A DNA stretch of 64,000 nt from Stenotrophomonas maltophilia (GTDB taxonomy: Bacteria; Pseudomonadota; Gammaproteobacteria; Xanthomonadales; Xanthomonadaceae): contig NZ_CP029773.1 in NCBI RefSeq assembly GCF_003205835.1, positions 714,501-778,500 on the forward strand. Reading direction: 5' to 3'. Numbering within the stretch: position 1 is the stretch's first letter; each line of letters starts with the position of its first letter. The notes under the pieces were generated by a model that saw only the letters and a list, made by a program, of their open reading frames with translations, did not search any database and was not told where the DNA came from. A program made the translations under genes and the position numbers. Shown piece after piece: positions 1 through 64,000 of the stretch.

Positions 1-158
1 GCAAGCTGGTCTGTCAGAACGCCGAAGTGCACTTCGGCTACGACTACTACATGTATGCGGTGTCGTCGGTGGACGCCTCGGCCGCATTGGCAGACGCCAA
101 TCCGTTATTGAACATCGAGCGGTTCCGCTCTCCCTATCTGCCCGAACGGGAAGAGTAG
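1..158 (+). CDS. C-terminal fragment of an uncharacterised protein
   Basis: An open frame enters from the left edge and ends at TAG (156-158), giving about 51 residues that finish in NIERFRSPYLPEREE. The fragment has no recognisable domain, and the start lies outside the window. It is rich in Tyr and acidic residues and ends in a charged tail. The stop codon is the TAG of a GTAG-headed SMAG repeat (155-177), so the repeat terminates the reading frame. I cannot assign a function. Codon use matches the neighbouring genes, which supports real coding. Confidence 0.6.
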   Translation, partial: KLVCQNAEVHFGYDYYMYAVSSVDASAALADANPLLNIERFRSPYLPEREE

Positions 159-177
159 TGCCGGCCGCTGGCCGGCA
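155..177 (+). repeat. SMAG repeat (GTAG-headed palindrome)
   Basis: GTAG followed by the palindrome TGCCGGC-cgct-GGCCGGCA. The TAG of the GTAG head is the stop codon of the upstream partial gene. It lies between that gene and the convergent thioesterase gene. Confidence 0.85.
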
Positions 178-183
178 AAGCCC

Positions 184-690
184 TCATTCTTCCGGCGATG
201 GCGGGTTCGACGCCAGCAGTTCCAGATGGCGCTGTTCCATTTCCTGGCGCAGCTGGCGGCGGATCTGTGCGGCGGCCTGGCGGCGCTTCTCGTCGGAGGT
301 GGCCGGCTGCAACGGCGGCACCGGCGTCGGCCGGCCTTCCTCATCCACGGCCACCATGGTGAAGAAGCAGCTGTTGGCATGGCGCACGCTGCGCTTGAGG
401 ATGTCCTCTGCCACCACCTTGATGCCGATCTCCATCGACGAGGTGCCGGTATGGTTCACCGAGGCGAGGAAGGTGACCAGCTCGCCTACCGCGATCGGCT
501 GGCGGAACATCACCTGGTCCACCGACAGGGTGACCACGTAGCTGCCGGCGTAACGGCTGGCGCAGGCGTAGGCGACCTGGTCGAGCAGGCGCAGGATGGC
601 GCCACCGTGGACCTTGCCGGAGAAATTGGCCATCTCCGGCGACATCAGCACGGTCATGGACAGCTGGTGGGTTTTCAGTTCGGTCGACAT
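184..690 (-). CDS. Acyl-CoA thioesterase, hotdog fold (YciA-like)
   Basis: This 168-residue protein begins MSTELKTHQLSMTVLM and carries the hotdog signature of cytosolic acyl-CoA thioesterases: GKVHGGAILRLLDQVAYACA near residues 26-45, where the Asp is the expected catalytic or base-binding residue. Downstream strands TLSVDQVMFRQPI and SMEIGIKVVAEDI are also typical. The family hydrolyses acyl-CoA to fatty acid and CoA and works as oligomers in the cytoplasm. An in-frame upstream extension to 807 is rejected because it crosses a SMAG repeat and lacks family similarity. The C-terminus is a charged helix (EKRRQAAAQIRRQLRQEMEQ). The gene lies downstream of metK but is separated from it by a terminator, so it is probably transcribed alone. 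Substrate length is unknown. Confidence 0.88.
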   Translation of the reverse strand: MSTELKTHQLSMTVLMSPEMANFSGKVHGGAILRLLDQVAYACASRYAGSYVVTLSVDQVMFRQPIAVGELVTFLASVNHTGTSSMEIGIKVVAEDILKRSVRHANSCFFTMVAVDEEGRPTPVPPLQPATSDEKRRQAAAQIRRQLRQEMEQRHLELLASNPPSPEE

Positions 691-712
691 GCGGCGATTG
701 TATCGGCAACCG

Positions 713-788
713 GTAGTGCCGGCCGCTGGCCGGCAACCACGCGATTTTTCCGGAGGCCATGAAAAAGCCGGCCAGTGGCCGGCTCTAC
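713..788. repeat. Inverted pair of SMAG repeats
   Basis: A GTAG-headed palindrome (713-735) faces a second copy in opposite orientation ending CTAC (766-788). Together they can form one long stem. The pair fills the gap between the thioesterase start and the metK terminator. Confidence 0.85.
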
Positions 789-821
789 CGAAAAAGAGAA
801 GGGCCACGTGAGCGGCCCTTC
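789..821 (-). terminator. Rho-independent terminator of metK
   Basis: On the minus strand GAAGGGCC (821-814) pairs with GGCCCTTC (805-798) over an 8-nt loop. A U-rich run (TCTCTTTTT) follows in the direction of metK transcription. The hairpin begins 8 nt past the metK stop codon. Confidence 0.8.
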
Positions 822-828
822 GTGCTTC

Positions 829-2040
829 TTACTTCAGCTTCGCATCGGCGCGCAGGGCGGCGGCGCGATCGGTCTTCTCCCAGGAGAAGGCCGTGGCGTT
901 GACGGTCTCGCCTTCGCCGTTGAGGTAGCTGAACTCCTTCGGCTTGCGGCCGAAGTGGCCGTAGGCCGCAGTCTGCTGGTACATCGGGTGCACCAGGTCC
1001 AGCATCTTGATGATGCCGTACGGGCGCAGGTCGAAGTGCTTGCGGATCAGCTTCTCGATCTTGTCGTCGCTGATCTTGCCGGTGCCGAAGGTGGTGACCG
1101 AGATCGAGGTCGGCTCAGCCACGCCGATGGCGTAGGAGACCTGCACTTCGCAACGGTCGGCCAGGCCGGCGGCAACCACGTTCTTGGCGACGTAACGGGC
1201 CGCGTAGGCCGCCGAACGATCGACCTTGGACGGGTCCTTGCCGGAGAAGGCGCCACCACCGTGACGGGCCCAGCCGCCGTAGGTGTCGACGATGATCTTG
1301 CGGCCGGTCAGGCCGCAGTCGCCCACCGGGCCGCCGATCTCGAACTTGCCGGTCGGGTTGATGTGGAACTTGGTGCCCTTGTGCAGCCACTTGGCCGGCA
1401 GCACCGGCTTGATGATCTCTTCGCGGACGGCCTCGATGAGGTCCTTCTGCTTGATGCCCGGGGCGTGCTGGGTCGACAGGACCACGGCGTCGATGGCCGA
1501 GACCACGCCGTTTTCATAGCGCAGGGTGACCTGGCTCTTGGCGTCCGGGCGCAGCCACGACAGCGGCGAGTTCTTCTTCTTGCGGATCTTGGCCTGCTGC
1601 TCGACCAGGCGGTGCGACAGGTGGATCGCGGCCGGCATGTAGCTGTCGGTCTCGTTGGTGGCATAGCCGAACATCAGGCCCTGGTCGCCAGCGCCCATTT
1701 CTTCCGGCTTCTTGCGATCCACGCCCTGGGCGATGTGCGGCGACTGCTTGCCGATCAGGTTCAGCACGCCGCAGGTCGCGCCGTCGAAGCCGACGTCGGA
1801 ACTGTCGTAGCCGATGTCCGTGATGACCTTGCGGGTCAGCGCTTCCAGGTCGATCCAGGCGCTGGTGGTGATCTCACCGGCCACGATGGCAACACCGGTC
1901 TTGACCATGGTCTCGCAGGCCACGCGGGCGCGCTGGTCCTGGGTCAGGATCGCGTCCAGCACCGCATCGGAGATCTGGTCGGCAACCTTGTCCGGATGGC
2001 CTTCGGAGACCGACTCGGAGGTGAAGAGATAGCTGGACAT
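829..2040 (-). CDS. metK: S-adenosylmethionine synthetase
   Basis: The 403-residue product matches the usual length of bacterial methionine adenosyltransferase, which makes SAM from methionine and ATP with release of phosphate and pyrophosphate. Family motifs are present: an N-terminal [20 protein letters not shown], the ATP-binding [12 protein letters not shown], and the Gly-rich [20 protein letters not shown] loop. The start is set at MSSYLFTSE (2040) because the family begins there; an upstream extension to 2223 is low-complexity. An AAGGGA element lies just upstream of the ATG on the minus strand. The gene is monocistronic, with its own terminator and an upstream leader of about 40 nt from the proposed -10. 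It is likely essential as the cell's SAM source; several methyltransferases here (ksgA, prmC, rlmM) use SAM. Confidence 0.98.
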
Positions 2041-2360
2041 CAGGCGTAATATCCCTTGATTCGGATGGAAAGATGGGCGCGAATGATACACGGGGTGCGC
2101 CGCCTGTGCATTGTGAACCTGTACCGGTTGCCGGTGGTTAAGCCCGCGTAGCCCCGGCAGGGGCCGTCCGGCCGGGATTGGGGCCCAGCCTCGAGGCCCA
2201 GTGTTCCACCAGCGTGACAACACGCCGGGCTGCTACCGGCCCCGACTGCGCGGGCCGCAACGTCCGGCAGCGGCTGTCCGGCCGTCATCGTTCTGCCCAA
2301 AAACCGCCATCTGGCTGCCGCCTGCCGGGCGCAGGCTGTCGGCCAATCCGGCCGCCGGGC
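2041..2360. other. Divergent intergenic region between metK and the acyltransferase gene
   Basis: This 320-bp gap separates two divergently transcribed genes. It contains the putative metK -10 and GC-rich inverted segments around 2125-2185. I compared it by eye with SAM-II and SAH riboswitch cores and saw no convincing match. Open frames crossing it in several phases have no family features and are taken as GC-rich noise. Confidence 0.5.
2083..2090 (-). promoter_or_regulatory. Putative extended -10 of the metK promoter
   Basis: On the minus strand TGTATCAT forms an extended -10 (TG plus TATCAT) about 45 nt upstream of the metK ATG. No good -35 is seen, which is usual for extended -10 promoters. 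This is inference from sequence pattern only. Confidence 0.4.
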
Positions 2361-4091
2361 ATGAGTGGATCTGCCATGCAGGAACTTGAACAGCGTCTCC
2401 AGCAACGCTTCCCCGATTGGTTCCATGGCCGTCGCGGCCAACTGGCGCGGCCCTTGCTGCGCAGCGTCGGCCGCTGGTCGCGGCTGGACCAGATCGAAGC
2501 CTTCCTGCAGCGCAGCTCAGGCCTGCGTGGCTTCGGCTTCGTCGCCGCCGGCCTGGAGTTCATCGACGGCCAGTACCAGGTGGATCCGGCCGCGCTGGCG
2601 AAGATCCCGGCCACCGGCCGCCTGCTGATCGTCGCCAACCACCCCTCCGGGGCACTGGACGCCCTCGCACTGCTGGACGCGGTCGGCCGCATCCGCCGCG
2701 ACGTGCGGATCGTGGCCAACGACCTGCTGGGGGCGATCGCGCCACTGCAGGACCTGCTGCTGCCGGTACGCATCCTCGGTGGCAAGGCCCAGCGTGGCAG
2801 CCTGCATGCCGTCGAAGAGGCGCTGGCCGCCGAGCAGTGCGTGATCGTGTTCCCGGCCGGCGAGGTCTCGCGGCTGTCGCTGCGCGGCATCCGTGACGGC
2901 CGCTGGCAGCGCGGTTTCGTCCGCTTTGCCCGTGCCGCTGGCGCGCCGGTGCTGCCGGTGCGTGTGGAGGCGCGCAACTCGGCGCTGTTCTACGGCGCCT
3001 CGACCCTGTTCAAGCCGGCCGGCACCGCGCTGCTGGCGCGCGAGATGTTCACCCGTCGTGGCCGTCCGCTGCGGCTGAGCATCGGCGAGCCGATGCAGCT
3101 GGGCAGGGGTGGCGACCCGGGCGCACAGCTGCTGGCGGTGCGCCGCGCGCTGTATGCGCTGGGCCGTAATGGGGCGGCGGGCGATGCCGCGGCTGTTGCA
3201 GGCCCCGAGCCGTTGGCGTCCCCGGTGCCACCTTCGCAGGTCGCCGCCGGCATCGCTGCCGCCACCCAGCTGGGCCAGACCGCCGACGGCAAGCAGATCC
3301 TGCTGGCGACCTGTACCGCCGATTCGCCACTGCTGCTGGAGCTGGGGCGCCTGCGCGAGCTGACCTTCCGCCAGGTGGGCGAGGGCACCGGGCGCAGCCG
3401 CGACCTGGACGATTACGATCCGCAGTACGAGCACATCGTGATCTGGGACGCCGCCGCGCAGCGCATCGCCGGTGCCTACCGGATCATGCGCGGTGCGCAG
3501 GCGTTGGCCCGGCACGGCCTGTCCGGGCTCTACAGCGCGTCGCTGTTCCGCTATTCCGACGACGCCATCACCCACATCGCCGAAGGCCTGGAACTGGGCC
3601 GCAGCTTCGTGGTACCCGACTACTGGGGCAGCCGCAGCCTGGATTACCTGTGGCAGGGCATCGGCGCCTACCTGCAGTGCCGGCCGGGCATCCGCTACCT
3701 GTTCGGCGCGGTGTCGATCAGCGCAGCGCTGCCACGCGATGCACGCGAGCAGCTGGTGGCGTACTACCAGCGCTACTACAGCGGTACCGCCGGCCTGGTC
3801 GAATCGAACCGCCCCTTCCAGTACTTCGCCGCGCCGCCGAGTTTCGGCGAGCTGGATGCAGGTGCCGCGTTCGATGTGCTCAAGGCCAACCTGGCCGCAC
3901 TGGGTACCGGTGTGCCGACGCTGTACCGCCAGTACACCGATCTGTGCGAACCCGGCGGCGCGCGCTTCCTCGCCTTCGGTGTCGACCCGGATTTCAGCGA
4001 TTCGATCGACGGCCTGATCGAGGTGGACCTGTGCGCGATCCGGCCGAACAAGCGCAAACGCTACCTGCGCGACGCGGGGACGCCGGCATGA
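2361..4091 (+). CDS. PlsC-type acyltransferase fused to GNAT-like N-acyltransferase (ornithine-lipid type)
   Basis: The 576-residue product joins two domains. The N-terminal half (about residues 50-270) is a lysophospholipid-acyltransferase fold with the NHPSGALD motif at residues 93-100 and the FPAGE loop near residue 160. The C-terminal half (about 300-565) resembles the OlsB/GNAT acyltransferases (TFRQVGEGTG, YDPQYEHIVIWD, ELGRSFV). This layout matches OlsF-type bifunctional enzymes, which N-acylate ornithine and then O-acylate the lyso-lipid. The start is placed at MSGSAMQELEQ; upstream sequence is not conserved-looking. The stop overlaps the next ATG (ATGA), coupling it to the LpxH-like phosphatase. 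An ornithine-lipid role is inferred; the acceptor amino acid is unknown. Confidence 0.75.
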   Translation: MSGSAMQELEQRLQQRFPDWFHGRRGQLARPLLRSVGRWSRLDQIEAFLQRSSGLRGFGFVAAGLEFIDGQYQVDPAALAKIPATGRLLIVANHPSGALDALALLDAVGRIRRDVRIVANDLLGAIAPLQDLLLPVRILGGKAQRGSLHAVEEALAAEQCVIVFPAGEVSRLSLRGIRDGRWQRGFVRFARAAGAPVLPVRVEARNSALFYGASTLFKPAGTALLAREMFTRRGRPLRLSIGEPMQLGRGGDPGAQLLAVRRALYALGRNGAAGDAAAVAGPEPLASPVPPSQVAAGIAAATQLGQTADGKQILLATCTADSPLLLELGRLRELTFRQVGEGTGRSRDLDDYDPQYEHIVIWDAAAQRIAGAYRIMRGAQALARHGLSGLYSASLFRYSDDAITHIAEGLELGRSFVVPDYWGSRSLDYLWQGIGAYLQCRPGIRYLFGAVSISAALPRDAREQLVAYYQRYYSGTAGLVESNRPFQYFAAPPSFGELDAGAAFDVLKANLAALGTGVPTLYRQYTDLCEPGGARFLAFGVDPDFSDSIDGLIEVDLCAIRPNKRKRYLRDAGTPA

Positions 4092-4888
4092 GCACGCTGG
4101 CGAACCTGTCGCCGCACCGGCGCGCAGTGTTCGTCTCCGACGTGCACCTGGGTTCACGTCATTGCCATGCCACCGAGCTGGCGCGGTTCCTCTCGCAGCT
4201 GCGCTGCGAACGGTTGTACCTGGTGGGCGACATCATCGACCTGTGGTGGATGGCGCATCGCCGCGCCAACTGGCGCCAGTCGCACAGCGAAGTCATCCAG
4301 GCCCTGCACGCGCTGCGCCGTGCGGGGACCGAGATCGTCTACATCCCCGGCAACCACGACGCCTCGCTGCGCCACGTGTGCGGGCTGATGCTGCCGGCGA
4401 TGCAGGTGCGCCGTCGCGCCATCCATGTGACCGCCGATGGCCGTCGCTTGCTGGTCGCGCACGGCGACGACTACGACGGCGTGACCCACTTCGGTTGCCT
4501 GCAGGAAAAGTTCGGCGACTGGCTGTACTACCGCATCCTGACCGGCAACCAGGCGCTGAACGCGGTGCGGCGGCGGCTGGGCATGCGCTACTGGTCGCTG
4601 TCGGAATTCCTGAAGAAGCGCAGTGGTGCGGCCGAACGCTACATCGAGCGCTTCGTGCAGGCCGGGCTGGAGGATGTGCGCCGGCGCGGCCTGGATGGCA
4701 TCGTCTGCGGCCACATCCACCGCGCCGCGCTGATCGAGCGCGATGGCCTGGTCTACGCCAACGACGGCGACTGGGTGGAGAGCCTGACCGCACTGGCCGA
4801 AGACCATGATGGCGCGCTGCGCCTGCTCGATCACAACGGCCAGACCCTGGTGGAACTGCCGGGCGCGCGCATCAAGCAAGCGGCTTGA
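4088..4888 (+). CDS. UDP-2,3-diacylglucosamine diphosphatase-like metallophosphatase
   Basis: This 266-residue calcineurin-like phosphoesterase has the full metal-binding set: SDVHLGSR near residue 17, GDIIDLWW near 47, GNHD near 89, HGDDYD near 124 and GHIH near 216. Overall the sequence resembles the LpxH/LpxH2 family, which hydrolyses UDP-2,3-diacylglucosamine to lipid X in lipid A synthesis at the inner membrane. Whether this copy does that step or dephosphorylates another lipid nucleotide cannot be told from sequence. Its ATG overlaps the stop of the fused acyltransferase, so the two are translationally coupled and may act in one membrane-lipid pathway. A SMAG pair follows the stop and may end or stabilise the transcript. 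Confidence 0.82.
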   Translation: MSTLANLSPHRRAVFVSDVHLGSRHCHATELARFLSQLRCERLYLVGDIIDLWWMAHRRANWRQSHSEVIQALHALRRAGTEIVYIPGNHDASLRHVCGLMLPAMQVRRRAIHVTADGRRLLVAHGDDYDGVTHFGCLQEKFGDWLYYRILTGNQALNAVRRRLGMRYWSLSEFLKKRSGAAERYIERFVQAGLEDVRRRGLDGIVCGHIHRAALIERDGLVYANDGDWVESLTALAEDHDGALRLLDHNGQTLVELPGARIKQAA

Positions 4889-4895
4889 CCCACTC

Positions 4896-4973
4896 TTGTA
4901 GAGTCGAGCCATGCTCGACTGATCTTCTCAGACTGCCCCGCGTACAGCAGTCGAGCATGGCTCGACTCTACAA
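4896..4973. repeat. Inverted pair of SMAG repeats
   Basis: The left copy GTAGAGTCGAGCCATGCTCG (from 4898) and an inverted copy ending CTAC (4949-4971) are separated by 28 nt. The outer bases TTGTAG/CTACAA extend the pairing. The pair sits just after the phosphatase stop. Confidence 0.85.
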
Positions 4974-5032
4974 AAGAGCGCGAGCGGCTGTGCCATCAAG
5001 ACGGCACGCCCGCAAGCCGCTAGCATCGGCCC

Positions 5033-6100
5033 ATGGATTCCCTGACCCAGATCGTGCTCGGCGGCGCCGTCGCTGCTGCCATCGCTCCGCCCGGCCACCG
5101 CCGCGCGGCCCTGCTGGCCGGTGCCGCGCTCGGTACCCTGCCGGACCTCGACGCCCTGTGGCTCGGCTTCACTGCCGCCGATCCGGTGGCGAACATGATC
5201 GAGCACCGCAGCTTCAGCCATTCGCTGCTGGTGCTGCCCTGGGTGGCGGCGCTGATCTGGTGGTTGTTCAAGCGCTTCGGCAACGGGCGGGTCGCACAGT
5301 CACCGGTGCGCTGGTTCTGGGCGATCCTGCTGGCGTTGGTCACTCATCCCGTGCTCGATGCGTTCACCGTGTATGGCACGCAGCTGTGGTGGCCGTTGCG
5401 GCCACACCCGACCATGGGTTCCAGCGTCTTCATCATCGATCCGGGCTACACCGTGTGGCTGCTGCTGGGCTGCGTGCTGGCCTGGTTTGGCCGCGCCCGG
5501 CCCTGGGCGGGCAAGGTGCTGGGCGTGGCCCTGCTGCTCAGCAGTGGCTACCTGGGCTGGGGCCTGATCGCCAAGGCCCAGGTCGACCGTGCCGCACAGC
5601 AGAGCCTGACGGCGATGGGCCTGGGCAATGCGCCGCGCTTCTCGGTACCGATGCCGTTCAATACCCTGCTGTGGCGGGTGGTGGCGATGACGCCGAACGG
5701 CTACGTAGTGGGCGACCGTTCGCTGGTGGCCGACCACGGGCCGATGCGGTTCGAAGGCCATGCGTCCAACGTGCAGGTATTGCGTGAAGCAGGGAGCGTC
5801 CCGGCGGTGCAGCAGCTGACGTGGTTCAACCGTGGCTTCATGCGTGCACAGGTGGTTGACGGCCGGCTGGTGCTGAGCGACCTGCGCATGGGCCTGGAAC
5901 CGGATTACACGTTCAACTTCGCGGTGGCCGAGCAGGCTGATGGGCAGTGGCGGGCGATCACGCCCGAGCAGGTGCGGGTGGATTACAGCAGCCCGGCCGC
6001 ACGCGCCGACGTCGGACGCCGGTTGGCCGCGATGTGGCAGCGGATCTGGCAGGAGCCGGCAGCACAGCCGGGTGCGGTCGACCACAGCGCCGTGCATTGA
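5033..6100 (+). CDS. Membrane-bound metal-dependent hydrolase (YdjM/DUF457 family)
   Basis: The 355-residue product begins MDSLTQIVLGGAVAAAIAP. It shows the conserved acidic and His clusters of the YdjM-type inner-membrane hydrolases: GTLPDLDALW near residue 38, EHRSFSHSLL near 58 and THPVLDAF near 102. Four or more hydrophobic helices fall in the first 190 residues (SLLVLPWVAALIWWLF, FWAILLALV, VWLLLGCVLAWFG, GVALLLSSGYLGWGL). The C-terminal 170 residues are soluble and lack a recognised motif. The biochemical substrate of the family is not known. A SMAG pair on each side isolates the gene, which is probably transcribed singly. Confidence 0.8.
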   Translation: MDSLTQIVLGGAVAAAIAPPGHRRAALLAGAALGTLPDLDALWLGFTAADPVANMIEHRSFSHSLLVLPWVAALIWWLFKRFGNGRVAQSPVRWFWAILLALVTHPVLDAFTVYGTQLWWPLRPHPTMGSSVFIIDPGYTVWLLLGCVLAWFGRARPWAGKVLGVALLLSSGYLGWGLIAKAQVDRAAQQSLTAMGLGNAPRFSVPMPFNTLLWRVVAMTPNGYVVGDRSLVADHGPMRFEGHASNVQVLREAGSVPAVQQLTWFNRGFMRAQVVDGRLVLSDLRMGLEPDYTFNFAVAEQADGQWRAITPEQVRVDYSSPAARADVGRRLAAMWQRIWQEPAAQPGAVDHSAVH

Positions 6101-6103
6101 TCC

Positions 6104-6171
6104 GTAGATCCACGCCATGCGTGGATGGCGGGGTGCATCGGCGAAGGCAGCCACGCATGGCGTGGCTCCAC
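6104..6171. repeat. Inverted pair of SMAG repeats
   Basis: A GTAGATCCACGCCATGCGTG copy from 6104 faces an inverted relative (6149-6171) that ends CCAC in place of CTAC. The pair lies between convergent genes. Confidence 0.8.
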
Positions 6172-6175
6172 CGAA

Positions 6176-7003
6176 TCAATACACCGTGGCGCGGCCCTGC
6201 ACGAACGAGTAGAAGAACACCGCGTTCGGGTCGTTCTGCACCAGGCGGAACTCGCGACGCATGCCTTCCACGGTTTCCTCGTCCACCGATCCGGCCTGCA
6301 ACAGTTGGTCGGCGGCCGACAGCAGCAGCTGTTCCCAGAACGCGATCATCGTCTTGCGACGTGCCGGCTCGCGGTTGTCCAGGTGGATGGTCTTGATCTC
6401 GGTGTGCACGTCGCGGAAGCCGCCGGCCAGCAGCAGGTTGCCCAGCTTGGCGCCGACGAACGGATCTCCCCCGTGGTCGTACTGGAAGTCGTTGAAGGCC
6501 ATCCAGTAGCGCCAGATATGCGGCGAATACGGGTCGAGCAGGAACGAGGCATTCATCACCTCGGTGATGTAGACCGGCGAACCCGGGGCCAGCACGCGGC
6601 GCACTTCGCTCAGTACGCGTGCTGGTGACGGCACGTGCTCCAGCACCCAGCACAGGAACGCCGCGTCGAAGCTGCGTGCCTCGAACGGCAGCTCGCCGGC
6701 GTCGGCCTGCTGCAGGGTGTAGCGGTCGCTGCACCACGGTGTGCGCGCCAGGTTCTCGCGCGCGGTGGCCAGCTGTGTTTCGCTCAGGTCCACGCCGGTC
6801 ACGTGCAGATCGGGGAAGCGGCGCAGCAGGATTTCGGTCTGCGCGCCGACGCCGCTGCCGACTTCCAGCAGGCGACGCGCGCCGCTGTAGTCGATCTGGC
6901 CGAAGATGCTCGATTCCAGCAGCCGTGCCTGGGTCATCAGGCGCTGCTGCTCGGTGCCGGAAAAGCCGTGCAGGTAGGTCGGGGAGGAGATCGGCGGGGT
7001 CAT
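6176..7003 (-). CDS. Class I SAM-dependent methyltransferase
   Basis: The 275-residue protein carries the Rossmann methyltransferase motifs: motif I LLEVGSGVGAQTE near residues 46-58, the acidic end of strand 2 in VTGVDLS near 72, motif II SFDAAFLCWVLEHV near 112-125, and the post-motif LAPGSPVYITEV. It looks like the UbiE/Methyltransf_11 superfamily, but nothing identifies the acceptor. The segment SPTYLHGFSGTEQQRL before motif I is typical of small-molecule methyltransferases in soil bacteria. It starts at ATG 7003, with a SMAG cluster just upstream and no co-directional partner closer than dusB. Enzyme class is confident; the substrate is unknown. Confidence 0.85.
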   Translation of the reverse strand: MTPPISSPTYLHGFSGTEQQRLMTQARLLESSIFGQIDYSGARRLLEVGSGVGAQTEILLRRFPDLHVTGVDLSETQLATARENLARTPWCSDRYTLQQADAGELPFEARSFDAAFLCWVLEHVPSPARVLSEVRRVLAPGSPVYITEVMNASFLLDPYSPHIWRYWMAFNDFQYDHGGDPFVGAKLGNLLLAGGFRDVHTEIKTIHLDNREPARRKTMIAFWEQLLLSAADQLLQAGSVDEETVEGMRREFRLVQNDPNAVFFYSFVQGRATVY

Positions 7004-7016
7004 GGGGCGGGCTCTT

Positions 7017-7104
7017 GTAGCGTCGAGCTTGCTCGACGGCTCCGGGAAATCAGTCGAGCAAGCTCGACTCTACGGTTTGAGGAATCGAGCAAGCTCGACT
7101 CGAC
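7017..7104. repeat. Cluster of three SMAG-type repeats
   Basis: There is a GTAG-headed copy (7017-7039), an inverted copy ending CTAC (7052-7073), and a third inverted copy with a degenerate head ending CGAC (7083-7104). All share the TCGAGCAAGCTCGA palindrome. They lie between dusB and the methyltransferase gene. Confidence 0.8.
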
Positions 7105-7119
7105 GGCGTGGCAATACGC

Positions 7120-8115
7120 TCAGGCAGCAGATGACAACGCCGGTTCCCCGGCGATCAGACGGTCGAAGTACTCGGTGGTCAGCGCGATCTGGCTCTGCGG
7201 GTCTTCGGCGCGGTTGACCACTGCGCGGAAGGCGGCATTCTCCGGTCGATCCTTGGCGTACCAGCCCAGGTGCTTGCGCGCGATGCGCACGCCCTGCGGC
7301 TCGCCATAAAACGCATGCAGTGCATGCAGGTGGCCGAGCAGGATGTCGCGCACTTCCGCCAGCGATGGCGGCGGCAGTTCCTCGCCGGTGGCCAGGTAGT
7401 GCGCCACCTCGCGGAAGATCCATGGCCGGCCCTGTGCCGAGCGGCCGATCATCACTGCGTCCACGCCGGTTTCCTTCAGGACGAACGCCGCCTTCTGCGG
7501 CGAATCGATGTCACCGTTGGCGATCACCGGAATGCGCAGTGCGGCCTTGATCTCGCCGATCGTGGCGTACTCGGCCTGGCCGGTGTAGTGCTGGTCGCGG
7601 GTGCGGCCGTGCACAGCCAGTGCGGCGATGCCGCTGTCCTCGGCGATGCGGGCGATCAGAGGGCCGTTGCGGTGGTCGCAGTCCCAACCGGTACGGATCT
7701 TCAGGGTGACCGGCACGTCCACCGCGTTGACCACCGCTTCGAGGATGCGCGCCACCAGCTGTTCGTCGCGCATCAGTGCCGAACCGGCCCAGGCGTTGCA
7801 CACCTTCTTGGCCGGGCAGCCCATGTTGATGTCGATGATCTGCGCGCCGTGGTCCACGTTGTAGCGGGCAGCTTCGGCCAACTGCTGCGGCTCGGTGCCG
7901 GCGATCTGCACGCTGATCGGTGCCGGCTCGCCGTCATGGTCCATGCGATGGATCGACTTGCGCGTGGTCCAGAAGCGCGGGTCGCTGATGGTCATTTCCG
8001 AGGCGGCCAGTCCCGCGCCCAGCCGTTTGCACAGCAGGCGGAAAGGCTTGTCGGTAACGCCGGCCATGGGCGCCAGCACGACGTTGGGGGCAATGGTGTA
8101 CGGGCCGATCTGCAT
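7120..8115 (-). CDS. dusB: tRNA-dihydrouridine synthase B
   Basis: The 331-residue flavoenzyme reduces specific uridines in the tRNA D-loop using FMN and NADPH. It shows the Dus hallmark sequence: LAPMAGVTDKPFR near residues 14-26, the catalytic-Cys region INMGCPAKKVCNAWAGSAL near 95-113, KIRTGWD near 138, AVHGRTRDQHYTG near 165, and IANGDIDSP. The order and spacing fit DusB better than DusA or DusC. The start MQIGPYTIAPNV is chosen because residues before it (to 8193) are not family-like. Unlike in enterobacteria, fis is not directly downstream here, since a repeat cluster and a methyltransferase follow. It probably acts as a housekeeping tRNA modifier. Confidence 0.93.
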   Translation of the reverse strand: MQIGPYTIAPNVVLAPMAGVTDKPFRLLCKRLGAGLAASEMTISDPRFWTTRKSIHRMDHDGEPAPISVQIAGTEPQQLAEAARYNVDHGAQIIDINMGCPAKKVCNAWAGSALMRDEQLVARILEAVVNAVDVPVTLKIRTGWDCDHRNGPLIARIAEDSGIAALAVHGRTRDQHYTGQAEYATIGEIKAALRIPVIANGDIDSPQKAAFVLKETGVDAVMIGRSAQGRPWIFREVAHYLATGEELPPPSLAEVRDILLGHLHALHAFYGEPQGVRIARKHLGWYAKDRPENAAFRAVVNRAEDPQSQIALTTEYFDRLIAGEPALSSAA

Positions 8116-8262
8116 GCGCCCATTGTAGGGCGCGGGCGGCGGTACGGCCGTGTCGGGCGCGGTCCGGTTCAGGCCGATCCGCACCCAGCTCATGCCGTAC
8201 CGGCATCAACAGATGCTTGACGGTTGCTTCCGCCGCCCCCAAGGGCGGGCGATGGTGGGCGG

Positions 8263-8694
8263 CTAGCCCAGGCTCTGCCAGGCTTGGCGGGTCCCCGCGG
8301 CGAAGGCCAGCCCCAGGCCCAGGCAGACCAGCGAACTGACCACCCAGAAGCGCGTGCCGTTGTACCCCGGTCGGAACAGCGCCAGGCCGAAGCCCATCAT
8401 GGCGCGCAGCAACAGCAGCGCGGCAATGCCTGGCAGGACCAGGCGGCTGGCCGGCAACGGCGCATGCCAGCCGGCAGCAGCCAGCGCGTACAGCGCCCAG
8501 GCAACCAGCAGGGCGGTGATGCCGGCGGTCATCAGCGGCGGCCACCAGTGGCCGGCGTGGGCCAACCGGACCATGCGCGGGCCGGCGCCGAAACGCTCGT
8601 ACCAGGGCGCGCCGAAGGCGATGCAGCCAATGTGCAGCAGGGCCGCGATGGCACTGCCGGCGGCCGCGATCAGCAGCCAGGGGAATCCGTCCAT
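8263..8694 (-). CDS. DUF3995-type small membrane protein
   Basis: The 143-residue protein has four predicted transmembrane helices: PWLLIAAAGSAIAALLHIGC, a central segment from WWPPLMTAGITALLVAWALYA, LVLPGIAALLLLRAMMGFGL and WVVSSLVCLGLGLAFAAG. The pattern, with WYERFGAGPRM after the first helix, fits the DUF3995 family, whose function is unknown. The start MDGFPWLL is preferred to an upstream Met because the upstream residues are polar and unlike the family. The gene follows the LysR gene by 81 bp on the same strand and could be co-transcribed with it. Confidence 0.7.
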   Translation of the reverse strand: MDGFPWLLIAAAGSAIAALLHIGCIAFGAPWYERFGAGPRMVRLAHAGHWWPPLMTAGITALLVAWALYALAAAGWHAPLPASRLVLPGIAALLLLRAMMGFGLALFRPGYNGTRFWVVSSLVCLGLGLAFAAGTRQAWQSLG

Positions 8695-8775
8695 GTCCTG
8701 CCCACGCAGAGAAGCTGCGCGGATGGTGGGCGAGGACCGGGATGCGGGCAATGCGACAAGCGGTCGCAGCCGGGA

Positions 8776-9693
8776 TCAGCGCGGCGGATCGATCCGCAGT
8801 CCTGAACCGAGACGGTCCAACGCCACATCCACGCGTGGCAGCCGTTGCCGGCCCTGTGGCCACAACAGGCGCAGGGGCAGGCCGCGGCAGTCCAGCGCCG
8901 GCAGGATCGACACAAGGCTGCCGCGCGCCAGCGCATCATCGACCAGCCAGGAGGCCAGCTGGGCGATGCCAAAGCCGGCCTCGACCGCCGCGACCTGCGC
9001 TTCGGCACTGCCGACCACCAGCCGCGCGCGGGCCTGCAGCGGCGTGCTACGCCGTCCAGCATCCGCCACCTGCCACGGTCCGATGCTGCCGTCGGCACGG
9101 CCGAACAGTACGCCGTCATGGTCGGTCAGTTCGGCCGCGGACGTCGGCAGGCCATGCTGCTGCAGATAGGCCGGGGACGCGCAGAAGCGCAGGCATTCGT
9201 AGCCGAGCAGGCGGCTGCCCAGGGTGGCCGGCAGCGGCTCCGGTCCACCGATGCGCACGGCCAGGTCGATGCCGTCCTCGGTCAGGTCGATGAAGCGGTC
9301 GCTGAAGGTCACCTGTGGCCGCAGCTGCGGAAACGCGTCGGCCAGCTGCAGCAGCAACGGCCAGACTTTCAGGCGCCCGAAGGTGGCCGGTGCATCCACG
9401 CGCAGGCGCCCCACGGGCGCATCGGCATGCGCAGCCAGCACCGATTCGGCATCGGCCAGCTCACCCAGCACGCGCACGCAGGTGCGGTAGAAGCCCTCAC
9501 CGGCTTCGGTCAGGCGAAGGCGGCGGGTGCTGCGTTCAAACAACCGCGCTCCCAGTCGCGCCTCCAGCCGAGCAATGGTCTTGCCCACCGCCGAGCTGGT
9601 CAGGTGCAGGCGCTCGGCGGCCGCAGTGAAGCTGCCGGCATCGGCGGTGGCGACGAAGGCCTCGATGCCGCGCAGGCGCTCGGTGGGAAGCAT
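8776..9693 (-). CDS. LysR-family transcriptional regulator
   Basis: This 305-residue LysR regulator has an N-terminal winged helix (LRGIEAFVATADAGSFTAAAERLHLTSSAVGKTIARLE, about residues 5-42) and a C-terminal periplasmic-binding-like effector domain (about 90-300). The start MLPTERLRG is the family position; the upstream extension runs through the MFS start region and is rejected. It is divergent from an MFS exporter gene with 93 bp between the starts. This is the classic arrangement in which the LysR protein controls the transporter and itself. It belongs to the subgroup with a short DNA-binding helix (SSAVGKTIARLEARLGARLFER) common in Xanthomonadaceae. The effector is unknown. Confidence 0.88.
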   Translation of the reverse strand: MLPTERLRGIEAFVATADAGSFTAAAERLHLTSSAVGKTIARLEARLGARLFERSTRRLRLTEAGEGFYRTCVRVLGELADAESVLAAHADAPVGRLRVDAPATFGRLKVWPLLLQLADAFPQLRPQVTFSDRFIDLTEDGIDLAVRIGGPEPLPATLGSRLLGYECLRFCASPAYLQQHGLPTSAAELTDHDGVLFGRADGSIGPWQVADAGRRSTPLQARARLVVGSAEAQVAAVEAGFGIAQLASWLVDDALARGSLVSILPALDCRGLPLRLLWPQGRQRLPRVDVALDRLGSGLRIDPPR

Positions 9694-9786
9694 GGGGGAA
9701 ATCCAGTCCGGAATCGATGGAAAACATAGCAGTAATCGGAACCTGGGGAGGAAATAGGCTGGCGGCCCCTGTTCTGATGCCCGCTC

Positions 9787-10968
9787 ATGTCCTCCCTCGA
9801 TTCCGCCGTGGCCACTGTCCACGCAAACGCTCGCGCACGTCTTTCGGTCGTCCTGCTGGCGGTGTCCGCCTTCGTCATCGTCACCACCGAATTCCTGATC
9901 GTTGGCCTGTTGCCGGCACTGGCACGCGACCTTGGTATTGGCATTGCGCGCGCCGGACAACTGGTCACCCTGTTCGCGTTCACCGTGATGCTGGCCGGGC
10001 CACCCTTGACCGCGCTGCTGTCACACGTCAGCCGGCGCCGCCTGTTCGTGGTCATCCTGCTGTTGTTCGCGGCGTCCAACGCGCTGGCCGCGATGGCCAC
10101 GCAGCCATGGCTGCTGGCGCTGGCGCGGGTGCTGCCGGCACTGGCGCTGCCGGTGTTCTGGGGCACGGCCAGTGAGACTGCTGCGCAGCTGGCCCCTGCA
10201 GGGCAGGGCGGTCGTGCGGTCGCGCGGGTCTACCTGGGCATCACCGCCGCAATGCTGTTCGGTATCCCACTGGGTACGTTGGCCGCCGACGCCCTCGGTT
10301 GGCGCGGCAGCTTCTGGCTGTTGGCGGCATTGTCACTGTTGATGGCCGGCGCATTGGCGACATGGATGCCGGACACTGAGGCCGGACCGCGTCGCGCGCT
10401 GGGCGAACAGGCACGTATGCTGCGGCAGCCGCCATTGCTGGGCCATGTGCTGCTGTCGGTGCTGGTATTCACCGCGATGTTTGCGGCCTACACCTATCTG
10501 GCCGATGTACTGGAGCGGCTGATGCAGGTACCGGCGGCACAGGTGGGCTGGTGGCTGATGGGCTTCGGGGCCGTCGGGCTGATCGGCAATGCACTGGGCG
10601 GGCGCTGGGTCGATCGTGCGCCGCTGGGCGCAACGCTGGTGTTCTGCGCGGTGCTGGCGCTGGGCATTCTGGCCAGTGTCGGGATGGCCGGCCACGGCAC
10701 GTTCGTGCTCATCGCGCTGGCTTCGTGGGGCGTGGCGCATACCGCGTTGTTCCCGTTGTGCCAGGTGCGGGTGATGCGTGCGGCGCCACGGGCGCAGGCG
10801 CTGGCGGGAACCTTGAATGTGTCTGCGGCCAACGCCGGAATCGGCCTGGGCGCGCTGCTCGGCGGCGGTGCGATCGAACGCTGGGGCCTGGACACGCTGG
10901 GCGTGGTGGCTGCTGCCGTGGCGTTGCTGGCGATTGCAGCGGGGCTGCTGTTGCGGCGCTGGCAGTAG
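9787..10968 (+). CDS. MFS transporter, DHA1 (AraJ/YdhP-like) exporter
   Basis: The 393-residue protein has 12 predicted transmembrane helices and the motif FVIVTTEFLIVGLLPALARDLGI in helix 1, typical of DHA1 exporters related to AraJ, YdhP and sugar/arabinose efflux proteins. A degenerate motif A (LLSHVSRRRLFVVIL) lies between helices 2 and 3. It is likely a proton-coupled exporter of small molecules or drugs, with unknown substrate. It is divergent from a LysR gene that is probably its regulator. Its TAG stop (10966-10968) is the last three bases of the GTAG head of a SMAG-like repeat. Confidence 0.85.
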   Translation: MSSLDSAVATVHANARARLSVVLLAVSAFVIVTTEFLIVGLLPALARDLGIGIARAGQLVTLFAFTVMLAGPPLTALLSHVSRRRLFVVILLLFAASNALAAMATQPWLLALARVLPALALPVFWGTASETAAQLAPAGQGGRAVARVYLGITAAMLFGIPLGTLAADALGWRGSFWLLAALSLLMAGALATWMPDTEAGPRRALGEQARMLRQPPLLGHVLLSVLVFTAMFAAYTYLADVLERLMQVPAAQVGWWLMGFGAVGLIGNALGGRWVDRAPLGATLVFCAVLALGILASVGMAGHGTFVLIALASWGVAHTALFPLCQVRVMRAAPRAQALAGTLNVSAANAGIGLGALLGGGAIERWGLDTLGVVAAAVALLAIAAGLLLRRWQ

Positions 10969-10987
10969 ATCCGCGCCGCGCGCGGAC
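10965..10987 (+). repeat. SMAG-like repeat at MFS stop codon
   Basis: GTAG is followed by the GC-rich palindrome ATCCGCGCCGCGCGCGGA. The TAG of its head is the stop of the upstream MFS gene. Confidence 0.65.
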
Positions 10988-10999
10988 CGCCCATGAAAA

Positions 11000-11025
11000 A
11001 GCCCGGGCATCTGCATGCCCGGGCT
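11000..11025 (-). terminator. Rho-independent terminator of nupC-rbsK
   Basis: An 11-bp perfect stem, AGCCCGGGCAT paired with ATGCCCGGGCT, has a 4-nt loop. On the minus strand it is followed by TTTTTC, in the direction of rbsK transcription. Confidence 0.85.
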
Positions 11026-11030
11026 CGCTC

Positions 11031-11053
11031 ATCCACGCATGGCGTGGATCTAC
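11031..11053 (-). repeat. SMAG repeat overlapping the rbsK stop
   Basis: On the minus strand GTAGATCCACGCCATGCGTG begins at 11053. Its GTAG (11053-11050) contains the TAG stop of rbsK. Confidence 0.85.
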
Positions 11054-12015
11054 TTCACTTCCACGTCGGCCGGGGTGAAGCGCGGCATTGCCGCAGCGGC
11101 GCCTTCCTTCTCGGTCGAACGACCGGCGAACTGGTTGGCGAAGCGCACGTGGCGGGCGAACGGGGCGTCGGCCACCTGCGCCAGCGACGCGGCCAGCGCA
11201 CCGTTGAAGGCGTCACCGGCACCGGTGGTGTCGATCGCCTGCACCTGTTCGGCGCCTACGCGGTAGTACGGCTGGGTATCGCCGCGCAGGTTCTCATCGG
11301 CATGCGACACGAACACGCCCACCGAACCCAGGGTCACCACCACGGTGCCGTTGCCGACCAGCTTGCGGCACAGCGCGTGCAGGCTGGCACCATCCAGCGC
11401 GGCGACGTCATTGGCATCCACGCGCTCACCGACATGGCGGCCGAGCAGGGCTGCGAACTCGGTTTCGTTCGGGGTGATCACATCGGCCAGCTTGAGCAGG
11501 CCGATGGTCGAAGGGGCGTCGGCCGGTGCGGTGTTGAGCACGGTGGTGACGCCGGCCTCGCGGGCCGTGGCCAGCGCCGCTTCAATGGTCTGCACCGGCG
11601 ATTCCAGCTGCACCAGCACCACCTTGGCGCCGGTCAGCAGGCCCTGCTGCTGTTGCAGGAAGTCCGTGCTGAGCGCGGCGTTGGCACCCGGGCCGATCAC
11701 GATGGTGTTGCGGCCACGGGCATCGACGTAGATGCCGGCGGTGCCGGTCGGCTCGCTGGTGGCCTCGGCGATCAGCGCGAAACCATCCTGCGCGGCCAGC
11801 TCGCGGGCGGTGCTGCCACCGGCGTCATCGCCCAGCGCACACACGAAGTGGGTGTCGGCGCCTGCGCGGCACGCTGCCACGGCCTGGTTGAAGCCCTTGC
11901 CACCGGGGCCGGTGCTGTAGCGGCCGGCAATGGTCGCACCCGGTGCCGGCAGCGACTCGCACCGCCACACGTGATCGACATTGAAGGAACCGACGACAAC
12001 GACACTGCTGCTCAT
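11050..12015 (-). CDS. rbsK: Ribokinase (PfkB-family sugar kinase)
   Basis: The 321-residue product is a PfkB carbohydrate kinase with the N-terminal VVVVGSFNVDHV, the sugar-binding GGKGFNQAVAACRAGAD near residue 40, the ITPNETEF box near 185, and the anion-hole/catalytic signature DTTGAGDAFNGAL near 260. The spacing is that of ribokinase, which phosphorylates D-ribose at O5 for entry into the pentose phosphate pathway. It lies 25 bp behind the nucleoside transporter gene on the same strand, so the two likely form one unit that imports nucleosides and salvages their ribose. The SMAG repeat at the 3' end supplies the stop codon, and a strong terminator follows. Confidence 0.9.
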   Translation of the reverse strand: MSSSVVVVGSFNVDHVWRCESLPAPGATIAGRYSTGPGGKGFNQAVAACRAGADTHFVCALGDDAGGSTARELAAQDGFALIAEATSEPTGTAGIYVDARGRNTIVIGPGANAALSTDFLQQQQGLLTGAKVVLVQLESPVQTIEAALATAREAGVTTVLNTAPADAPSTIGLLKLADVITPNETEFAALLGRHVGERVDANDVAALDGASLHALCRKLVGNGTVVVTLGSVGVFVSHADENLRGDTQPYYRVGAEQVQAIDTTGAGDAFNGALAASLAQVADAPFARHVRFANQFAGRSTEKEGAAAAMPRFTPADVEVK

Positions 12016-12040
12016 AGGGAATCTTTTCTCAACCAAGGGT

Positions 12041-13339
12041 TCAACTGAAGTGCGTCAGCACGCCGGCGATGGTCGCCGTCATGAAGGTGGCAATGGTACC
12101 GCCCAACACCGCGCGCAGGCCGAACTTGGCCAGATCGTGGCGACGTTCCGGGGCCAGGCCGCCGATGCCGCCGATCTGGATCGCGATCGAGCTGAAGTTG
12201 GCGAAGCCGCACAGCGCGTAGGTGGCGATCAGGCGGCCCTCCTCGGACAGGCTCACGCCCGCGATCTGGCCGTTCACGATCTGCGACAGCTCGGTGTAGG
12301 CCACGAACTCGTTGATCACGACCTTCTGGCCGATCAGCGAACCGACGGTGGTGGCATCGGCCCACGGCGTACCGATCACCCAGGCGATCGGGGCCAGCAC
12401 GTAGCCGAAGATGGTCGACAGGTTGGTCGGCTTGCCGATGGCAGCGGCCAGGCCGGTCACATCGCCGATCCAGGTCAGCGGGGCATTCAGCAGCGCGATC
12501 AGGGCGATGAAGGCCAGCAGCATCGCACCGATGTTCAGCGCCAGCTTCAGGCCGTCACCGGCGCCGGCGGCGGCCGCGTCGATGATGTTGCTGGAGGTCT
12601 TCTCGACTTCCATCTTCACCGTGCCGCGGGTAAGCGGGGTGCCGGTTTCCGGGATCAGCAGCTTGGCCACGACCAGGGTGGCCGGGGCTGCCATGATGCT
12701 GGCCGCCAGCAGGTGCTTGGCGTAGAACGCCTGCTGCGCCGGGTCGCCACCGCCGAGCATGCCCACGTAGGCCGCCAGCACGCCGCCGGCGATGTGGGCC
12801 ATGCCGCCGATCATCATGGTCAGCAGCTCGGACTGGGTCATCTTGGCGATGTACGGGCGCACGGTCAGCGGCGCCTCGGTCTGGCCGATGAAGACGCTGG
12901 CGCAGACGCTGGTGGTTTCAGCACCGGACACGCGCATCACCTTGGTGATCGACCAGGCCATCACGCGCACGATGCCCTGCATGACGTTGAGGTGGTACAT
13001 CACCCCCATCAGCGCAGAGAAGAAGATGATGGTCGGCAACACCTGGAAGGCGAAGATGAAGCCGTAGTTCTTGGTGTCCATCAACGAGCCGAAGATGAAG
13101 CCCGAGCCCTCGTTGACGTAGCTGAGGATCTTGACGAAGCCCTTGCCCAGTGCGTCGAACACGTCGCGTCCGCCCGGGACCAGGATCACCAGCGCCGCGA
13201 AGGCGATCTGCAGGGTGATACCGGTGGCAACCAGCTTCCAGTCAACCGCGCGCTTGTTATTGGAAAACAACCAGGTGATGCCGATCAGCACCGCCAACCC
13301 GAACAGGCCGAAGCCGATCCTGCCCAAACCTTCGACCAT
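12041..13339 (-). CDS. nupC: Concentrative nucleoside transporter (NupC/CNT family)
   Basis: The 432-residue inner-membrane protein has the CNT signatures: the N-terminal GLFGLAVLIGITWLFS helix, FAFQVLPTIIFFSALMGVMYH near residue 100, VCASVFIGQTEAPLTVRPYI near 155-170 (the QTEAP nucleoside/cation site), and the C-terminal GFANFSSIAIQIGGIGGL. The family imports nucleosides coupled to sodium or protons. The start at 13339 gives MVEGLGRIGFG, a usual CNT N-terminus. It is the first gene of a two-gene unit with rbsK, which would use the ribose released from imported nucleosides. The 193-bp region upstream is shared with a divergent aldo/keto reductase. Confidence 0.92.
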   Translation of the reverse strand: MVEGLGRIGFGLFGLAVLIGITWLFSNNKRAVDWKLVATGITLQIAFAALVILVPGGRDVFDALGKGFVKILSYVNEGSGFIFGSLMDTKNYGFIFAFQVLPTIIFFSALMGVMYHLNVMQGIVRVMAWSITKVMRVSGAETTSVCASVFIGQTEAPLTVRPYIAKMTQSELLTMMIGGMAHIAGGVLAAYVGMLGGGDPAQQAFYAKHLLAASIMAAPATLVVAKLLIPETGTPLTRGTVKMEVEKTSSNIIDAAAAGAGDGLKLALNIGAMLLAFIALIALLNAPLTWIGDVTGLAAAIGKPTNLSTIFGYVLAPIAWVIGTPWADATTVGSLIGQKVVINEFVAYTELSQIVNGQIAGVSLSEEGRLIATYALCGFANFSSIAIQIGGIGGLAPERRHDLAKFGLRAVLGGTIATFMTATIAGVLTHFS

Positions 13340-13532
13340 GTGAGTGACTCCCCTGGGGCGTCGCGAAAAACGGGAAGCCTAGTGCAGGGCAGGGGCCGGG
13401 GCAAGAAAAAGCAGCGTGCGCGCGGCCATCGGTACCGATCAGGCCAGCAACGGCAAGGGCTTGCGCGCGGCGGGGGCAGGTAGAATGGGGTTCGATCCCG
13501 GCCCGGATGCGGGCCCGCAGCAGGAGATTTGC

Positions 13533-14504
13533 ATGCAATACCGTCGCCTGGGCTCCACCGGCCTGCCGATTTCCGCCCTGTCCTTCGGCGCCTGGGTGAC
13601 CTTCGGTGACCAGATCCCGCGCGACGAGGCCCGCAACCTGGTGGCCGCCGCCTGGGATCATGGCGTCAACTTCTTCGACAACGCCGAGGGCTATGCCAAT
13701 GGCCGCGCCGAACAGGTGATGGGGGACGTGATCACCGACCTGCGCTTGCCGCGCGACGGTTTCTGCGTGTCCAGCAAGGTGTTCTTCGGCAGTGCCAAGG
13801 ACCCTCGGCCCACCCAGCGCGGGCTGTCGCGCAAGCACGTGACTGATGCCTGCCATGCCGCGCTCAAGCGTCTGCGGGTGGACTACCTGGACCTTTATTA
13901 TTGCCACCGCCCGGATCCGGACGCGCCGATCGCCGAGACCGTGCATGCCATGGACACCCTGGTGCGGCAGGGCAAGATCCTCTACTGGGGCACCTCGGAG
14001 TGGTCGGCGGCGCAGATCCAGCAGGCGCTGGACATCGCCGAGGCGCGCAACCTGCAGGGCCCGTCGATGGAGCAGCCGCAGTACAACCTGCTGCACCGCG
14101 AACGGGTGGAGGTGGAGTACGCACCGCTGTATGCCGGCGCTGGCCTGGGCACCACCATCTTCTCGCCGCTCGCCTCGGGCCTGCTCACTGGCAAGTACGA
14201 CCAGGGCATCCCGGTTGATGCCCGGCTGGGTCGCGAAGGCATGGAGTGGCTGCACGCGCTGGTGCTGGGTGACGACACCGAGGCCCGCCTGGGCCAGGTG
14301 CGGCGCTTCAGCGAGGTGGCACGCGCGCTGGGTCATGCCCCGGCTACCCTGGCCATCGCCTGGTGCCTGCGCAACCCGAATGTCTCCAGCGTGATCCTCG
14401 GCGCCAGCCGGGTCAGCCAGCTGCTGCAGAACCTGCAGGCATTGGACGTGCTGGAGCAGGTCGACGCGGCCGGCTGGGCCCAGGTCGAAGCCGTCTTCGC
14501 CTGA
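13533..14504 (+). CDS. Aldo/keto reductase, potassium-channel beta-subunit-like
   Basis: The 323-residue TIM-barrel reductase starts MQYRRLGSTGLPISALSFGAW. It contains the AKR catalytic tetrad in context: Asp/Tyr in FFDNAEGYANGRAE near residues 48-61, Lys in SSKVFFG near 80, and His in YYCHRPDPD near 125. The NADPH-binding end is NVSSVILGASRVSQLLQNL. The order and length resemble the Shaker beta-subunit-like AKR clade (YghZ/KCNAB-type), which reduces aldehydes and ketones. The start has a good ribosome-binding site (CAGGAGA, 8 nt upstream). A longer upstream frame is rejected. SMAG repeats follow the stop. The physiological substrate is unknown. Confidence 0.88.
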   Translation: MQYRRLGSTGLPISALSFGAWVTFGDQIPRDEARNLVAAAWDHGVNFFDNAEGYANGRAEQVMGDVITDLRLPRDGFCVSSKVFFGSAKDPRPTQRGLSRKHVTDACHAALKRLRVDYLDLYYCHRPDPDAPIAETVHAMDTLVRQGKILYWGTSEWSAAQIQQALDIAEARNLQGPSMEQPQYNLLHRERVEVEYAPLYAGAGLGTTIFSPLASGLLTGKYDQGIPVDARLGREGMEWLHALVLGDDTEARLGQVRRFSEVARALGHAPATLAIAWCLRNPNVSSVILGASRVSQLLQNLQALDVLEQVDAAGWAQVEAVFA

Positions 14505-14513
14505 CAACCCTTT

Positions 14514-14642
14514 GGAGAGTCGAGCCACGCTCGACTCCAGGTTGGTCGGGCCTTTGTAGAGTCGAGCCATGCTCGACTCCGCACGTAGCGCGGGCATTTC
14601 CAGGCGACGGCGCGAGAGCAGTCGAGCGTGGCTCGACTCTAC
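14514..14642. repeat. Cluster of three SMAG repeats
   Basis: The copies are at 14514-14537 (head changed to GGAG), 14556-14579 (GTAG head) and 14619-14642 (inverted, ends CTAC). All share GAGTCGAGC(C)..GCTCGACTC palindromes. The cluster separates the reductase gene from the heme promoter region. Confidence 0.82.
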
Positions 14643-14667
14643 AGAAGCCGTGTGCCCCCATCTTTCA

Positions 14668-14682
14668 ATAGATGAAATCTAT
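14668..14682. promoter_or_regulatory. OxyR-like palindrome upstream of hemP
   Basis: ATAGATGAAATCTAT fits the OxyR half-motif ATAGNTNNNANCTAT at all defined positions. It differs at only two of 15 positions from the palindrome upstream of ahpC in this window (59414-59428). It lies about 50 bp upstream of the proposed hemP -35. Binding is inferred from similarity only. Confidence 0.45.
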
Positions 14683-14730
14683 AGAATTTCAGAATTCGAT
14701 CATTAATCTCATCAATGAAATTGAGAATGG

Positions 14731-14759
14731 TTGTTGATTGTTAACTGAGAATCATTATC
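14731..14759 (+). promoter_or_regulatory. hemP promoter with overlapping Fur box
   Basis: A -35 TTGTTG (14731-14736) and -10 ATTATC (14754-14759) are spaced by 17 bp. A Fur box at 14741-14759 (TTAACTGAGAATCATTATC) matches the 19-bp consensus at 14 positions and covers the -10. Iron-Fur would therefore block RNA polymerase. The region is strikingly AT-rich compared with its surroundings. Confidence 0.72.
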
Positions 14760-14787
14760 ATTTAACTCGTCCCTCGCACGAGTCCAG

Positions 14788-14988
14788 ATGCTCATGAATG
14801 CTCAACCTGTACTGCTGCGCCCCGAAACGCTGACCCTCCGCGATCGCCCGGTCCGCGTCGTTCCGCCGGAAGAGGTCATCGACAGCGAAGCCCTGCTCAA
14901 GGGCCGTCGTGAAATCCTGATCCAGCACGGCGACCGCTTCTATCGCCTGCGGCACACCAGCAACGACAAGCTGATCCTGACCAAGTAA
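14788..14988 (+). CDS. hemP: Hemin uptake protein HemP
   Basis: This small 66-residue protein ends in the HemP signature: a stretch RREILIQHGDRFYRLRHTSN, then KLILTK. HemP family members are short cytoplasmic proteins that head heme-uptake operons. In Burkholderia, HemP is reported to be needed for activation of the heme receptor gene. A second ATG at 14794 would shorten the N-terminus by two residues and cannot be excluded. The Fur box just upstream, with the TonB heme receptor 144 bp downstream on the same strand, supports an iron-starvation role. The first half of the protein is poorly conserved in this family. Confidence 0.9.
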   Translation: MLMNAQPVLLRPETLTLRDRPVRVVPPEEVIDSEALLKGRREILIQHGDRFYRLRHTSNDKLILTK

Positions 14989-14997
14989 TCGCGGTCT

Positions 14998-15048
14998 GGT
15001 CGCCCGCCTCCCTCCCTCCTGCCGGCAGCGCCGACAGGGTGGGCGACC
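14998..15048 (+). repeat. Stem-loop between hemP and the heme receptor gene
   Basis: GGTCGCCC (14998-15005) pairs with GGGCGACC (15041-15048). An inner stem-loop lies around CTGCCGGCAG. There is no U-run, so it is not a simple terminator. It could act as a processing or attenuation site that separates hemP levels from those of the receptor. Confidence 0.5.
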
Positions 15049-15132
15049 CGTCCGCTCCCGCTCTCTCCCCCTCGGTCTACCGCGTGCACCTTCCAGGTGT
15101 GCCGGTAACCGGGGGTTCCCCTGCCTGACCGA

Positions 15133-17385
15133 ATGAACCCGATGACCCGCCATACCGCCCTGTGTCTTGCTGTCTGGATGGCTTTGCCGCTGTCCGCCCA
15201 CGCTGCTGCCGCCGCTGCGCCCGGCGCGCGAGAATTCGACCGGGTGCAGGTCACCGCCACCCGCACCGAGCGGGCGGTGAGCGACGTGGCGGCCACCGTG
15301 GACGTCATCGACCGCGAGCAGATGGACCGGCACCTGGTGCAGGACATCAAGGATCTGGTGCGCTACGAACCGGGCCTGTCGGTCACTCGCAGCGCGACCC
15401 GCTTCGGCCTGGATGGTTTCCGCATCCGTGGCCTGGACGGCAACCGTGTGCGCATCCAGACCGATGGCATCGTCATGCCGACCCGGTTCGACATCGGTTC
15501 GTTCGCCAGTTCCAACCGCAATTTCACCGACCTCGATACGCTCAAGCGCGTGGAGATCGTGCGTGGTCCGGCCAGTTCGCTGTACGGCTCCGATGCACTC
15601 GGTGGCGTGGTCGCGTTCGTGACCAAGGACCCGGCCGACTACCTCAAGGATGGCAAGAACAGCTACTTCGGCCTGAAGTTCGGCTACGACGGTGAGTGGA
15701 AGGGCCTGCTCGGCGGTGCCACCGCCGCCTTTGGTGGCGACCACTGGAGCGGCCTGGTCAACGTCAACCACCACCAGGGCCAGGAAACGGACAACAAGGG
15801 CACGGTGCGCAGCGACAACGACACCCGCACTGCGTCCAATCCGCAGGATCGTGATGGCCGCAGCCTGCTCAGCAAGCTGGTCTATGCACCGAGCGAAGAC
15901 CAGCGCTTCCGCCTGACCGTGGAAGGCAACGAAGACACCACCGATACCAATGTGTTGTCGGCGATTGCCAGCGTTGCACCGCGCCCCGGCGCGATGGCTG
16001 CGGCCACTGGCATGAAGTCCCACGACACGCAGAAGCGCACCCGCGTGTCCTTTGCCCACGAAATGGATGCGCTGGACCAGCCGTTCGCCGACAGCCTGCA
16101 CTGGCAGGTGTATGCGCAGAACAGCGAAACCCGGCAGCAGACCGACGAGACCCGCACCGACGGCAGCCGCCGTCACCGCGTGTTCTCCTTCGACCAGCAT
16201 GCCTATGGCCTGCAGGCGCAGTTCAACAAGGCCTTCAGCACCGGTGCGGTCGAACACGCGCTGACCTACGGCTTCGAGGGCACGCGCACCGAGATCCGCC
16301 AGAAGCGCGACGGCTACCAGGTCAGCAAGGCCGGCGTGGTCAGCAACACGGTGGTACCGGACACCTTCCCGGTGCGTGACTTCCCGATCAGCAAGACCAC
16401 CGAGTTGGGCCTGTACGCGCAGGATGAAATGCGCCTGGCCGACGGCAAGCTGTCGCTGGTGCCGGGCGTGCGCGTGGACCGTTACGAGCTGAAGCCGGAG
16501 GTGGACAGCATCTTCGCCGAAGACAATCCGACTACCGCCGTAGCGCAGCTGAAGAAGACCAGCGTGTCGCCGAAGCTGGGCATGGTCTGGCGCTTCACCG
16601 ACCAGTGGTCGCTGTTCGCCGGGTATGCGCGTGGCTTCCGTTCGCCGCCGTACAACGACGTCAACATCGGCCTGACCAACGTGGCCTTCGGCTACACCGC
16701 CATCGCCAACCCGGACCTGAAGCCGGAAACCAGCGACGGCTACGAACTGGGCCTGCGCTTCATCGCGCCGGCGGCGTACGTCAGCGTCAGCGGCTACTAC
16801 AACGACTACAAGGACTTCATCCAGTCCAACGTCGATACCGGCCGCAACGCACAGGGCTTGACCGTGTTCCAGTCGCAGAACATCGCCGACGCGCGCATCT
16901 ATGGCGCGGAAATGAAGGCCGGCATCGAATTCGGTGAACTCAGCCCGGCGCTGAAGGGCTGGGCGCTGCGCAGTGCGTTGGCATGGTCGCGTGGTGACAA
17001 CCGGACCGATGACGAACCGTTGGCCTCGGTCGATCCGCTGCGTGGCACGCTGGGCCTGATGTACGACACCGATAGCTGGGGCGTCGAACTGGCCGGCACC
17101 TTCGTGCAGCGCAAGAAGCGCCTGCCGCCGCCGGCGGCGCAGACCAATCCGAACGCACCGGCGCCGTTCGTCTACCAGCCGGCCGGCTACGGCGTGCTGG
17201 ACCTGATGGCGCACTGGAACTTCGCACCGGGTGCCACCTTCAATGTCGGCGTGTTCAACCTGGCCGACAAGCGCTACATCGAATGGTCGTCGATCACCCC
17301 GAGCCTGATCACCAATCGCGCACTGAGCGATCGTTTCAGCAGCCCGGGCCGCACCTTCTCCGCCAGCCTTGCCGTTTCCTGGTGA
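15133..17385 (+). CDS. TonB-dependent heme/hemoglobin receptor
   Basis: The 750-residue outer-membrane receptor has a signal peptide (residues 1-24, ending LSAHA). A TonB-box-like DRVQVTATRTE follows, then a plug domain (about 40-160, with RGLDGNRVRIQTDGI and VEIVRGPASSLYGSDALGG) and a 22-strand barrel ending SASLAVSW with a terminal aromatic residue. The FRSPPYNDVN and NPDLKPETSDGYELG motifs correspond to the FRAP and NPNL boxes of heme receptors (HmuR/HemR class). It brings heme from heme or hemoglobin across the outer membrane using TonB energy. It follows hemP and precedes two accessory genes, consistent with one Fur-controlled unit. The start with a Met-Asn-Pro N-terminus gives a normal signal peptide. 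Confidence 0.93.
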   Translation: MNPMTRHTALCLAVWMALPLSAHAAAAAAPGAREFDRVQVTATRTERAVSDVAATVDVIDREQMDRHLVQDIKDLVRYEPGLSVTRSATRFGLDGFRIRGLDGNRVRIQTDGIVMPTRFDIGSFASSNRNFTDLDTLKRVEIVRGPASSLYGSDALGGVVAFVTKDPADYLKDGKNSYFGLKFGYDGEWKGLLGGATAAFGGDHWSGLVNVNHHQGQETDNKGTVRSDNDTRTASNPQDRDGRSLLSKLVYAPSEDQRFRLTVEGNEDTTDTNVLSAIASVAPRPGAMAAATGMKSHDTQKRTRVSFAHEMDALDQPFADSLHWQVYAQNSETRQQTDETRTDGSRRHRVFSFDQHAYGLQAQFNKAFSTGAVEHALTYGFEGTRTEIRQKRDGYQVSKAGVVSNTVVPDTFPVRDFPISKTTELGLYAQDEMRLADGKLSLVPGVRVDRYELKPEVDSIFAEDNPTTAVAQLKKTSVSPKLGMVWRFTDQWSLFAGYARGFRSPPYNDVNIGLTNVAFGYTAIANPDLKPETSDGYELGLRFIAPAAYVSVSGYYNDYKDFIQSNVDTGRNAQGLTVFQSQNIADARIYGAEMKAGIEFGELSPALKGWALRSALAWSRGDNRTDDEPLASVDPLRGTLGLMYDTDSWGVELAGTFVQRKKRLPPPAAQTNPNAPAPFVYQPAGYGVLDLMAHWNFAPGATFNVGVFNLADKRYIEWSSITPSLITNRALSDRFSSPGRTFSASLAVSW

Positions 17386-17389
17386 CCTC

Positions 17390-17989
17390 ATGAGCCGAGC
17401 ACTGTCCGCACGCAGGAATGACTCCATCGCCGCGCCGTACAGCGCGGCCTGGCCGACCCCAGCACAGCTGGCCACGCTCGGCACCGTGTTGTGCCTGTAC
17501 CACGCCGACGGCAACGAGCTGGGCGGCTGGCGCCAGGCCGTACGCGTGCATGCCTGCCAGGGCGTGGACAGCGAAGGCCTGCGCGAAAGCCTGTGCTTCC
17601 TCGATGGCCGCGGCCGCTGCGTGTGGCGCCTGTACCTGCTGCCGGACAGCGACTTCCTGGCCTGGGACCGGCTGGTGGCTGCGCTGCCGCCGGGGCCCGA
17701 GCACGACAGCGATGGCAGTGTCGGCGAACGCCTGTGGCGGCGCCTGGCCGGCCATCTCGGTGGCCAGCGCTGGCGCCTGTGCGCGCTGCGCCTGCATGCC
17801 GCCGACGATGGCCGCACGCTGGCCGCCAGTCTGTCGACCCTGTCCTCGCTGGGCGCGGCCACCGCGCGCCGCATTGCACGGCTGGAAGGTGCCGAAGGCG
17901 AGCTGGCAATCGACGATTGCTGCTGTGCCGATGCCGCGCGGCGTCAGGCGCCGCGGATTCCCGGCGACCTGCCGCTGATCCGCCTGTGA
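17390..17989 (+). CDS. Heme-operon accessory protein (putative hemin transport protein)
   Basis: The 199-residue product starts 5 bp after the receptor stop, so it is almost certainly co-transcribed and translationally linked. There is no signal peptide or membrane helix. It contains WRLYLLPDSDFLAWDRLVAA and a C-terminal cluster of three adjacent Cys (DDCCCADAARR), a possible heme- or metal-contact site. It is shorter than HemS/ChuS heme-degrading proteins and about the size of ChuX/HutX, but I see no clear motif match. The position suggests cytoplasmic heme handling after import. The role is inferred from context alone. Confidence 0.6.
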   Translation: MSRALSARRNDSIAAPYSAAWPTPAQLATLGTVLCLYHADGNELGGWRQAVRVHACQGVDSEGLRESLCFLDGRGRCVWRLYLLPDSDFLAWDRLVAALPPGPEHDSDGSVGERLWRRLAGHLGGQRWRLCALRLHAADDGRTLAASLSTLSSLGAATARRIARLEGAEGELAIDDCCCADAARRQAPRIPGDLPLIRL

Positions 17990-18062
17990 CCCACTCCTGA
18001 TGGAACGCCTGTCGGCCACGGACGGCCTCTCAACGCATCTGCACCCCCGAAGGAAGACCCCG

Positions 18063-18989
18063 ATGAAGTTCCAGACAGCCAGCGCCCTGCTTGTGCTCGC
18101 CGCCAGCGGCGTGGCCAGCGCGCAGCCCTCCGATATCGCCCGTGACCACGACAGCATCCTTGCCATGCAGGGTGAGTACACCGTGGACTTCGCCTTCGAT
18201 GAGACCGTGCTGCTGAAGCCGGGCTACGAGCGTGCGCCGGCGATGCGCAGCGGCGGCAACGAAGTGGTCATCGTGGTCGAAGACACGCCGAAGCGCATCG
18301 TGCTGCAGCACCTGCTGCTGGACGAGAAGAGCGGCCACATCACCAAGCACTGGCGCCAGGACTGGGTGTACGAAGCACCGAACCGTTTCGAGTTCAGTGC
18401 CGACCAGACCTGGAAGGTGAGCAGCATTCCGGCGGCGGTGAACCAGGGCGCCTGGACCCAGTGCGTGTACGAAGTGAGCGACGCACCGCGCTATTGCGGC
18501 ACCGGCACCTGGACCTACACCAACAACGTGCCGAGCTGGACCAGCGACCTGAGCTGGCGTCCGCTGCCGCGCCGCGAGTACACCAAGCGCAGTGACTACA
18601 ACGCGCTGGCCGTGATCAACCGCCACACGCTGACCCCGAACGGCTGGACCCACGAGCAGTTCAACACCAAGGTGCAGCGCAACGCCGATGGCAGCCAGGT
18701 GGAGATCGCCCGCGAGTTCGGCTTCAACGACTACGTGAAGACCACCGAGGTCGACTTCACCCCGGCGCGGAACTACTGGAAGGCCACCGCCGGTTACTGG
18801 GCAAAGGTGCGCCAGCGCTGGGATGGCTTCCTCGGCCAGGCCCCGGGCGTGCACCTGAAGACCAAGATCGACGGCATGGCGATGATCATCCCGATGTTCA
18901 CCCAGGCCGAAGAGATCCAGGCCGGCAAGAAGGTGAAGGACAAGCAGATCGACGACGTGTTCGCCAAGTACGTGGAAAAGGCCCAGTAA
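18063..18989 (+). CDS. DUF6607-family secreted protein of the heme operon
   Basis: The 308-residue protein begins with a signal peptide (MKFQTASALLVLAASGVASA, cleavage after AQA-like Ala). The mature part is rich in Trp and Tyr (WTYTNNVPSWTSDLSWRPLPR, HWRQDWVY, FNDYVKTTEVDF) and looks like a beta-rich periplasmic or surface protein. I assign it to DUF6607 on general resemblance. The function is unknown. It is the last gene of the heme-uptake unit, 73 bp behind the Cys-rich accessory gene, so a role in heme binding or receptor assembly is possible but unproven. Its TAA stop lies in a GTAA variant of a SMAG head. Confidence 0.65.
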   Translation: MKFQTASALLVLAASGVASAQPSDIARDHDSILAMQGEYTVDFAFDETVLLKPGYERAPAMRSGGNEVVIVVEDTPKRIVLQHLLLDEKSGHITKHWRQDWVYEAPNRFEFSADQTWKVSSIPAAVNQGAWTQCVYEVSDAPRYCGTGTWTYTNNVPSWTSDLSWRPLPRREYTKRSDYNALAVINRHTLTPNGWTHEQFNTKVQRNADGSQVEIAREFGFNDYVKTTEVDFTPARNYWKATAGYWAKVRQRWDGFLGQAPGVHLKTKIDGMAMIIPMFTQAEEIQAGKKVKDKQIDDVFAKYVEKAQ

Positions 18990-19218
18990 GTCGAGCCCTG
19001 CTCGACTCATGGCGCGGATCCTCTGGTCAGGTGCCGCGCCGCGTATCCGCTCCTGGTAGGTGCCGAGCTTGCTCGGCACGCTCTTCGCCGGCGATTGCAC
19101 ACCGCATCCACGCATGGCGTGGATCTACCGTGCCGCATATCCGCTCCTGGTAGGTGCCGAGCTTGCTCGGCACGCTCTCCATCGGTGATCGCACGCTGCA
19201 TCCACGCCATGCGTGGGT
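18986..19218. repeat. Array of five SMAG repeats containing a ~97-bp tandem duplication
   Basis: Copies lie at 18986-19006 (GTAA head), 19056-19078, 19106-19128 (inverted), 19150-19172 and about 19200-19217 (partial). The block 19031-19128 is repeated imperfectly as 19130-19220, including the same spacer around CGC(G/A)TATCCGCTCCTG. This points to duplication of a two-SMAG unit. Confidence 0.8.
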
Positions 19219-19227
19219 GCGATGCAC

Positions 19228-19719
19228 TCAGGACGCCGGCCCACTCAAGGTGGTCAGGTCCAGACCAGCGTCCTGGAACGCACGCAGGGTGGCCTGCAGG
19301 CTGGCCTCGTCATCGCGGGTGCGGACGCCGAGGATGGCTTCGTGGCAACGCACTCGATCCGTGCTGCAGGCGCTACGGTCCGGCAGCAGCAGCGCGGTCT
19401 GTGCGACGAGGATCGCCATGTGCGCCACTTCCTTTCTCGGCTTCGGTTGGCCCCGGTAGAACCGGTCGAACTCAGCACGCAGGTCGGCCACCACGCCGGC
19501 ATCGCTGCGCGTGCGTGACACGCTGGCCGGAACCAGATAGGTCGGGTGGCCCTCGTGGAAGGCTTGCGCTTCATCGGCCAGCACCGTTTCCAGCACGAAG
19601 GCCTGCACCGCGTCAGGAACATGGCCATCTGCCGCGCGGGCGCCTGCGGGTAGCACCGCGGCGAACAGTGGGGAACTGGCCAGAAGGATGCGCAGACAGA
19701 GGCCGTATTTCATCTTCAT
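19228..19719 (-). CDS. Uncharacterised exported protein
   Basis: The 163-residue product begins MKMKYGLCLRILLASSPLFAAVLPAGARA, a clear signal peptide with cleavage after ARA or RAADG. The mature part is helical and contains two Cys (RSACSTDRVRCHEA) that could form a disulfide in the periplasm. No known domain is recognised. A second ATG at 19713 is an equally good start. An upstream extension to 19815 is rejected because it runs past the signal peptide. It stands alone between a SMAG array and the ABC permease gene, 103 bp downstream of the latter on the same strand. Confidence 0.6.
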   Translation of the reverse strand: MKMKYGLCLRILLASSPLFAAVLPAGARAADGHVPDAVQAFVLETVLADEAQAFHEGHPTYLVPASVSRTRSDAGVVADLRAEFDRFYRGQPKPRKEVAHMAILVAQTALLLPDRSACSTDRVRCHEAILGVRTRDDEASLQATLRAFQDAGLDLTTLSGPAS

Positions 19720-19822
19720 TCCTTGAACATCGGGAGCGCGGGAGCGACCTTCCGCGCTTCCGGACGATCCGATCGGGTGGCGCGCGCAGCATAGCGCCCC
19801 ACCCGAGCGTGTCACGATCGCG

Positions 19823-22339
19823 TCAGGCTTCGCGCAGCGCCAGTGCCGGTGGCGTATGCAGGATCGCGCGCGTACCCCACCAGCCTGCCAGAAGGCTCAA
19901 GCCGATGCCGACCACGCCGCCGATCAGCAGGCCCGGCCACGGCGGCAGCAACGGCAGCTCGAACACCTTCTGCGAGACCGCCACACCGATCGCAGCGGCC
20001 GCGCCCACCGCCAGCAACGCCGCCAGCGTGCCCAGCGCACCGAATTCCACCAGCACCGCGCCACGCAGCTGGCGCCGGGTCGCGCCCAGCGTGCGCAGCA
20101 CCGCGCTGTCGTAGCGCCGTTCGCCCGCCGTGGCCTGCAGCGCGGCCAGCAGCACCAGCATGCCGGCCAGCAGGCTGAACACCATCACCAGCTGCACCGC
20201 CTGCGCCACCCGTTCCATCACATCGCGCACCTGCGAGATCACTGCGTCCACGTCCAGCAGCGACAGGTTCGGCTGCGCGCGTACCAGCTCGCCCAGTCCG
20301 GCTGCCTTGCCGGCCGGCAGATGGAATGCCGACAGCAGGTTGTGCGGCGTATCGCCCACCGCGTTCGGGTTCAGCAGCACGAAGAAGTTCGGACGGAAGG
20401 TGTTCCAGTCCGCCTTGCGCACGCTGGTGACAGTGAACTCGCGTTCCTGCTCGCCCACCGCAATGGTGATGCGGTCGCCGGGATACACGCCGTAGCGCTT
20501 GGCCCAGCCGATCTCCACCGAGGCTTCGGCGGCGGTGCTGTCTGCCTTCCAGAACGTACCGTTGACCAGCGTGTTGGCTGGCGGGAAGCTGCTGCGCCAG
20601 CTGAAGTTCAACGGCCGGTTCTCGTCATCGTCGTCGCGTTGGGCCTCGCTGGACGCCGGCTGCCCGTTCTGTTCCGGCGAGCGGTCCACGCGCAGCGGCG
20701 GCTTGCCGTTGATCGCGATCAGGCGGCCAGTGGCCATCGGTTCGATGCTGGCGTCGTTGGCGCCCAACCCGCGCAGCGTGGCCAGCACGCTGTCGCGCTG
20801 TTCGGGCTGGATGTTGATCAGGAAGTAGTTCGGCGTGTCCGCGGGCAGTCGCTCACGCCACTGCTGCAGCAGGCCGGGGCCGGTCACCGCCAGCAGCAAC
20901 AGCGCGCACAGCGACAGCGACAGCCCGACCAGCTGCATCACCGCCAGCATCCGGCGCCGGGTCAGCGCGGCCAGGCCCAGCCGCCAGTGGCCATGCAGGC
21001 GGTGCTGCAGGCCGCGCAGCAGCTGCAGCAGCACGAAGCCGACCACGCCGGCCGCCACCGCCAGCGCGGCCAACCCGCCCAGCACCCACAGCGCCAGCTT
21101 GAGATCACCGGTGACCTGCACCGCCAGCAGCAGGCTGGCCGCCAACGCCGCCACATAGGCCAGCAGCGAGGCCGGCGGCAGGGCGGCGAAGGAGCGGTTG
21201 AGCACCCGCATCGGCGGCACCCCGCGCAGGCGCAGCAGCGGTGGCAGGCCGAAGCCGAACAGCAGCAACAGCCCGATGCCGGCACCGGTCAGCGCAGGCA
21301 TTGCCTCGGGCAGCGGCAGGCGCTGCGGCACCAGGCTGCCCAGCACCTGCACCAGGCCCTCCTGCGCCGCCATGCCCAGGCCGATGCCGAGTGCGCAGGC
21401 CGGCACCGCCAGCATCAGCAGCTGCAGTGCCAGACCGGACAGGATGTCGCGCTGGCGCGCGCCCAGGCAGCGCAGGATCGCCACCTGGTCGATGCGGCGC
21501 AGCGCGAAGCGGTTGGCCGCCAGCGCCGTGGCCACGCCGGCCAGCAGGACTGCCAGCAGCGCGCTGAGGCCGAGGAAGCGTCCGGCCAGGTCGAATGCCT
21601 GGCGCACGCCGCGCTGGGTGTCGTCCACGCTCAACAGGCGCAGGCCCTTTACCTGTGGCAACAGCCATTGCCGCAGCGCGGCGATCTGGTCGGCCGCTCC
21701 GGCGAACATCAGCCGGTAGTTGATGCGGCTGCCGGGGCCGAGCAGTCCGGTGCCTTCCACGTCGGCGCGGTTGACCAGCAGGGTCGGGGAGAGCGTGAGC
21801 AGGTCGCCACCGGTGTCGGGCTCGGCCTCGATGATGCCGGCGATGCGCAGCGTACCGGCGCCGAATTCGAGCGCATCGCCGGCCTTCAGGCCCAGCCCCT
21901 GCAGCAGTCGCGGGTCGGCATAGGCCTGGCCCTTGGGGGGCATGCCGGCGTCGGTGATCAGGGCGCCGCCGGGCGTGGCCCGCACCCGCAGCGTGCCGCG
22001 CAGCGGATAGCCCGCCTGCACCGCCTTGATGCTGGCCATCTGGCTGGCCTCGCCATGGAACAGCACGCTGCCGAAGCTGGCGATGCGGGTATAGGCCAGT
22101 CCGCGCCGCTGCGCTTCTTCGGCGAACGCCTGCGGCGGGTCATCGCGCCCGGCGATGCCGAGATCACCACCGAGCATTTCCGCCGCGCTGCCGGTCAGCG
22201 CCAGGTTGACCCGGTTCACCAGCGTGCCGACCGCGGTCATCACCGCCACGCCCAGCACCAGCGCGGCGAATACGGTCAGCAGGTCACCGGCCAGCGCTTC
22301 GCGGCGCAGCGCGCGCCACGCGTGCCGCAGCAGGTTCAT
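19823..22339 (-). CDS. ABC transporter permease, FtsX-like (YbbP family)
   Basis: The 838-residue inner-membrane protein has the MacB/FtsX architecture duplicated as in YbbP. There is an N-terminal helix (LLTVFAALVLGVAVMTAVGTL) and a large periplasmic domain. Helix groups follow near residues 255-400 (ALLAVLLAGVATALAANRFAL) and 430-520, then a second periplasmic domain (540-690), and three C-terminal helices (LVMVFSLLAGMLVLLAALQAT, GTLAALLAVGAAAAIGVAV, LLIGGVVGIGLSLLAGWWG). It pairs with the upstream ATPase, overlapping it by 4 bp. In many proteobacteria ybbA-ybbP is divergent from tesA, exactly as here. The substrate is unknown; the fold suggests lipid or lipoprotein handling. Confidence 0.88.
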   Translation of the reverse strand: MNLLRHAWRALRREALAGDLLTVFAALVLGVAVMTAVGTLVNRVNLALTGSAAEMLGGDLGIAGRDDPPQAFAEEAQRRGLAYTRIASFGSVLFHGEASQMASIKAVQAGYPLRGTLRVRATPGGALITDAGMPPKGQAYADPRLLQGLGLKAGDALEFGAGTLRIAGIIEAEPDTGGDLLTLSPTLLVNRADVEGTGLLGPGSRINYRLMFAGAADQIAALRQWLLPQVKGLRLLSVDDTQRGVRQAFDLAGRFLGLSALLAVLLAGVATALAANRFALRRIDQVAILRCLGARQRDILSGLALQLLMLAVPACALGIGLGMAAQEGLVQVLGSLVPQRLPLPEAMPALTGAGIGLLLLFGFGLPPLLRLRGVPPMRVLNRSFAALPPASLLAYVAALAASLLLAVQVTGDLKLALWVLGGLAALAVAAGVVGFVLLQLLRGLQHRLHGHWRLGLAALTRRRMLAVMQLVGLSLSLCALLLLAVTGPGLLQQWRERLPADTPNYFLINIQPEQRDSVLATLRGLGANDASIEPMATGRLIAINGKPPLRVDRSPEQNGQPASSEAQRDDDDENRPLNFSWRSSFPPANTLVNGTFWKADSTAAEASVEIGWAKRYGVYPGDRITIAVGEQEREFTVTSVRKADWNTFRPNFFVLLNPNAVGDTPHNLLSAFHLPAGKAAGLGELVRAQPNLSLLDVDAVISQVRDVMERVAQAVQLVMVFSLLAGMLVLLAALQATAGERRYDSAVLRTLGATRRQLRGAVLVEFGALGTLAALLAVGAAAAIGVAVSQKVFELPLLPPWPGLLIGGVVGIGLSLLAGWWGTRAILHTPPALALREA

Positions 22340-22983
22340 GCCTGCGCCCCACGCTCGACCGGCAGCAGGCGGCCGTCGTCGATGCGGTGGATGTACTGGC
22401 AGCGCTGGGCCAGTCGCAGATCGTGGGTGACCAGTACCAGTGTGGTGCCGCTGCCGGCGTTGAGCTCGAACAGCAGGTCGCTGATGTGCTGGCCGGTGGC
22501 GTGGTCCAGCGAGCCGGTCGGTTCGTCGGCGAACAGGATGCGCGGGCGGGTGACGAAGGCACGTGCCAACGCCACGCGCTGCTGCTCGCCGCCGGACAGC
22601 TGGCGCGGATAGTGGCGGGCGCGATGGGCTAGGCCGACCTGGGCCAGCACTTCATCGACCCGCGCCCGGTCTTCGCGCCCGGCCAGCTCCAGCGGCAAGG
22701 CGACGTTCTCGGCGGCGGTCAGCGCCGGCAGCAGGTGGAAGCTCTGGAACACGAAGCCGACCTCGCGTGCGCGCAACTGCGCGCGCGCTTCCTCATCCAG
22801 CGCTGACAGGTCCTGGCCGGCCAGCGCGATGCGGCCGCGGCTGGGCAGGTCCAGCCCGGCCAGCAGGCCGAGCAGGGTGGTCTTGCCGGAACCGGAGGCG
22901 CCGACGATGGCCGCGCTGGTCCCTTCATGGACGGTCAGGGTGATGTTGTCCAGTATGTGGACTTCACCCTCCGGGCCCTGCAC
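22336..22983 (-). CDS. ABC transporter ATP-binding protein (YbbA/LolD-like)
   Basis: The ATPase shows Walker A GASGSGKTTLL, the Q-loop VFQSFHLLPALT, signature LSGGEQQRVALARA, Walker B ILFADEPTGSLD and the H-loop LVTHD. The MDEEARAQLRAREVGFVFQ-like stretch (here LDEEARAQLR) is typical of YbbA. The first in-frame standard start is GTG 22983, but this removes the first beta strand. The frame continues upstream with SVAIAVDQVGKSVQ, which matches the family N-terminus. An ATC codon at 23046-23044, preceded by GGAG at 7 nt, is therefore a likely true start (see findings). It energises the overlapping permease and is divergent from tesA with only 12 bp between the two proposed starts. Confidence 0.88.
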   Translation of the reverse strand: MQGPEGEVHILDNITLTVHEGTSAAIVGASGSGKTTLLGLLAGLDLPSRGRIALAGQDLSALDEEARAQLRAREVGFVFQSFHLLPALTAAENVALPLELAGREDRARVDEVLAQVGLAHRARHYPRQLSGGEQQRVALARAFVTRPRILFADEPTGSLDHATGQHISDLLFELNAGSGTTLVLVTHDLRLAQRCQYIHRIDDGRLLPVERGAQA

Positions 22984-23058
22984 GGATTTGCCGACCTGGT
23001 CGACGGCGATGGCAACGGACGCGCTGCGGGGGGACAGGCTGTCGATGAGGAGACTCCA

Positions 23059-23703
23059 ATGCGCAAGACGGGATGGAGCCGGCGAGCCGGCGCGATGATG
23101 GTGCTGCTGCTAGGGTTCCTGCTGCTGCCCGGGCTGGCCTGTGCCAAAGGTCCGGCGGGCACCGTGCTGGTACTCGGCGACAGCCTCAGTGCTGCCCACA
23201 ATATCCCCGCCGACGCCGGCTGGGTCAGCCTGCTGCAGCAGCGGGTCAGGCAGCAGTCGAAAACCCCGGCGCGCATCGTCAATGCCAGCATGAGCGGGGA
23301 GACCACCGCCGGCGCGCTGACCCGCCTGCCAGGCCTGCTGGCCAAGGAAAAACCGACCGTGGTGGTGATTGCCCTTGGCGGCAACGACGCACTGCGCGGG
23401 CTGACCCCGGCGCAGGTGCAGGGCAACCTGGAAAAGATGGTGCAGGCCAGCCAGAAGGCGGGCGCCAAGGTGCTGCTGCTGGGCATCGATGTGCCGCCCA
23501 ACTACGGGCCGGCCTATCGCCAGCGCCTGGCGGCGGCCTACAAGGCGCTGGCCACGCAGTACAAGGTGCCGCTGCTGCCCTTCCTGCTGGAGGGTGTGGC
23601 CCTGCAACCGGGCATGATGCAGGCCGACGGGCTTCATCCGACCGCGCAGGCGCAGCCGAAGGTGCTGGACAACGTCTGGCCGCTGCTGCGTCCGCTGCTC
23701 TGA
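23059..23703 (+). CDS. tesA: Arylesterase / lysophospholipase L1 (TesA-like, SGNH)
   Basis: The 214-residue exported hydrolase has a signal peptide (residues 1-29, ending GLACA). The SGNH blocks follow: I VLVLGDSLSAAHN (nucleophile Ser), II NASMSGETTAG, III ALGGNDALRG, and V ADGLHPTAQAQ with the catalytic Asp/His. The family hydrolyses thioesters, aryl esters and lysophospholipids in the periplasm. The start has an AGGAGAC ribosome site. It is divergent from the YbbAP-type ABC genes, an order conserved in many proteobacteria, which suggests a joint role in envelope lipid metabolism. Confidence 0.93.
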   Translation: MRKTGWSRRAGAMMVLLLGFLLLPGLACAKGPAGTVLVLGDSLSAAHNIPADAGWVSLLQQRVRQQSKTPARIVNASMSGETTAGALTRLPGLLAKEKPTVVVIALGGNDALRGLTPAQVQGNLEKMVQASQKAGAKVLLLGIDVPPNYGPAYRQRLAAAYKALATQYKVPLLPFLLEGVALQPGMMQADGLHPTAQAQPKVLDNVWPLLRPLL

Positions 23704-23790
23704 ACGATTTACTTCCCTCTTGACGGAACTTCACATCGCGTCCACCGTCGATCCGGCATGTTTCACAAAGCTGAAGTTAGAGGGAATCAC

Positions 23791-24504
23791 ATGCGTCAGA
23801 CGAAGGAGACCTCCGGCTTGGTGCTGGTGGTCGAAGACAACCGCAACATCTCCGAGATGATCGGGGAATACCTGGAAGGTCGCGGCTTCGAAGTCGACTA
23901 TGCACAGGACGGCCTGGATGGCTACCGCCTTGCGGCGGAAAACAGCTATGACGTCGTGGTGCTCGACCTGATGTTGCCGCGCCTGGATGGCATCGAAGTG
24001 TGCCGTCGCCTGCGCAACGATGCGCGCAAGTCCACCCCGGTGCTGATGCTCACGGCACGCGATACGCTGGACGACAAGCTCACCGGCCTCGGTTTCGGCG
24101 CCGATGACTACCTGACCAAGCCGTTCGCGATCCAGGAACTGGAAGCCCGCCTGCGCGCGCTGATCCGCCGCGAGCGTCGCCAGGTCGGTTCGGAAGTGCT
24201 CAAGGTCGCCGACCTGGTGCTCGATCCGGTCAGCATGCGCGCCACCCGTGCCGGTACCGAGCTGCAGCTGTCGCCGATCGGCCTGCGCCTGCTGACCATC
24301 CTGATGCGCGAATCGCCGCGCGTGGTCACCCGCCAGGAGATCGAACGCGAGATCTGGGGCAATGGCCTGCCGGATTCGGACACCCTGCGCAGCCATCTGT
24401 ACAACCTGCGCAAGATCATCGACAAGCCGTTCGACCGTCCGCTGCTGCACACCGTGCAGAGTGCCGGCTACCGCATTGCCGACATCGCCCAGCCGATGGC
24501 CTGA
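23791..24504 (+). CDS. OmpR/PhoB-family response regulator
   Basis: The 237-residue regulator has a receiver domain (residues about 9-122) with the acidic pair in VVEDN, the phospho-acceptor Asp in VVVLDLMLPRLDG, the Thr of MLTARDT and Lys of YLTKPF. A C-terminal winged helix follows (about 135-230: RQEIEREIWGNGLPDSDTLRSHLYNLRKII). The start MRQTKETSG has a weak GAGGGAATC ribosome site; a Met 33 nt upstream is less family-like. The cognate kinase follows 156 bp downstream. The pair resembles PhoP/ColR-type two-component systems of xanthomonads. I cannot prove the ColR/VgrR orthology from sequence alone. The signal and regulon are unknown. Confidence 0.9.
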   Translation: MRQTKETSGLVLVVEDNRNISEMIGEYLEGRGFEVDYAQDGLDGYRLAAENSYDVVVLDLMLPRLDGIEVCRRLRNDARKSTPVLMLTARDTLDDKLTGLGFGADDYLTKPFAIQELEARLRALIRRERRQVGSEVLKVADLVLDPVSMRATRAGTELQLSPIGLRLLTILMRESPRVVTRQEIEREIWGNGLPDSDTLRSHLYNLRKIIDKPFDRPLLHTVQSAGYRIADIAQPMA

Positions 24505-24660
24505 GCAGGGCCCGCGCCGGTGCAGCAGCAGGCCCGGCCGGGATCCGGCCACGCACGAGGGCAGGGGATGACCGGATGGCGTTGCCACCGGTCATTTCCC
24601 ATGCATCCGCACGGCGCGGCGCGCTGCCTATAATCGCAGCGCTCTGACCGGGACCCCGCA

Positions 24661-25932
24661 ATGCCGCACGGCCTGCCGCGCAAGATCCGTATCGCTTTCA
24701 TCCTGCAGGCAGTGCTGGCCAGCCTGGGTATCCTGCTGGGTGCCTGGCTGGTGTCGCTGGTGATCAAGCACAGCCTGGTCGGTGCCGCCCTGCGCGAGGA
24801 AGCGACGTACTTCTGGACGCTGCACGAGGCCTCGCCGGTGCAGCCGCCACCCAACACCCAGAACATCCGCGGCTACCTGCTGGAAAGCGGGCAGTCGGCC
24901 CTGTCGTTGCCTGCCAACCTGCGCAACCTGGAGCCAGGCTTCCACGAACTGCCCAAGGACGATCAGCTGGTGCTGGTGGATGTGCGCCCCGCCGGCCGGC
25001 TGTACCTGGTGTTCCTGCGTTCGCGCGCGGAGATGCTGGCGTTCTGGTTCGGCATCGTGCCGGTGCTGCTGACCCTGCTGGCGGTGTACGGCGCCAGTTG
25101 GGTGACCTACCGTGCCTCCAAACGCCTGGTGTCACCGGTGAACTGGCTGGCGCGGCGCGTCTCGCGCTGGGACCCGGGCCACCCGGAGGCGGCCGACCTG
25201 GAGCCGAACAAGCTTCCGGCGGACATGCAGGGCGAGACCCGGCAGCTGGCGGCCGCGCTGCATTCGCTGGCCAACCGGGTCAGCGCGCACGTGGCCCGCG
25301 AGCGCAACTTCACCCGTGATGCCAGCCACGAGCTGCGCACGCCGTTGACCGTCATCCGCGTCGCCAGCGACATGGCCCTCGGCGATGAAACCCTGCAGCC
25401 GCGCCTGCGCCGCAGCCTGCAGCGCATCCAGCGTGCCGGTCGGGACATGGAAGCGGTGATCGATGCGTTCCTGATCCTGGCCCGCGAGGCCGACGTCGAG
25501 CCGCAGATCGAGCTGTTCGACGTCAACGACATCGTCCGCTATGAAGTGGACAACGCCAACGAGCTGCTGGGCACGCGCCCGGTATCGGTGCACCTGCACA
25601 GCGACGGCCCGGTGCAGCTGCATGCGCCACCGCGGGTGCTGCAGGTGGTGGTCAGCAACCTGGTGCGCAACGCCTGCAGCTACACCGATGAAGGGCGTAT
25701 CGACGTGCACGTGCTCAATGACCGGGTGGTGGTGCGCGATACCGGTATCGGCATGTCCGCCGAGGCGCTGTCGCGCGCCTTCGAGCCGTTCTACCGCGCC
25801 GAACCGAGCCGTCCGCAGGGCACTGGCCTGGGCCTGTCGATCGTGCGCCGGCTGTGCGACCGCTTCGGCTGGAAGGTCAGCCTGGCCAGCGAGCCGGGCG
25901 AGGGCACCGAAGCCACGGTGATCTTCCGGTAG
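24661..25932 (+). CDS. Sensor histidine kinase
   Basis: The 423-residue inner-membrane kinase has two transmembrane helices: residues about 9-36 (IAFILQAVLASLGILLGAWL) and about 122-144 (WFGIVPVLLTLLAVYGASWV). They flank a periplasmic sensor of roughly 85 residues that contains LREEATYFWTLHE. The HisKA block FTRDASHELRTPLTVIRVAS carries the phospho-His. The ATPase has the N box VVSNLVRNACSYT, the G1 box DTGIGM and the G2 box GTGLGLSIVRRL. The periplasmic domain has no known fold that I recognise. It pairs with the response regulator upstream. Its TAG stop (25930-25932) comes from a GTAG-headed repeat. Confidence 0.9.
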   Translation: MPHGLPRKIRIAFILQAVLASLGILLGAWLVSLVIKHSLVGAALREEATYFWTLHEASPVQPPPNTQNIRGYLLESGQSALSLPANLRNLEPGFHELPKDDQLVLVDVRPAGRLYLVFLRSRAEMLAFWFGIVPVLLTLLAVYGASWVTYRASKRLVSPVNWLARRVSRWDPGHPEAADLEPNKLPADMQGETRQLAAALHSLANRVSAHVARERNFTRDASHELRTPLTVIRVASDMALGDETLQPRLRRSLQRIQRAGRDMEAVIDAFLILAREADVEPQIELFDVNDIVRYEVDNANELLGTRPVSVHLHSDGPVQLHAPPRVLQVVVSNLVRNACSYTDEGRIDVHVLNDRVVVRDTGIGMSAEALSRAFEPFYRAEPSRPQGTGLGLSIVRRLCDRFGWKVSLASEPGEGTEATVIFR

Positions 25933-25958
25933 AGGGCTTTGGCCGGGCTGCGCCCGGC
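25929..25958 (+). repeat. SMAG-like repeat at the kinase stop, 5' hairpin of element A
   Basis: GTAG (25929-25932) gives the kinase stop. The hairpin GCCGGGC-tgc-GCCCGGC follows at 25942-25958. A matching hairpin plus the string CACCCGCCGAGGC also precedes element B (29718-29749). Confidence 0.6.
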
Positions 25959-26125
25959 ACCCGCCGAGGCAACATCAACATCAAAAGCGGGCATTCCGAG
26001 GAGTGGCGGGGCGGTGTGGGTGTGCAGGACACGCCGTAAACCCATCCATGGGGGCTCGATGGCGCCATCCATGGCGCCAACGGTCCTGCACACCCACACC
26101 GCCCCGCCTTCGACAGTTTCCCGCG
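25942..26125 (+). repeat. Element A: covarying three-stem hairpin with 52-nt conserved core
   Basis: A perfect 26-bp outer stem (26005-26030 with 26083-26108) encloses a 52-nt core (26031-26082). The core reads ACGCCGTAAA, then hairpin 1 CCCATCCATGGG, then GGCTCGAT, then hairpin 2 GGCGCCATCCATGGCGCC, then AACG. Upstream are two AACATC hexamers (25971-25982) and AAAAGCGGGCATTCC. Downstream is TTCGACAGTTTCCCGCG. Copies B-E share the core and flanks but not the outer stem sequence. It lies between the convergent kinase and SGNH hydrolase genes; with the neighbouring SMAGs it fills the 295-bp gap. The element is unrecognised. Confidence 0.9.
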
Positions 26126-26132
26126 ATCCGCA

Positions 26133-26216
26133 GTGGATCCACGCCATGCGTGGATGAATTCAGTAGATCCACGCCATGCGTGGATAGTGTTGCGGTAGCG
26201 CCGGGCCATGCCCGAC
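26133..26216 (+). repeat. Three SMAG repeats in tandem
   Basis: Copies are at 26133-26155 (head GTGG), 26163-26185 (GTAG) and 26195-26216 (GTAG then CGCCGGGCCATGCCCG). All have the same orientation and follow element A. Confidence 0.82.
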
Positions 26217-26227
26217 GCACGCCTGCG

Positions 26228-26929
26228 TCAATCGCACTTCACCTTCGGCGCCAGCGCCCTGGTCCAGATCGCGTAGCCGGCCGGGGTCATGTGCAGCATG
26301 TCCTCGCGGAACAGCGTCGCGTCCGGCTGTCCATCGGCGCCGAGCATCGGCGTGTAGACGTCGGTGAAGCCGGTATTGGGCAGCTTGGCCAGCGCGGCCT
26401 TGATCAGCGTGTTGGCCTCGTTGATCGCCGGCAGCAGGTGCGCGCGCGACGGGCTTGGCTTGATCGACAGGTACTCCACCTTCGTCTTCGGCAGGTCGCG
26501 ATGCACGCGCTGCACGAAGGCAACCACATCGTCGCGCACCTGCACGGCGCTGCGGCCGCTGTTGAGGTCGTTGTCGCCGGCGTAGAAGAACACCTTGCAT
26601 GGCGCATACGGCACCACGATGCGGTCGGCGTACCAGATGCTGTCGCGGACTTCCGAGCCGCCGAAGCCGCGGTTGAACACCGGCTGGCCGGGGAAGTCGG
26701 TGGCCAGGCTCTCCCAGAAGCGGATCGAGGAGCTGCCGATGAACTCGATGCCACCACGCGGCGGCGGGTTGGCCTGGTCGGCGCTGGCGAAGTGGGCCAT
26801 GTCGCCGGCCCAGGCCACGTTGGAGACCTGCTCGGGCACGCGCGGCGGCTTGGCCGGGCTCAGCGCCTGGGCCAGGGGGGCGGCGGTCAGCAGGCCCAGC
26901 ATCAGCAGGCAGGTACGGCGACGGGACAT
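26228..26929 (-). CDS. Exported SGNH/GDSL hydrolase
   Basis: The 233-residue protein has a signal peptide (MSRRRTCLLMLGLLTAAPLAQA). The SGNH-type blocks are IEFIGSSSIRFW (nucleophile Ser), NRGFGGSEVRDSIW, VFFYAGDNDLNSGRS and the C-terminal MLHMTPAGYAIW with the catalytic His. It resembles the GDSL-family periplasmic or secreted esterases seen in xanthomonads, including carbohydrate esterases. The Asn block is AGDND rather than GGND, which still keeps the Asn. The start at 26929 gives a normal twin-Arg-free Sec signal. The natural ester is unknown. The gene stands alone. Confidence 0.82.
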   Translation of the reverse strand: MSRRRTCLLMLGLLTAAPLAQALSPAKPPRVPEQVSNVAWAGDMAHFASADQANPPPRGGIEFIGSSSIRFWESLATDFPGQPVFNRGFGGSEVRDSIWYADRIVVPYAPCKVFFYAGDNDLNSGRSAVQVRDDVVAFVQRVHRDLPKTKVEYLSIKPSPSRAHLLPAINEANTLIKAALAKLPNTGFTDVYTPMLGADGQPDATLFREDMLHMTPAGYAIWTRALAPKVKCD

Positions 26930-27142
26930 CAGGCGCTCCAGCAGGGAAGGGGAAAGCCATCATAGAAGCTGGGGCGGGCCGGGGCTTGCCCCTGGCAGTC
27001 CATTCACCGGGCCGGTGCCGGGATGCGGCTGGCGGCCTTGTGGCAAAATGGCGGCCATCTGCCTATCCCTGTGCACCCATGATTCCCTGCCGTGCGTCTG
27101 AGCGGTCGCTGCGCCGCGCCCCTGTTGCTGGATGTTCCACCC

Positions 27143-27538
27143 GTGGCTGATCAGTTCGGCCATCTGCCCCGCGGCCCGCGCCGCATCTTCCAGGCCGCGC
27201 GCTGGTCCTGGCAGGGCCTGCGCGCCGCCTGGCTGCATGAGTCCTCGTTCCGGCTGGAGGTCTACCTGCTGATCCTGCTGACCCCGGTCGCGATCTGGCT
27301 GGGCCAGACCCCGGTCGAACGCGCGCTGCTGATCGGCTCGATGCTGCTGGTGCTGGCGATGGAACTGGCCAACTCGGCCATCGAGGCGGTGATCGAACGT
27401 TACGGCAGCGAGATCCACGAGCTGGCCGGCCGCGCCAAGGACATGGGTTCGGCGGCAGTGTTCGTGCTGATGATGAACGTGCTTCTGTGCTGGGCGCTGG
27501 TCGTGGTCCCGCATGCAATGGCCGGCAATTACGGCTGA
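27143..27538 (+). CDS. dgkA: Diacylglycerol kinase (DgkA)
   Basis: This small trimeric inner-membrane kinase phosphorylates diacylglycerol to phosphatidic acid, recycling the lipid released by membrane-derived glucan synthesis. The signature ELANSAIEAVIERYGSEIHE followed by AGRAKDMGSAAV is intact, with the catalytic Glu and the Asn/Glu metal ligands. Three helices are present: VYLLILLTPVAIWLG, ALLIGSMLLVLAMELANSA and AAVFVLMMNVLLCWALVV. I use GTG 27143 (131 residues, VADQFGHLPRG) because it gives the usual family length. A GTG at 27092 would add 17 residues with no family match. It is 32 bp upstream of the TerC gene and probably in one transcript. Confidence 0.9.
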   Translation: MADQFGHLPRGPRRIFQAARWSWQGLRAAWLHESSFRLEVYLLILLTPVAIWLGQTPVERALLIGSMLLVLAMELANSAIEAVIERYGSEIHELAGRAKDMGSAAVFVLMMNVLLCWALVVVPHAMAGNYG

Positions 27539-27570
27539 TCCCCATTCCCCCACTGCCCTGAAGAGTTTCC

Positions 27571-28320
27571 ATGTCCTTTGAGTTCCTCGCCGACCCCAAT
27601 GCCTGGGTGACCCTGTTCACCCTGAGCGCACTGGAAATCGTGCTCGGCATCGACAATCTGGTGTTCATTTCCATCGCGGTCAGCAAGCTGCCGGAAGAGC
27701 GTCGCCCGTTCGCGCGCAAGCTCGGCATCGCCGTGGCCTGCATCACCCGCATCGCCCTGCTGGTGTCGCTGGCCTATCTGGCGCACATGTCCGCCAACCT
27801 GTTCACCGTGGCTGGTATGGGCATCTCCATCCGCGACCTGGTGCTGATCGTCGGTGGCCTGTTCCTGATCATCAAGGGCTACATGGAGATCAAGGAGCTG
27901 ATCACCGGTGGCGAAGACGAGAACCCGGCCACCAGCAAGGCCTCGGGTGTATTCGGCATGGTCATCCTGCAGATCGCCATCATCGACATCGTGTTCTCGC
28001 TGGACTCGGTGATCACCGCCGTCGGCATCGCCGATCACATCCCGGTGATGGTCGCCGCCATCCTGCTGTCGGTGCTGGTGATGCTGCTGGCCGCCAACCC
28101 GCTGGGCCGCTTCATCGACGCAAACCCGACCGTGAAGATGCTGGCACTGGCCTTCATCCTGCTGATCGGTGCGGTTCTGATCCTGGATGGCCTGGACGTG
28201 CACGTGCCCAAGCCCTACATCTATGCCGCCATGGGCTTCTCGGTGCTGGTGGAATGGCTGAACCTGCTGATGCGCCGCCGCGCACGCGATCACCACGTGC
28301 CGGGTGCTGGCGACTGGTAA
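27571..28320 (+). CDS. TerC-family integral membrane protein
   Basis: The 249-residue protein has seven or more helices and the TerC signatures EIVLGIDNLVFISIAVSKLP (residues about 17-36) and IAIIDIVFSLDSVITAVGIA (about 133-152), each with the conserved Asp of the proposed metal path. TerC-family proteins such as Alx and YoaE have been linked to manganese export and tellurite resistance. This member has no CBS or CorC domains, so it is the short form. There is no room for a yybP-ykoY riboswitch in the 32 bp before the start. The strong terminator at 28347-28374 ends the dgkA-terC unit. Confidence 0.88.
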   Translation: MSFEFLADPNAWVTLFTLSALEIVLGIDNLVFISIAVSKLPEERRPFARKLGIAVACITRIALLVSLAYLAHMSANLFTVAGMGISIRDLVLIVGGLFLIIKGYMEIKELITGGEDENPATSKASGVFGMVILQIAIIDIVFSLDSVITAVGIADHIPVMVAAILLSVLVMLLAANPLGRFIDANPTVKMLALAFILLIGAVLILDGLDVHVPKPYIYAAMGFSVLVEWLNLLMRRRARDHHVPGAGDW

Positions 28321-28346
28321 GCAGATCACAGGCAAATGTGTGTCCT

Positions 28347-28374
28347 AGAACCCCCGGCCAGCGCCGGGGGTTCT
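28347..28374 (+). terminator. Terminator of the dgkA-terC unit
   Basis: AGAACCCCCGGC pairs perfectly with GCCGGGGGTTCT over a 4-nt CAGC loop, 27 nt after the stop. It is followed by a weak T-run (TCTGCGTTAT). Confidence 0.75.
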
Positions 28375-28396
28375 GCGTTATGGGACCCATTGGGCT

Positions 28397-28414
28397 CGCC
28401 GGGCCATGCCCGGC
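28397..28414 (+). repeat. SMAG-core palindrome without GTAG head
   Basis: CGCCGGGCCATGCCCGGCG is the palindromic core seen in other SMAG copies (for example 26199-26216), but the head is replaced by GCTC. Confidence 0.5.
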
Positions 28415-28540
28415 GGGGAGGTTCCCGCCAGCTGTGAATTGGGGTCAACAGTGTTTTCCCGGGGCGAGGCTTAATCCGGGCCGACAAAGCGCGCAGGCTA
28501 CGCGCTCTTTTCCAGGACCTGCCCCACGCAGGATGACCCC

Positions 28541-29701
28541 ATGAACTCCAGAGCCGCCTTGTTGGCCCTTGCCGTCGGCGCCTTCGCCATCGGCACCACT
28601 GAATTCGCGCCGATGGGCCTGCTGCCTGTCATTGCCGACGGCGTCGGCGTGAACATTCCAACCGCCGGCATGCTGATCACCGCCTATGCCGTGGGCGTGA
28701 TGCTGGGCGCGCCGGTGATGACCCTGCTGATGGGACGGTTTGGCAAGCGCACCGCGCTGATGCTGCTGATGTCGATCTTCGTGGTCGGCAACCTGCTCTC
28801 GGCACTGGCCCCGAACTACGGCCTGCTGTTGCTGTCGCGTCTGGTCACCAGCCTCAATCACGGTGCCTTCTTCGGCATCGGTGCGGTGGTTGCCGCCAGC
28901 CTGGTGCCGAAGGACAAGCAGGCTGCCGCCGTGGCCACCATGTTCATGGGCCTGACCATCGCCAACATCGGCGGTGTGCCGTTGGCCACCTGGGTGGGCC
29001 AGCAGCTCGGCTGGCGCCTGTCCTTCGCCGGTACTGCGGTGCTGGGCCTGGTCGCGATCACCGCGCTCGGCCTCGCGCTGCCGGCATCCGCGCCGGGGCC
29101 GCGCCCGGACGTGCGCCGCGAACTGAGAGCGATCCTGCAGCCGCAGGTGCTGCTGGCGATGGCTACCACCGTGCTTGGCGCCGGCGCGATGTTCACCCTC
29201 TACACCTACGTGGCGCCGGTGCTGACCGAGCTGACCGGCGCGTCCAACGCCTTCATTGCGATGTCGCTGGCGCTGATCGGCATCGGCTTCACCTTCGGCA
29301 ACGGCATCGGCGGGCGCATGGCCGACTGGTCGCTGGATGGCGCCACCCGCATCCTGCTGGCGGTCCTGGCCGTGCTGATGTTCGTACTGCCGCTGGCCTT
29401 CATGCACCACGCCACTGCGGCGCTGGGGGGGCTGCTGTTCGGTGCCGCGACTTTTGCGATCGTGCCGCCGTTGCAGATCCGGGTGATGCAGGCGGCCAGC
29501 GAGGCGCCGGGCCTGGCGTCGTCGATCAACGTCGGTGCGTTCAACCTGGGCAATGCCGTGGGTGCGGCGCTGGGCGGTGCGGTGATCAGTTCGGGCCTGG
29601 GCTACGCCGCGATTCCGGTGGCCGGTGGCCTGCTGGCGGCCTCGGGGTTGCTGCTGGCGTGGCTGGGGCGTCCTCGCACTGCGGTGGCTGAGGCTTGCTG
29701 A
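28541..29701 (+). CDS. MFS transporter, DHA1 (AraJ/YdhP-like) exporter
   Basis: The 386-residue transporter has 12 helices and the helix-1 signature AVGAFAIGTTEFAPMGLLPVIADG of the AraJ/YdhP/PbuE-type DHA1 exporters. Motif A is MGRFGKRTALMLLMSIFVVG. It is a paralogue of the protein at 9787-10968 by motif pattern, but with a different N-terminus and no adjacent LysR gene. It is likely a proton-driven exporter of small molecules such as purines, sugars or drugs; the substrate is unknown. A terminator precedes it, so it has its own promoter in 28380-28540. Elements B and C lie in the 617-bp gap after its stop. Confidence 0.85.
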   Translation: MNSRAALLALAVGAFAIGTTEFAPMGLLPVIADGVGVNIPTAGMLITAYAVGVMLGAPVMTLLMGRFGKRTALMLLMSIFVVGNLLSALAPNYGLLLLSRLVTSLNHGAFFGIGAVVAASLVPKDKQAAAVATMFMGLTIANIGGVPLATWVGQQLGWRLSFAGTAVLGLVAITALGLALPASAPGPRPDVRRELRAILQPQVLLAMATTVLGAGAMFTLYTYVAPVLTELTGASNAFIAMSLALIGIGFTFGNGIGGRMADWSLDGATRILLAVLAVLMFVLPLAFMHHATAALGGLLFGAATFAIVPPLQIRVMQAASEAPGLASSINVGAFNLGNAVGAALGGAVISSGLGYAAIPVAGGLLAASGLLLAWLGRPRTAVAEAC

Positions 29702-29717
29702 GTGATGTGGGGTTCCG

Positions 29718-29905
29718 GCAGGGCTTGCAGCCCTGCACCCGCCGAGGCCACTGCAACAGCAACAGCGTGCATTCCGTGGGTTGGCGGGGTGGGTCCGGTT
29801 GAGGGGGACGCTGCAAGTACGTCCATGTAAGCTCGGTCGCCGCATCCATGCGGCTCACGCCCCCTCAACCGGACCCACCCCGCCTTCGACAGATTCCCGC
29901 GGTCT
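29718..29905 (+). repeat. Element B: covarying three-stem hairpin, plus orientation
   Basis: A perfect 25-bp outer stem (29783-29807 with 29860-29884) encloses a 52-nt core (29808-29859): ACGCTGCAAG, hairpin 1 TACGTCCATGTA, AGCTCGGTCG, hairpin 2 CCGCATCCATGCGG, CTCACG. The stem bases differ from those of A but pair equally well. The 5' side carries hairpin GCAGGGCTTGCAGCCCTGC (29718-29736), CACCCGCCGAGGC and GCATTCCG as in A. The 3' side is TTCGACAGATTCCCGCG. Confidence 0.9.
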
Positions 29906-29927
29906 GTCGCAACGGCGTTCCGCTCTG

Positions 29928-29950
29928 GTAGGTGTCGACCTTGGTCGACA
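29928..29950 (+). repeat. SMAG repeat between elements B and C
   Basis: GTAGGTGTCGACCTTGGTCG palindrome with GTAG head. It is followed by a pyrimidine-rich tract (29970-30000). Confidence 0.8.
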
Positions 29951-30002
29951 CGAATGCCTGAAGAACCGGCTTTTGCTTTTGATTTTTTCTTTTGATCTTC
30001 CC

Positions 30003-30208
30003 GCGGTGCGCAGGAAATTGTCCGTGGCCGGGAGGGTGGGTTGGCTGGGGGCGTGAGCGCCATGGGCCCGAGGCATGCCTCGGGCGGGTTGGGCAGGACG
30101 CCCAACCCCGGTCTTGCCGTGTGCGCAGGACAGCGCACACGAGCAAGCGGCGACCGAGCCTACATGGACGTATTCACGGCGTCCCCCAGCCAACCCACCC
30201 TCCCGGCC
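30003..30208 (-). repeat. Element C: covarying hairpin, minus orientation, with enlarged core
   Basis: A perfect 26-bp outer stem (30026-30051 with 30183-30208) encloses 131 nt instead of 52. Read on the minus strand, the core starts ACGCCGTGAATACGTCCATG and continues TAGGCTCGGTCGCCGC as in B, and it ends CCATGGCGCTCACG. About 80 nt are inserted at the tip of hairpin 2; they hold three more perfect hairpins (30121-30140, 30087-30107, 30067-30084). The minus-strand 3' flank is GGACAATTTCCTGCGC. Elements B and C face each other 141 bp apart. Confidence 0.85.
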
Positions 30209-30318
30209 AACCCAAGAGAACCAGCAAACAACCCACCGCGGAGGGGGCGGCGCCCGATGGCCGGTCTTTCACCCGAACCATGGCATGCTCGGCGCCAAGC
30301 CCACCCGGAACCTCCGCC

Positions 30319-30939
30319 ATGCGCCTGTTCACCCGCGTCCTGCCCCTGATGCTGTTGGCCTCCCTGCTCTCCGGCTGCGGCTACAACGCCATCCAGCAGA
30401 AGGATGAAGCGGTCAAGGCCAGCTGGTCGGAGGTCATCAACCAGTACAAGCGCCGCGCCGACCTCGTGCCCAACCTGGTGCAGACCGTGAAGGGCTTCGC
30501 CAGCCAGGAAGAGCGCGTGCTGACCGAAGTCACCAACGCCCGTTCGCGCGTCGGCCAGATCAACGTCAACGCCGACGACGAAGCCTCGCTCAAGCAGTTC
30601 CAGCAGGCCCAAGGCGAACTTGGCAGCGCGCTGTCGCGGCTGCTGGTGGTCACCGAGAACTATCCGGAACTGAAGTCCAACCAGAACTTCCGCGACCTGC
30701 AGGCGCAGCTGGAAGGTACCGAGAACCGGGTCACCGTCGCCCGCGGCCGCTATATCCAGCAGGTGCAGGACTACAACACCTACATCCGCTCGTTCCCGCA
30801 GGTGATCACCGCCAAGATCTTCGGCTACAAGACCAAGCCGAACTTCACCGTGGACAACGAAGCGCAGATCTCCAACGCGCCGGCGGTCGATTTCGGCAAC
30901 GCGCCGCAGCAGCAGCCGGCACCGCAGCCGGGGACCTGA
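30319..30939 (+). CDS. LemA-family lipoprotein
   Basis: The 206-residue product has a lipoprotein signal (MRLFTRVLPLMLLASLLSGC, lipobox LLSGC with Cys at residue 20). The LemA signature follows: YNAIQQKDEAVKASWSEVIN, QYKRRADLVPNLVQTVKGFA and LEGTENRVTVARGRY. The family is alpha-helical and membrane-associated, with unknown biochemical role, and is often encoded next to TPM-domain proteins as here. The C-terminus is a Gln/Pro-rich tail (NAPQQQPAPQPGT). It is the first gene of a plus-strand run lemA-TPM-TPM-lgt-thyA-folA. The start is fixed by the signal peptide; upstream sequence crosses element C. Confidence 0.92.
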   Translation: MRLFTRVLPLMLLASLLSGCGYNAIQQKDEAVKASWSEVINQYKRRADLVPNLVQTVKGFASQEERVLTEVTNARSRVGQINVNADDEASLKQFQQAQGELGSALSRLLVVTENYPELKSNQNFRDLQAQLEGTENRVTVARGRYIQQVQDYNTYIRSFPQVITAKIFGYKTKPNFTVDNEAQISNAPAVDFGNAPQQQPAPQPGT

Positions 30940-30942
30940 TCG

Positions 30943-31827
30943 ATGCGCCTGGCCTCTGCGCTGCTGGCCCTGCTGCTGTGGCTGCCGCTGGCCTCGCATG
31001 CGCAGCAGCTGGCGCCGGTTCCTGCGCTGGATTCGCCGGTGGTCGATACCACCGGCACGCTGGACGCCACGCAGAAGCAGGCGCTGGTGCAGCAGGCGAT
31101 CGAACTGCAGCAGCGCAAGGGAAGCCAGCTGCAGGTGCTGGTGGTGCCGACCACCCAGCCGGAGGACATCGCGCAGTACACCACGCGGGTCTTCGACCAG
31201 TGGCAGATCGGCCGCAAGGGCGTGGATGACGGGGTGCTGCTGGTGGTGGCCAAGGACGACCGGCGCGTGCGCATCGAGCCGGGCTACGGTCTGGAAGGCG
31301 CCATTCCCGATGCCATCGCCAACCGGGTCATCCAGGAATACCTGGTGCCGCGCTTCCGCAGCGGCGACTACGCCGGTGGCATCACCGACGCCACCGCGGT
31401 GCTGGTCAAGCTGATCGACGGCGAAACGCTGCCGGCACCGGTCAGCGGCCATCGCGGGCGTGAGCCCAGCGGTGGTGGCGATACCTGGTTCCTGGCGCTG
31501 TTCATCGGTGTGTTCGCCGGCAGCATCCTGCGCGGCGTGTTCTCGCGCGTGCCGCGACCGCTGCGAGGCCTTCTCGGCGGCGCCGGTGCAGCGCTGGCGG
31601 CGTTCCTGTTCACGTCCACGCTGCTGGCCAGTGGCCTGGCAGGCGTCGTAGGGCTGATCGTGGCCATGCTCTCCGGCCATCCGGGCCGCTTTGCCGGTGG
31701 CGGCGGCTGGGGCGGTGGCAGCTGGGGCGGCGGAGGCGGCTTCGGCGGGGGCGGTGGATTTGGTGGTGGTGGCTGGGGTGGCGGTGGTGGCCGCTCCGGT
31801 GGTGGCGGTGCTTCGGGGGGCTGGTGA
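30943..31827 (+). CDS. TPM-domain protein (YgcG-like) with Gly-rich tail
   Basis: The 294-residue exported protein has a signal peptide (residues 1-20, ending ASHA) and a TPM domain (about 30-160: VVDTTGTLDATQKQALVQQA, IGRKGVDDGVLLVVAKDDRR, EPGYGLEGAIPDAIANRVI). A transmembrane helix pair follows (about 183-245), then a C-terminal run of more than 40 residues almost wholly Gly, Trp, Phe and Ser. This is the YgcG layout. TPM domains are linked to membrane-protein quality control and phosphatase activity, but no defined role is known. It begins 3 bp after lemA and overlaps the next gene by 4 bp, so the three are one unit. Confidence 0.9.
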   Translation: MRLASALLALLLWLPLASHAQQLAPVPALDSPVVDTTGTLDATQKQALVQQAIELQQRKGSQLQVLVVPTTQPEDIAQYTTRVFDQWQIGRKGVDDGVLLVVAKDDRRVRIEPGYGLEGAIPDAIANRVIQEYLVPRFRSGDYAGGITDATAVLVKLIDGETLPAPVSGHRGREPSGGGDTWFLALFIGVFAGSILRGVFSRVPRPLRGLLGGAGAALAAFLFTSTLLASGLAGVVGLIVAMLSGHPGRFAGGGGWGGGSWGGGGGFGGGGGFGGGGWGGGGGRSGGGGASGGW

Positions 31828-32321
31828 TGATCCAACGTCTATGTCGGCACGTGTTTTCGCCGTCGGTACGGCGCGCATTCCCGCCCGCCACATTGCAGGC
31901 GATCACCGAGGCCATCGCGGCCGGTGAGCAGCGCCACGGTGGGCAGGTGATGTTCGCGGTGGAAGCGGACCTGCCGCTGGCCGCGCTGTGGCACAAGGTC
32001 ACCCCGCGCCAAGCCGCCGAGCATGCCTTCGCCCGCCTGCGCACCTGGGATACCACCCACAACAACGGTGTACTGATCTACCTGCTGCTGGCCGACCACG
32101 CGATCGAGATCGTCGCCGACCGGGGCCTGCACGGCCGGGTCAGCCCGGCGCAGTGGCAGCGTGTCTGCACCCACCTGCGCGAGGGGCTGCGCGGGCCGAA
32201 CCCGGTCGAGGCGCTGCGTGGGGCCATCGAAGAGGTCTCGACCCTGGTGGAGGGGCACTTTCCGGCCTCGATGCGGTCAGACGATGACGGCCTGCCCAAC
32301 ACGCCCCAGCTCCTTGGTTGA
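31824..32321 (+). CDS. Second TPM-domain protein, soluble form
   Basis: This 165-residue protein without a signal peptide carries a compact TPM domain: FPPATLQAITEAIAAGEQRH, FARLRTWDTTHNNGVLIYLL and HAIEIVADRGLHGRV. Such short TPM proteins are regularly found directly behind LemA and the long TPM protein, as seen here with a 4-bp overlap (ATGATG). It would be cytoplasmic. The function is unknown; together the three gene products may form a LemA/TPM membrane-associated assembly. Gene-end context shows no terminator before lgt, 51 bp downstream. Confidence 0.85.
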   Translation: MMIQRLCRHVFSPSVRRAFPPATLQAITEAIAAGEQRHGGQVMFAVEADLPLAALWHKVTPRQAAEHAFARLRTWDTTHNNGVLIYLLLADHAIEIVADRGLHGRVSPAQWQRVCTHLREGLRGPNPVEALRGAIEEVSTLVEGHFPASMRSDDDGLPNTPQLLG

Positions 32322-32372
32322 GCCGGGGCCGCACTGGCCCGAGAATAGGCGTTCAACCGCAAGGCACCTTCC

Positions 32373-33260
32373 ATGATCTATTTCCACGACATCGACCCCA
32401 TCGCCCTCTCGCTGGGGCCGATCAAGGTGCACTGGTACGGCATCATGTACCTGCTCGGCTTCACTGCGGCCTGGCTGCTGGGCCGCAAGCGCATCGCTGA
32501 CGGGCGCCTGCCGGGTGTCGATGCCAATGGCTTCTCGGACCTGCTGTTCTACGCCATGCTCGGCGTGGTGCTGGGCGGGCGCATCGGCTACATGCTGTTC
32601 TACGCGCTGGGCGATTTCCTGCACAACCCGCTGCTGCTGTTCAAGGTGTGGGACGGTGGCATGAGCTTCCACGGTGGCCTGCTGGGCGTGATTGCCGCCT
32701 GCTGGTGGTGGTCGCGCAAGCACAAGCTGCACTTCTTCGACACCATGGACTTCATGGCGCCGCTGGTGCCGCTGGGCCTGGGCTTCGGCCGTATCGGCAA
32801 CTTCATCGGTGCCGAGCTGTGGGGCAAGTACACCGACGGTAGCTGGGGCGTGGTGTTCCCGTCCGGCCTGCCGGCCCCGCTGAACCAGCTGGACCATGCG
32901 ACGCTGCAGGCGCAGTTCGCCACCGGCGCGCTGAATCAGTTCGCACGCCATCCCTCGCAGCTGTATGAAGCGTTCCTGGAAGGGCTGGTGATGTTCGTGG
33001 TGCTGTGGACGGTGTCGGCCAAGCCGCGTCATCGCTACCTGGTCGGTGGCCTGTTCGCGCTGATGTACGGCCTGTTCCGCTTCGCGGTGGAGTTTGTGCG
33101 CATGCCCGACAACGGCGTTTACGTGGCCTTCGACTGGCTGACCCGTGGCCAGATCCTCAGCCTGCCGCTGATCGCCTTCGGCCTGGTGCTGCTGGTGATG
33201 TCGCGCCGCGCGCCGGTACTGCAGCCGCAGCTGCCGGTGGCCACGGAGGGCAAGGCATGA
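32373..33260 (+). CDS. lgt: Prolipoprotein diacylglyceryl transferase
   Basis: The 295-residue inner-membrane enzyme moves diacylglycerol from phosphatidylglycerol to the lipobox Cys of prelipoproteins, the first step in lipoprotein maturation. It carries the HGGLLG motif (with the essential His) near residue 103, the Lgt signature [15 protein letters not shown] near 140, and HPSQLYEA near 193. Seven helices are expected. In this window its substrates could include LemA and the DUF1287 lipoprotein. Its stop overlaps the thyA ATG (ATGA), the classical lgt-thyA coupling seen in many gammaproteobacteria. Confidence 0.97.
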
Positions 33261-34051
33261 AGGCCTACCTGGACCTGCTGTCGCACGTGCTGGAACACGG
33301 CGCCGAGAAGAGCGATCGCACCGGTACCGGCACCCGCAGCGTGTTCGGCTGGCAGATGCGCTTCGACCTCAACGCAGGCTTCCCGCTGGTCACCACCAAG
33401 AAGCTGCACCTGCGCTCGATCATCCACGAGCTGCTGTGGTTCCTGAAGGGCGACACCAACATCGGCTACCTGAAGGACAACCAGGTGCGGATCTGGGACG
33501 AGTGGGCCGACGAGAACGGCGACCTCGGCCCGGTCTACGGCAAGCAGTGGCGCAGCTGGGCCACCGCCGACGGCGGCGAGATCGACCAGATGCAGTGGCT
33601 GGTGGACGAGATCAAGCGCAACCCCGACTCGCGCCGGCTGGTGGTCAGTGCCTGGAACGTGGGCGAGCTCTCGCAGATGGCGCTGATGCCGTGCCACAAC
33701 CTGTTCCAGTTCTACGTGGTGGACGGCAAGCTCAGCTGCCAGCTCTACCAGCGCAGCGGCGACATCTTCCTCGGCGTGCCGTTCAACATTGCCAGCTACG
33801 CGCTGCTGACTCACATGGTGGCGCAGGCCACCGGCCTGGGCGTGGGTGACTTCGTGCACACGCTGGGCGATGCGCACCTGTATTCGAACCACTTCGAGCA
33901 GGCCCGCGAGCAGCTGTCGCGTGAGCCGCGTGCGCTGCCGAAGTTGTGGTTGAACCCGGAGGTGACCGACCTGTTCGGCTTCCAGTTCGACGACATCCGC
34001 ATCGATGGCTACGATCCGCATCCGGCCATCAAGGCGCCGGTGGCGGTGTGA
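33257..34051 (+). CDS. thyA: Thymidylate synthase
   Basis: The 264-residue enzyme makes dTMP from dUMP using methylenetetrahydrofolate, yielding dihydrofolate. The signature [20 protein letters not shown] has the catalytic Cys near residue 146. The nucleotide-binding [20 protein letters not shown] and the folate-site end [20 protein letters not shown] are intact. The length matches the E. coli type. The gene overlaps lgt by 4 bp and precedes folA by 5 bp, so product dihydrofolate and its reductase are made from the same transcript. Confidence 0.98.
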
Positions 34052-34056
34052 GCGCA

Positions 34057-34548
34057 ATGAAGCTGTCGATGATCGTGGCGCTGGACCGCAACCGTGGCAT
34101 CGGCCAGGGCAATGCCATGCCCTGGCACCTGCCGGACGACTTCAAGCACTTCAAGGCGCTCACCCTGGGCAAGCCGATCCTGATGGGGCGCAAGACCGCC
34201 GAATCGATCGGCCGCGTGCTGCCGGGGCGGACCAACCTGGTGCTGACCCGCAGCGGCCAGGTGCCGTTCGAGGGCATGCGCGCGGTGGCGTCGCTGGATG
34301 AAGCAAAGGCCATTGCGGCGGGCGAGGGCGCCAGCGAGCTGTGCATCATCGGCGGCGGCGAGATTTTCCGTCAGCTGCTGGACCAGGCCAGCGACCTGTA
34401 CCTGACCTGGGTCGACGCCGAAGTGCCCGCCGATACGCATTTCCCCGAAGTGGATGCGCAGGACTGGCAGGAAGTGAGCAGCGAGCCGCATCCGGCCGAC
34501 GAACGCCACGCCTACGCGTTCCGCTTCGTGCACTACGTGCGCCGCTGA
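34057..34548 (+). CDS. folA: Dihydrofolate reductase
   Basis: The 163-residue enzyme reduces dihydrofolate to tetrahydrofolate with NADPH and is the trimethoprim target. It shows the N-terminal MIVALDRNRGIGQGNAMPWH with the active-site Asp region LPDDFKHF, the NADPH loop MGRKTAESIG, and CIIGGGEIFRQLL. The start MKLSM is favoured because upstream residues are antisense-like noise. It sits 5 bp behind thyA in the lgt-thyA-folA unit. A SMAG pair after the stop may protect or end the transcript. No resistance-linked change can be judged from sequence alone. Confidence 0.97.
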   Translation: MKLSMIVALDRNRGIGQGNAMPWHLPDDFKHFKALTLGKPILMGRKTAESIGRVLPGRTNLVLTRSGQVPFEGMRAVASLDEAKAIAAGEGASELCIIGGGEIFRQLLDQASDLYLTWVDAEVPADTHFPEVDAQDWQEVSSEPHPADERHAYAFRFVHYVRR

Positions 34549-34560
34549 TCGCAATGCACC

Positions 34561-34631
34561 TGTAGAGCCGAGCCATGCTCGGCTGCTTTCCGCGGACACA
34601 TCCCATAGCCGAGCATGGTTCGGCTCTACAG
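34561..34631. repeat. Inverted pair of SMAG repeats
   Basis: A GTAGAGCCGAGCCATGCTCG copy (from 34562) and an inverted copy ending CTAC (34605-34629). The outer bases TGTAG/CTACA also pair. The pair lies between the convergent folA and DUF1287 genes. Confidence 0.85.
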
Positions 34632-34637
34632 GATTGC

Positions 34638-35285
34638 CTACGGCATCCGGTAATGGCCGATGATCGCGTGCTGGAACAGCAGGTTCTCTTCGCGGGTGCC
34701 GCGCGCGATGTTGTGCAGGATCAACGGGGTGCCGTCGGCCCGGCGGCGGTCGGACACGATGCCGACATGCAGCAGGCCGTTGCCGTTGAGCTTCCAGGCG
34801 ACGATGTCGCCCGCCGCGTAGTCGGCAGCGGAAGCGGTGATTGGCTGCTGCCAGCCCTGCCGCTCGAACCAGCGCATCAGGTTCGGTACGCGCCGATGAT
34901 CGATGTTGCGGTCCGGCCGTGACAGGCCCCAGATCGCCGGATAGGCACTGAAGTTGCCGCGCATGTCCTCATGCACGCGCGCCTGCAGGTCCAGTCCCAG
35001 TTCGCGCAGGGCGCGCACCACCACGTCGGTGCACACGCCGCGATCCAGTGGCACGTCGCCGCCGGGATAGGCCAGCACCTGGTAAGCAGGATCGTAGCGG
35101 GTGGTGACGCCGATCTGCGCGCGCGCTGCGGCTACCAATGGTGGCGAAGGGGCCTGCGGCTGCGATGGCGCATGTGCAGCACTATCCGCAGCCGTGGGGG
35201 CAGGCGGCGAGCCGGGCTGGCAGCCGCTGGCCAGGGCCAGCGTCAGCAGCAGCACCGTCCATGGTGCCCAGCCGCGCCGCGTCAT
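34638..35285 (-). CDS. DUF1287-family lipoprotein
   Basis: The 215-residue protein has a lipoprotein signal (residues 1-22, lipobox LASGC). A Pro/Ala-rich linker follows, then a DUF1287 domain from about residue 50: TTRYDPAYQVLAYPGGDVPL, RGVCTDVVVRALRELGLDL and NGLLHVGIVSDRR. The Cys-Thr-Asp-Val plus later His-Val-Gly arrangement resembles NlpC/P60-type Cys/His hydrolases, so a peptidoglycan or amidase activity is plausible but unproven. The start overlaps the apaH stop (4 bp), making this the last gene of a ten-gene minus-strand run. Lgt, encoded nearby, would lipidate it. Confidence 0.82.
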   Translation of the reverse strand: MTRRGWAPWTVLLLTLALASGCQPGSPPAPTAADSAAHAPSQPQAPSPPLVAAARAQIGVTTRYDPAYQVLAYPGGDVPLDRGVCTDVVVRALRELGLDLQARVHEDMRGNFSAYPAIWGLSRPDRNIDHRRVPNLMRWFERQGWQQPITASAADYAAGDIVAWKLNGNGLLHVGIVSDRRRADGTPLILHNIARGTREENLLFQHAIIGHYRMP

Positions 35286-36304
35286 GCCTGCGGCGAGGTG
35301 CTGTTGTTGTTGGGACCGCCGGAGCCACCACCACCGCCACCACGGCGACGACGGCGACGCGGACCACGGTTGCCCGGGCTGGCAGCAGCGGCGTTGCCGC
35401 CGCCCTGTTCCTTGCTCTGCGCCGCAGCGGCGGGGCGCTCGTGGGCCGGTCGTGCCGGCGGGCGGGCGTTGGGCACCGGTGCCGGTACATCGCGGCCTGG
35501 CACCTGCACCACGCGCAGTTCATCGGTATCGAGCTGGATCGCGGTCAGCTTGCCGCCCCACACCGCACCGGTGTCGATGGCGTGCACGCCCTGGGTGATG
35601 GTCAGGCCCAGCGCAGACCAGTGGCCGCAGACGATCTTCAGGTCGCGCTCGACCCGGCCCGGCACTTCGAACCAGGGGTACAGTCCCTGTTCCTGCGTGC
35701 CGGGCGTGCCTTTGTCCTCGATGCCGATGCGCCCACGTGGGGTGCAGTAGCGCATGCGGGTGAGCACGTTGATGATCGCGCGCGAGCGGTCGTAGCCAGC
35801 CAGGTTCGGTGCCCAGCTCGGCTTGTCGCCATACATGTTGCGGAACAGCTTGCGGTAGCCGGCGCCGTGCAGCTGCACTTCGACTTCGGCGGCATGCTTC
35901 TCGGCCATCTGCGTGGTCCACTTCGGCGCCAGGCCGGCATGCACCATCATCCAGCCCAGCTCACGGTCCACGTGCACCAGCTTCTGCAGGCGGAGCCAGT
36001 CCAGCAGTTCGTCGCGGTCCTCGGCCTGCACGATGCGCAGCAGGTCAGGGTTGACCTTGCGCTGTTCTTCTTCGGTGCGTGCACCCACGGCCAGCAGCGA
36101 AAGATCGTGGTTGCCCAGCACCACCACGCTGTGCTCGCGCAGCGAGTGCACCAGCCGCAGCGTTTCCAGTGACTGGCCACCGCGGTTGACCAGATCGCCG
36201 CAGAACCACAGGGTGTCCTGCGCCGGGTCGAAGCGGATCTTCTCCAGCAGTCGCTGGGTGACGTCATAGCAGCCCTGCAGGTCGCCGATCGCCCACACAC
36301 TCAT
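35282..36304 (-). CDS. apaH: Symmetrical diadenosine tetraphosphatase with Arg/Gly-rich tail
   Basis: The catalytic part (residues 1-275) is a metallophosphatase that cleaves Ap4A to two ADP and also removes Np4A caps from RNA. It has the motif blocks IGDLQGCYDV, FCGDLVNRGGQSL, VVLGNHD and a late CGHWSALG. The enzyme is normally about 275-280 residues. Here there are 340, with an extra C-terminal tail that runs from a spacer (PARPAHERPAAAAQSKEQGG) into six consecutive Arg and then Gly and Asn/Ser runs. The tail looks like a low-complexity RNA-binding region. The gene follows apaG by 15 bp and overlaps the DUF1287 gene. Confidence 0.94.
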   Translation of the reverse strand: MSVWAIGDLQGCYDVTQRLLEKIRFDPAQDTLWFCGDLVNRGGQSLETLRLVHSLREHSVVVLGNHDLSLLAVGARTEEEQRKVNPDLLRIVQAEDRDELLDWLRLQKLVHVDRELGWMMVHAGLAPKWTTQMAEKHAAEVEVQLHGAGYRKLFRNMYGDKPSWAPNLAGYDRSRAIINVLTRMRYCTPRGRIGIEDKGTPGTQEQGLYPWFEVPGRVERDLKIVCGHWSALGLTITQGVHAIDTGAVWGGKLTAIQLDTDELRVVQVPGRDVPAPVPNARPPARPAHERPAAAAQSKEQGGGNAAAASPGNRGPRRRRRRGGGGGGSGGPNNNSTSPQA

Positions 36305-36319
36305 CGTTCGGCCTCCGTG

Positions 36320-36703
36320 TCAGTGCAGGGTGCGCGGGATGGCCAGCACGAAAGGTGCGACCGGCGCGGCGAATTCGGTGCCATCGTCGGCGACCATGTC
36401 GTAGTGGCCCTGCATGGTCCCGTGATCGGTCCCCAGCATGACACCGGACGTGTAATGGAAGTCTTCACCGGGACGCAGGCGCGGCTGCTCGCCGATCACC
36501 CCGTCGCCATCGACATGCTCGACGCGGCCGTTGGCATCGGTGATGCGCCAGTGGCGTGCCACCAGGCGCGCGGCAACGCGCCCCTGGTTGTGGATGCGGA
36601 TCGTGTAGGCGAACGCATAGCGGCCGTCTTCCGGTGCGGATTGATCGTCGAGGAAGCGCGGCGCGACTTCGACGGAGATGGCATAAACGTCAGCGTCTTC
36701 CAT
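36320..36703 (-). CDS. apaG: ApaG protein (Co2+/Mg2+ efflux-associated)
   Basis: The 127-residue beta-sandwich protein carries the ApaG core [39 protein letters not shown] and [20 protein letters not shown]. ApaG is a cytoplasmic protein whose loss alters cobalt and magnesium handling in Salmonella; its fold is fibronectin-III-like, but its biochemical function remains uncertain. The start MEDADVYAI gives the normal length. It sits between ksgA (13 bp) and apaH (15 bp), the conserved ksgA-apaG-apaH order of gammaproteobacteria. Confidence 0.94.
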
Positions 36704-36716
36704 ACCAGCAGTGTAA

Positions 36717-37520
36717 TCAGGAGGCATTGGCCAAAGCGATGAATTCGGCCACGTCCAATTGTTCGGCGCGGGCATCGGGACGCACGCCGGCGGCGACGAA
36801 CTGCTCGGCGGACACCACGTTGTTCAGTGCGTTGCGCAGGGTCTTGCGGCGCTGGCCGAAGGCGGCCTTCACCACGTCGGCAAAGCGCTTGTGGTCGTGG
36901 ATGTTGATCGTGGCCGGGTCACGCGGTACCAGCCGCACCACGGCCGAATCGACCTTCGGCGGCGGCCGGAACGCGCCCGGCGGCACCACGAACAGCGAGG
37001 TCACCTGGCAGTAGGCCTGCAGCATCACGCTGAGGCGGCCATACACCTTGCTGCCGGGACCGGCGGCCATGCGGTCGACCACTTCCTTCTGCAGCATGAA
37101 GTGCATGTCGCGGATCACCGCAGCATGTTCCAGCGCATGGAACAGAATCGGCGAGGAGATGTTGTAGGGCAGGTTGCCGACCAGGCGGATCGGCTGGCCG
37201 GCGGCCAGCTCGGTGAAGTCCACGCGCAGCACGTCGCGGTGGACGATGGTCAGCTCGCCCAGCGGTTCGGCGGCGGCGGTCAGCGGTGCGATCAGGTCGC
37301 GGTCGAACTCGATCACCGTCAGCGTGGGGTGCACGCGCAGCAGCGGCAGCGTGATTGCGCCCTGGCCGGGGCCGATCTCGACCAGGCGGTCGCCATCTTT
37401 CGGGTTGACCGCCATCACGATCTTGTCGATGTAGTGGCGGTCGGCCAGGAAATGCTGGCCAAGCTGCTTCTTGGCCGGGGCGGTGAACACCGGGCCGGAG
37501 GGGGAATGCGGGGAATTCAT
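36717..37520 (-). CDS. ksgA: 16S rRNA dimethyladenosine transferase
   Basis: The 267-residue SAM enzyme dimethylates A1518 and A1519 in helix 45 of 16S rRNA during 30S maturation. It shows [20 protein letters not shown] near residue 17, motif [13 protein letters not shown], and the catalytic [12 protein letters not shown] near 115. The C-terminal RNA-binding domain contains [15 protein letters not shown]. Loss of this enzyme gives kasugamycin resistance in other bacteria. The start MNSPHSPSG overlaps the pdxA stop by 4 bp; an extra 12 residues upstream are not family-like. It uses SAM from MetK, encoded in the same window. Confidence 0.97.
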
Positions 37521-38497
37521 GCGCTCAGTGTACGTTGCCGCGCAAGCTGCGCACACAGCGTCGTTGCCGCCTGCAGGCTGGAGGGATCGGCGATGCCGCG
37601 GCCGGCGAGGTCCAGCGCGGTGCCATGGTCCACTGCCACGCGCGGGTAGGGCAGGCCCAGGGTCAGGTTGACCGCCTGTTCGAAGCCTGAGTACTTCAGC
37701 ACCGGCAGGCCCTGGTCGTGGTACATCGCCAGCACGGTGTCGAAGCCGGCCAGCTTGCCGGGCAGGAAGGCGGTATCGGCCGGCAGCGGTCCGATCAGGT
37801 CCATGCCCTCCGTGCGCAGGCGCTGCAGCAGCGGGATGACCAGGTCCAGTTCCTCGCGGCCCAGATGACCGTCTTCACCGGCGTGCGGGTTCAGGCCGAG
37901 CACGGCGATGCGCGGCGCAGGCAGGCCAAACTCACGGCGGAGGGCGGCATGCACGGTGCGCAGCGTGTGCTCCAGGCCGGGCGCGGTGATCGCATCGGCC
38001 ACCTCGCGCAGCGGCAGGTGGGTGGTGGCCAGGGCCACGCGCACGATGTGGTTGGCCAGCATCATCACCACCTTCACCCCGGCCTGGTCGGCCAGCAGTT
38101 CAGTGGTGCCGCTGTAGGCGATGCCACCTTCGTTGATGACCGCCTTGTGCACCGGGCCGGTCACCACGCCGTGCAGTTCGCCGGACAGGCAGGCCTGGCC
38201 GGCGCCGAGCAGGGCACCGATGACCGCGCCGGCATTGGCCGGATCGGCCTGGCCGAAGCGGCTGGGCGCGGCGTTGCAAACGGCACGCAGGCGCAGATCG
38301 CCGGGGACGCGTGCTTCGGCGTCCTCGGGCAGCAGTTGCAGGGGCAGGTTCAGCGCGGCCGCGGCCGCGTGCAGGGTGTCCGGGTCGGCGAAGGCCAGCA
38401 GCCGGCAATCTTCACGCGGCTGCTGGACGAGGCGGACACACAGCTCCGGGCCGATCCCGGCGGGCTCGCCCGGTACCAGAGCGAGCTCGGGGCGCAT
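37517..38497 (-). CDS. pdxA: 4-hydroxythreonine-4-phosphate dehydrogenase
   Basis: The 326-residue NAD-dependent enzyme oxidises 4-phosphohydroxythreonine in the DXP-dependent route to pyridoxal phosphate. It has PGEPAGIGPELCVRL at the N-terminus, substrate and metal contacts in VTGPVHKAVINEGG and YSGTTELLADQAG, and the C-terminal metal-His run AMYHDQGLPVLKYSGF plus LGLPYPRVAVDHGTALDLAG. The length matches the family. It lies 3 bp behind surA and overlaps ksgA by 4 bp, the known surA-pdxA-ksgA order. Confidence 0.96.
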   Translation of the reverse strand: MRPELALVPGEPAGIGPELCVRLVQQPREDCRLLAFADPDTLHAAAAALNLPLQLLPEDAEARVPGDLRLRAVCNAAPSRFGQADPANAGAVIGALLGAGQACLSGELHGVVTGPVHKAVINEGGIAYSGTTELLADQAGVKVVMMLANHIVRVALATTHLPLREVADAITAPGLEHTLRTVHAALRREFGLPAPRIAVLGLNPHAGEDGHLGREELDLVIPLLQRLRTEGMDLIGPLPADTAFLPGKLAGFDTVLAMYHDQGLPVLKYSGFEQAVNLTLGLPYPRVAVDHGTALDLAGRGIADPSSLQAATTLCAQLARQRTLSA

Positions 38498-38500
38498 CGG

Positions 38501-39844
38501 TCAGGACTGCGGCGGGGTGGCGGTGTTTTCCGCGCGGTCGCCGCTGCGGAAGCTGACGTAGGCTTCGCCACGCAGTTCCTGCAGGAAGCGGTTGTACTCG
38601 TCTTCCAGCTTGCGGCGGCCGATGGTCTCGCGGACCTGGGCACGCTGGTTGTCGGTGGTCACGTCGGTCTGGCGGGTGCCCACGCGCTGCACGATGTGCC
38701 AACCGGCATCGGTGCGGAACGGCTGGCTGACGCCACCATCCTGGATGCCCGACACCTGCTGGCCGAATGCAGGACCGAACGCATCGGCCGGGAACCAGCC
38801 CAGATCGCCACCCTGGCCTCGGCTGTTGTTGTCCTCGGAGGACTCCTTGGCCACGGTCTCGAAGTCTGCGCCGCCGGCAATGCGGGCGCGCAGCGTGTCG
38901 ATCTTGGCCTTGGCGGCGGCGTCGGTCTGGTGGTCATCCACACGCACCAGGATATGGCGGCCGTGGTACTCGGTGATGGTGTTGCCACTGGCTGCAGCGC
39001 TGGCATCACGCACGTCCACCAGCTTCAGCAGCTGGAAGCCGCTGGGGCCGCGGATCGGGCCGACCACTTCGCCGGGCTTCATCTTTTCCATCAGCTGTGC
39101 GAAGGCCTGCGGGATTTCATCCAGGCTGCGCCAGCCGAGGTCGCCGCCTTCCAGCGCGTTGGGGCTGTCCGAATAGCGCACGGCGGCGGCATTGAAGTCC
39201 AGCTCGCCCTTGTCCAGCAGGCCCTTCACGCCGTCGGCCTTCTTCTGGCCGGTGGCGATCTGGTCGGCGTTGGCACCGTCGGGCAGGGCGATCAGGATGT
39301 GCGCCAGGTGGTACTGGTTACCGACCGTGGCCTGCTGCTTCAGCGCGGCATCGACTTCGCCCTCGCTGACGCTGATGCGGCTCTGCGCGAAGCTCTGGCG
39401 CAGGCGCTGCACGGTGATTTCGTCGCGCACCGATGCGCGGAAATCATTGAAGTCGATACCGTCATGGGCCAGGCGCTGGCGCAGGGCATCCAGGGTCGAA
39501 CCGTTCTGCTGGGCGATGGCATTCATCGCCTGGTTCAGCTCCTGGTCGCTGACACGGATGCCGCTGCCCTGGGCGCGGGCGACCTGCAGCTTGACCAGCA
39601 CCAGGCGCTCGAGCACCTGGCGGCTGAGCACGTCTTCCGGCGGCAGCTGGTTCTCCCGCCCGGCGTACTGCGCCTTGATGTTGGCGATCGCACGCTGGAG
39701 CTCGCTCTGCAGGATCACGTCCTCATCGACGACGGCGGCAATGCGGTCGAGCGGCTGCGCCTCCTGGGCAAGCACCTGCAGGGGGGCGGACACGCTGGAC
39801 ACCGCCAGCAGCGAGGCGAGTAGAACGGGGAAGCGCTTGGTCAT
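38501..39844 (-). CDS. surA: Periplasmic chaperone / peptidyl-prolyl isomerase SurA
   Basis: The 447-residue protein has a signal peptide (residues 1-26, ending VLAQ-like Ala), an N-terminal chaperone domain (about 30-185, with DRIAAVVDEDVILQSEL), and two parvulin domains. Parvulin 1 includes HILIALPDGA and DLGWRSLDEIPQAF; parvulin 2 includes HGRHILVRVDDHQ and GGDLGWFPADAFGPAF. A C-terminal helix returns to the N-domain. SurA guides outer-membrane barrels, including LptD, to the BAM complex. It overlaps lptD by 4 bp, so chaperone and client are produced together. The start is set by the signal peptide. Confidence 0.96.
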   Translation of the reverse strand: MTKRFPVLLASLLAVSSVSAPLQVLAQEAQPLDRIAAVVDEDVILQSELQRAIANIKAQYAGRENQLPPEDVLSRQVLERLVLVKLQVARAQGSGIRVSDQELNQAMNAIAQQNGSTLDALRQRLAHDGIDFNDFRASVRDEITVQRLRQSFAQSRISVSEGEVDAALKQQATVGNQYHLAHILIALPDGANADQIATGQKKADGVKGLLDKGELDFNAAAVRYSDSPNALEGGDLGWRSLDEIPQAFAQLMEKMKPGEVVGPIRGPSGFQLLKLVDVRDASAAASGNTITEYHGRHILVRVDDHQTDAAAKAKIDTLRARIAGGADFETVAKESSEDNNSRGQGGDLGWFPADAFGPAFGQQVSGIQDGGVSQPFRTDAGWHIVQRVGTRQTDVTTDNQRAQVRETIGRRKLEDEYNRFLQELRGEAYVSFRSGDRAENTATPPQS

Positions 39845-42435
39845 GGGATCAGATTCGGATCGTAGTCATCGCGGGTCGCCCCGGTGTTGCTGGGCGGCAC
39901 GAGATAGAGGTCGTCGCGGTTGTAGCCGAGGATAGCACGGCGCAGAGTGCGGTCCGTGTCCTGGCCGATGGAGCTCAGGCCCTTCAGGACGAACTCCACC
40001 TGGATGGAGTTGTTCATCTCGCCTTCGCGATTGCGGACATAGCGGCGGCCGACCACACGCACGGCCAGGCAGCAGCTGTCCCACTGGACGCCGCCGATGA
40101 TTTCCAGCGGCTCCTTGTCCTGCAGCGAGTAGTAATAGCGGCCGACCAGGCTCCAACGCGCATTCAGCGGGTACAGGAACGACAGGTCGGCCTGCTCCAG
40201 CAGGGTGCGGTCATGCTTGTTGGCACCGGGCAGAGCACCGGCATTGATGCGGTAGCGGTAGCTCAGGTTGACCACGCCGTCGTTGGGCATCAGGTAACGG
40301 GCACGGACGCTGGCCAGATCCTCGCGCTTGTACTTCGGATCCCACTGGTAGGTGGCGCCCAGGGTCCAGCGGTCGTTGATCATGTAGTTGCCGTCGGCGA
40401 TCCAGGCCGACTTGCCCTTTTCCACCGGGGCGCCGCCGGGGGTGGTGGTCACCCGCGACTCATCGAAGTACTGGATCTGGCCGATCGAGGCCGAGAAACG
40501 TTCCTTGCCGGTGGTCTGGTCGATGAACCGGGTGCTCACCGCCAGGGTCAGCTGGTTGGCGTCGTTCTGGCGGTCGGCGCCGGTGTAGCGCGAGTCGCGG
40601 AACAGCTGGCCCCAGCTGAAGGTGAAGTCACGGGTGTCGAAGATCGGCAGCTCGTCCTGGTTGCGGTACGGCGTGCGCAGGTAGAACAGGCGCGGTTCCA
40701 GGGTCTGCAGGAACGACTTGCCGCGGATGCTGGTTTCGCGATCGAAGAACAGGCCGGCGTCGATGCTGCCGATCGGCAGGCTGCGGCTGGGCGAGGTATT
40801 GCCGCGCAGCTGCTCGGGCGTGGCCGTGTTCGGGTCGATGCCCTGCGAACTCAGGATCTGGGCCTGGATGCCTCTCACACCATCCACCAGGCCACGGTCC
40901 AGCTGATAGGCGGTGTAGCGGTAGGCCAGGGTCGGGGTCACATACCAGGCCGCGCCGCTGATCGGGAACGACACATACGGCTTCACGTCCAATCGCGAAC
41001 CGCCGCTGATACCGACGCCGTCTGTCCACTGCACTCCGTTGCGGGTGTACTGCAGATCCTTACCGGTGCCGACGGCGTTCTTGAAGTTGATGTCGTCGTG
41101 GGTGAAGCGCACCGCTTCGGCGTAGATGCCGGCTTCCAGCCAGGGCCGGACCGGCTTGTCCCAGTTGAAGTACAGGCGTGGCTGGCGGTTGTAGGGCAGG
41201 GCGCGCTCGTCGAGCGTGTAGTCAGTCAGCTGCCAGCGGTCGGCCATGATCCCGGCCGTCCAGTTCTTGCCGGTACCGTACAGGCCGATGGTGCTCTGCA
41301 GGTTGGACGCAGTCACACCGACCAGGCGGTTGGCGAAGTCCTCGACATAACGCTCGTCGCTGACCCAGGCCAGGTTGGCGCGGGCCTGCCAGTGGTCGTC
41401 CACGTTGTGGTAACCGGAAAACATCACGCGGCCGCGGTCGCGGTCGCGCAGGCGGTCGTTGGGCATGAACGATGTCAGCACCTCGCCACGGCCGCCGTTG
41501 TAGAGGTAGCGGAACTCGTTGTCGAGCAGCAGGCCGCGCCGGCTCATGTAGCGCGGGGTCAGCGTATCGTCGTAGTTCGGCGCCAGATTGAAGTAGATCG
41601 GCTGCGCGTAGTCGACGCCGTTGCGGCCGGACATGCCCAGCTGCGGGAACAGCAGGCCGGTCTTGCGGCGATCATCGATCGGGAACTTGAAGTACGGCGC
41701 CCACAGCACCGGCACCTTGCCGATGCGCAGCACGGCGTTGCGGGCCGTACCGAAGCCTTCGTCGTTGTCCACTTCGATCTGCGGCGCCGACAGCTTCCAC
41801 ACCGGCTGCGACGGGTCGCAGGTGGTGTAGGTGGAGCGGTGCATCTGGCCGACCGCGCCCTGCAGGTCGACCGATTCGGCATCGCCGTTGCCCCGGCGCG
41901 ACACCAGCTGGTACTTGATGTCGGAGATCTTGTGGGTGTCGCTTTCCTGGTTGCCCTCGGCGCGCTTGGCGATCATCCGGATCGACCCGTCCTGGTAGCG
42001 GACGTTGCCGTCGGCGATGTAGTTGCCGGTCTCGGTATCGAAGCTGAGCTTGTCGGTGCCGACGAACTGGTCGCCGCGGCGCAGTGCCACGTTGCCCTCG
42101 TACTGCGGCACCGTGGTGGTGCCCAGCAGCTGGTCACCCTCGATGTCGGTCGGCTGGTTCTCGCGCGCGGCGGCGGCGCTGGCCTTGTCCTGGCCGGGAA
42201 CCGGGGTGGGGGCGTCGGTGAACGCGGGAATGACGTCGGTGGCCGGGCACAGGCCCCAGTTGAGCGGCTTTTCATCGGCCATCGCCGGCAGGCTGATGGC
42301 GATGCTCAGAGGCAGGGGAAGCAGGCGGAGGGCTCGGCGCACGCGGTTCGGATTCGGGCGAAAACGGACGGTAGCTTGCCCCATCCCTTGCATAGGGGCA
42401 ATGAAGGGCGCCGCAGGGGGCCGGTTCGGGTTCAT
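39841..42435 (-). CDS. lptD: LPS-assembly outer-membrane protein LptD
   Basis: The 864-residue outer-membrane protein inserts lipopolysaccharide into the outer leaflet together with LptE. The N-terminal region has a hydrophobic signal (ALRLLPLPLSIAISLPAMA, near residues 36-54), then an OstA/beta-taco domain (GDQFVGTDKLSFDTETGNYI). A long barrel of about 26 strands ends near NTGATRDDYDPNLIP. Cys residues in GLCPATD, TTCDPSQPVW and WDSCCLAVRVVGRRY fit the disulfides needed for LptD activity. The start at 42435 overlaps the previous stop (ATGA); later Mets at 42393 and 42384 are also possible and would give a more normal signal length. Confidence 0.95.
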   Translation of the reverse strand: MNPNRPPAAPFIAPMQGMGQATVRFRPNPNRVRRALRLLPLPLSIAISLPAMADEKPLNWGLCPATDVIPAFTDAPTPVPGQDKASAAAARENQPTDIEGDQLLGTTTVPQYEGNVALRRGDQFVGTDKLSFDTETGNYIADGNVRYQDGSIRMIAKRAEGNQESDTHKISDIKYQLVSRRGNGDAESVDLQGAVGQMHRSTYTTCDPSQPVWKLSAPQIEVDNDEGFGTARNAVLRIGKVPVLWAPYFKFPIDDRRKTGLLFPQLGMSGRNGVDYAQPIYFNLAPNYDDTLTPRYMSRRGLLLDNEFRYLYNGGRGEVLTSFMPNDRLRDRDRGRVMFSGYHNVDDHWQARANLAWVSDERYVEDFANRLVGVTASNLQSTIGLYGTGKNWTAGIMADRWQLTDYTLDERALPYNRQPRLYFNWDKPVRPWLEAGIYAEAVRFTHDDINFKNAVGTGKDLQYTRNGVQWTDGVGISGGSRLDVKPYVSFPISGAAWYVTPTLAYRYTAYQLDRGLVDGVRGIQAQILSSQGIDPNTATPEQLRGNTSPSRSLPIGSIDAGLFFDRETSIRGKSFLQTLEPRLFYLRTPYRNQDELPIFDTRDFTFSWGQLFRDSRYTGADRQNDANQLTLAVSTRFIDQTTGKERFSASIGQIQYFDESRVTTTPGGAPVEKGKSAWIADGNYMINDRWTLGATYQWDPKYKREDLASVRARYLMPNDGVVNLSYRYRINAGALPGANKHDRTLLEQADLSFLYPLNARWSLVGRYYYSLQDKEPLEIIGGVQWDSCCLAVRVVGRRYVRNREGEMNNSIQVEFVLKGLSSIGQDTDRTLRRAILGYNRDDLYLVPPSNTGATRDDYDPNLIP

Positions 42436-43370
42436 CCGGCGGCGGCGCTGGAAGCCGATGACATCAGGGCCTGGACGTGGGCCACGCTGCACTCGGCGAG
42501 GGCCTGCAGGTCGTAGCCGCCCTCCAGCATCGACACCACCCGGCCGGCCGCGTGACGACGCGCCAGCGCGTGCAGTTCACGGGTGATCCAGGCGAAATCG
42601 TCGGTCTCCAGCATCAGGTCGGCCTGCGGGTCGCGCAGGTGGGCGTCGAAGCCGGCCGAGATCAGCAGCAGCTGCGGACGGAAGTCGTCGATGGCCGGCA
42701 GCATCTCGTCGGCCCAGACATTGCGGAAGCGGAACCCCCCACTGCCCGGCGGCAGCAGGATGTTCATCAGGTTGCCGGCACCGCGGTCGCGGCGCAGGCC
42801 GGAATTGGGAAACAGCCCGGCCTGGTGGGTGCTGTAGTACGAGACCCGGGCGTCGTGCTGGAAGATGTCCTGGGTGCCGTTGCCGTGGTGGACATCGAAA
42901 TCGACCACCGCGATCCGCTCCAGGCCATGGCGGTCGCGGGCATAGGCGGCGGCGATGGCGATGTTGTTGAGCAGGCAGAAGCCCATCGCCGTGCTGCTGG
43001 TGGCGTGGTGGCCCGGCGGGCGTACCGCGCAGAAGGCCAGCGGGTCGTCGCCCAGCATCACCGCATCGACCGCGGCCACGCCGGCGCCGGCGGCATGCAC
43101 AGCGGCGCTGGCCGAGCCGGGTGAGGTCCAGGTGTCCATGTCCAGCTGGCGCAGCGGTGCGGTCTGCGGTTGCAGCACGAAGTCGAGCAGGGCGCTGTCG
43201 TGGACCCGGGTCAGTTCACCGAACTTGGCCGGTGGTGCTTCGCGCCACTCCAGCTGGCCGGGGAACGCGGCGTGCAGCGCGTCCAGCACATGCTGCAGGC
43301 GTTGCGGGCACTCGGGATGGCCCGGACCGGGGTCATGCAGCAGGCAGGACGGGTGGGTATAGACCAGCAT
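42432..43370 (-). CDS. Histone-deacetylase-family amidohydrolase
   Basis: The 312-residue zinc enzyme of the class II HDAC/acetylpolyamine amidohydrolase superfamily has FCAVRPPGHHATSSTAMGFC near residues 112-131 (the His-His charge relay), DFDVHHGNGTQDIF near 154-167 (zinc Asp and His), and LLISAGFDAHLRDP near 235 (third zinc ligand). The short N-terminus (MLVYTHPSCLLHDPGPGHPE) is standard. Bacterial members deacetylate polyamines, acetoin-type adducts or proteins; the substrate here is unknown. It is tightly embedded in a unit with cobalamin and LPS genes, overlapping lptD by 4 bp. Confidence 0.88.
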   Translation of the reverse strand: MLVYTHPSCLLHDPGPGHPECPQRLQHVLDALHAAFPGQLEWREAPPAKFGELTRVHDSALLDFVLQPQTAPLRQLDMDTWTSPGSASAAVHAAGAGVAAVDAVMLGDDPLAFCAVRPPGHHATSSTAMGFCLLNNIAIAAAYARDRHGLERIAVVDFDVHHGNGTQDIFQHDARVSYYSTHQAGLFPNSGLRRDRGAGNLMNILLPPGSGGFRFRNVWADEMLPAIDDFRPQLLLISAGFDAHLRDPQADLMLETDDFAWITRELHALARRHAAGRVVSMLEGGYDLQALAECSVAHVQALMSSASSAAAG

Positions 43371-43379
43371 CGTGTCGAC

Positions 43380-43934
43380 TCAGCGCTGGCGCTGCTGTGG
43401 CTGCCACAGCGCTTCGCCATGGCCATCGGCGCGGGCCAGTACGCGGGCCAGTACGAACAGCAGGTCCGACAGCCGGTTGAGGTACTGCAGCGCCTCGCTG
43501 CGCACGGCCTCGTGGCGGGCCAGGGTGACCGTCTCGCGCTCGGCGCGGCGGACGATGGTGCGCGCCAGGTGGCAGCGCGCGGCGGCTTCGCCACCGGCCG
43601 GCAGGATGAACTCCTTCAGCATCGGCAGGTCGGCATTGTAGTGGTCCAGCTGCTGCTCCAGCGCCGAGATATCGGCAGCGTGGATCGCGGCATGGCCGGG
43701 AATGCAAAGCTCGGCGCCCAGGTCGAACAACTGGTGCTGCAGATGCACCACCAGCGCGCGCACGTCCTCGGGCAGGGGCGCGGCCAGCAGCAGGCCAAGC
43801 GCGGCATTGGCTTCGTCGACGGTGCCGTAGGACGCCACGCGGGCGTCATCCTTGGCCACGCGCTGGCCGTCGCCAAGGCCGGTACTGCCGTCGTCGCCGG
43901 TGCGGGTGTAGATGCGCGAGAGGCGATGACCCAT
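43380..43934 (-). CDS. Cob(I)alamin adenosyltransferase, PduO type
   Basis: The 184-residue helical-bundle enzyme transfers the 5'-deoxyadenosyl group of ATP to cob(I)alamin, forming coenzyme B12. The ATP-binding N-terminus RIYTRTGDDGSTGLGDGQRV is intact, along with the helix signature VASYGTVDEANAALG and the C-terminal EALQYLNRLSDLLFVLARVL with the conserved Asn-Arg-Leu-Ser-Asp. The start MGHRLSR is used; upstream residues (to 44081) are in the reading frame of the neighbour's antisense. It is 8 bp behind the BtuM-like gene, so imported B12 could be adenosylated at once. It is followed after 9 bp by the deacetylase-family gene. Confidence 0.93.
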   Translation of the reverse strand: MGHRLSRIYTRTGDDGSTGLGDGQRVAKDDARVASYGTVDEANAALGLLLAAPLPEDVRALVVHLQHQLFDLGAELCIPGHAAIHAADISALEQQLDHYNADLPMLKEFILPAGGEAAARCHLARTIVRRAERETVTLARHEAVRSEALQYLNRLSDLLFVLARVLARADGHGEALWQPQQRQR

Positions 43935-43942
43935 GGCGCGGC

Positions 43943-44527
43943 TCAGTGGCGGATGTCGCGGCGGGCCTGCTGGAGCTTCAACACCTGCTCCACGGCCAGC
44001 TGCAGCGCGGCAGCCAGCGCCACATAGATCGCCGTGGTGCGCAGGTAGGGCCCGAACCACTGCGCGTAGTTCTGTGCCCAACCGGCCAGCGTCGGTTCGG
44101 CCACGTTACGGCTGCTCCAGTAGAAACCGCCCTGTGCCAGCAGGTGGCAGACCGCCACCGAAGCGACCAGCAGCAGTGCGCCCTTGGCCAGTACCGGCCA
44201 GCGCGCGCTCTGGTAGTTGCGGCCCAGCAGCATGCCGCCGGCCCACAGCGAGAAGTAGGCCGGCAGCAGCAGCCAGTAGCCCGGCGACACGCAGTAGTGC
44301 TGCCAGAAATCCAGACCGCTGCTGCGGATCACGATCCAGTCCACCAGCACCGCGAACACCATCAGCAACGGGAACGCCCAGCGGGTCCAGCGCGCCAGGT
44401 AGAAGCCACCGATGAAGAACACGGCCCAGGAGGCATCGGGGATCGCCGCGAAGTGATTGACCCGGGTCGCCGCCAGCAGCAGTACGAGCACGGACAGGAC
44501 GAAGGCGCGGTTGGCGGTGTCGGACAT
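43943..44527 (-). CDS. btuM: Putative vitamin B12 transporter, BtuM-like solitary S-component
   Basis: The 194-residue protein has six hydrophobic helices: FVLSVLVLLLAA, WAVFFIGGFYLA, WAFPLLMVFAVLVDW, GYWLLLPAYFSLWAGG, VLAKGALLLVASVAVCHLLA and YVALAAALQLAVEQVL. The sequence WQHYCVSPGYWLLLPAY places a Cys at residue 79. BtuM proteins are ECF-type S-components that act alone, and in the Thiobacillus BtuM a Cys at position 80 in this loop coordinates cobalt and decyanates B12. NHFAAIPDASWA near the N-terminus is also typical. The downstream adenosyltransferase gene supports B12 import. It is the first gene of the minus-strand run. No ATPase or T-component gene is nearby. Confidence 0.72.
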   Translation of the reverse strand: MSDTANRAFVLSVLVLLLAATRVNHFAAIPDASWAVFFIGGFYLARWTRWAFPLLMVFAVLVDWIVIRSSGLDFWQHYCVSPGYWLLLPAYFSLWAGGMLLGRNYQSARWPVLAKGALLLVASVAVCHLLAQGGFYWSSRNVAEPTLAGWAQNYAQWFGPYLRTTAIYVALAAALQLAVEQVLKLQQARRDIRH

Positions 44528-44626
44528 GGTGGGGGCCCGGAGCGGATTCAGGTTTCATTCTAGCCCGCCGCGCAGGTTGGCGCAGGTCGGGGGGCGTTGG
44601 GTGTTCGGGCGGGGCGAGCGCGTATC

Positions 44627-45844
44627 ATGAACACCATGAGTGAACGACATGACGTGCTGATCGTCGGTGGCGGCCTGGTCGGTGCCAGCCTGGCCATCGC
44701 CCTGGACCGGCTGGGCCGCGATGTGGGCCTGCTCGAAGCCAGCCCGGCCGGCGAGCTGCCGGCGGTGTTCGACCAGCGCAACCTCAGTTTCGCGGCGGCC
44801 ACCGTCAACGCGCTGACCGCGCTGGGGGTCATGCAGAAGCTGGCGATGGCGCCGGGCCCGATCCGTCGCATCCACGTCAGCCGCGCCGGCGATTTCGGCC
44901 GCGTGCAGCTGGAGGCTTCCGACTACGACCGGCCCTGGTTCGGCCAGGTGGTGGTGGCGCGTGACTTCGGCCAGGCGCTGGAAGCGCGCCTGCAGGAACT
45001 GCCACGGCTGCGCCGTTACCGGCCGATGCGGTTCCTGGGGTTGGGCGAGGTGATCGATGGCTACCGCCAGGTGCGGGTGGCCGACGAGGCCGGCGAGCGC
45101 GTGCTGCTGGCACGGCTGGTGGTCGGTGCCGATGGCACCACCAGCGGCGTGCGTGGCGCGCTGGGCATCGAGGTCGACCGTCATGATTTCCAGCAGACCC
45201 TGTTCGTGGCCCGCGTGCGCAGCCAGCGTGCGCCGGACGGCACCGCCTGGGAGCGCTTCACCGATACCGGCCCAACCGCCCTGCTGCCGCGTGGTGACCG
45301 CCACTTCGGCACTGTGCACGGTGTTGCGCGCGACCAGGCCGATGCGGTGATGGCGCTGGATGATGCGGCCTGGCTGCAGCGGCTGCAGGATGCGATCGGC
45401 TGGCGTGCCGGCCGCCTGCTCGAATCTGGCCCGCGCAGCGCTTACCCGCTCATCCAGGTGCTGGCGCGCGCGCTGGCCGGTGAGCGCACGGTGCTGCTTG
45501 GCAATGCCGCGCAGACCATCCATCCATTGGGTGCGCAGGGCTTCAACCTGGGCCTGCGCGATGCGCTGACCCTGGCCGAACTGCTGGAGGATGCGCATGA
45601 GGATGCCGGCAGCGACGCGCTGCTGCAGGCCTATGTCGCGCGCCGCGAGGACGACCGCCGGCAGACGGTGGCGTTCTCGGGTGGCCTGGCACGCCTGACC
45701 AGCAATCCGGCACCGCTGATGCGGCCGCTGCGCAGCCTCGGCCTGGTGGCTGCACAACGTGCCTCGGTGCAGTCGATGCTGGTCGGTGGTGCGATGGGCT
45801 TCCGTGGTGAAGTGCCGCGCCTGTGCCGCGGAGAAGCCGCATGA
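44627..45844 (+). CDS. ubiH: Ubiquinone-biosynthesis FAD hydroxylase UbiH
   Basis: The 405-residue flavoprotein monooxygenase has the FAD-binding HDVLIVGGGLVGASLAIALD, the FDQRNLSFA block near residue 52, LVVGADGTTSGVRG near 170 (the GD motif), and LLGNAAQTIHPLGAQGFNLG near 298-317 with the conserved substrate/FAD site. It most likely hydroxylates the ubiquinone precursor ring at C1. A second Met at 44636 (MSERHDVLI) is an equally plausible start. It overlaps the next hydroxylase gene by 4 bp. It is divergent from btuM with 99 bp between starts. Confidence 0.9.
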   Translation: MNTMSERHDVLIVGGGLVGASLAIALDRLGRDVGLLEASPAGELPAVFDQRNLSFAAATVNALTALGVMQKLAMAPGPIRRIHVSRAGDFGRVQLEASDYDRPWFGQVVVARDFGQALEARLQELPRLRRYRPMRFLGLGEVIDGYRQVRVADEAGERVLLARLVVGADGTTSGVRGALGIEVDRHDFQQTLFVARVRSQRAPDGTAWERFTDTGPTALLPRGDRHFGTVHGVARDQADAVMALDDAAWLQRLQDAIGWRAGRLLESGPRSAYPLIQVLARALAGERTVLLGNAAQTIHPLGAQGFNLGLRDALTLAELLEDAHEDAGSDALLQAYVARREDDRRQTVAFSGGLARLTSNPAPLMRPLRSLGLVAAQRASVQSMLVGGAMGFRGEVPRLCRGEAA

Positions 45845-47022
45845 GCCGGCGCACGCGCCTGGACGTGGCCATCGTCGGTGGTGGCGTGGTCGGTGCCGCC
45901 TGTGCGCTGGCGCTGGCCGATGCCGGTCTGTCGATTGCGCTGGTGGAGGGCCGCGAACCCGCGCCATGGCAGGCCGCACAGCCGGACCTGCGGGTGTTCG
46001 CCTTCGCCGCCGACAACGTGCAGCTGTTGAACCGCCTGGGTGTGTGGCCGGCCATCGCGCAGGCCCGCGCGTGGCCCTACCGGCGCATGCAGGTGTGGGA
46101 TGCCGCGGGTGGCGAGGATCTGTTGTTCGACGCCGACCGCTTCGGTCGGCGCGAGCTGGGCTACATCGTCGAGAACGGCCTGCTGCAGGATCGCCTCTGG
46201 TCGGCGCTGCCGGCGGCAGGCGTGCAGCTGCACTGCCCGGCACGGGTGGAAGCGCTGGAGCAGGACGAGGACGGCGTGCGCCTGCGGTTGGATGACGGGC
46301 GCCGCCTGGAAGCGGCGCTGGCCGTGGCCGCCGACGGCGCCGAGTCGACCCTGCGCCAGCTGGCCGGAATCGAGGTCGAGCGGCATGACTACCACCAGCG
46401 TGGCGTGGTGGCCTACGTGGACAGCGAGCTGCCGAACCAGGCCACCGCCTGGCAGCGCTTCCTGCCGACCGGACCGCTGGCGTTGCTGCCGGTGGCCGAG
46501 CGCCGCAGTTCGATCGTCTGGACCCTGCCCGAAGACGAAGCTGCTCGCGTGCTGGCCTTGGACGAGGACGCCTTCAACCGCGAGCTGACACGGGCCTTTG
46601 CTGCGCGCCTGGGCGAACTGCGGCTGGCATCACCGCGTGCGGCCTTCCCGCTGCGTCGGCAACTGGCCCGTCACTACGTGGCTGGCCGCGTGCTGGCGCT
46701 GGGTGATGCTGCGCATGTGGTGCATCCGCTGGCCGGGCAGGGCGTGAACCTGGGCCTGCGCGATGTCGCCGCCCTGCAGCAGTGGCTGGCGCCGTCGGCC
46801 GAGCGCCGCGGCCAGCCGCGGCTGTCGCCACAGCGCCTGCAGCGCTGGGCGCGCGAACGGCGCAGCGACAATCAGATCGCCGCCTACAGTTTCGATGCGA
46901 TCAACCGCCTGTTCTCCAACGACGAAATGCACCTGACCCTGGCCCGCGGCCGCGCGCTGGGCTGCGTCGGCAAATGGCCGCCGCTGGTGCAGGCGTTCTG
47001 GAAGCGCGCCGCCGGGGTCTGA
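45841..47022 (+). CDS. UbiH/UbiF-family FAD hydroxylase (probable UbiI)
   Basis: The 393-residue paralogue of UbiH has VAIVGGGVVGAACALALA at the N-terminus, AVAADGAESTLRQLAG near 168, and ALGDAAHVVHPLAGQGVNLG near 287-306. It acts on another position of the ubiquinone ring, most likely C5 (UbiI-like). Xanthomonads are thought to use a Coq7-type protein for the C6 step, which would leave this gene for C5; the assignment is inferred. Its ATG overlaps the ubiH stop (ATGA), so the two are translated together. The C-terminus ends in a helix EMHLTLARGRALGCVGKWPP typical of the family. Confidence 0.86.
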   Translation: MSRRTRLDVAIVGGGVVGAACALALADAGLSIALVEGREPAPWQAAQPDLRVFAFAADNVQLLNRLGVWPAIAQARAWPYRRMQVWDAAGGEDLLFDADRFGRRELGYIVENGLLQDRLWSALPAAGVQLHCPARVEALEQDEDGVRLRLDDGRRLEAALAVAADGAESTLRQLAGIEVERHDYHQRGVVAYVDSELPNQATAWQRFLPTGPLALLPVAERRSSIVWTLPEDEAARVLALDEDAFNRELTRAFAARLGELRLASPRAAFPLRRQLARHYVAGRVLALGDAAHVVHPLAGQGVNLGLRDVAALQQWLAPSAERRGQPRLSPQRLQRWARERRSDNQIAAYSFDAINRLFSNDEMHLTLARGRALGCVGKWPPLVQAFWKRAAGV

Positions 47023-47063
47023 CCGGAATACCGGCCGCTCTGGCAGGTGCCAACGCCGCTCTG

Positions 47064-47206
47064 GTAGGTGCCAACCTTGGTTGGCACAAGGCTGGAAATA
47101 CCCTCGCCTTATCTGAGCCCAGGATGCCTGATGGATGTGCCAACCAAGGTTGGCACCTACCAGAAGCGGGCTCCGTTACCGCCGTTGATCCACGCCATGC
47201 GTGGAT
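47064..47206. repeat. SMAG repeats: inverted pair plus a single copy
   Basis: A GTAGGTGCCAACCTTGGTTG copy (47064-47086) and an inverted copy ending CTAC (47138-47160) form the pair. A third headless palindrome, GATCCACGCCATGCGTGGAT, lies at 47187-47206. The pair can form a long stem between the convergent ubi and EF-hand genes. Confidence 0.85.
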
Positions 47207-47224
47207 GACGATCGCGCCGGTGGA

Positions 47225-47623
47225 TCAATCAACCAGCCAACCAGCCAGGTCGGCACGGTCCAACTTGCCGCGGTGCCTGCGATCCAGTGAATTGAACTCG
47301 TCGGCCAGCGCCGGGTTGGCCTGTGCTTCCTGGCGGCTGATGAAGCCATCGCCGTTCACGTCGAGGTCGCTGAAGCGGATGCGGTACTGGCCGATCACGC
47401 TGCTCGGTTCCAGCGAGCGAACGGTGACCTGTGCTTCGCCGGCCGGCTGCGGAATCTCGACGCTGCCGGTGACCAGGCCGGCGCCTAGCGGTTGCTGGCG
47501 GATGGCGCCGCCGGTCGGGCCCAGCGGCTGGCTCTGCGCCGGCGTGGACGGGCCGTGTTGGGCCATGGCCGGTACCGAGGCCAGCAGGGCGGTCAACAGC
47601 AGGGCGGAACGCGGAATGTTCAT
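47225..47623 (-). CDS. Exported EF-hand protein
   Basis: The 132-residue protein has a signal peptide (MNIPRSALLLTALLASVPAMA). A Pro/Gln-rich region and a beta segment come before two EF-hand loops: a canonical DVNGDGFISRQE near residues 88-99 and a degenerate second loop, DRRHRGKLDRADLAG, lacking some acidic ligands. Exported calcium-binding proteins of this kind are common in xanthomonads; their partners are unknown. The start is fixed by the signal peptide; an upstream in-frame extension to 47749 is rejected. It is transcribed alone, with rlmM upstream at 64 bp on the same strand. Confidence 0.82.
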   Translation of the reverse strand: MNIPRSALLLTALLASVPAMAQHGPSTPAQSQPLGPTGGAIRQQPLGAGLVTGSVEIPQPAGEAQVTVRSLEPSSVIGQYRIRFSDLDVNGDGFISRQEAQANPALADEFNSLDRRHRGKLDRADLAGWLVD

Positions 47624-47687
47624 GACAGGCTCCTTGCCAGAGGGTACCGGGAGCGTACTCCCGGCAACCTGTGCCGCCGATGACGGA

Positions 47688-48767
47688 TCAGCGCAGCGGC
47701 GAGGCCAGCACGGTGATCTCTTCACGATCGTGATAGAGCTGCTTGGCACGCACCACCAGCGGCTTGCCGGCCTGGTCCTGGAACAGGTCCAGGCACAGCC
47801 GGGTCTCGTCCCAGCGCTTCTTCATCGGCAGCTTCAGATTGAAGATCGCGTGCCTGCACCAGCCTTCGCGGAACCAGGTGGCCATGCGTTCGGCCACGCG
47901 GCGCGGCTGCTCGACCATGTCGCAGACCATCCAGTCCAGCGGCTGTTCCGGGTGCCAGTGGAAGCCATCGGCGCGCAGGTGCTCGACCAGGCCGGTGTCC
48001 AGCACATGCTGGCGCAACGGGCCGTTGTCGATGCTCAGTACGTGCATGTGCTGGCGGGTCAGCACCCAGGTCCAGCCGCCCGGTGCGGCACCCAGGTCGG
48101 CCGCGCGCATGCCGGGCCTGGCCAGCGCTTCGCGTTCTTCCGGCGTCAGCAGGGTCAGCAGTGCTTCGTCCAGCTTCAGCGCCGAACGCGAAGGCGCTTC
48201 GGGCAGCAGCTTCAATCGCGGAATGCCCAGTGCCCAGGGTGCGCTGTCGGCCGGGTCGGCCACGCAGACGAAGGCATGGGTGCCGTCGACGAACACCACG
48301 TGCAGGCGCGGCAGGCGGTCGTTCGGCTTGTCGGTGAGCTTGCCGGCCTTGCGCAGCGCCGGGCGCAGCGCGTTGCCGAAGGCACGGGCCAGCCCGGACA
48401 GCGGCTTGCCGGCGTCCGAATCGGGATGTTCCACCCACAGGTCGCCGAAGCGCGGCGCATCGGCCAGCACCTCCAGCATCGGGGTGATGCGGTCGGCCGG
48501 GTCCAGCTGCGGCAGCTCGGCCAGCACCACCAGCTTCTGCCGCGCGAAGATCAGCTCGCGCCAGCGCAGGCGCGGCGCCAGGGCGGCGGCTTCGTCGCAC
48601 ATGAACAGCACGTAGCCATCATTGCGCTGGGTGCGCGCGTAGCCGGCGAAACCGGCTTCACCGGCGCGGAACTGCAGTTCGCCGGCCAGCTCGGGCTCGA
48701 AGCCCTGCCGGCACAGGCACAGCAGGCCGATGCCGGTCTCAGTAACGGGCGCCATCGCTTTCCCCAT
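47688..48767 (-). CDS. rlmM: 23S rRNA (cytidine-2498-2'-O) methyltransferase RlmM
   Basis: The 359-residue enzyme joins an N-terminal THUMP-like region (residues about 1-170) to a Rossmann 2'-O-methyltransferase domain with motif I ADLGAAPGGWTWVLTRQHMH near residue 225. The catalytic Lys-Asp-Lys-Glu set includes DWMVCDMVEQP and FNLKLPMKKRW. It methylates C2498 of 23S rRNA with SAM. A Met at 48755 (MAPVTETG) would be four residues shorter and cuts the overlap with the next gene from 29 to 17 nt. It lies behind the deaminase gene. Confidence 0.92.
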   Translation of the reverse strand: MGKAMAPVTETGIGLLCLCRQGFEPELAGELQFRAGEAGFAGYARTQRNDGYVLFMCDEAAALAPRLRWRELIFARQKLVVLAELPQLDPADRITPMLEVLADAPRFGDLWVEHPDSDAGKPLSGLARAFGNALRPALRKAGKLTDKPNDRLPRLHVVFVDGTHAFVCVADPADSAPWALGIPRLKLLPEAPSRSALKLDEALLTLLTPEEREALARPGMRAADLGAAPGGWTWVLTRQHMHVLSIDNGPLRQHVLDTGLVEHLRADGFHWHPEQPLDWMVCDMVEQPRRVAERMATWFREGWCRHAIFNLKLPMKKRWDETRLCLDLFQDQAGKPLVVRAKQLYHDREEITVLASPLR

Positions 48768-49299
48768 AGGCGCGCAGCACGCTGCGTGCGGCGTCGCGGT
48801 TCAGGCCCTGCACCACTTCGATGCCGCGCTTGTTGAGCTCGCCCACCCAGTCAGCCGGCAGCGGGCCTTCGTCGAACGGGGTCAGTTCCTCGACGTCGGC
48901 CGAGTTGGCGCCGATCAGCAGGCGGTCGATGCCGGCCCACACCGTGGCGCCGTAGCACTGGCAGCACGGCTGCGAACTGGTGGCCAGGGTGACCGGCGAC
49001 AGCACTGCGTTCAGGCGCGGGGTCTGCAGGCGCTGCTGGGCCAGCATGTAAGCCATGTTCTCGGCGTGCGCCAGCGAGGTCGCGTGCGGCATCACCCGGT
49101 TCACGCCGGCGGCGATCACCTTGTCATCCGGGCCGAACACCACCGCACCGAACGGGCCGCCACTGGCGTGCTCGACGTTCAGCCGCGACAGCTCGATCGC
49201 CAGCGCGACCTTGGCCTCATCGCCCGGATATCGACGATCCAGGTCGATCTGGTCGTGGATCCAGGCGGGAAGGGTCAGGTGGACTTGCGCGTACAGCAT
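48739..49299 (-). CDS. Nucleoside/CMP deaminase-family protein
   Basis: The 186-residue cytidine-deaminase-fold protein has the zinc motifs HAENMAYMLAQQRL (His-Ala-Glu) and SQPCCQCYGATVW (Pro-Cys-x-x-Cys), so it should be catalytically active. The layout with an Asp/Pro-rich mid-region resembles guanine or tRNA-adenosine type deaminases more than cytidine deaminase CDD. The substrate is not assignable. It overlaps the rlmM start by up to 29 nt and is probably co-transcribed with it. Ribosome-site quality at 49299 is weak. Confidence 0.82.
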   Translation of the reverse strand: MLYAQVHLTLPAWIHDQIDLDRRYPGDEAKVALAIELSRLNVEHASGGPFGAVVFGPDDKVIAAGVNRVMPHATSLAHAENMAYMLAQQRLQTPRLNAVLSPVTLATSSQPCCQCYGATVWAGIDRLLIGANSADVEELTPFDEGPLPADWVGELNKRGIEVVQGLNRDAARSVLRAYGESDGARY

Positions 49300-49396
49300 C
49301 GCGGGGGTGCCTCGTAGGGAATGGAAGAAGGTGCGGTTGCTTGGGAAACCGGCGCGCAGTGTAGCCGCACCGGCCTGTATCGGGTGTGGCGAGGGG

Positions 49397-50119
49397 TCAG
49401 CCCGGCGAGCCGGTGCGGATCACCACGTACTGCTTGCGGAATTCCAGCCCAGCCTGCGGCCAGCTGGCCGCGTAGGCGCGCAGCAGGGGCAGGGCGGCGG
49501 CGAAGTCGTGGCCGTTGACCCGGCAATCGGCCTCGCACAGGCCGTCGGCATCGCGCGAGGCGAACAGGCGGATGGCGAGGAACTGGCGGGCTTTCAGCAG
49601 CTCGTCGAAGGCCTCCATGCTGCGCGTGAACAGGCAGCAGGGGCAGGAGCCGTGGTCGTCCTCGCTGCAGGTGGAGGCATCCACCTCCTGTGCGCGATAG
49701 TGCGCCAACGGCCCCAGCACCACGGTGCGCTGCAGTTCTTCGCCTTCGTCGGCGCCCGGATAGGTCAGGCCCAACATCGGCAGGCCCTGCGCGTCTGCGG
49801 CGCCGACGGCGGTCTGCAGCGTCGCCAGGTCCACCCGCACCCAGGCCTGGAAGCCGGACAGCAGCGACGCCTGTTCGTCGGCTCCGTTGGCGTGCTGGTA
49901 CTCGAACAGGCCATCGGCGAACAACACCGGATGCTGGGCCTCGATGACGGTGGAGGTCTGCCAGCCGCCGTTGTCGCGCGCGTGCGCGGCCATCGCGTGC
50001 GGGGTCAGGCGCAGGCCGCTGTCCAGCAGCAGCGCGCCGCCGTCGGCGCGGCAGGCGATGCCGGCGTCCTGCAGGACCTGCTGCAGCAGCGGAAGGAGAG
50101 CGGCGGAGGTCGTGGTCAT
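49397..50119 (-). CDS. Uncharacterised DUF6348-like protein
   Basis: The 240-residue cytoplasmic protein has no signal peptide or membrane helix. It contains a Cys-rich block (STCSEDDHGSCPCCLFTRSM) near residues 165-184 that looks like a structural metal site, followed by CEADCRVNG. The general layout (an alpha/beta N-terminal half, then the Cys block) resembles DUF6348, but my confidence is modest. The start MTTTSAALLPLLQQ avoids a long unsupported extension to 50482. It is followed after 97 bp by the deaminase gene. The function is unknown. Confidence 0.6.
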   Translation of the reverse strand: MTTTSAALLPLLQQVLQDAGIACRADGGALLLDSGLRLTPHAMAAHARDNGGWQTSTVIEAQHPVLFADGLFEYQHANGADEQASLLSGFQAWVRVDLATLQTAVGAADAQGLPMLGLTYPGADEGEELQRTVVLGPLAHYRAQEVDASTCSEDDHGSCPCCLFTRSMEAFDELLKARQFLAIRLFASRDADGLCEADCRVNGHDFAAALPLLRAYAASWPQAGLEFRKQYVVIRTGSPG

Positions 50120-50169
50120 GTCAGGCCTGTGGATGGATGGGATGGAACATCCAGGCAGGGCCTGGGGAT

Positions 50170-50823
50170 CTAGTGGTCGAGCGCGTCGAGTTCGGCGCGA
50201 TATCGCTGCGCGTCGGGCTGCTGTTGCGGATCGTTGCCGTGGTCGCGCAGCCAGGTTTCCAGCTCGCGGCGATAGTCCGCGCGGAAATCGGCATTGCCCG
50301 GGCTGAAATGCAGCTTGCGTGCCGCCACCTCCACCCGCTCGCGCGCGCTGGCACGGGCCTGGGCGATGCCGTGCGGTGATTCGTTGGTGAGGATGACGAA
50401 GTTGCGCGGGAAGCCCGGCGTGTACTTCACCACGAATGGCTGGTTCTGCGCCGGGATGCGGATGGCGTTTTCCAGCGGCCACAGCGAAGCGGTATTGGTG
50501 TGGAACACCACCTCCACATCGCGCCCTTCGGCAGTGCGCAGCACCGCTTCGTAGCGCCAGATGTACTGCTCGTTGAGCGTGGAGTTGGTTTGCTCGGCCT
50601 TGACGATCACCGCTTCACCACGCTCGCCCACCACGTTGAGGAAGGCGGCGTTGAGGAAGTGGCCGAGGAAGATGTTGAGCATCGCCAGCGGGAACACCAC
50701 GATGGCGTAGCCCGGAAAGCGCCGCCACCACGAGACCAGCCCGGCCAGCACCATCGCTGCAAAGAACGTCAGCAGCGGATGCTGCGAGATGAACCAGAGC
50801 AGGGCGGACAGGGCGGTGATCAT
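50170..50823 (-). CDS. Uncharacterised membrane protein
   Basis: The 217-residue protein has two N-terminal helices (LLTFFAAMVLAGLVSWW and GYAIVVFPLAMLNIFLGHFL). A soluble region with a beta-rich part (VVFHTNTASLWPLENAIRI, FVVKYTPGFPRNFVIL) follows, and the C-terminal third is highly charged and helical (ARERVEVAARKLHF, RRELETWLRDHG). No family is recognised. It lies 51 bp upstream of the DUF6348-like gene and 43 bp downstream of glnS on the same strand, so it may be in the glnS transcript. Confidence 0.62.
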   Translation of the reverse strand: MITALSALLWFISQHPLLTFFAAMVLAGLVSWWRRFPGYAIVVFPLAMLNIFLGHFLNAAFLNVVGERGEAVIVKAEQTNSTLNEQYIWRYEAVLRTAEGRDVEVVFHTNTASLWPLENAIRIPAQNQPFVVKYTPGFPRNFVILTNESPHGIAQARASARERVEVAARKLHFSPGNADFRADYRRELETWLRDHGNDPQQQPDAQRYRAELDALDH

Positions 50824-50866
50824 CGTCGGATTCGTGCGGGCGCCGTGTTGGCGCCCGCGCAGGTCC

Positions 50867-52615
50867 TCAGGCCGACCAGGTGTCGCGCAGGGTCACGCTG
50901 CGGTTGAACACCGGCTTGGCCTCGGTGTGGTCGCGGCGGTCGGCGACGAAGTAGCCGGTACGCTCGAACTGGAACGACTGCTCCGGCGCGGCGCTGGCCG
51001 CGGCCGGCTCGACATAGCCGGTGACGGTGCGGCGCGATTCCGGGTTGAGGTAATCACGGTAGGTCTTGCCTTCCGATTCGTCGTCCGGGTTCGGCACCGA
51101 GAACAGGCGGTCGTACAGGCGGATCTCGGCCGGCACGCCGTGCACGGCGCTGACCCAGTGGATGGTGCCCTTGACCTTGCGGTTGGCGCCTTCCATGCCC
51201 GGACGCGATTCCGGATCCAGCCAGCCACGCAGTTCGGTGATGGTGCCGTCGGCATCCTTGATCACTTCGTCGCAGCGGATGATGCCGGCGCCGCGCAGGC
51301 GCACTTCACCACCCGGCACCAGGCGCTTCCAACCCTTCGGGGGCACTTCGGCGAAGTCCTCGCGGTCGATCCACACTTCGCGTGCGAACGGCACTTCGCG
51401 GCTGCCGAAGCTCTCGTCCTTCGGGTGGTTGCTGAAGGTCAGCTGCTCTTCATGGCCTTCCGGCAGGTTGGTCAGCACCAGCTTGACCGGGTCGACCACC
51501 GCCATGCGGCGCGGCGCTGCACTGTCCAGGTCTTCGCGCAGCGCGCCTTCCAGCACGCTGAAGTCGATCAGCGAATTCTGCTTGCTGATGCCCACGCGCT
51601 CGGCGAACAGGCGCATCGCGGCGGGGGTGTAACCACGGCGGCGCAGGCCCTGCAGGGTCGGCATGCGCGGGTCTTCCCAGCCGTCCACCAGCTGCTCGGT
51701 GACCAGCGCCATCAGCTTGCGCTTGCTCATCACCGTGTAGTTGATGTTCAGGCGCGAGAACTCGATCTGGCGCGGTTTGGCGGCTTCGCGCGGCAGGCCG
51801 GCATCGACCAGCGGCTGGGTCAGCGCGTCGTCGTGCGCGAAATCGACGTTGTCCACGCACCAGTCGTACAGCGGGCGGTGGTCTTCGAATTCCAGCGTGC
51901 ACAGCGAGTGGGTGATGCCCTCGATCGAGTCGCCCAGCGCGTGCGCGAAGTCGTACATCGGGTAGATCGGCCACGCATTGCCGGTGTTCTGGTGCTCGAC
52001 GTGCTTGATGCGGTACAGGGCCGGATCGCGCAGGTTGATGTTGCCGCTGGCCATGTCGATCTTCGCGCGCAGGGTGCGCGCGCCATCCGGGAACTCACCG
52101 GCGCGCATGCGGCGGAACAGGTCGAGGTTTTCCTCGACGCTGCGGTCGCGCCACGGCGACGGGCGGCCCGGTTCGGTCAACGTGCCACGGTAGGCGCGCA
52201 CTTCCTCGGCCGACAGGTCGCAGACATAGGCCTTGCCCTGTTCGATCAGCTTCTCGGCGGCCAGGTAATAGGTCTGGAAGTAGTCCGAGGCGTGGCGCAG
52301 CTCGTTCCAGCTGAAGCCCAGCCAGCGCACGTCGTCCTGGATCGCGGCCACGTATTCCGGGTCTTCCTTGGCCGGGTTGGTGTCGTCGAAGCGCAGGTTG
52401 CAGACGCCGCTGAACTCGCCGGCGATGCCGAAGTTCAGGCAGATCGACTTGGCATGACCGATGTGCAGGTAGCCGTTCGGTTCCGGCGGGAAACGGGTCT
52501 TGATCGCCTGGTGCTTTCCGCTGGCCAGGTCCTCGCGCACGATCTGGCGGATGAAATCGCGCTTTTCGTGGCTGTCGGCGGGGGTCTCGGGGCTGGCGGG
52601 GGTGTGCTCGGACAT
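50867..52615 (-). CDS. glnS: Glutaminyl-tRNA synthetase
   Basis: The 582-residue class I synthetase charges tRNA-Gln with glutamine. It has the HIGH motif in [20 protein letters not shown] near residue 40 and the KMSKS-type [11 protein letters not shown] near 275. A C-terminal pair of anticodon-binding beta-barrel domains follows (about 345-560, with [19 protein letters not shown]). It lacks the extra N-terminal domain of eukaryotic enzymes and matches the bacterial length of about 555-585. The start [12 protein letters not shown] gives a typical Thr/Pro-rich N-terminal lead; longer frames to 52768 are rejected. Essential enzyme. Confidence 0.97.
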
Positions 52616-52691
52616 GAGTCGGCGAAAAGAAAGGCAGAAAGACCAACAGTCTAGCGCGTACCGGGCAGGGCTGCCCGGTGGGGCGTGGGGA

Positions 52692-52752
52692 TGCCGGCCA
52701 GCGGCCGGCACTACCAGGCCCTCTTCCCGGTAGCGCCGGCCGCTGGCCGGCG
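52692..52752. repeat. Inverted pair of SMAG repeats
   Basis: An inverted copy ending CTAC (52692-52714) and a direct copy GTAGCGCCGGCCGCTGGCCG (52730-52752) lie back to back in the glnS upstream region. Confidence 0.85.
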
Positions 52753-52814
52753 AGCACAGCGCCACCATTCAGTCCCGGGGCGTATGCTGGAACTCTCTCC
52801 CACGGAGCTGCCGC

Positions 52815-53078
52815 ATGCACATCGTGTACAAGGCCGACAACCTGTTCGACGCCCACCTGGTCAAGCACGCGCTGGAAGACGCTGGCATCCCGGCCTTCGT
52901 GTTCGGCGAGTCGTTGCTGGGCGGCATGGGCGAGCTGCCGCTGTTCGGCGTGCTGCGGGTCGGGATCCCCGACGCGGCGCGGCCGCAGGCCGAGGACATC
53001 GTGGCGGCGCTGGACTTGGGCCACGCGCCGGACGCCCCCATTTCCGATGCAGACGACATAGCCGGCCTTCCGGCGTAG
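52815..53078 (+). CDS. DUF2007 protein (putative signal-transducing protein)
   Basis: This small 87-residue protein starts MHIVYKADNLFDAHLVKHAL. Members of DUF2007 have a beta-alpha-beta fold resembling the GlnB/PII or ACT class (LEDAGIPAFVFGESLLGGMG and LPLFGVLRVGIPDAARPQAE here), and are described as putative prokaryotic signal-transducing proteins. It is 9 bp upstream of msrA on the same strand and likely co-expressed with it. The function is unknown. Confidence 0.82.
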   Translation: MHIVYKADNLFDAHLVKHALEDAGIPAFVFGESLLGGMGELPLFGVLRVGIPDAARPQAEDIVAALDLGHAPDAPISDADDIAGLPA

Positions 53079-53087
53079 GAGCGCATC

Positions 53088-53774
<687 letters not shown>

Positions 53775-53800
53775 CGCGCGGTGGTCCGCCTGCGGCGGGC

Positions 53801-53980
53801 AACGTCAACATCAACATCAACATCAACATCCAAAGCGGCTCTGGGTTGCTGATGATTTGGCGGGACGGGGGCGGCTGGCAGGACACGCCGTAAACCCGTC
53901 CCTGGGGGCTCGATGGCGCCATCCATGGCGCCAACGGTCCTGCCAGCCGCCCCCGTCCCACCTTCGACAGTTTCCCGGTG
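53801..53980 (+). repeat. Element D: covarying three-stem hairpin, plus orientation
   Basis: Five hexamers (AACGTC then four AACATC; 53801-53830) precede CAAAGCGGCTCTGGG. A 26-bp outer stem (53859-53884 with 53937-53962) has one C-A mismatch and encloses a 52-nt core (53885-53936). That core is identical to element A's at all but two positions. The stem sequence is unrelated to A's. The 3' flank TTCGACAGTTTCCCGG is shared. The element is in the 579-bp gap before the transaldolase gene and faces element E. Confidence 0.9.
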
Positions 53981-54023
53981 ACGGTGGGCAAGAGCATGGG
54001 TTACTGACGAACTGAAAGAAAAG

Positions 54024-54055
54024 AAAAAGGACGCGGCCTTCGCCGCGTCCTTTTT
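54024..54055. terminator. Bidirectional terminator between elements D and E
   Basis: GGACGCGGC pairs with GCCGCGTCC over a CTTC loop, flanked by five A on the left and five T on the right. It could end msrA transcripts on plus and transaldolase transcripts on minus. Confidence 0.85.
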
Positions 54056-54075
54056 CTTTTTTGCTTCTGCTTCCT

Positions 54076-54098
54076 GTAGAGCCAAGCCATGCTCGGCT
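54076..54098 (+). repeat. SMAG repeat between elements D and E
   Basis: GTAGAGCCAAGCCATGCTCG with GTAG head, one mismatch in the palindrome. It occupies the same place relative to D/E as the SMAG at 29928 does to B/C. Confidence 0.75.
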
Positions 54099-54159
54099 GC
54101 GAGCAAGCGAAGCGCGCGACCCGCTGTTGCTCTTCTTTCTTTCTTCCGTGGCGGCCGGC

Positions 54160-54295
54160 CACAGAAAACTGTCAGAGGGCGGGCGGGTTGGGTTCGCGGG
54201 GGTGTCCGCGGCATGGATGCCGCGGCCAAGCCCCCATGGATGGGTTCACGGCGTCCCCCGCGAACCCAACCCGCCCGACCCAGCGCGGCTTTTGC
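54160..54295 (-). repeat. Element E: covarying three-stem hairpin, minus orientation
   Basis: A perfect 23-bp outer stem (54180-54202 with 54255-54277) encloses a 52-nt core (54203-54254). Read on the minus strand the core is ACGCCGTGAA, hairpin 1 CCCATCCATGGG, GGCTTGG, hairpin 2 CCGCGGCATCCATGCCGCGG, ACA. Hairpin 2 has a different stem from A and D but the same TCC apex. The minus-strand 3' flank is CTCTGACAGTTTTCTGTGG, close to the A/B/D flank. Confidence 0.9.
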
Positions 54296-54353
54296 TCCAC
54301 GCAGTTCGCGACCAAGCCCCCGCCACGAGGGGCTCAGCCGTTGGCCGGAATCC

Positions 54354-55310
54354 TCACAGTTCCGAACGAATGCGCTCGCGCAGCGCCTGCAGATCCTTGG
54401 CAAATGCATCGATACCGGTCGCCAGCTTCTCGGTCGCCATCGGATCGGCCGCCAGGTCGGCTGCGAACTTCGCGGCATCGATCGGGGTCACCGCCGCGCC
54501 ATCCGCCGCACCGGCCACCAGCTTGCGCGGCAGCTCGCCGTGGTCGGCGTCCAGCTTCTCCAGCAGGTCCGGCGAAATCGTCAGGCGGTCGCAGCCGGCC
54601 AGCGCTTCGATCTGCGCGGTCGAACGGAACGAGGCGCCCATCACCACCGTCGGCGAACCGCGGCGCTTGAATTCGGCATACACGCCACGCACGAACTTCA
54701 CGCCCGGGTCTTCATCGATGTTGGCCGGGGTCTGGCCGTTGGCCACGTACCAGTCCAGGATGCGGCCGACGAACGGCGAGATCAGGAACGCGCCGGCTTC
54801 GCTGCAGGCCAGCGCCTGGGTCGCGTTGAAGATCAGGGTCAGGTTGCAGTCGATGCCCTCGGCCTGCAGGATGCGCGCGGCTTCCACGCCTTCCCAGGTC
54901 GCGGCGATCTTGATCAGGATCTTCTCGCGCGGCACGCCGGCATCGGCGTACATCTGGATGAACTGGCGGGCCTTGGCCACGGTGGCAGCGGTGTCGTGGG
55001 CCTGGTCGGCATCCACTTCGGTGGACACGCGGCCCGGCACCAGCGTGCTCAGCAGCGCGCCGACGCCGATGGTCAGGCGGTCGGCCACGGCGTGCACCAC
55101 CGCTTCGCGGTCGCCACTCTGCTGGCGGCCCCAGGCCAGTTCGCGTTCGATCAGCTCGGCGTAGACCGGCAGGTCCAGCGCCTTCTTCACCAGGGTCGGG
55201 TTGGTGGTGCAGTCCACCGGCTGCAGGCGCTTGATCGCCTCGTAGTCACCGGTATCGGCAACGACCACGGACAGTTCGCGCAGCTGGGACAGTTTGGACG
55301 GGGTACTCAT
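54354..55310 (-). CDS. tal: Transaldolase
   Basis: The 318-residue TIM-barrel enzyme of the non-oxidative pentose phosphate pathway swaps a dihydroxyacetone unit between sedoheptulose 7-phosphate and glyceraldehyde 3-phosphate. The N-terminus [18 protein letters not shown], the [11 protein letters not shown] motif near residue 35, and the Schiff-base Lys in [20 protein letters not shown] near 130 are all present, with [15 protein letters not shown]-like sequence later ([12 protein letters not shown]). Length and order match the TalB class. It would connect with ribose salvage through rbsK. Element E lies 58 bp beyond its stop. Confidence 0.97.
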
Positions 55311-55360
55311 TACGGCTCCTGGTGCAGGGGGATCGAATCGCGCGCGGTGCGCAGCGGTAA

Positions 55361-55765
55361 TCAGGGGCGGTCGTTGTGGACCGCGGTCACGCGCAGGCGC
55401 AGCTTGCGGCCGCCGGGCGCGTTCCAGTCGATGCTCTGGCCGATCGAAAGGCCGAGCAGGGCACTGCCGACCGGGGCCAGCACGGAAACCTTGCCTTCAT
55501 CGACGTTGGCTTCGCGGGGGAAGACCAGGGTCAGGACGTGCTTCTCGCCCGACACTTCATCTTCGCACTCCACGCGCGAATGCATCATGACGATGCCTTC
55601 GGGAATCTGGTCCGGTGCCAGCACGGTGGCACGGTTGAGTTCTTCAGCAAGCGCGAGCGCGGCAGGCGTCTGGCTCAGCGCAGGGGATTCGAGCATGGCG
55701 TCCAGGCGGTCCATGTCGAAGGTGGAAACGGTGATCGACGGCGGCAGGCCGCTGGCGGTACTCAT
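55361..55765 (-). CDS. rnk: Nucleoside diphosphate kinase regulator (Rnk), GreA-type C-domain
   Basis: The 134-residue protein has an N-terminal helical hairpin ([28 protein letters not shown]) and a GreA/FKBP-like C-terminal domain ([53 protein letters not shown]). Rnk-type proteins bind RNA polymerase and compete with Gre factors. The start MSTASGLPP is used; an upstream Met at 55795 lies outside the family. It lies 50 bp upstream of the transaldolase gene on the same strand and may share its transcript. Confidence 0.88.
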
Positions 55766-55793
55766 GGTGAAGCTCCTTGGTTGAAAGCCATGC

Positions 55794-55820
55794 AAAAGGC
55801 GGCACCTGCTGGCGCCGCCT
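55794..55820 (-). terminator. Rho-independent terminator of oxyR
   Basis: On the minus strand AGGCGGC pairs with GCCGCCT across an 10-nt loop and is followed by TTTT. It lies about 70 nt past the oxyR stop. Confidence 0.72.
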
Positions 55821-55888
55821 GTCTGTATTGTGGGGACAAATGCGACCGGAATCGACTCCTGCCGATTCCAGGCCGGTGCTGCGGGGGT

Positions 55889-56851
55889 TCAGCCGTTCAG
55901 CGCGGGGCCGGGCAGGGCGGGTGCATCGCTGGCGGCATTGAGCGCCTCCAGCGTGAACAGCGCCTGCGGCAGGCGCTTGAACTGATCGGCCAGCTCCATC
56001 AGGAAGTCGTTCATGGCCGAGCTGCGCCGCCAGATCATGGCGATGCGGCGGCTGGGACGACCTTCGCCGGTGAAATCGAGCAGGCGGATGTTGTTCGAGC
56101 GCGGCACCGGCGGCTGCACCGACAGGCTCGGCAGCAGGGTGATGCCGACGTCGGCGGCGACCATCTGCCGCAGCGTTTCCAGGCTGGTGGCGCGGAACTC
56201 GGACTTCTCGTTGGCACCGAACAGGCGGCAGACTTCAAGCGCCTGGTCGCGCAGGCAATGGCCATCTTCCAGCAGCAGCAGCTTCTGCGTGGCCAGTTCC
56301 TGCACGTCCAGGTGTTCGCGACGGGCCAACGGGTGGCGCCCGGACACGGCCAGCAGGAACGGTTCCTCGAACAGGAACTCGGCATGCAGCTGGTCGTCGA
56401 TCACCGGCAGGGCCAGCAGTGCAGCGTCTAGCTTGCCTTCGCGCAGGCGATCCAGCAGCACATCGCTCTTTTCCTCGACCAGCAGCAGTTCCAGCTCCGG
56501 GAAGCGATCGCGGATGCGTGGGATCACATGCGGCAGCAGGTACGGGCCGAGGGTCGGGAAGATCCCCAGGCGCACGGTACCGGCTTCCGGATCGCGGCTG
56601 CGTCGCGCCGCTTCCTTCAGCTGTTCCACTTCGGACACGATCACCCGTGCCCGTGCCGCCGCTTCCTGCCCGGCCGGGGTCAGCATCACCTTGCGCGGTG
56701 CGCGTTCCACCAGCGGCAGGCCCAGCTCTTCTTCCAGCTTGCGGATCTGCGTCGACAGCGTGGGCTGGCTGACGAAGCAGGAGGCGGCAGCCCGGCCGAA
56801 ATGCTTGTGGTCGGCCAGGGCTACCAGGTACTTCAGATCACGTAGGTTCAT
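55889..56851 (-). CDS. oxyR: Hydrogen peroxide-sensing regulator OxyR
   Basis: The 320-residue LysR-type regulator has the N-terminal winged helix MNLRDLKYLVALADHKHFGR and AAASCFVSQPTLSTQIRKLE. The redox pair is in GHCLRDQALEVC (Cys near residues 199 and 208), matching the disulfide switch of OxyR. Oxidised OxyR activates peroxide defence genes. It is part of the ahpC-ahpF-oxyR cluster of xanthomonads, on the same strand as ahpF and 85 bp downstream of it. Candidate OxyR palindromes lie upstream of ahpC and hemP in this window. Confidence 0.95.
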   Translation of the reverse strand: MNLRDLKYLVALADHKHFGRAAASCFVSQPTLSTQIRKLEEELGLPLVERAPRKVMLTPAGQEAAARARVIVSEVEQLKEAARRSRDPEAGTVRLGIFPTLGPYLLPHVIPRIRDRFPELELLLVEEKSDVLLDRLREGKLDAALLALPVIDDQLHAEFLFEEPFLLAVSGRHPLARREHLDVQELATQKLLLLEDGHCLRDQALEVCRLFGANEKSEFRATSLETLRQMVAADVGITLLPSLSVQPPVPRSNNIRLLDFTGEGRPSRRIAMIWRRSSAMNDFLMELADQFKRLPQALFTLEALNAASDAPALPGPALNG

Positions 56852-56936
56852 CCTTACACCCCAGGGGTAACGGACCGGCTGACGGCGTGGTTACCCGACA
56901 GGCAGACAATGTTCCCGGTGATCTGGGAACGGTGGA

Positions 56937-58529
56937 TCAGGCTGCTTCAGCAACGGCACCGCTGCTGTTGCTCACCGACGAGCGGATCAGGTGGTCGAAC
57001 GCGCTCAGTGCGGCGGTGGAACCGGCGCCCATGGCGATGATGATCTGCTTGTAGGGTACCGTCGTGCAATCGCCAGCAGCGAACACGCCTGGCAGGTTGG
57101 TCTGGCCGCGGTCGTCGATGACCACCTCGCCACGCGGCGACAGCGCCACCACATCCTTCAGCCACTCGGTGTTGGGCAGCAGGCCGATCTGCACGAAGAT
57201 GCCTTCCAGCTCGACGCGGTGGGCATCACCGCCGACGCGGTCCTTGTAGACCAGGCCGGTGACACGGCTGCCGTCGCCCAGCACTTCGGTGGTCTGTGCG
57301 CTGGTCAGCACGGTGACGTTGGCCAGGCTGCGCAGCTTCTTCTGCAGCACTTCATCGGCGCGCAGGCTGGAATCGAACTCCAGCAGGGTTACATGCGACA
57401 CGATGCCGGCCAGGTCGATGGCCGCTTCCACGCCGGAGTTGCCGCCGCCGATCACCGCCACGCGCTTGCCCTTGAACAGCGGGCCATCGCAGTGCGGGCA
57501 GTAGGCCACGCCCTTGTTGCGGTACTGGTCTTCGCCCGGCACGTTCATCTGCCGCCAGCGCGCGCCGGTGGACAGGATCACCGAGCGCGACTTCAGCACC
57601 GCGCCGTTCTCCAGCTGCACCTGCACCAGGCCGTCTTCACCGGCCGGCACCAGCGCACTGGCGCGCTGCAGGTTCATGATGTCCACCTCGTACTCGCGCA
57701 CGTGCTGTTCCAGCGCCGTGGCCAGCTTCGGGCCTTCGGTCTCCTTCACCGAAATGAAGTTCTCGATCGCCATGGTGTCCAGCACCTGGCCTCCGAAACG
57801 CTCGGCGGCGATGCCGGTGCGGATGCCCTTGCGTGCAGCATAGATCGCCGCTGCCGCACCGGCCGGGCCACCGCCCACCACCAGCACATCGAAGGCGTCC
57901 TTGGCCGCGATCTTCTCGGCATCGCGCTTGCTGGCATTGGTGTCCAGCTTGGCCACGATCTGCTCGAGGGTCATGCGGCCCTGGTCGAAGACTTCACCGT
58001 TGAGGTACACGGTCGGCACCGACATGATCTCGCGCTGCTCGACTTCGTCCTGGAACAGGGCACCGTCGATGGCCACGTGCTGGATGCGCGGGTTGAGCAC
58101 CGCGGCCAGGTTCAGCGCCTGCACCACGTCCGGGCAGTTCTGGCAGGACAGCGAGAAGTAGGTTTCGAACTTGTATTCACCTTCCAGGTTCTGCACCTGC
58201 TCGATCAGCTCGGCGGTGGCCTTGGACGGGTGGCCGCCGACCTGCAGCAGCGCCAGCACCAGCGAGGTGAACTCGTGGCCCATCGGCAGGCCAGCGAAGG
58301 TCAGGTGGATATCCTGGCCCGGGGTGCCCAGGTCGAAGGACGGCACGCGGCCCTGGCCATCGCGCAGCACCTGCAGCGAGATCTTGTCCGACAGGCTTTC
58401 CAGGGTCTGCAGCAGTTCCAGCATTTCCTGCGACTTGGCGCCGTCGTCGGCGTGCGCGGTGATCTGGATCGGGCGGGTCACGCGCTCCAGATAGGTCTTC
58501 AGCTGCGACTGCAGGTTGGCGTCCAACAT
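56937..58529 (-). CDS. ahpF: Alkyl hydroperoxide reductase subunit F
   Basis: The 530-residue flavoprotein passes NADH electrons to AhpC. The N-terminal domain (1-200) carries the [12 protein letters not shown] dithiol near residue 129 on a double thioredoxin fold. The thioredoxin-reductase-like domain has [19 protein letters not shown] near 215 (FAD) and the redox Cys pair [20 protein letters not shown] near 345 with NAD binding right after. The C-terminal end is [20 protein letters not shown]. The length matches AhpF. It follows ahpC after 225 bp that hold a strong inverted repeat (58603-58681) and precedes oxyR by 85 bp. Confidence 0.98.
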
Positions 58530-58602
58530 CGGGTCATCTCCTGGCTTCAGGCAAACAGGGGGCGTGGCACCGCTGTAGAAGGTAGCGGACCAGCAGGGGG
58601 TA

Positions 58603-58681
58603 GGGGTGAACCCAAGACAGCGACCGTGGAAGGGGCTGGCTGGCCAAGGCGGGCGAGCGTTGGCTGTCTTGGGTTCACCCC
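58603..58681 (-). repeat. Long perfect hairpin between ahpC and ahpF
   Basis: A 19-bp perfect stem, GGGGTGAACCCAAGACAGC (58603-58621) with its complement (58663-58681), encloses a 41-nt loop. There is no U-run, so it is a likely transcript-stability or partial-termination signal setting the AhpC to AhpF ratio. The loop does not match the 52-nt core of elements A-E. Confidence 0.7.
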
Positions 58682-58754
58682 CACGCCGGCGGGGGGACCG
58701 GCACGGGGATGAAGGGCGCGCCGTGGCGTGGGGCCACGGCAGGCCGGTACTGCC

Positions 58755-59318
58755 TTAGATCTTGCCGACCAGGTCCAGCGACGGGGTCAGGGTCTTCTCG
58801 CCTTCCTTCCACTTGGCCGGGCAGACCTGGTTCGGGTTGGCGGCGGTGAACTGGGCAGCCTTCAGCTTGCGCAGGGTCTCGGCGACGTCACGGGCGATCT
58901 CGTTGGAGTGGATCTCCAGGGTCTTGATCACGCCTTCCGGGTTGATGATGAAGGTGCCGCGCAGGGCCAGGCCTTCTTCTTCAATGTGCACGCCGAAGGC
59001 GCGGGTCAGCTGGTGGGTCGGGTCGCCGACCAGCGGGAACTGGGCCTTGCCGACGGCCGGCGAGGTTTCGTGCCACACCTTGTGCGAGAAGTGGGTGTCG
59101 GTGGTGACGATGTAGACCTCGGCGCCGGCCTTCTTGAACTCGGCGTAGTGGTCAGCGGCGTCTTCGATCTCGGTCGGGCAGTTGAAGGTGAAGGCGGCCG
59201 GCATGAAGATCAGGACGGACCACTGGCCCTTCAGGCTGTTGTCGGAAACCTTGATGAACTCGCCATTGTGGTAAGCGTTGGCTTCGAACGGCTGGATCTG
59301 GGTGTTGATCAGGGACAT
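58755..59318 (-). CDS. ahpC: Alkyl hydroperoxide reductase subunit C (peroxiredoxin)
   Basis: The 187-residue typical 2-Cys peroxiredoxin reduces organic and hydrogen peroxides. The peroxidatic Cys is in FMPAAFTFNCPTEIEDAADH near residue 48, and the resolving Cys is in NPNQVCPAKWKEGEKTLTPS near 166. TDTHFSHKVWHETSP is the catalytic-loop sequence. Its partner AhpF is encoded downstream and its regulator OxyR beyond that. The promoter with a candidate OxyR site is just upstream. Confidence 0.98.
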   Translation of the reverse strand: MSLINTQIQPFEANAYHNGEFIKVSDNSLKGQWSVLIFMPAAFTFNCPTEIEDAADHYAEFKKAGAEVYIVTTDTHFSHKVWHETSPAVGKAQFPLVGDPTHQLTRAFGVHIEEEGLALRGTFIINPEGVIKTLEIHSNEIARDVAETLRKLKAAQFTAANPNQVCPAKWKEGEKTLTPSLDLVGKI

Positions 59319-59362
59319 CGTTTTTCCTCTGGTGAAGGGGAGTGGGTGAATCGACAGGACCT

Positions 59363-59428
59363 AGGTTACCGATTCGCTCGCGATAAGAACAATCCATTGA
59401 TTGCATCTATTTGATAGATGGAGTCTAT
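59363..59428 (-). promoter_or_regulatory. ahpC promoter with OxyR-type palindrome
   Basis: On the minus strand -35 TTGTTC (59392-59387) and -10 TAACCT (59368-59363) are spaced by 18 bp. Upstream of the -35, ATAGATGGAGTCTAT (59414-59428) fits the OxyR motif with one mismatch; the AT-rich segment next to it holds a weaker second half. The position just upstream of -35 suits class-I activation. Confidence 0.65.
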
Positions 59429-59439
59429 CAAAATCCCAT

Positions 59440-59570
59440 GAGCCGGCACTGAACCTTGCCGCCCTCATCCTGCAACTGCCTGTGTGACAAGGGAAAGCTC
59501 CCGGAGGCGCAGAATGCGGCCGATAGCCCCTCCTTATGCCCTCTGGCGAAACCTGAACGGATTCCAGCTT
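59440..59570. other. Unexplained part of the ahpC/prmC divergent region
   Basis: This 131-bp stretch, part of the 322-bp gap between the divergent ahpC and prmC genes, contains CTCCCGGAGGCGCAG and CCTCTGGCGAAACCTG. I see no promoter, terminator, riboswitch core or gene that I can defend. Confidence 0.4.
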
Positions 59571-59634
59571 TTGTAGAGCCGAGCCCATGCTCGGCTGCGG
59601 GTGGAGCAGCCGAGCATGGGCTCGGCTCTACAAT
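59571..59634. repeat. Inverted pair of SMAG repeats
   Basis: A GTAGAGCCGAGCCCATGCTCG-type copy (from 59573) faces an inverted copy ending CTAC (59608-59631). The pair ends 7 nt before the prmC ATG, so it covers the place of a ribosome site. Confidence 0.85.
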
Positions 59635-59640
59635 TGCGGC

Positions 59641-60498
59641 ATGTCTTTCCAACCCGAACCCTCCCTGCGCCAGATCGTGGCCGAGGCCAGTGCCCGCCTT
59701 GGCGGCGTCGAGGCCCGCCACGAGGCCGAACTACTGCTGCTGCACGTGCTGGACCGCCCGCGCAGCTGGCTGTTCGCGCATGCCACCGATCCGCTGGCCG
59801 CCGCCGACCAGGCCGCCTTCGAAGCGTTGCTGGCCCGCCGCGTGGCCGGCGAGCCGGTGGCCTACCTGACCGGCCGCCGCGGTTTCTGGACGCTGGACCT
59901 GGAGGTCGACCCGGCCACGCTGATCCCGCGGCCGGAAACCGAACTGCTGGTCGAGCTGGCGCTGGAGCGCCTGCCATCAGACCAGGCGCTGCAGCTGGCC
60001 GACCTCGGCACTGGCAGCGGTGCGATCGCTCTGGCGCTGGCCAGCGAACGGCCGCAGGCGCAGGTGCTGGCCACCGATGCCAGCCCGGGTGCGCTGGCCG
60101 TGGCCGCGCGCAATGCCGCCCGCCATGAACTGCGCAACGTCCGCTTCGCCGAGGGCGGGCAGGACTGGTATGCGCCGCTGCAGGGCGCGCGGTTCGACCT
60201 GATCGCCAGCAATCCGCCGTACATCGCCAGCGACGATCCGCACCTGGCACAGGGCGACCTGCGCTTCGAACCGGCCACCGCGCTGGCCTCCGGCGTGGAC
60301 GGGCTGGATGACATCCGCCGCATCGTCGACGGTGGCCAGGCCCACCTGCTGCCCGGCGGTTGGCTGCTGATCGAGCACGGTTGGGACCAGGGCGTGGCGA
60401 TCCGCGCGCTGTTCGACGCGGCGGGTTTTGCGGAAGTGCAGACCGTGCAGGATCTGGAGCAGCGCGACCGCATCACCCTGGGCCGGCGTCCGGCCTAG
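59641..60498 (+). CDS. prmC: Peptide chain release factor N5-glutamine methyltransferase
   Basis: The 285-residue enzyme methylates the Gln of the GGQ motif in release factors RF1 and RF2 with SAM. It has the N-terminal helical domain ([20 protein letters not shown]), motif [21 protein letters not shown] near residue 120, and the signature [15 protein letters not shown] near 185 with the NPPY substrate motif. It starts [11 protein letters not shown] only 7 nt after a SMAG stem, with no clear Shine-Dalgarno, which may limit translation. It is the first of two plus-strand genes with pip, 48 bp downstream. Confidence 0.95.
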
Positions 60499-60546
60499 AA
60501 TGGAGGTTCTCCTGCCCCGGCAGGGCATCACCCTGGAGCTGCAAGC

Positions 60547-61488
60547 ATGCGTACGCTGTACCCCGCCATCACCCCCTACGACGTCGGCACCCTGAAGGTC
60601 GACGACCGCCACACGCTGTACTTCGAACAGTGCGGCAACCCGGACGGCAAGCCGGTGGTGATGCTGCACGGTGGCCCGGGCGGCGGCTGCAGCGACAAGA
60701 TGCGCCAGTTCCATGACCCGTCCAAGTACCGCATCATCCTGTTCGACCAGCGCGGTGCCGGCCGTTCCACCCCGCACGCGGACCTGGTGGACAACACCAC
60801 CTGGGACCTCGTCGCCGATATCGAGAAGCTGCGCGAGCACCTCAAGGTTGATCGCTGGCAGGTGTTCGGCGGCAGCTGGGGGTCGACCCTGGCACTGGCC
60901 TATGCCGAGACCCACCCGCAGCGCGTGACCGAACTGGTCCTGCGCGGCATCTTCATGCTGCGTCGCTGGGAGCTGGAATGGTTCTACCAGGAAGGCGCCA
61001 ACCGCCTGTTCCCGGATGCGTGGGAGCATTACCTCAAGCCGATTCCTTCGGTGGAGCGTCATGACCTGATCTCGGCCTTCCACCGCCGCCTGACCAGCGA
61101 CGACGAAACCACCCGCCTGGAAGCGGCCAAGGCGTGGGCGGTGTGGGAAGGCGCGACCAGCTTCCTGCACGTCGATGATGACTTCATCAACAGCCACGAA
61201 GACCCGCACTTCGCGCTGGCCTTTGCCCGCATCGAGAACCATTACTTCGTCAACGGCGGCTTCTTCGAGGTGGAAGACCAGCTGCTGCGCGACGCCCACC
61301 GCATCGCCGATATTCCGGGCGTGATCGTGCACGGCCGCTACGACGTGGTCTGCCCGCTGGCCAATGCCTGGGACCTGACCAAGGTGTGGCCGAAGGCGAA
61401 GCTGGAAATCACCCCGGCTTCGGGTCACTCGGCGTTCGAGGCCGAGAACGTGGACGCGTTGGTGCGCGCCACCGATAGCTTCGCCTGA
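60547..61488 (+). CDS. pip: Prolyl aminopeptidase
   Basis: The 313-residue alpha/beta hydrolase cleaves N-terminal proline from peptides. It shows HGGPGGGCSDKMRQFHDPSK near residue 40 (oxyanion region), the nucleophile elbow FGGSWGSTLALAYAETHPQ near 107-125, the catalytic Asp in VHGRYDVVCP near 262, and the His in SGHSAFE near 297. The specificity-linked LRGIFMLRRWELEWFYQEG is intact. It is the standard bacterial type-I enzyme, cytoplasmic. It lies 48 bp behind prmC in the same direction. Confidence 0.95.
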   Translation: MRTLYPAITPYDVGTLKVDDRHTLYFEQCGNPDGKPVVMLHGGPGGGCSDKMRQFHDPSKYRIILFDQRGAGRSTPHADLVDNTTWDLVADIEKLREHLKVDRWQVFGGSWGSTLALAYAETHPQRVTELVLRGIFMLRRWELEWFYQEGANRLFPDAWEHYLKPIPSVERHDLISAFHRRLTSDDETTRLEAAKAWAVWEGATSFLHVDDDFINSHEDPHFALAFARIENHYFVNGGFFEVEDQLLRDAHRIADIPGVIVHGRYDVVCPLANAWDLTKVWPKAKLEITPASGHSAFEAENVDALVRATDSFA

Positions 61489-61502
61489 TCGTTGATTGCC
61501 CA

Positions 61503-61541
61503 GGGGTCGGATCCCTTTCCCGCGGAAAGGGCTCTGACCCC
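61503..61541. repeat. Palindromic repeat (GGGGTC...GACCCC)
   Basis: The arms GGGGTC-GGAT-CCCTTTCC and GGAAAGGG-CTCT-GACCCC pair with a 4x4 internal mismatch and a 3-nt tip. It lies 15 nt after the pip stop. It is not SMAG-like and appears once in the window; possibly part of another repeat family. Confidence 0.55.
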
Positions 61542-61554
61542 GAGCCGCAACCCC

Positions 61555-61659
61555 ATCCACGCACGGCGTGGATCTACCGCAGCCCGGTAGTGCCGGCCGC
61601 TGGCCGGCAACCCGGAAACGGTTGGATCCACGCAGGCGCCGGCCAGCGGCCGGCGCTAC
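61555..61659. repeat. Cluster of three SMAG repeats
   Basis: An inverted ATCCACGCACGGCGTGGATC copy ends CTAC (61555-61577). A direct GTAGTGCCGGCCGCTGGCCG copy lies at 61587-61609. An inverted copy at 61637-61659 ends CTAC, and its GTAG supplies the stop of the LysR gene. Confidence 0.82.
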
Positions 61660-62540
61660 CAATCCCCAGCCAGCAACGCGTCGGCCAGTACCTGCAGCTT
61701 TGGCGAGCATTGCCGCGAGGGCGGATAGATCAGTGACAGTGCACGGCTGCGGCCTTCAAACGGCTGCAGCACGCGCTGCAGGCGGCCATCGGCCAAGGCG
61801 TCGGCCACGGCGAAATCCATCACCTGCACGATGCCGATGCCGGCGATGGCCGCTTCCACCAGCGGATCGCCGCTGTCGAACACCATCCGCGTCGGGGGCG
61901 TGAACTCACGCAGTTGCCCGTGCTGCAGGAACTGCCAGTCCACCAGCCGGCCGCTGCGCAGGTTGCGCACCGCCAGGCAGGCATGATCCTGCAGCGCGGC
62001 CACATCGTCCGGTGCGCCACAACGGGCCAGATAGCCCGGGCTGGCCACCGTCACCCAGCGCAGCGGCCGCAAGGGCCGCGCGACGATGCGCTGGTCGGCG
62101 ATGACGCCGGTGCGCAGCGCGGCATCGAAGCCTTCCTCGACCAGATCGACCAGGCGGTCGCTGAGCACCGCTTCCACCTGCAGCTGCGGATGCTGCTGCA
62201 GCAACGGCGCCAGCATCGGCACCAGCACCTTGCGCCCGAACATCGACGGCGCACTGATCTTCAACGTGCCCGAGGGCGTGCACGGGCGGTCGGCCAGTTG
62301 CCGCTCGGCATCGTCCAGGCCGGCCAGCAGCGGCGACACCTGTTCCACGAACTGGCGGCCATCCGGGGTCAGCGCCACGTTGCGGGTGTTCCGCTGCAGC
62401 AGCTTCACCCCCAGCGTGGCTTCCAGCCGCCCGATCGCGCGCGACAGGCCGGACTGGCTCAGGCCCAGTTGGCCGGCGGCCACGGTGAAACTGCGCGCTT
62501 CGGCCACCTGCACCAGCATGCGCACCGCATTGAGGTCCAT
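61656..62540 (-). CDS. LysR-family transcriptional regulator
   Basis: This 294-residue LysR regulator has an N-terminal helix-turn-helix (LVQVAEARSFTVAAGQLGLS, SQSGLSRAIGRLEATLGVKL) and an effector domain from about residue 90. The start MDLNAVRML is the family position; Mets at 62555 and 62567 are less likely. It is divergent from an MFS exporter gene with a clear palindromic LysR box between them (62593-62612). It belongs to the same broad type as the regulator at 8776-9693, also paired with an MFS gene. The inducer is unknown. The TAG stop (61656-61658) comes from a SMAG head. Confidence 0.88.
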   Translation of the reverse strand: MDLNAVRMLVQVAEARSFTVAAGQLGLSQSGLSRAIGRLEATLGVKLLQRNTRNVALTPDGRQFVEQVSPLLAGLDDAERQLADRPCTPSGTLKISAPSMFGRKVLVPMLAPLLQQHPQLQVEAVLSDRLVDLVEEGFDAALRTGVIADQRIVARPLRPLRWVTVASPGYLARCGAPDDVAALQDHACLAVRNLRSGRLVDWQFLQHGQLREFTPPTRMVFDSGDPLVEAAIAGIGIVQVMDFAVADALADGRLQRVLQPFEGRSRALSLIYPPSRQCSPKLQVLADALLAGDW

Positions 62541-62592
62541 CGAAGCTCCATTCATGCCGAAAATCATGACAGATATGGTCGGGGAGGGGTTT

Positions 62593-62612
62593 ATTGATTG
62601 GCTCGCATCAAT
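62593..62612. promoter_or_regulatory. Candidate LysR-type operator (ATTGAT-N8-ATCAAT)
   Basis: A perfect 6-bp dyad with an 8-nt spacer contains a T-N11-A core. It lies 33 bp upstream of the MFS ATG and 52 bp from the LysR start, the usual place for autoregulated LysR control. Confidence 0.5.
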
Positions 62613-62645
62613 GAGACTGCGCTCCCCCACCGCGCCAGACCGCCG

Positions 62646-64000
62646 ATGCCTCCCCTCAAATACCCGCGCTGGGCGCTGACCCTGCTGGCCACCGCCCAGC
62701 TGATCATTGCCCTGGATGCCACCATCATCTTCGTTGCCCTGCATGACATGGGCCGCGCGCTGCAGATCAACGCGCAGCAGCTGCAATGGGTGGTCAGTGC
62801 CTACACCGTGGCCTTCGGCGGCAGCCTGCTGCTGGGCGGGCGCGCCGCCGACCTGATCGGCCGCCGCCGCTTCTACCGGCTGGGCATGCTGCTGTTCGCG
62901 CTGGCCTCGCTGCTCGGTGCGCTGGCGCCGAACGCCACGCTGTTGATCATCGCGCGCGCGGCGCAGGGTATCGGTGCCGCGTTGCTGTTCCCGGCCACGC
63001 TGGCGCTGATCAACACGCTGTACGCGGAAGGCCCGGTGCGCAACCGCGCGCTGGCGATCTGGAGCATGGCCAGCGCGGTCGGCCTGGCGCTGGGCACGCT
63101 GCTCGGTGGCGTGCTGACCCAGGCGTTCGGCTGGCCGGCGGTGCTGGCGGTGATCGTGCCGCTGGCCACGGCGTGCGCGGTCGCAGCCGGTGCGTGGTTG
63201 CCGGCCGATGGTCCACGGGTGCGGGGCCGTTCATTCGATCTGGCCGGTTGCCTCACCGTCACGGCCGGCGGCAGCCTGCTGGTGACCACCCTGGTGCAAG
63301 GGCCGGAGTGGGGCTGGACGGCGCCGGCCACGCTCATCTGCCTGCTGCTTTCAGCCGTACTGTTGACGGTGTTCGTACAGATCGAAAAGCGCAGCCGTGA
63401 CCCGCTGATGCAGTTTGCGCTGCTGCGCCTGCCCGGCCTGCGCGCGGCACTCGGCCTGACCTTCGCCTTCATGAGCAGCTATGGCGTGCAGTACTACTTC
63501 CTGGCGCTCTACTTCCAGGATGGCTATGGCTGGAGCCCGCTGCAGGCCGGTATGGCCTTCCTGCTGCCGACATTGGTGTGCACCTTCGGCATCCGGATTG
63601 CCGAACGCATGCTGCAGCGCCGTTCGCCACGGCAGGTGCTGGCCTGGGGCTTCGCCGCAGGTGCCGTCGGCATCGCCGCAGTGGCGCTGGCGATGCCGCA
63701 TGGCGCCAGCTACTGGCCGCTGTTGCCGGGCATCGTGGTGCTCAGCGTCGGCCAGGGCATGAGCTGGACGGCGATGTGGATCGTGGCCGGGCAGGGCGTG
63801 CCGGGGCCGCAGCAAGGCGTTGCGTCCGGCATGGCGGCCACTGCCCAGCAGATCGGCGGCGCCTTGGGACTGGCGGTACTGGTGATGATCGCCAACGCTG
63901 CGCGCGGCACGCAGGCGGCAACCAGCCCGGATGCCCTGCAGGGCATGGTCAACGCACAGTACGGCGCTGCGCTGTTCGCCGCGCTCGGCGTGGTGATCGC
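62646..64000 (+). CDS. MFS transporter, DHA2 (EmrB/QacA-like), truncated at window end
   Basis: The open frame begins MPPLKYPRWALTLLATAQL and stays open to the window end (452 residues, no stop). Helix 1 ends ALDATIIFVALHDMG, a DHA2 signature with the conserved Asp-Ala-Thr. Motif A-like GGRAADLIGRRRFYRLGMLL is between helices 2 and 3, and LIIARAAQGIGAALLFPATL carries the RxxQGxG motif. Fourteen helices are expected. It probably exports drugs or toxic organics by proton antiport. The 105-bp gap to the divergent LysR gene holds a candidate operator, so that regulator likely controls it. Confidence 0.85.
   Translation, partial: MPPLKYPRWALTLLATAQLIIALDATIIFVALHDMGRALQINAQQLQWVVSAYTVAFGGSLLLGGRAADLIGRRRFYRLGMLLFALASLLGALAPNATLLIIARAAQGIGAALLFPATLALINTLYAEGPVRNRALAIWSMASAVGLALGTLLGGVLTQAFGWPAVLAVIVPLATACAVAAGAWLPADGPRVRGRSFDLAGCLTVTAGGSLLVTTLVQGPEWGWTAPATLICLLLSAVLLTVFVQIEKRSRDPLMQFALLRLPGLRAALGLTFAFMSSYGVQYYFLALYFQDGYGWSPLQAGMAFLLPTLVCTFGIRIAERMLQRRSPRQVLAWGFAAGAVGIAAVALAMPHGASYWPLLPGIVVLSVGQGMSWTAMWIVAGQGVPGPQQGVASGMAATAQQIGGALGLAVLVMIANAARGTQAATSPDALQGMVNAQYGAALFAALGVVI

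Follow-up and report, generated by a model that had tools for sequence, protein, structure and literature searches.

The interval 43380-44527 of the window, that is, of the whole 64-kb stretch of DNA that was analysed, contains two genes, btuM and pduO, and it raises the question of how cobalamin could be taken up by one small membrane protein whose gene adjoins that of an adenosyltransferase. In the accessible part of Rempel 2018 (PMC6072759), btuM is stated to co-localize with btuR in most hosts, and metabolic trapping is proposed. The pairing of importer and adenosyltransferase is thus already in print in that source; what is new here is the PduO-family partner and its persistence in a genome in which no enzyme depending on adenosylcobalamin (AdoCbl) was found. 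In the open literature on BtuM with cobalamin, adenosyltransferase, PduO or Xanthomonas, the portions consulted described no PduO-type partner; the supplement of Rempel 2018, outside this scope, may list these species.

Organization of the locus

The features of the locus are collected in Table 1. The pduO gene lies downstream of btuM, with a gap of 8 bp between the btuM stop and the pduO ATG. In the ORF reading, btuM encodes 194 residues, and residue 79 is the cysteine of the motif HYCVSPGYW. Both look like real genes, considering the phmmer match of BtuM (1.6e-32), the Cob_adeno_trans score of PduO (202 bits) and dN/dS values far below 1 in comparisons of close relatives.

Table 1. Features of the btuM-pduO locus in window coordinates
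Feature	Position	Strand	Evidence and remarks
btuM, putative solitary six-helix cobalamin importer, PduO-linked BtuM group	43943..44527	(-)	phmmer, AlphaFold, VIA-align, tree
Cys79 codon of btuM	44291-44293	(-)	aligned with cobalt-ligating Cys80 of T. denitrificans BtuM
pduO-type ATP:cob(I)alamin adenosyltransferase (predicted), 184 aa	43380..43934	(-)	PF01923, TIGR00636, phmmer
Histone-deacetylase-family gene	42432..43370	(-)	PF00850, 284 bits; 9 bp downstream of pduO
ubiH, divergent neighbour, 5' border of the cluster	44597..45844	(+)	TIGR01984, 396 bits (cut-off 392)

An Rfam scan of the 64-kb window gave no family at its cut-off, hence no cobalamin riboswitch at btuM-pduO, and the pair is therefore not visibly co-regulated with btuB. 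The deacetylase-family gene is a conserved third gene after btuM-pduO. The window also encodes a TonB-dependent receptor that belongs to the heme/hemoglobin family (15133-17385; TIGR01786, 453 bits, cut-off 324) and apparently has no relation to the B12 locus.

Identification of BtuM

When the membrane protein was compared with all solved chains by phmmer, one strong match was obtained, the cobalamin transporter 8c7p/8ovv (8c7p_A, residues 12-184, 116 bits, E=1.6e-32); the remaining matches were two antibody chains (E 0.21 and 0.76). In this alignment, Cys79 stands under the cobalt ligand Cys80 of T. denitrificans BtuM, and the pocket residues H28, D67, C80 and Y85 of that protein correspond to H25, D63, C79 and Y84. 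These four residues are invariant or nearly so in alignment A1, and Cys79 is invariant in both A1 and A2. On the other hand, the window BtuM is longer by three residues ahead of the cysteine, and it has N153 where T. denitrificans BtuM has R153. The R153A variant of the T. denitrificans protein retained cobalamin binding and decyanation (Rempel 2018, PMC6072759).

The AlphaFold model, built from 19 aligned sequences (alignment A2), showed six helices and a mean pLDDT of 86.2. Foldseek placed two BtuM entries on top (E 5e-9 and 2e-8), with 40% identity to T. denitrificans BtuM in the fold alignment, the next entry having an E of 1.2. VIA-align gave Z values of 21.3 (8c7p) and 20.9 for the BtuM entries. 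The next 18 rows (Z 8.8-11.8) carried the titles of ECF transporters, of S-components or of named proteins (ThiT, RibU, FolT), one being just "a transporter"; helical proteins below a Z of about 13 may reflect a common arrangement or chance, and the S-component rows alone are not decisive, the BtuM rows lying well above them.

No family reached its cut-off in Pfam and NCBIfam scans of the window BtuM, nor did any Pfam family in the nine BtuMs scanned. DUF6580 was considered as the identity of BtuM and rejected: with 19.8 bits in the window BtuM and in that of L008, it fell short of its cut-off of 27, and it was absent from the list for the other seven. The initial annotation had proposed a BtuM-like importer; the sequence and fold matches point to BtuM itself, and no unrelated family matched at cut-off in the profile searches. 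From its sequence, modelled fold and cysteine, we identify the predicted protein as BtuM.

The adenosyltransferase partner

The ORF after btuM scored 202.1 bits against PF01923 (Cob_adeno_trans; cut-off 24) and 194.1 bits against TIGR00636 (curated cut-off 108.45). Its best solved match was chain 2zhy_A (phmmer, E=1.6e-65), and the likeness to this PduO-type adenosyltransferase (2zhy/2zhz) covered nearly its full length. The neighbour of btuM is accordingly classed by these profiles as a PduO-type enzyme, as had been claimed for the gene beginning 8 bp after btuM, and adenosylation is its predicted activity.

Conservation of the gene pair

In an order-wide sample of 151 genomes, drawn evenly, 44 genomes had a BtuM match (54 matches), and all but one, a 165-base match, were examined. 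The cysteine was kept in 53 of these 53. PduO and UbiH were each present in all of the 30 best loci, PduO being adjacent to btuM, and the deacetylase in 28; at six further loci with 39-43% BtuM identity, PduO was again adjacent (6/6).

A named collection gave at least 575 confirmed relatives, of which we considered the best 80; being the closest ones, these give no information on other orders. Their titles name Stenotrophomonas, Xanthomonas, Luteimonas, Lysobacter, Pseudoxanthomonas, Arenimonas, unplaced bins and one "Bacillus subtilis". In these best 80 of at least 575 loci, adjacent PduO, a deacetylase match and Cys79 were each found in 80/80 and a UbiH match in 77/80, and the distance between btuM and pduO was 1-40 bp in 78/80. 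Negative distances were computed for L124 (-44; a stop lies inside the matched stretch) and L142 (-190). The contig titled Bacillus subtilis SK7B5 (L092) carries a Stenotrophomonas-like btuM-pduO locus with 73% BtuM identity and is most likely a mislabelled or contaminated assembly. The loop around Cys79 had been read as the one expected of solitary ECF-type BtuM transporters; the alignment with Cys80 and the retention of the cysteine in both collections agree with that reading.

The dN/dS analysis excluded rows that contained gaps or stops, rested on short matches or had a dS outside the range 0.02-1. The values were 0.028-0.081 for pduO in the first 15 of 59 rows and 0.009-0.125 for btuM in the first 16 of 40 rows; the medians over all usable rows were higher, at 0.234 (59 pduO rows) and 0.283 (40 btuM rows). 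These values indicate strong purifying selection on both genes among near relatives.

Two adenosyltransferase families beside BtuM

The BtuM group of the window comprises 36 loci in the order, and PduO (PF01923) is present in 36/36. The other BtuM matches of the order, 28-39% identical to that of the window, form 14 loci. In 12 of these (L046-L057), a cysteine-bearing BtuM is likewise followed by an ATP:corrinoid adenosyltransferase, in the order btuB-btuM-btuR, but the enzyme is of the CobA/BtuR type (PF02572), the BtuMs belong to other groups, and a BtuB homologue adjoins btuM upstream in 11 of the 12, L048 stopping at the contig edge. The adenosyltransferase of L052 scored 205 bits against PF02572 in a Pfam scan, and blastp of it against the window PduO gave no significant match (best E 0.22).

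Three of these loci also differ from the window in carrying, next to btuR, a tandem of two divergent BtuMs that each have the cysteine (L046:3682-4898, L047:4394-5574, L048:3950-4960). The second copy at L046 scores 149 bits against T. denitrificans BtuM, above the value of the window BtuM. The BtuM-like proteins of L058 and L059 are distant ones (28-30% identical) and come from a pair of genomes that belong to one other family; they have the cysteine, and neither an adenosyltransferase match nor a BtuB match was found nearby.

Six genomes (G032, G039, G046, G085, G105, G125) have both a PduO-linked and a BtuR-linked BtuM. When 52 BtuMs were placed in a maximum-likelihood tree, the 36 PduO-linked proteins formed one group (support 96/98), and two changes were needed for the 14 BtuR-linked BtuMs; long branches come together in this tree, and its root is uncertain. 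In our reading of this tree, one change of adenosyltransferase family would have accompanied the PduO-linked BtuM lineage. Since BtuM recurs with two adenosyltransferase families, these data support trapping.

Other routes of cobalamin import in the genome

The genome carrying the window, that of a Stenotrophomonas-like bacterium, is one contig of 4.89 Mb. The search for an ECF module was a search for EcfT/CbiQ (PF02361), which gave 0 matches in this genome; in the control, 10 of 14 genomes gave a match, 9 of them over the cut-off. We regard it as highly improbable that BtuM is an S-component that borrows the ATPase module of another importer, so that uptake would be driven by ATP and not by facilitated diffusion and trapping. 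The model of BtuM does resemble S-component chains (Z 8.8-11.8), and ATPases that serve other ABC importers, for example the heme-type one at L039, are encoded in the genome. EcfT/CbiQ was not found in it, however, and T. denitrificans BtuM is functional in E. coli, a host stated to have no ECF module (Rempel 2018, PMC6072759).

Two FecCD permeases were found in the genome, with 277/261 and 226/179 bits against BtuC cut-offs of 461/334, and neither reached an NCBIfam cut-off for BtuC. One of these importers (L039) has a heme-type ATPase (NF010068, 313 bits, cut-off 261). The other, at L040, could carry corrinoids: BtuC models are among the best matches of its permease (C1:2703454; 225.8 and 178.6 bits), and its binding protein matches BtuF weakly (31 bits). 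If this ABC system were the main importer, BtuM would be just a decyanase or would have a minor-corrinoid role. We consider this very unlikely, given that the permease scores far below the BtuC cut-offs, that the TonB receptor of L040 scores best against a siderophore-receptor model (itself below cut-off), that the only two cobalamin riboswitch matches of the genome lie elsewhere, and that hydroxocobalamin, too, sustains growth through T. denitrificans BtuM (Rempel 2018, PMC6072759). The part of the initial annotation that dispensed with a BtuCD ABC system is consistent with the scores of both permeases and with the heme-type ATPase, although these do not prove it.

For the outer membrane, the BtuB candidate passes TIGR01779 (618.6 bits, cut-off 599.7) and fails NF007926 (356.8, cut-off 836). 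Its gene lies just downstream of one of the two cobalamin riboswitch matches.

Search for AdoCbl-dependent enzymes

The cobalamin users found in the genome were a split MetH and QueG (495 bits, cut-off 200). MetH is divided over two adjacent ORFs of 363 and 913 aa (L041:4724-8557), the homocysteine-binding part being apart from the rest. PF02310 was above its cut-off only in MetH; a second match, with 21 bits, was below the cut-off and lay opposite a 596-aa ORF, and it was rejected as a B12 enzyme. The AdoCbl-dependent ribonucleotide reductase NrdJ was rejected as well: both candidates were below the NrdJ cut-off and passed that of class I NrdE_NrdA (562.6 and 718.1), and the ORF after the second candidate matched beta-subunit models, all below their cut-offs. 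EutB was not found in the genome, E. coli alone giving a match among the 14 controls, and the diol dehydratase PF02286 matched neither the genome nor any control.

The mutase MM_CoA_mutase (PF01642) also had no match in this genome. As it is present in 47 of 60 genomes of the family, including G013, the sole other genome of the genus in the sample, the lineage studied here probably lost it. The same distribution would fit the alternative that pduO was kept for this mutase, the pair now being a relic after its loss. Both genes are under strong purifying selection among close relatives, although these may include genomes with the mutase, and we judge the relic reading to be unlikely.

The initial annotation had the pair import cobalamin and convert it to the coenzyme. 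This is right as chemistry, as far as the PduO family predicts it, but the search of the genome gave no enzyme that would use the coenzyme. This leaves trapping or signalling to account for the need for PduO: AdoCbl may act chiefly as a trap and as the ligand of the two cobalamin riboswitches, before btuB and queH.

Cobalamin riboswitches and B12-independent isozymes

As members of their family, the two cobalamin riboswitches would be expected to prefer AdoCbl. The second of these only two matches in the genome (C1:236077-236306; L037:10078-10307) lies directly before queH (PF02677; L037:9230-9943). In G131 of the same genus (L241), the riboswitch is followed by metE (TIGR01371, 1103 bits, cut-off 930) and then queH, in G151 (L243) by a MetE-like gene and then queH, and in G086 by queH. 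This arrangement suggests an operon of B12-independent isozymes, metE-queH, whose products are isozymes of MetH and QueG, under a B12 sensor. From these four genomes, the simplest history would be that metE was lost from the queH operon in the lineage studied here.

A survey of the family gave 83 riboswitch loci in 39 of 40 genomes. Directly downstream was queH in one locus, that of the present genome, and a MetE-like gene was followed by queH in one; metE was found in 11. A BtuB-like receptor match lay in the stretch in 41 loci (four also with BtuM, one also with queH flanking the riboswitch on its opposite side), some of these matches being just 30-35% identical and possibly other receptors, and 29 loci had none of the queried genes. 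Riboswitch-controlled queH as a rule for the whole family is thus not supported. The literature on queH or metE with a cobalamin riboswitch or B12, as far as it was accessible, gave no description of metE-queH under a B12 sensor.

Discussion

On the one hand, the locus shares with the T. denitrificans system (8c7p, 8ovv; Rempel 2018, PMC6072759) the sequence of BtuM, its six-helix S-component-like fold, the cobalt-ligand cysteine, a co-localized adenosyltransferase gene and a host without EcfT. On the other hand, the partner here is of the PduO type (PF01923), whereas the accessible text of that paper names BtuR, and no btuB or btuR match was seen in the examined flanks and no riboswitch in the window. 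Solitary BioY is also an S-component without an ECF module (Rempel 2018, PMC6072759), but its vitamin is biotin.

We consider it very probable that the two genes, btuM and pduO, make up a unit for cobalamin salvage. The basis here is homology, fold, the cysteine, the conserved adjacency, a genome in which no EcfT was found, and the riboswitches before btuB and queH. In this unit, BtuB would bring cobalamin across the outer membrane, and BtuM alone, without an ECF module, would bind it in the periplasm via Cys79, base-off and with decyanation, and would let it follow its gradient through the inner membrane. For transport, decyanation and base-off binding, we rely by analogy on T. denitrificans BtuM (Rempel 2018, PMC6072759). 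In the cytoplasm, PduO would adenosylate cobalamin and thereby, as we infer, trap it and supply AdoCbl, which would also act on both riboswitches.

A further reading, which we put forward tentatively and hold to be possible rather than probable, is that AdoCbl made by this import-and-trap pair serves no AdoCbl-dependent enzyme at all. It would hold cobalamin in the cell and report the B12 supply to the btuB and queH riboswitches, the B12-independent isozymes being turned off when BtuM-PduO succeeds.

BtuM represents a rare case, a transporter believed to alter what it carries and to function with no energy module. As the nine BtuMs scanned gave no Pfam match at cut-off, and that of the window no NCBIfam match either, this importer may be missed in annotation. 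The present genome, in which the search for AdoCbl-dependent enzymes gave none, would be a suitable host for testing trapping, and the two adenosyltransferase families recurring beside BtuM are comparative evidence for the trapping model. In the tentative reading given above, this recurrence would mean that uptake by BtuM is driven by adenosylation, and base-off cobalamin might then be handed over directly.
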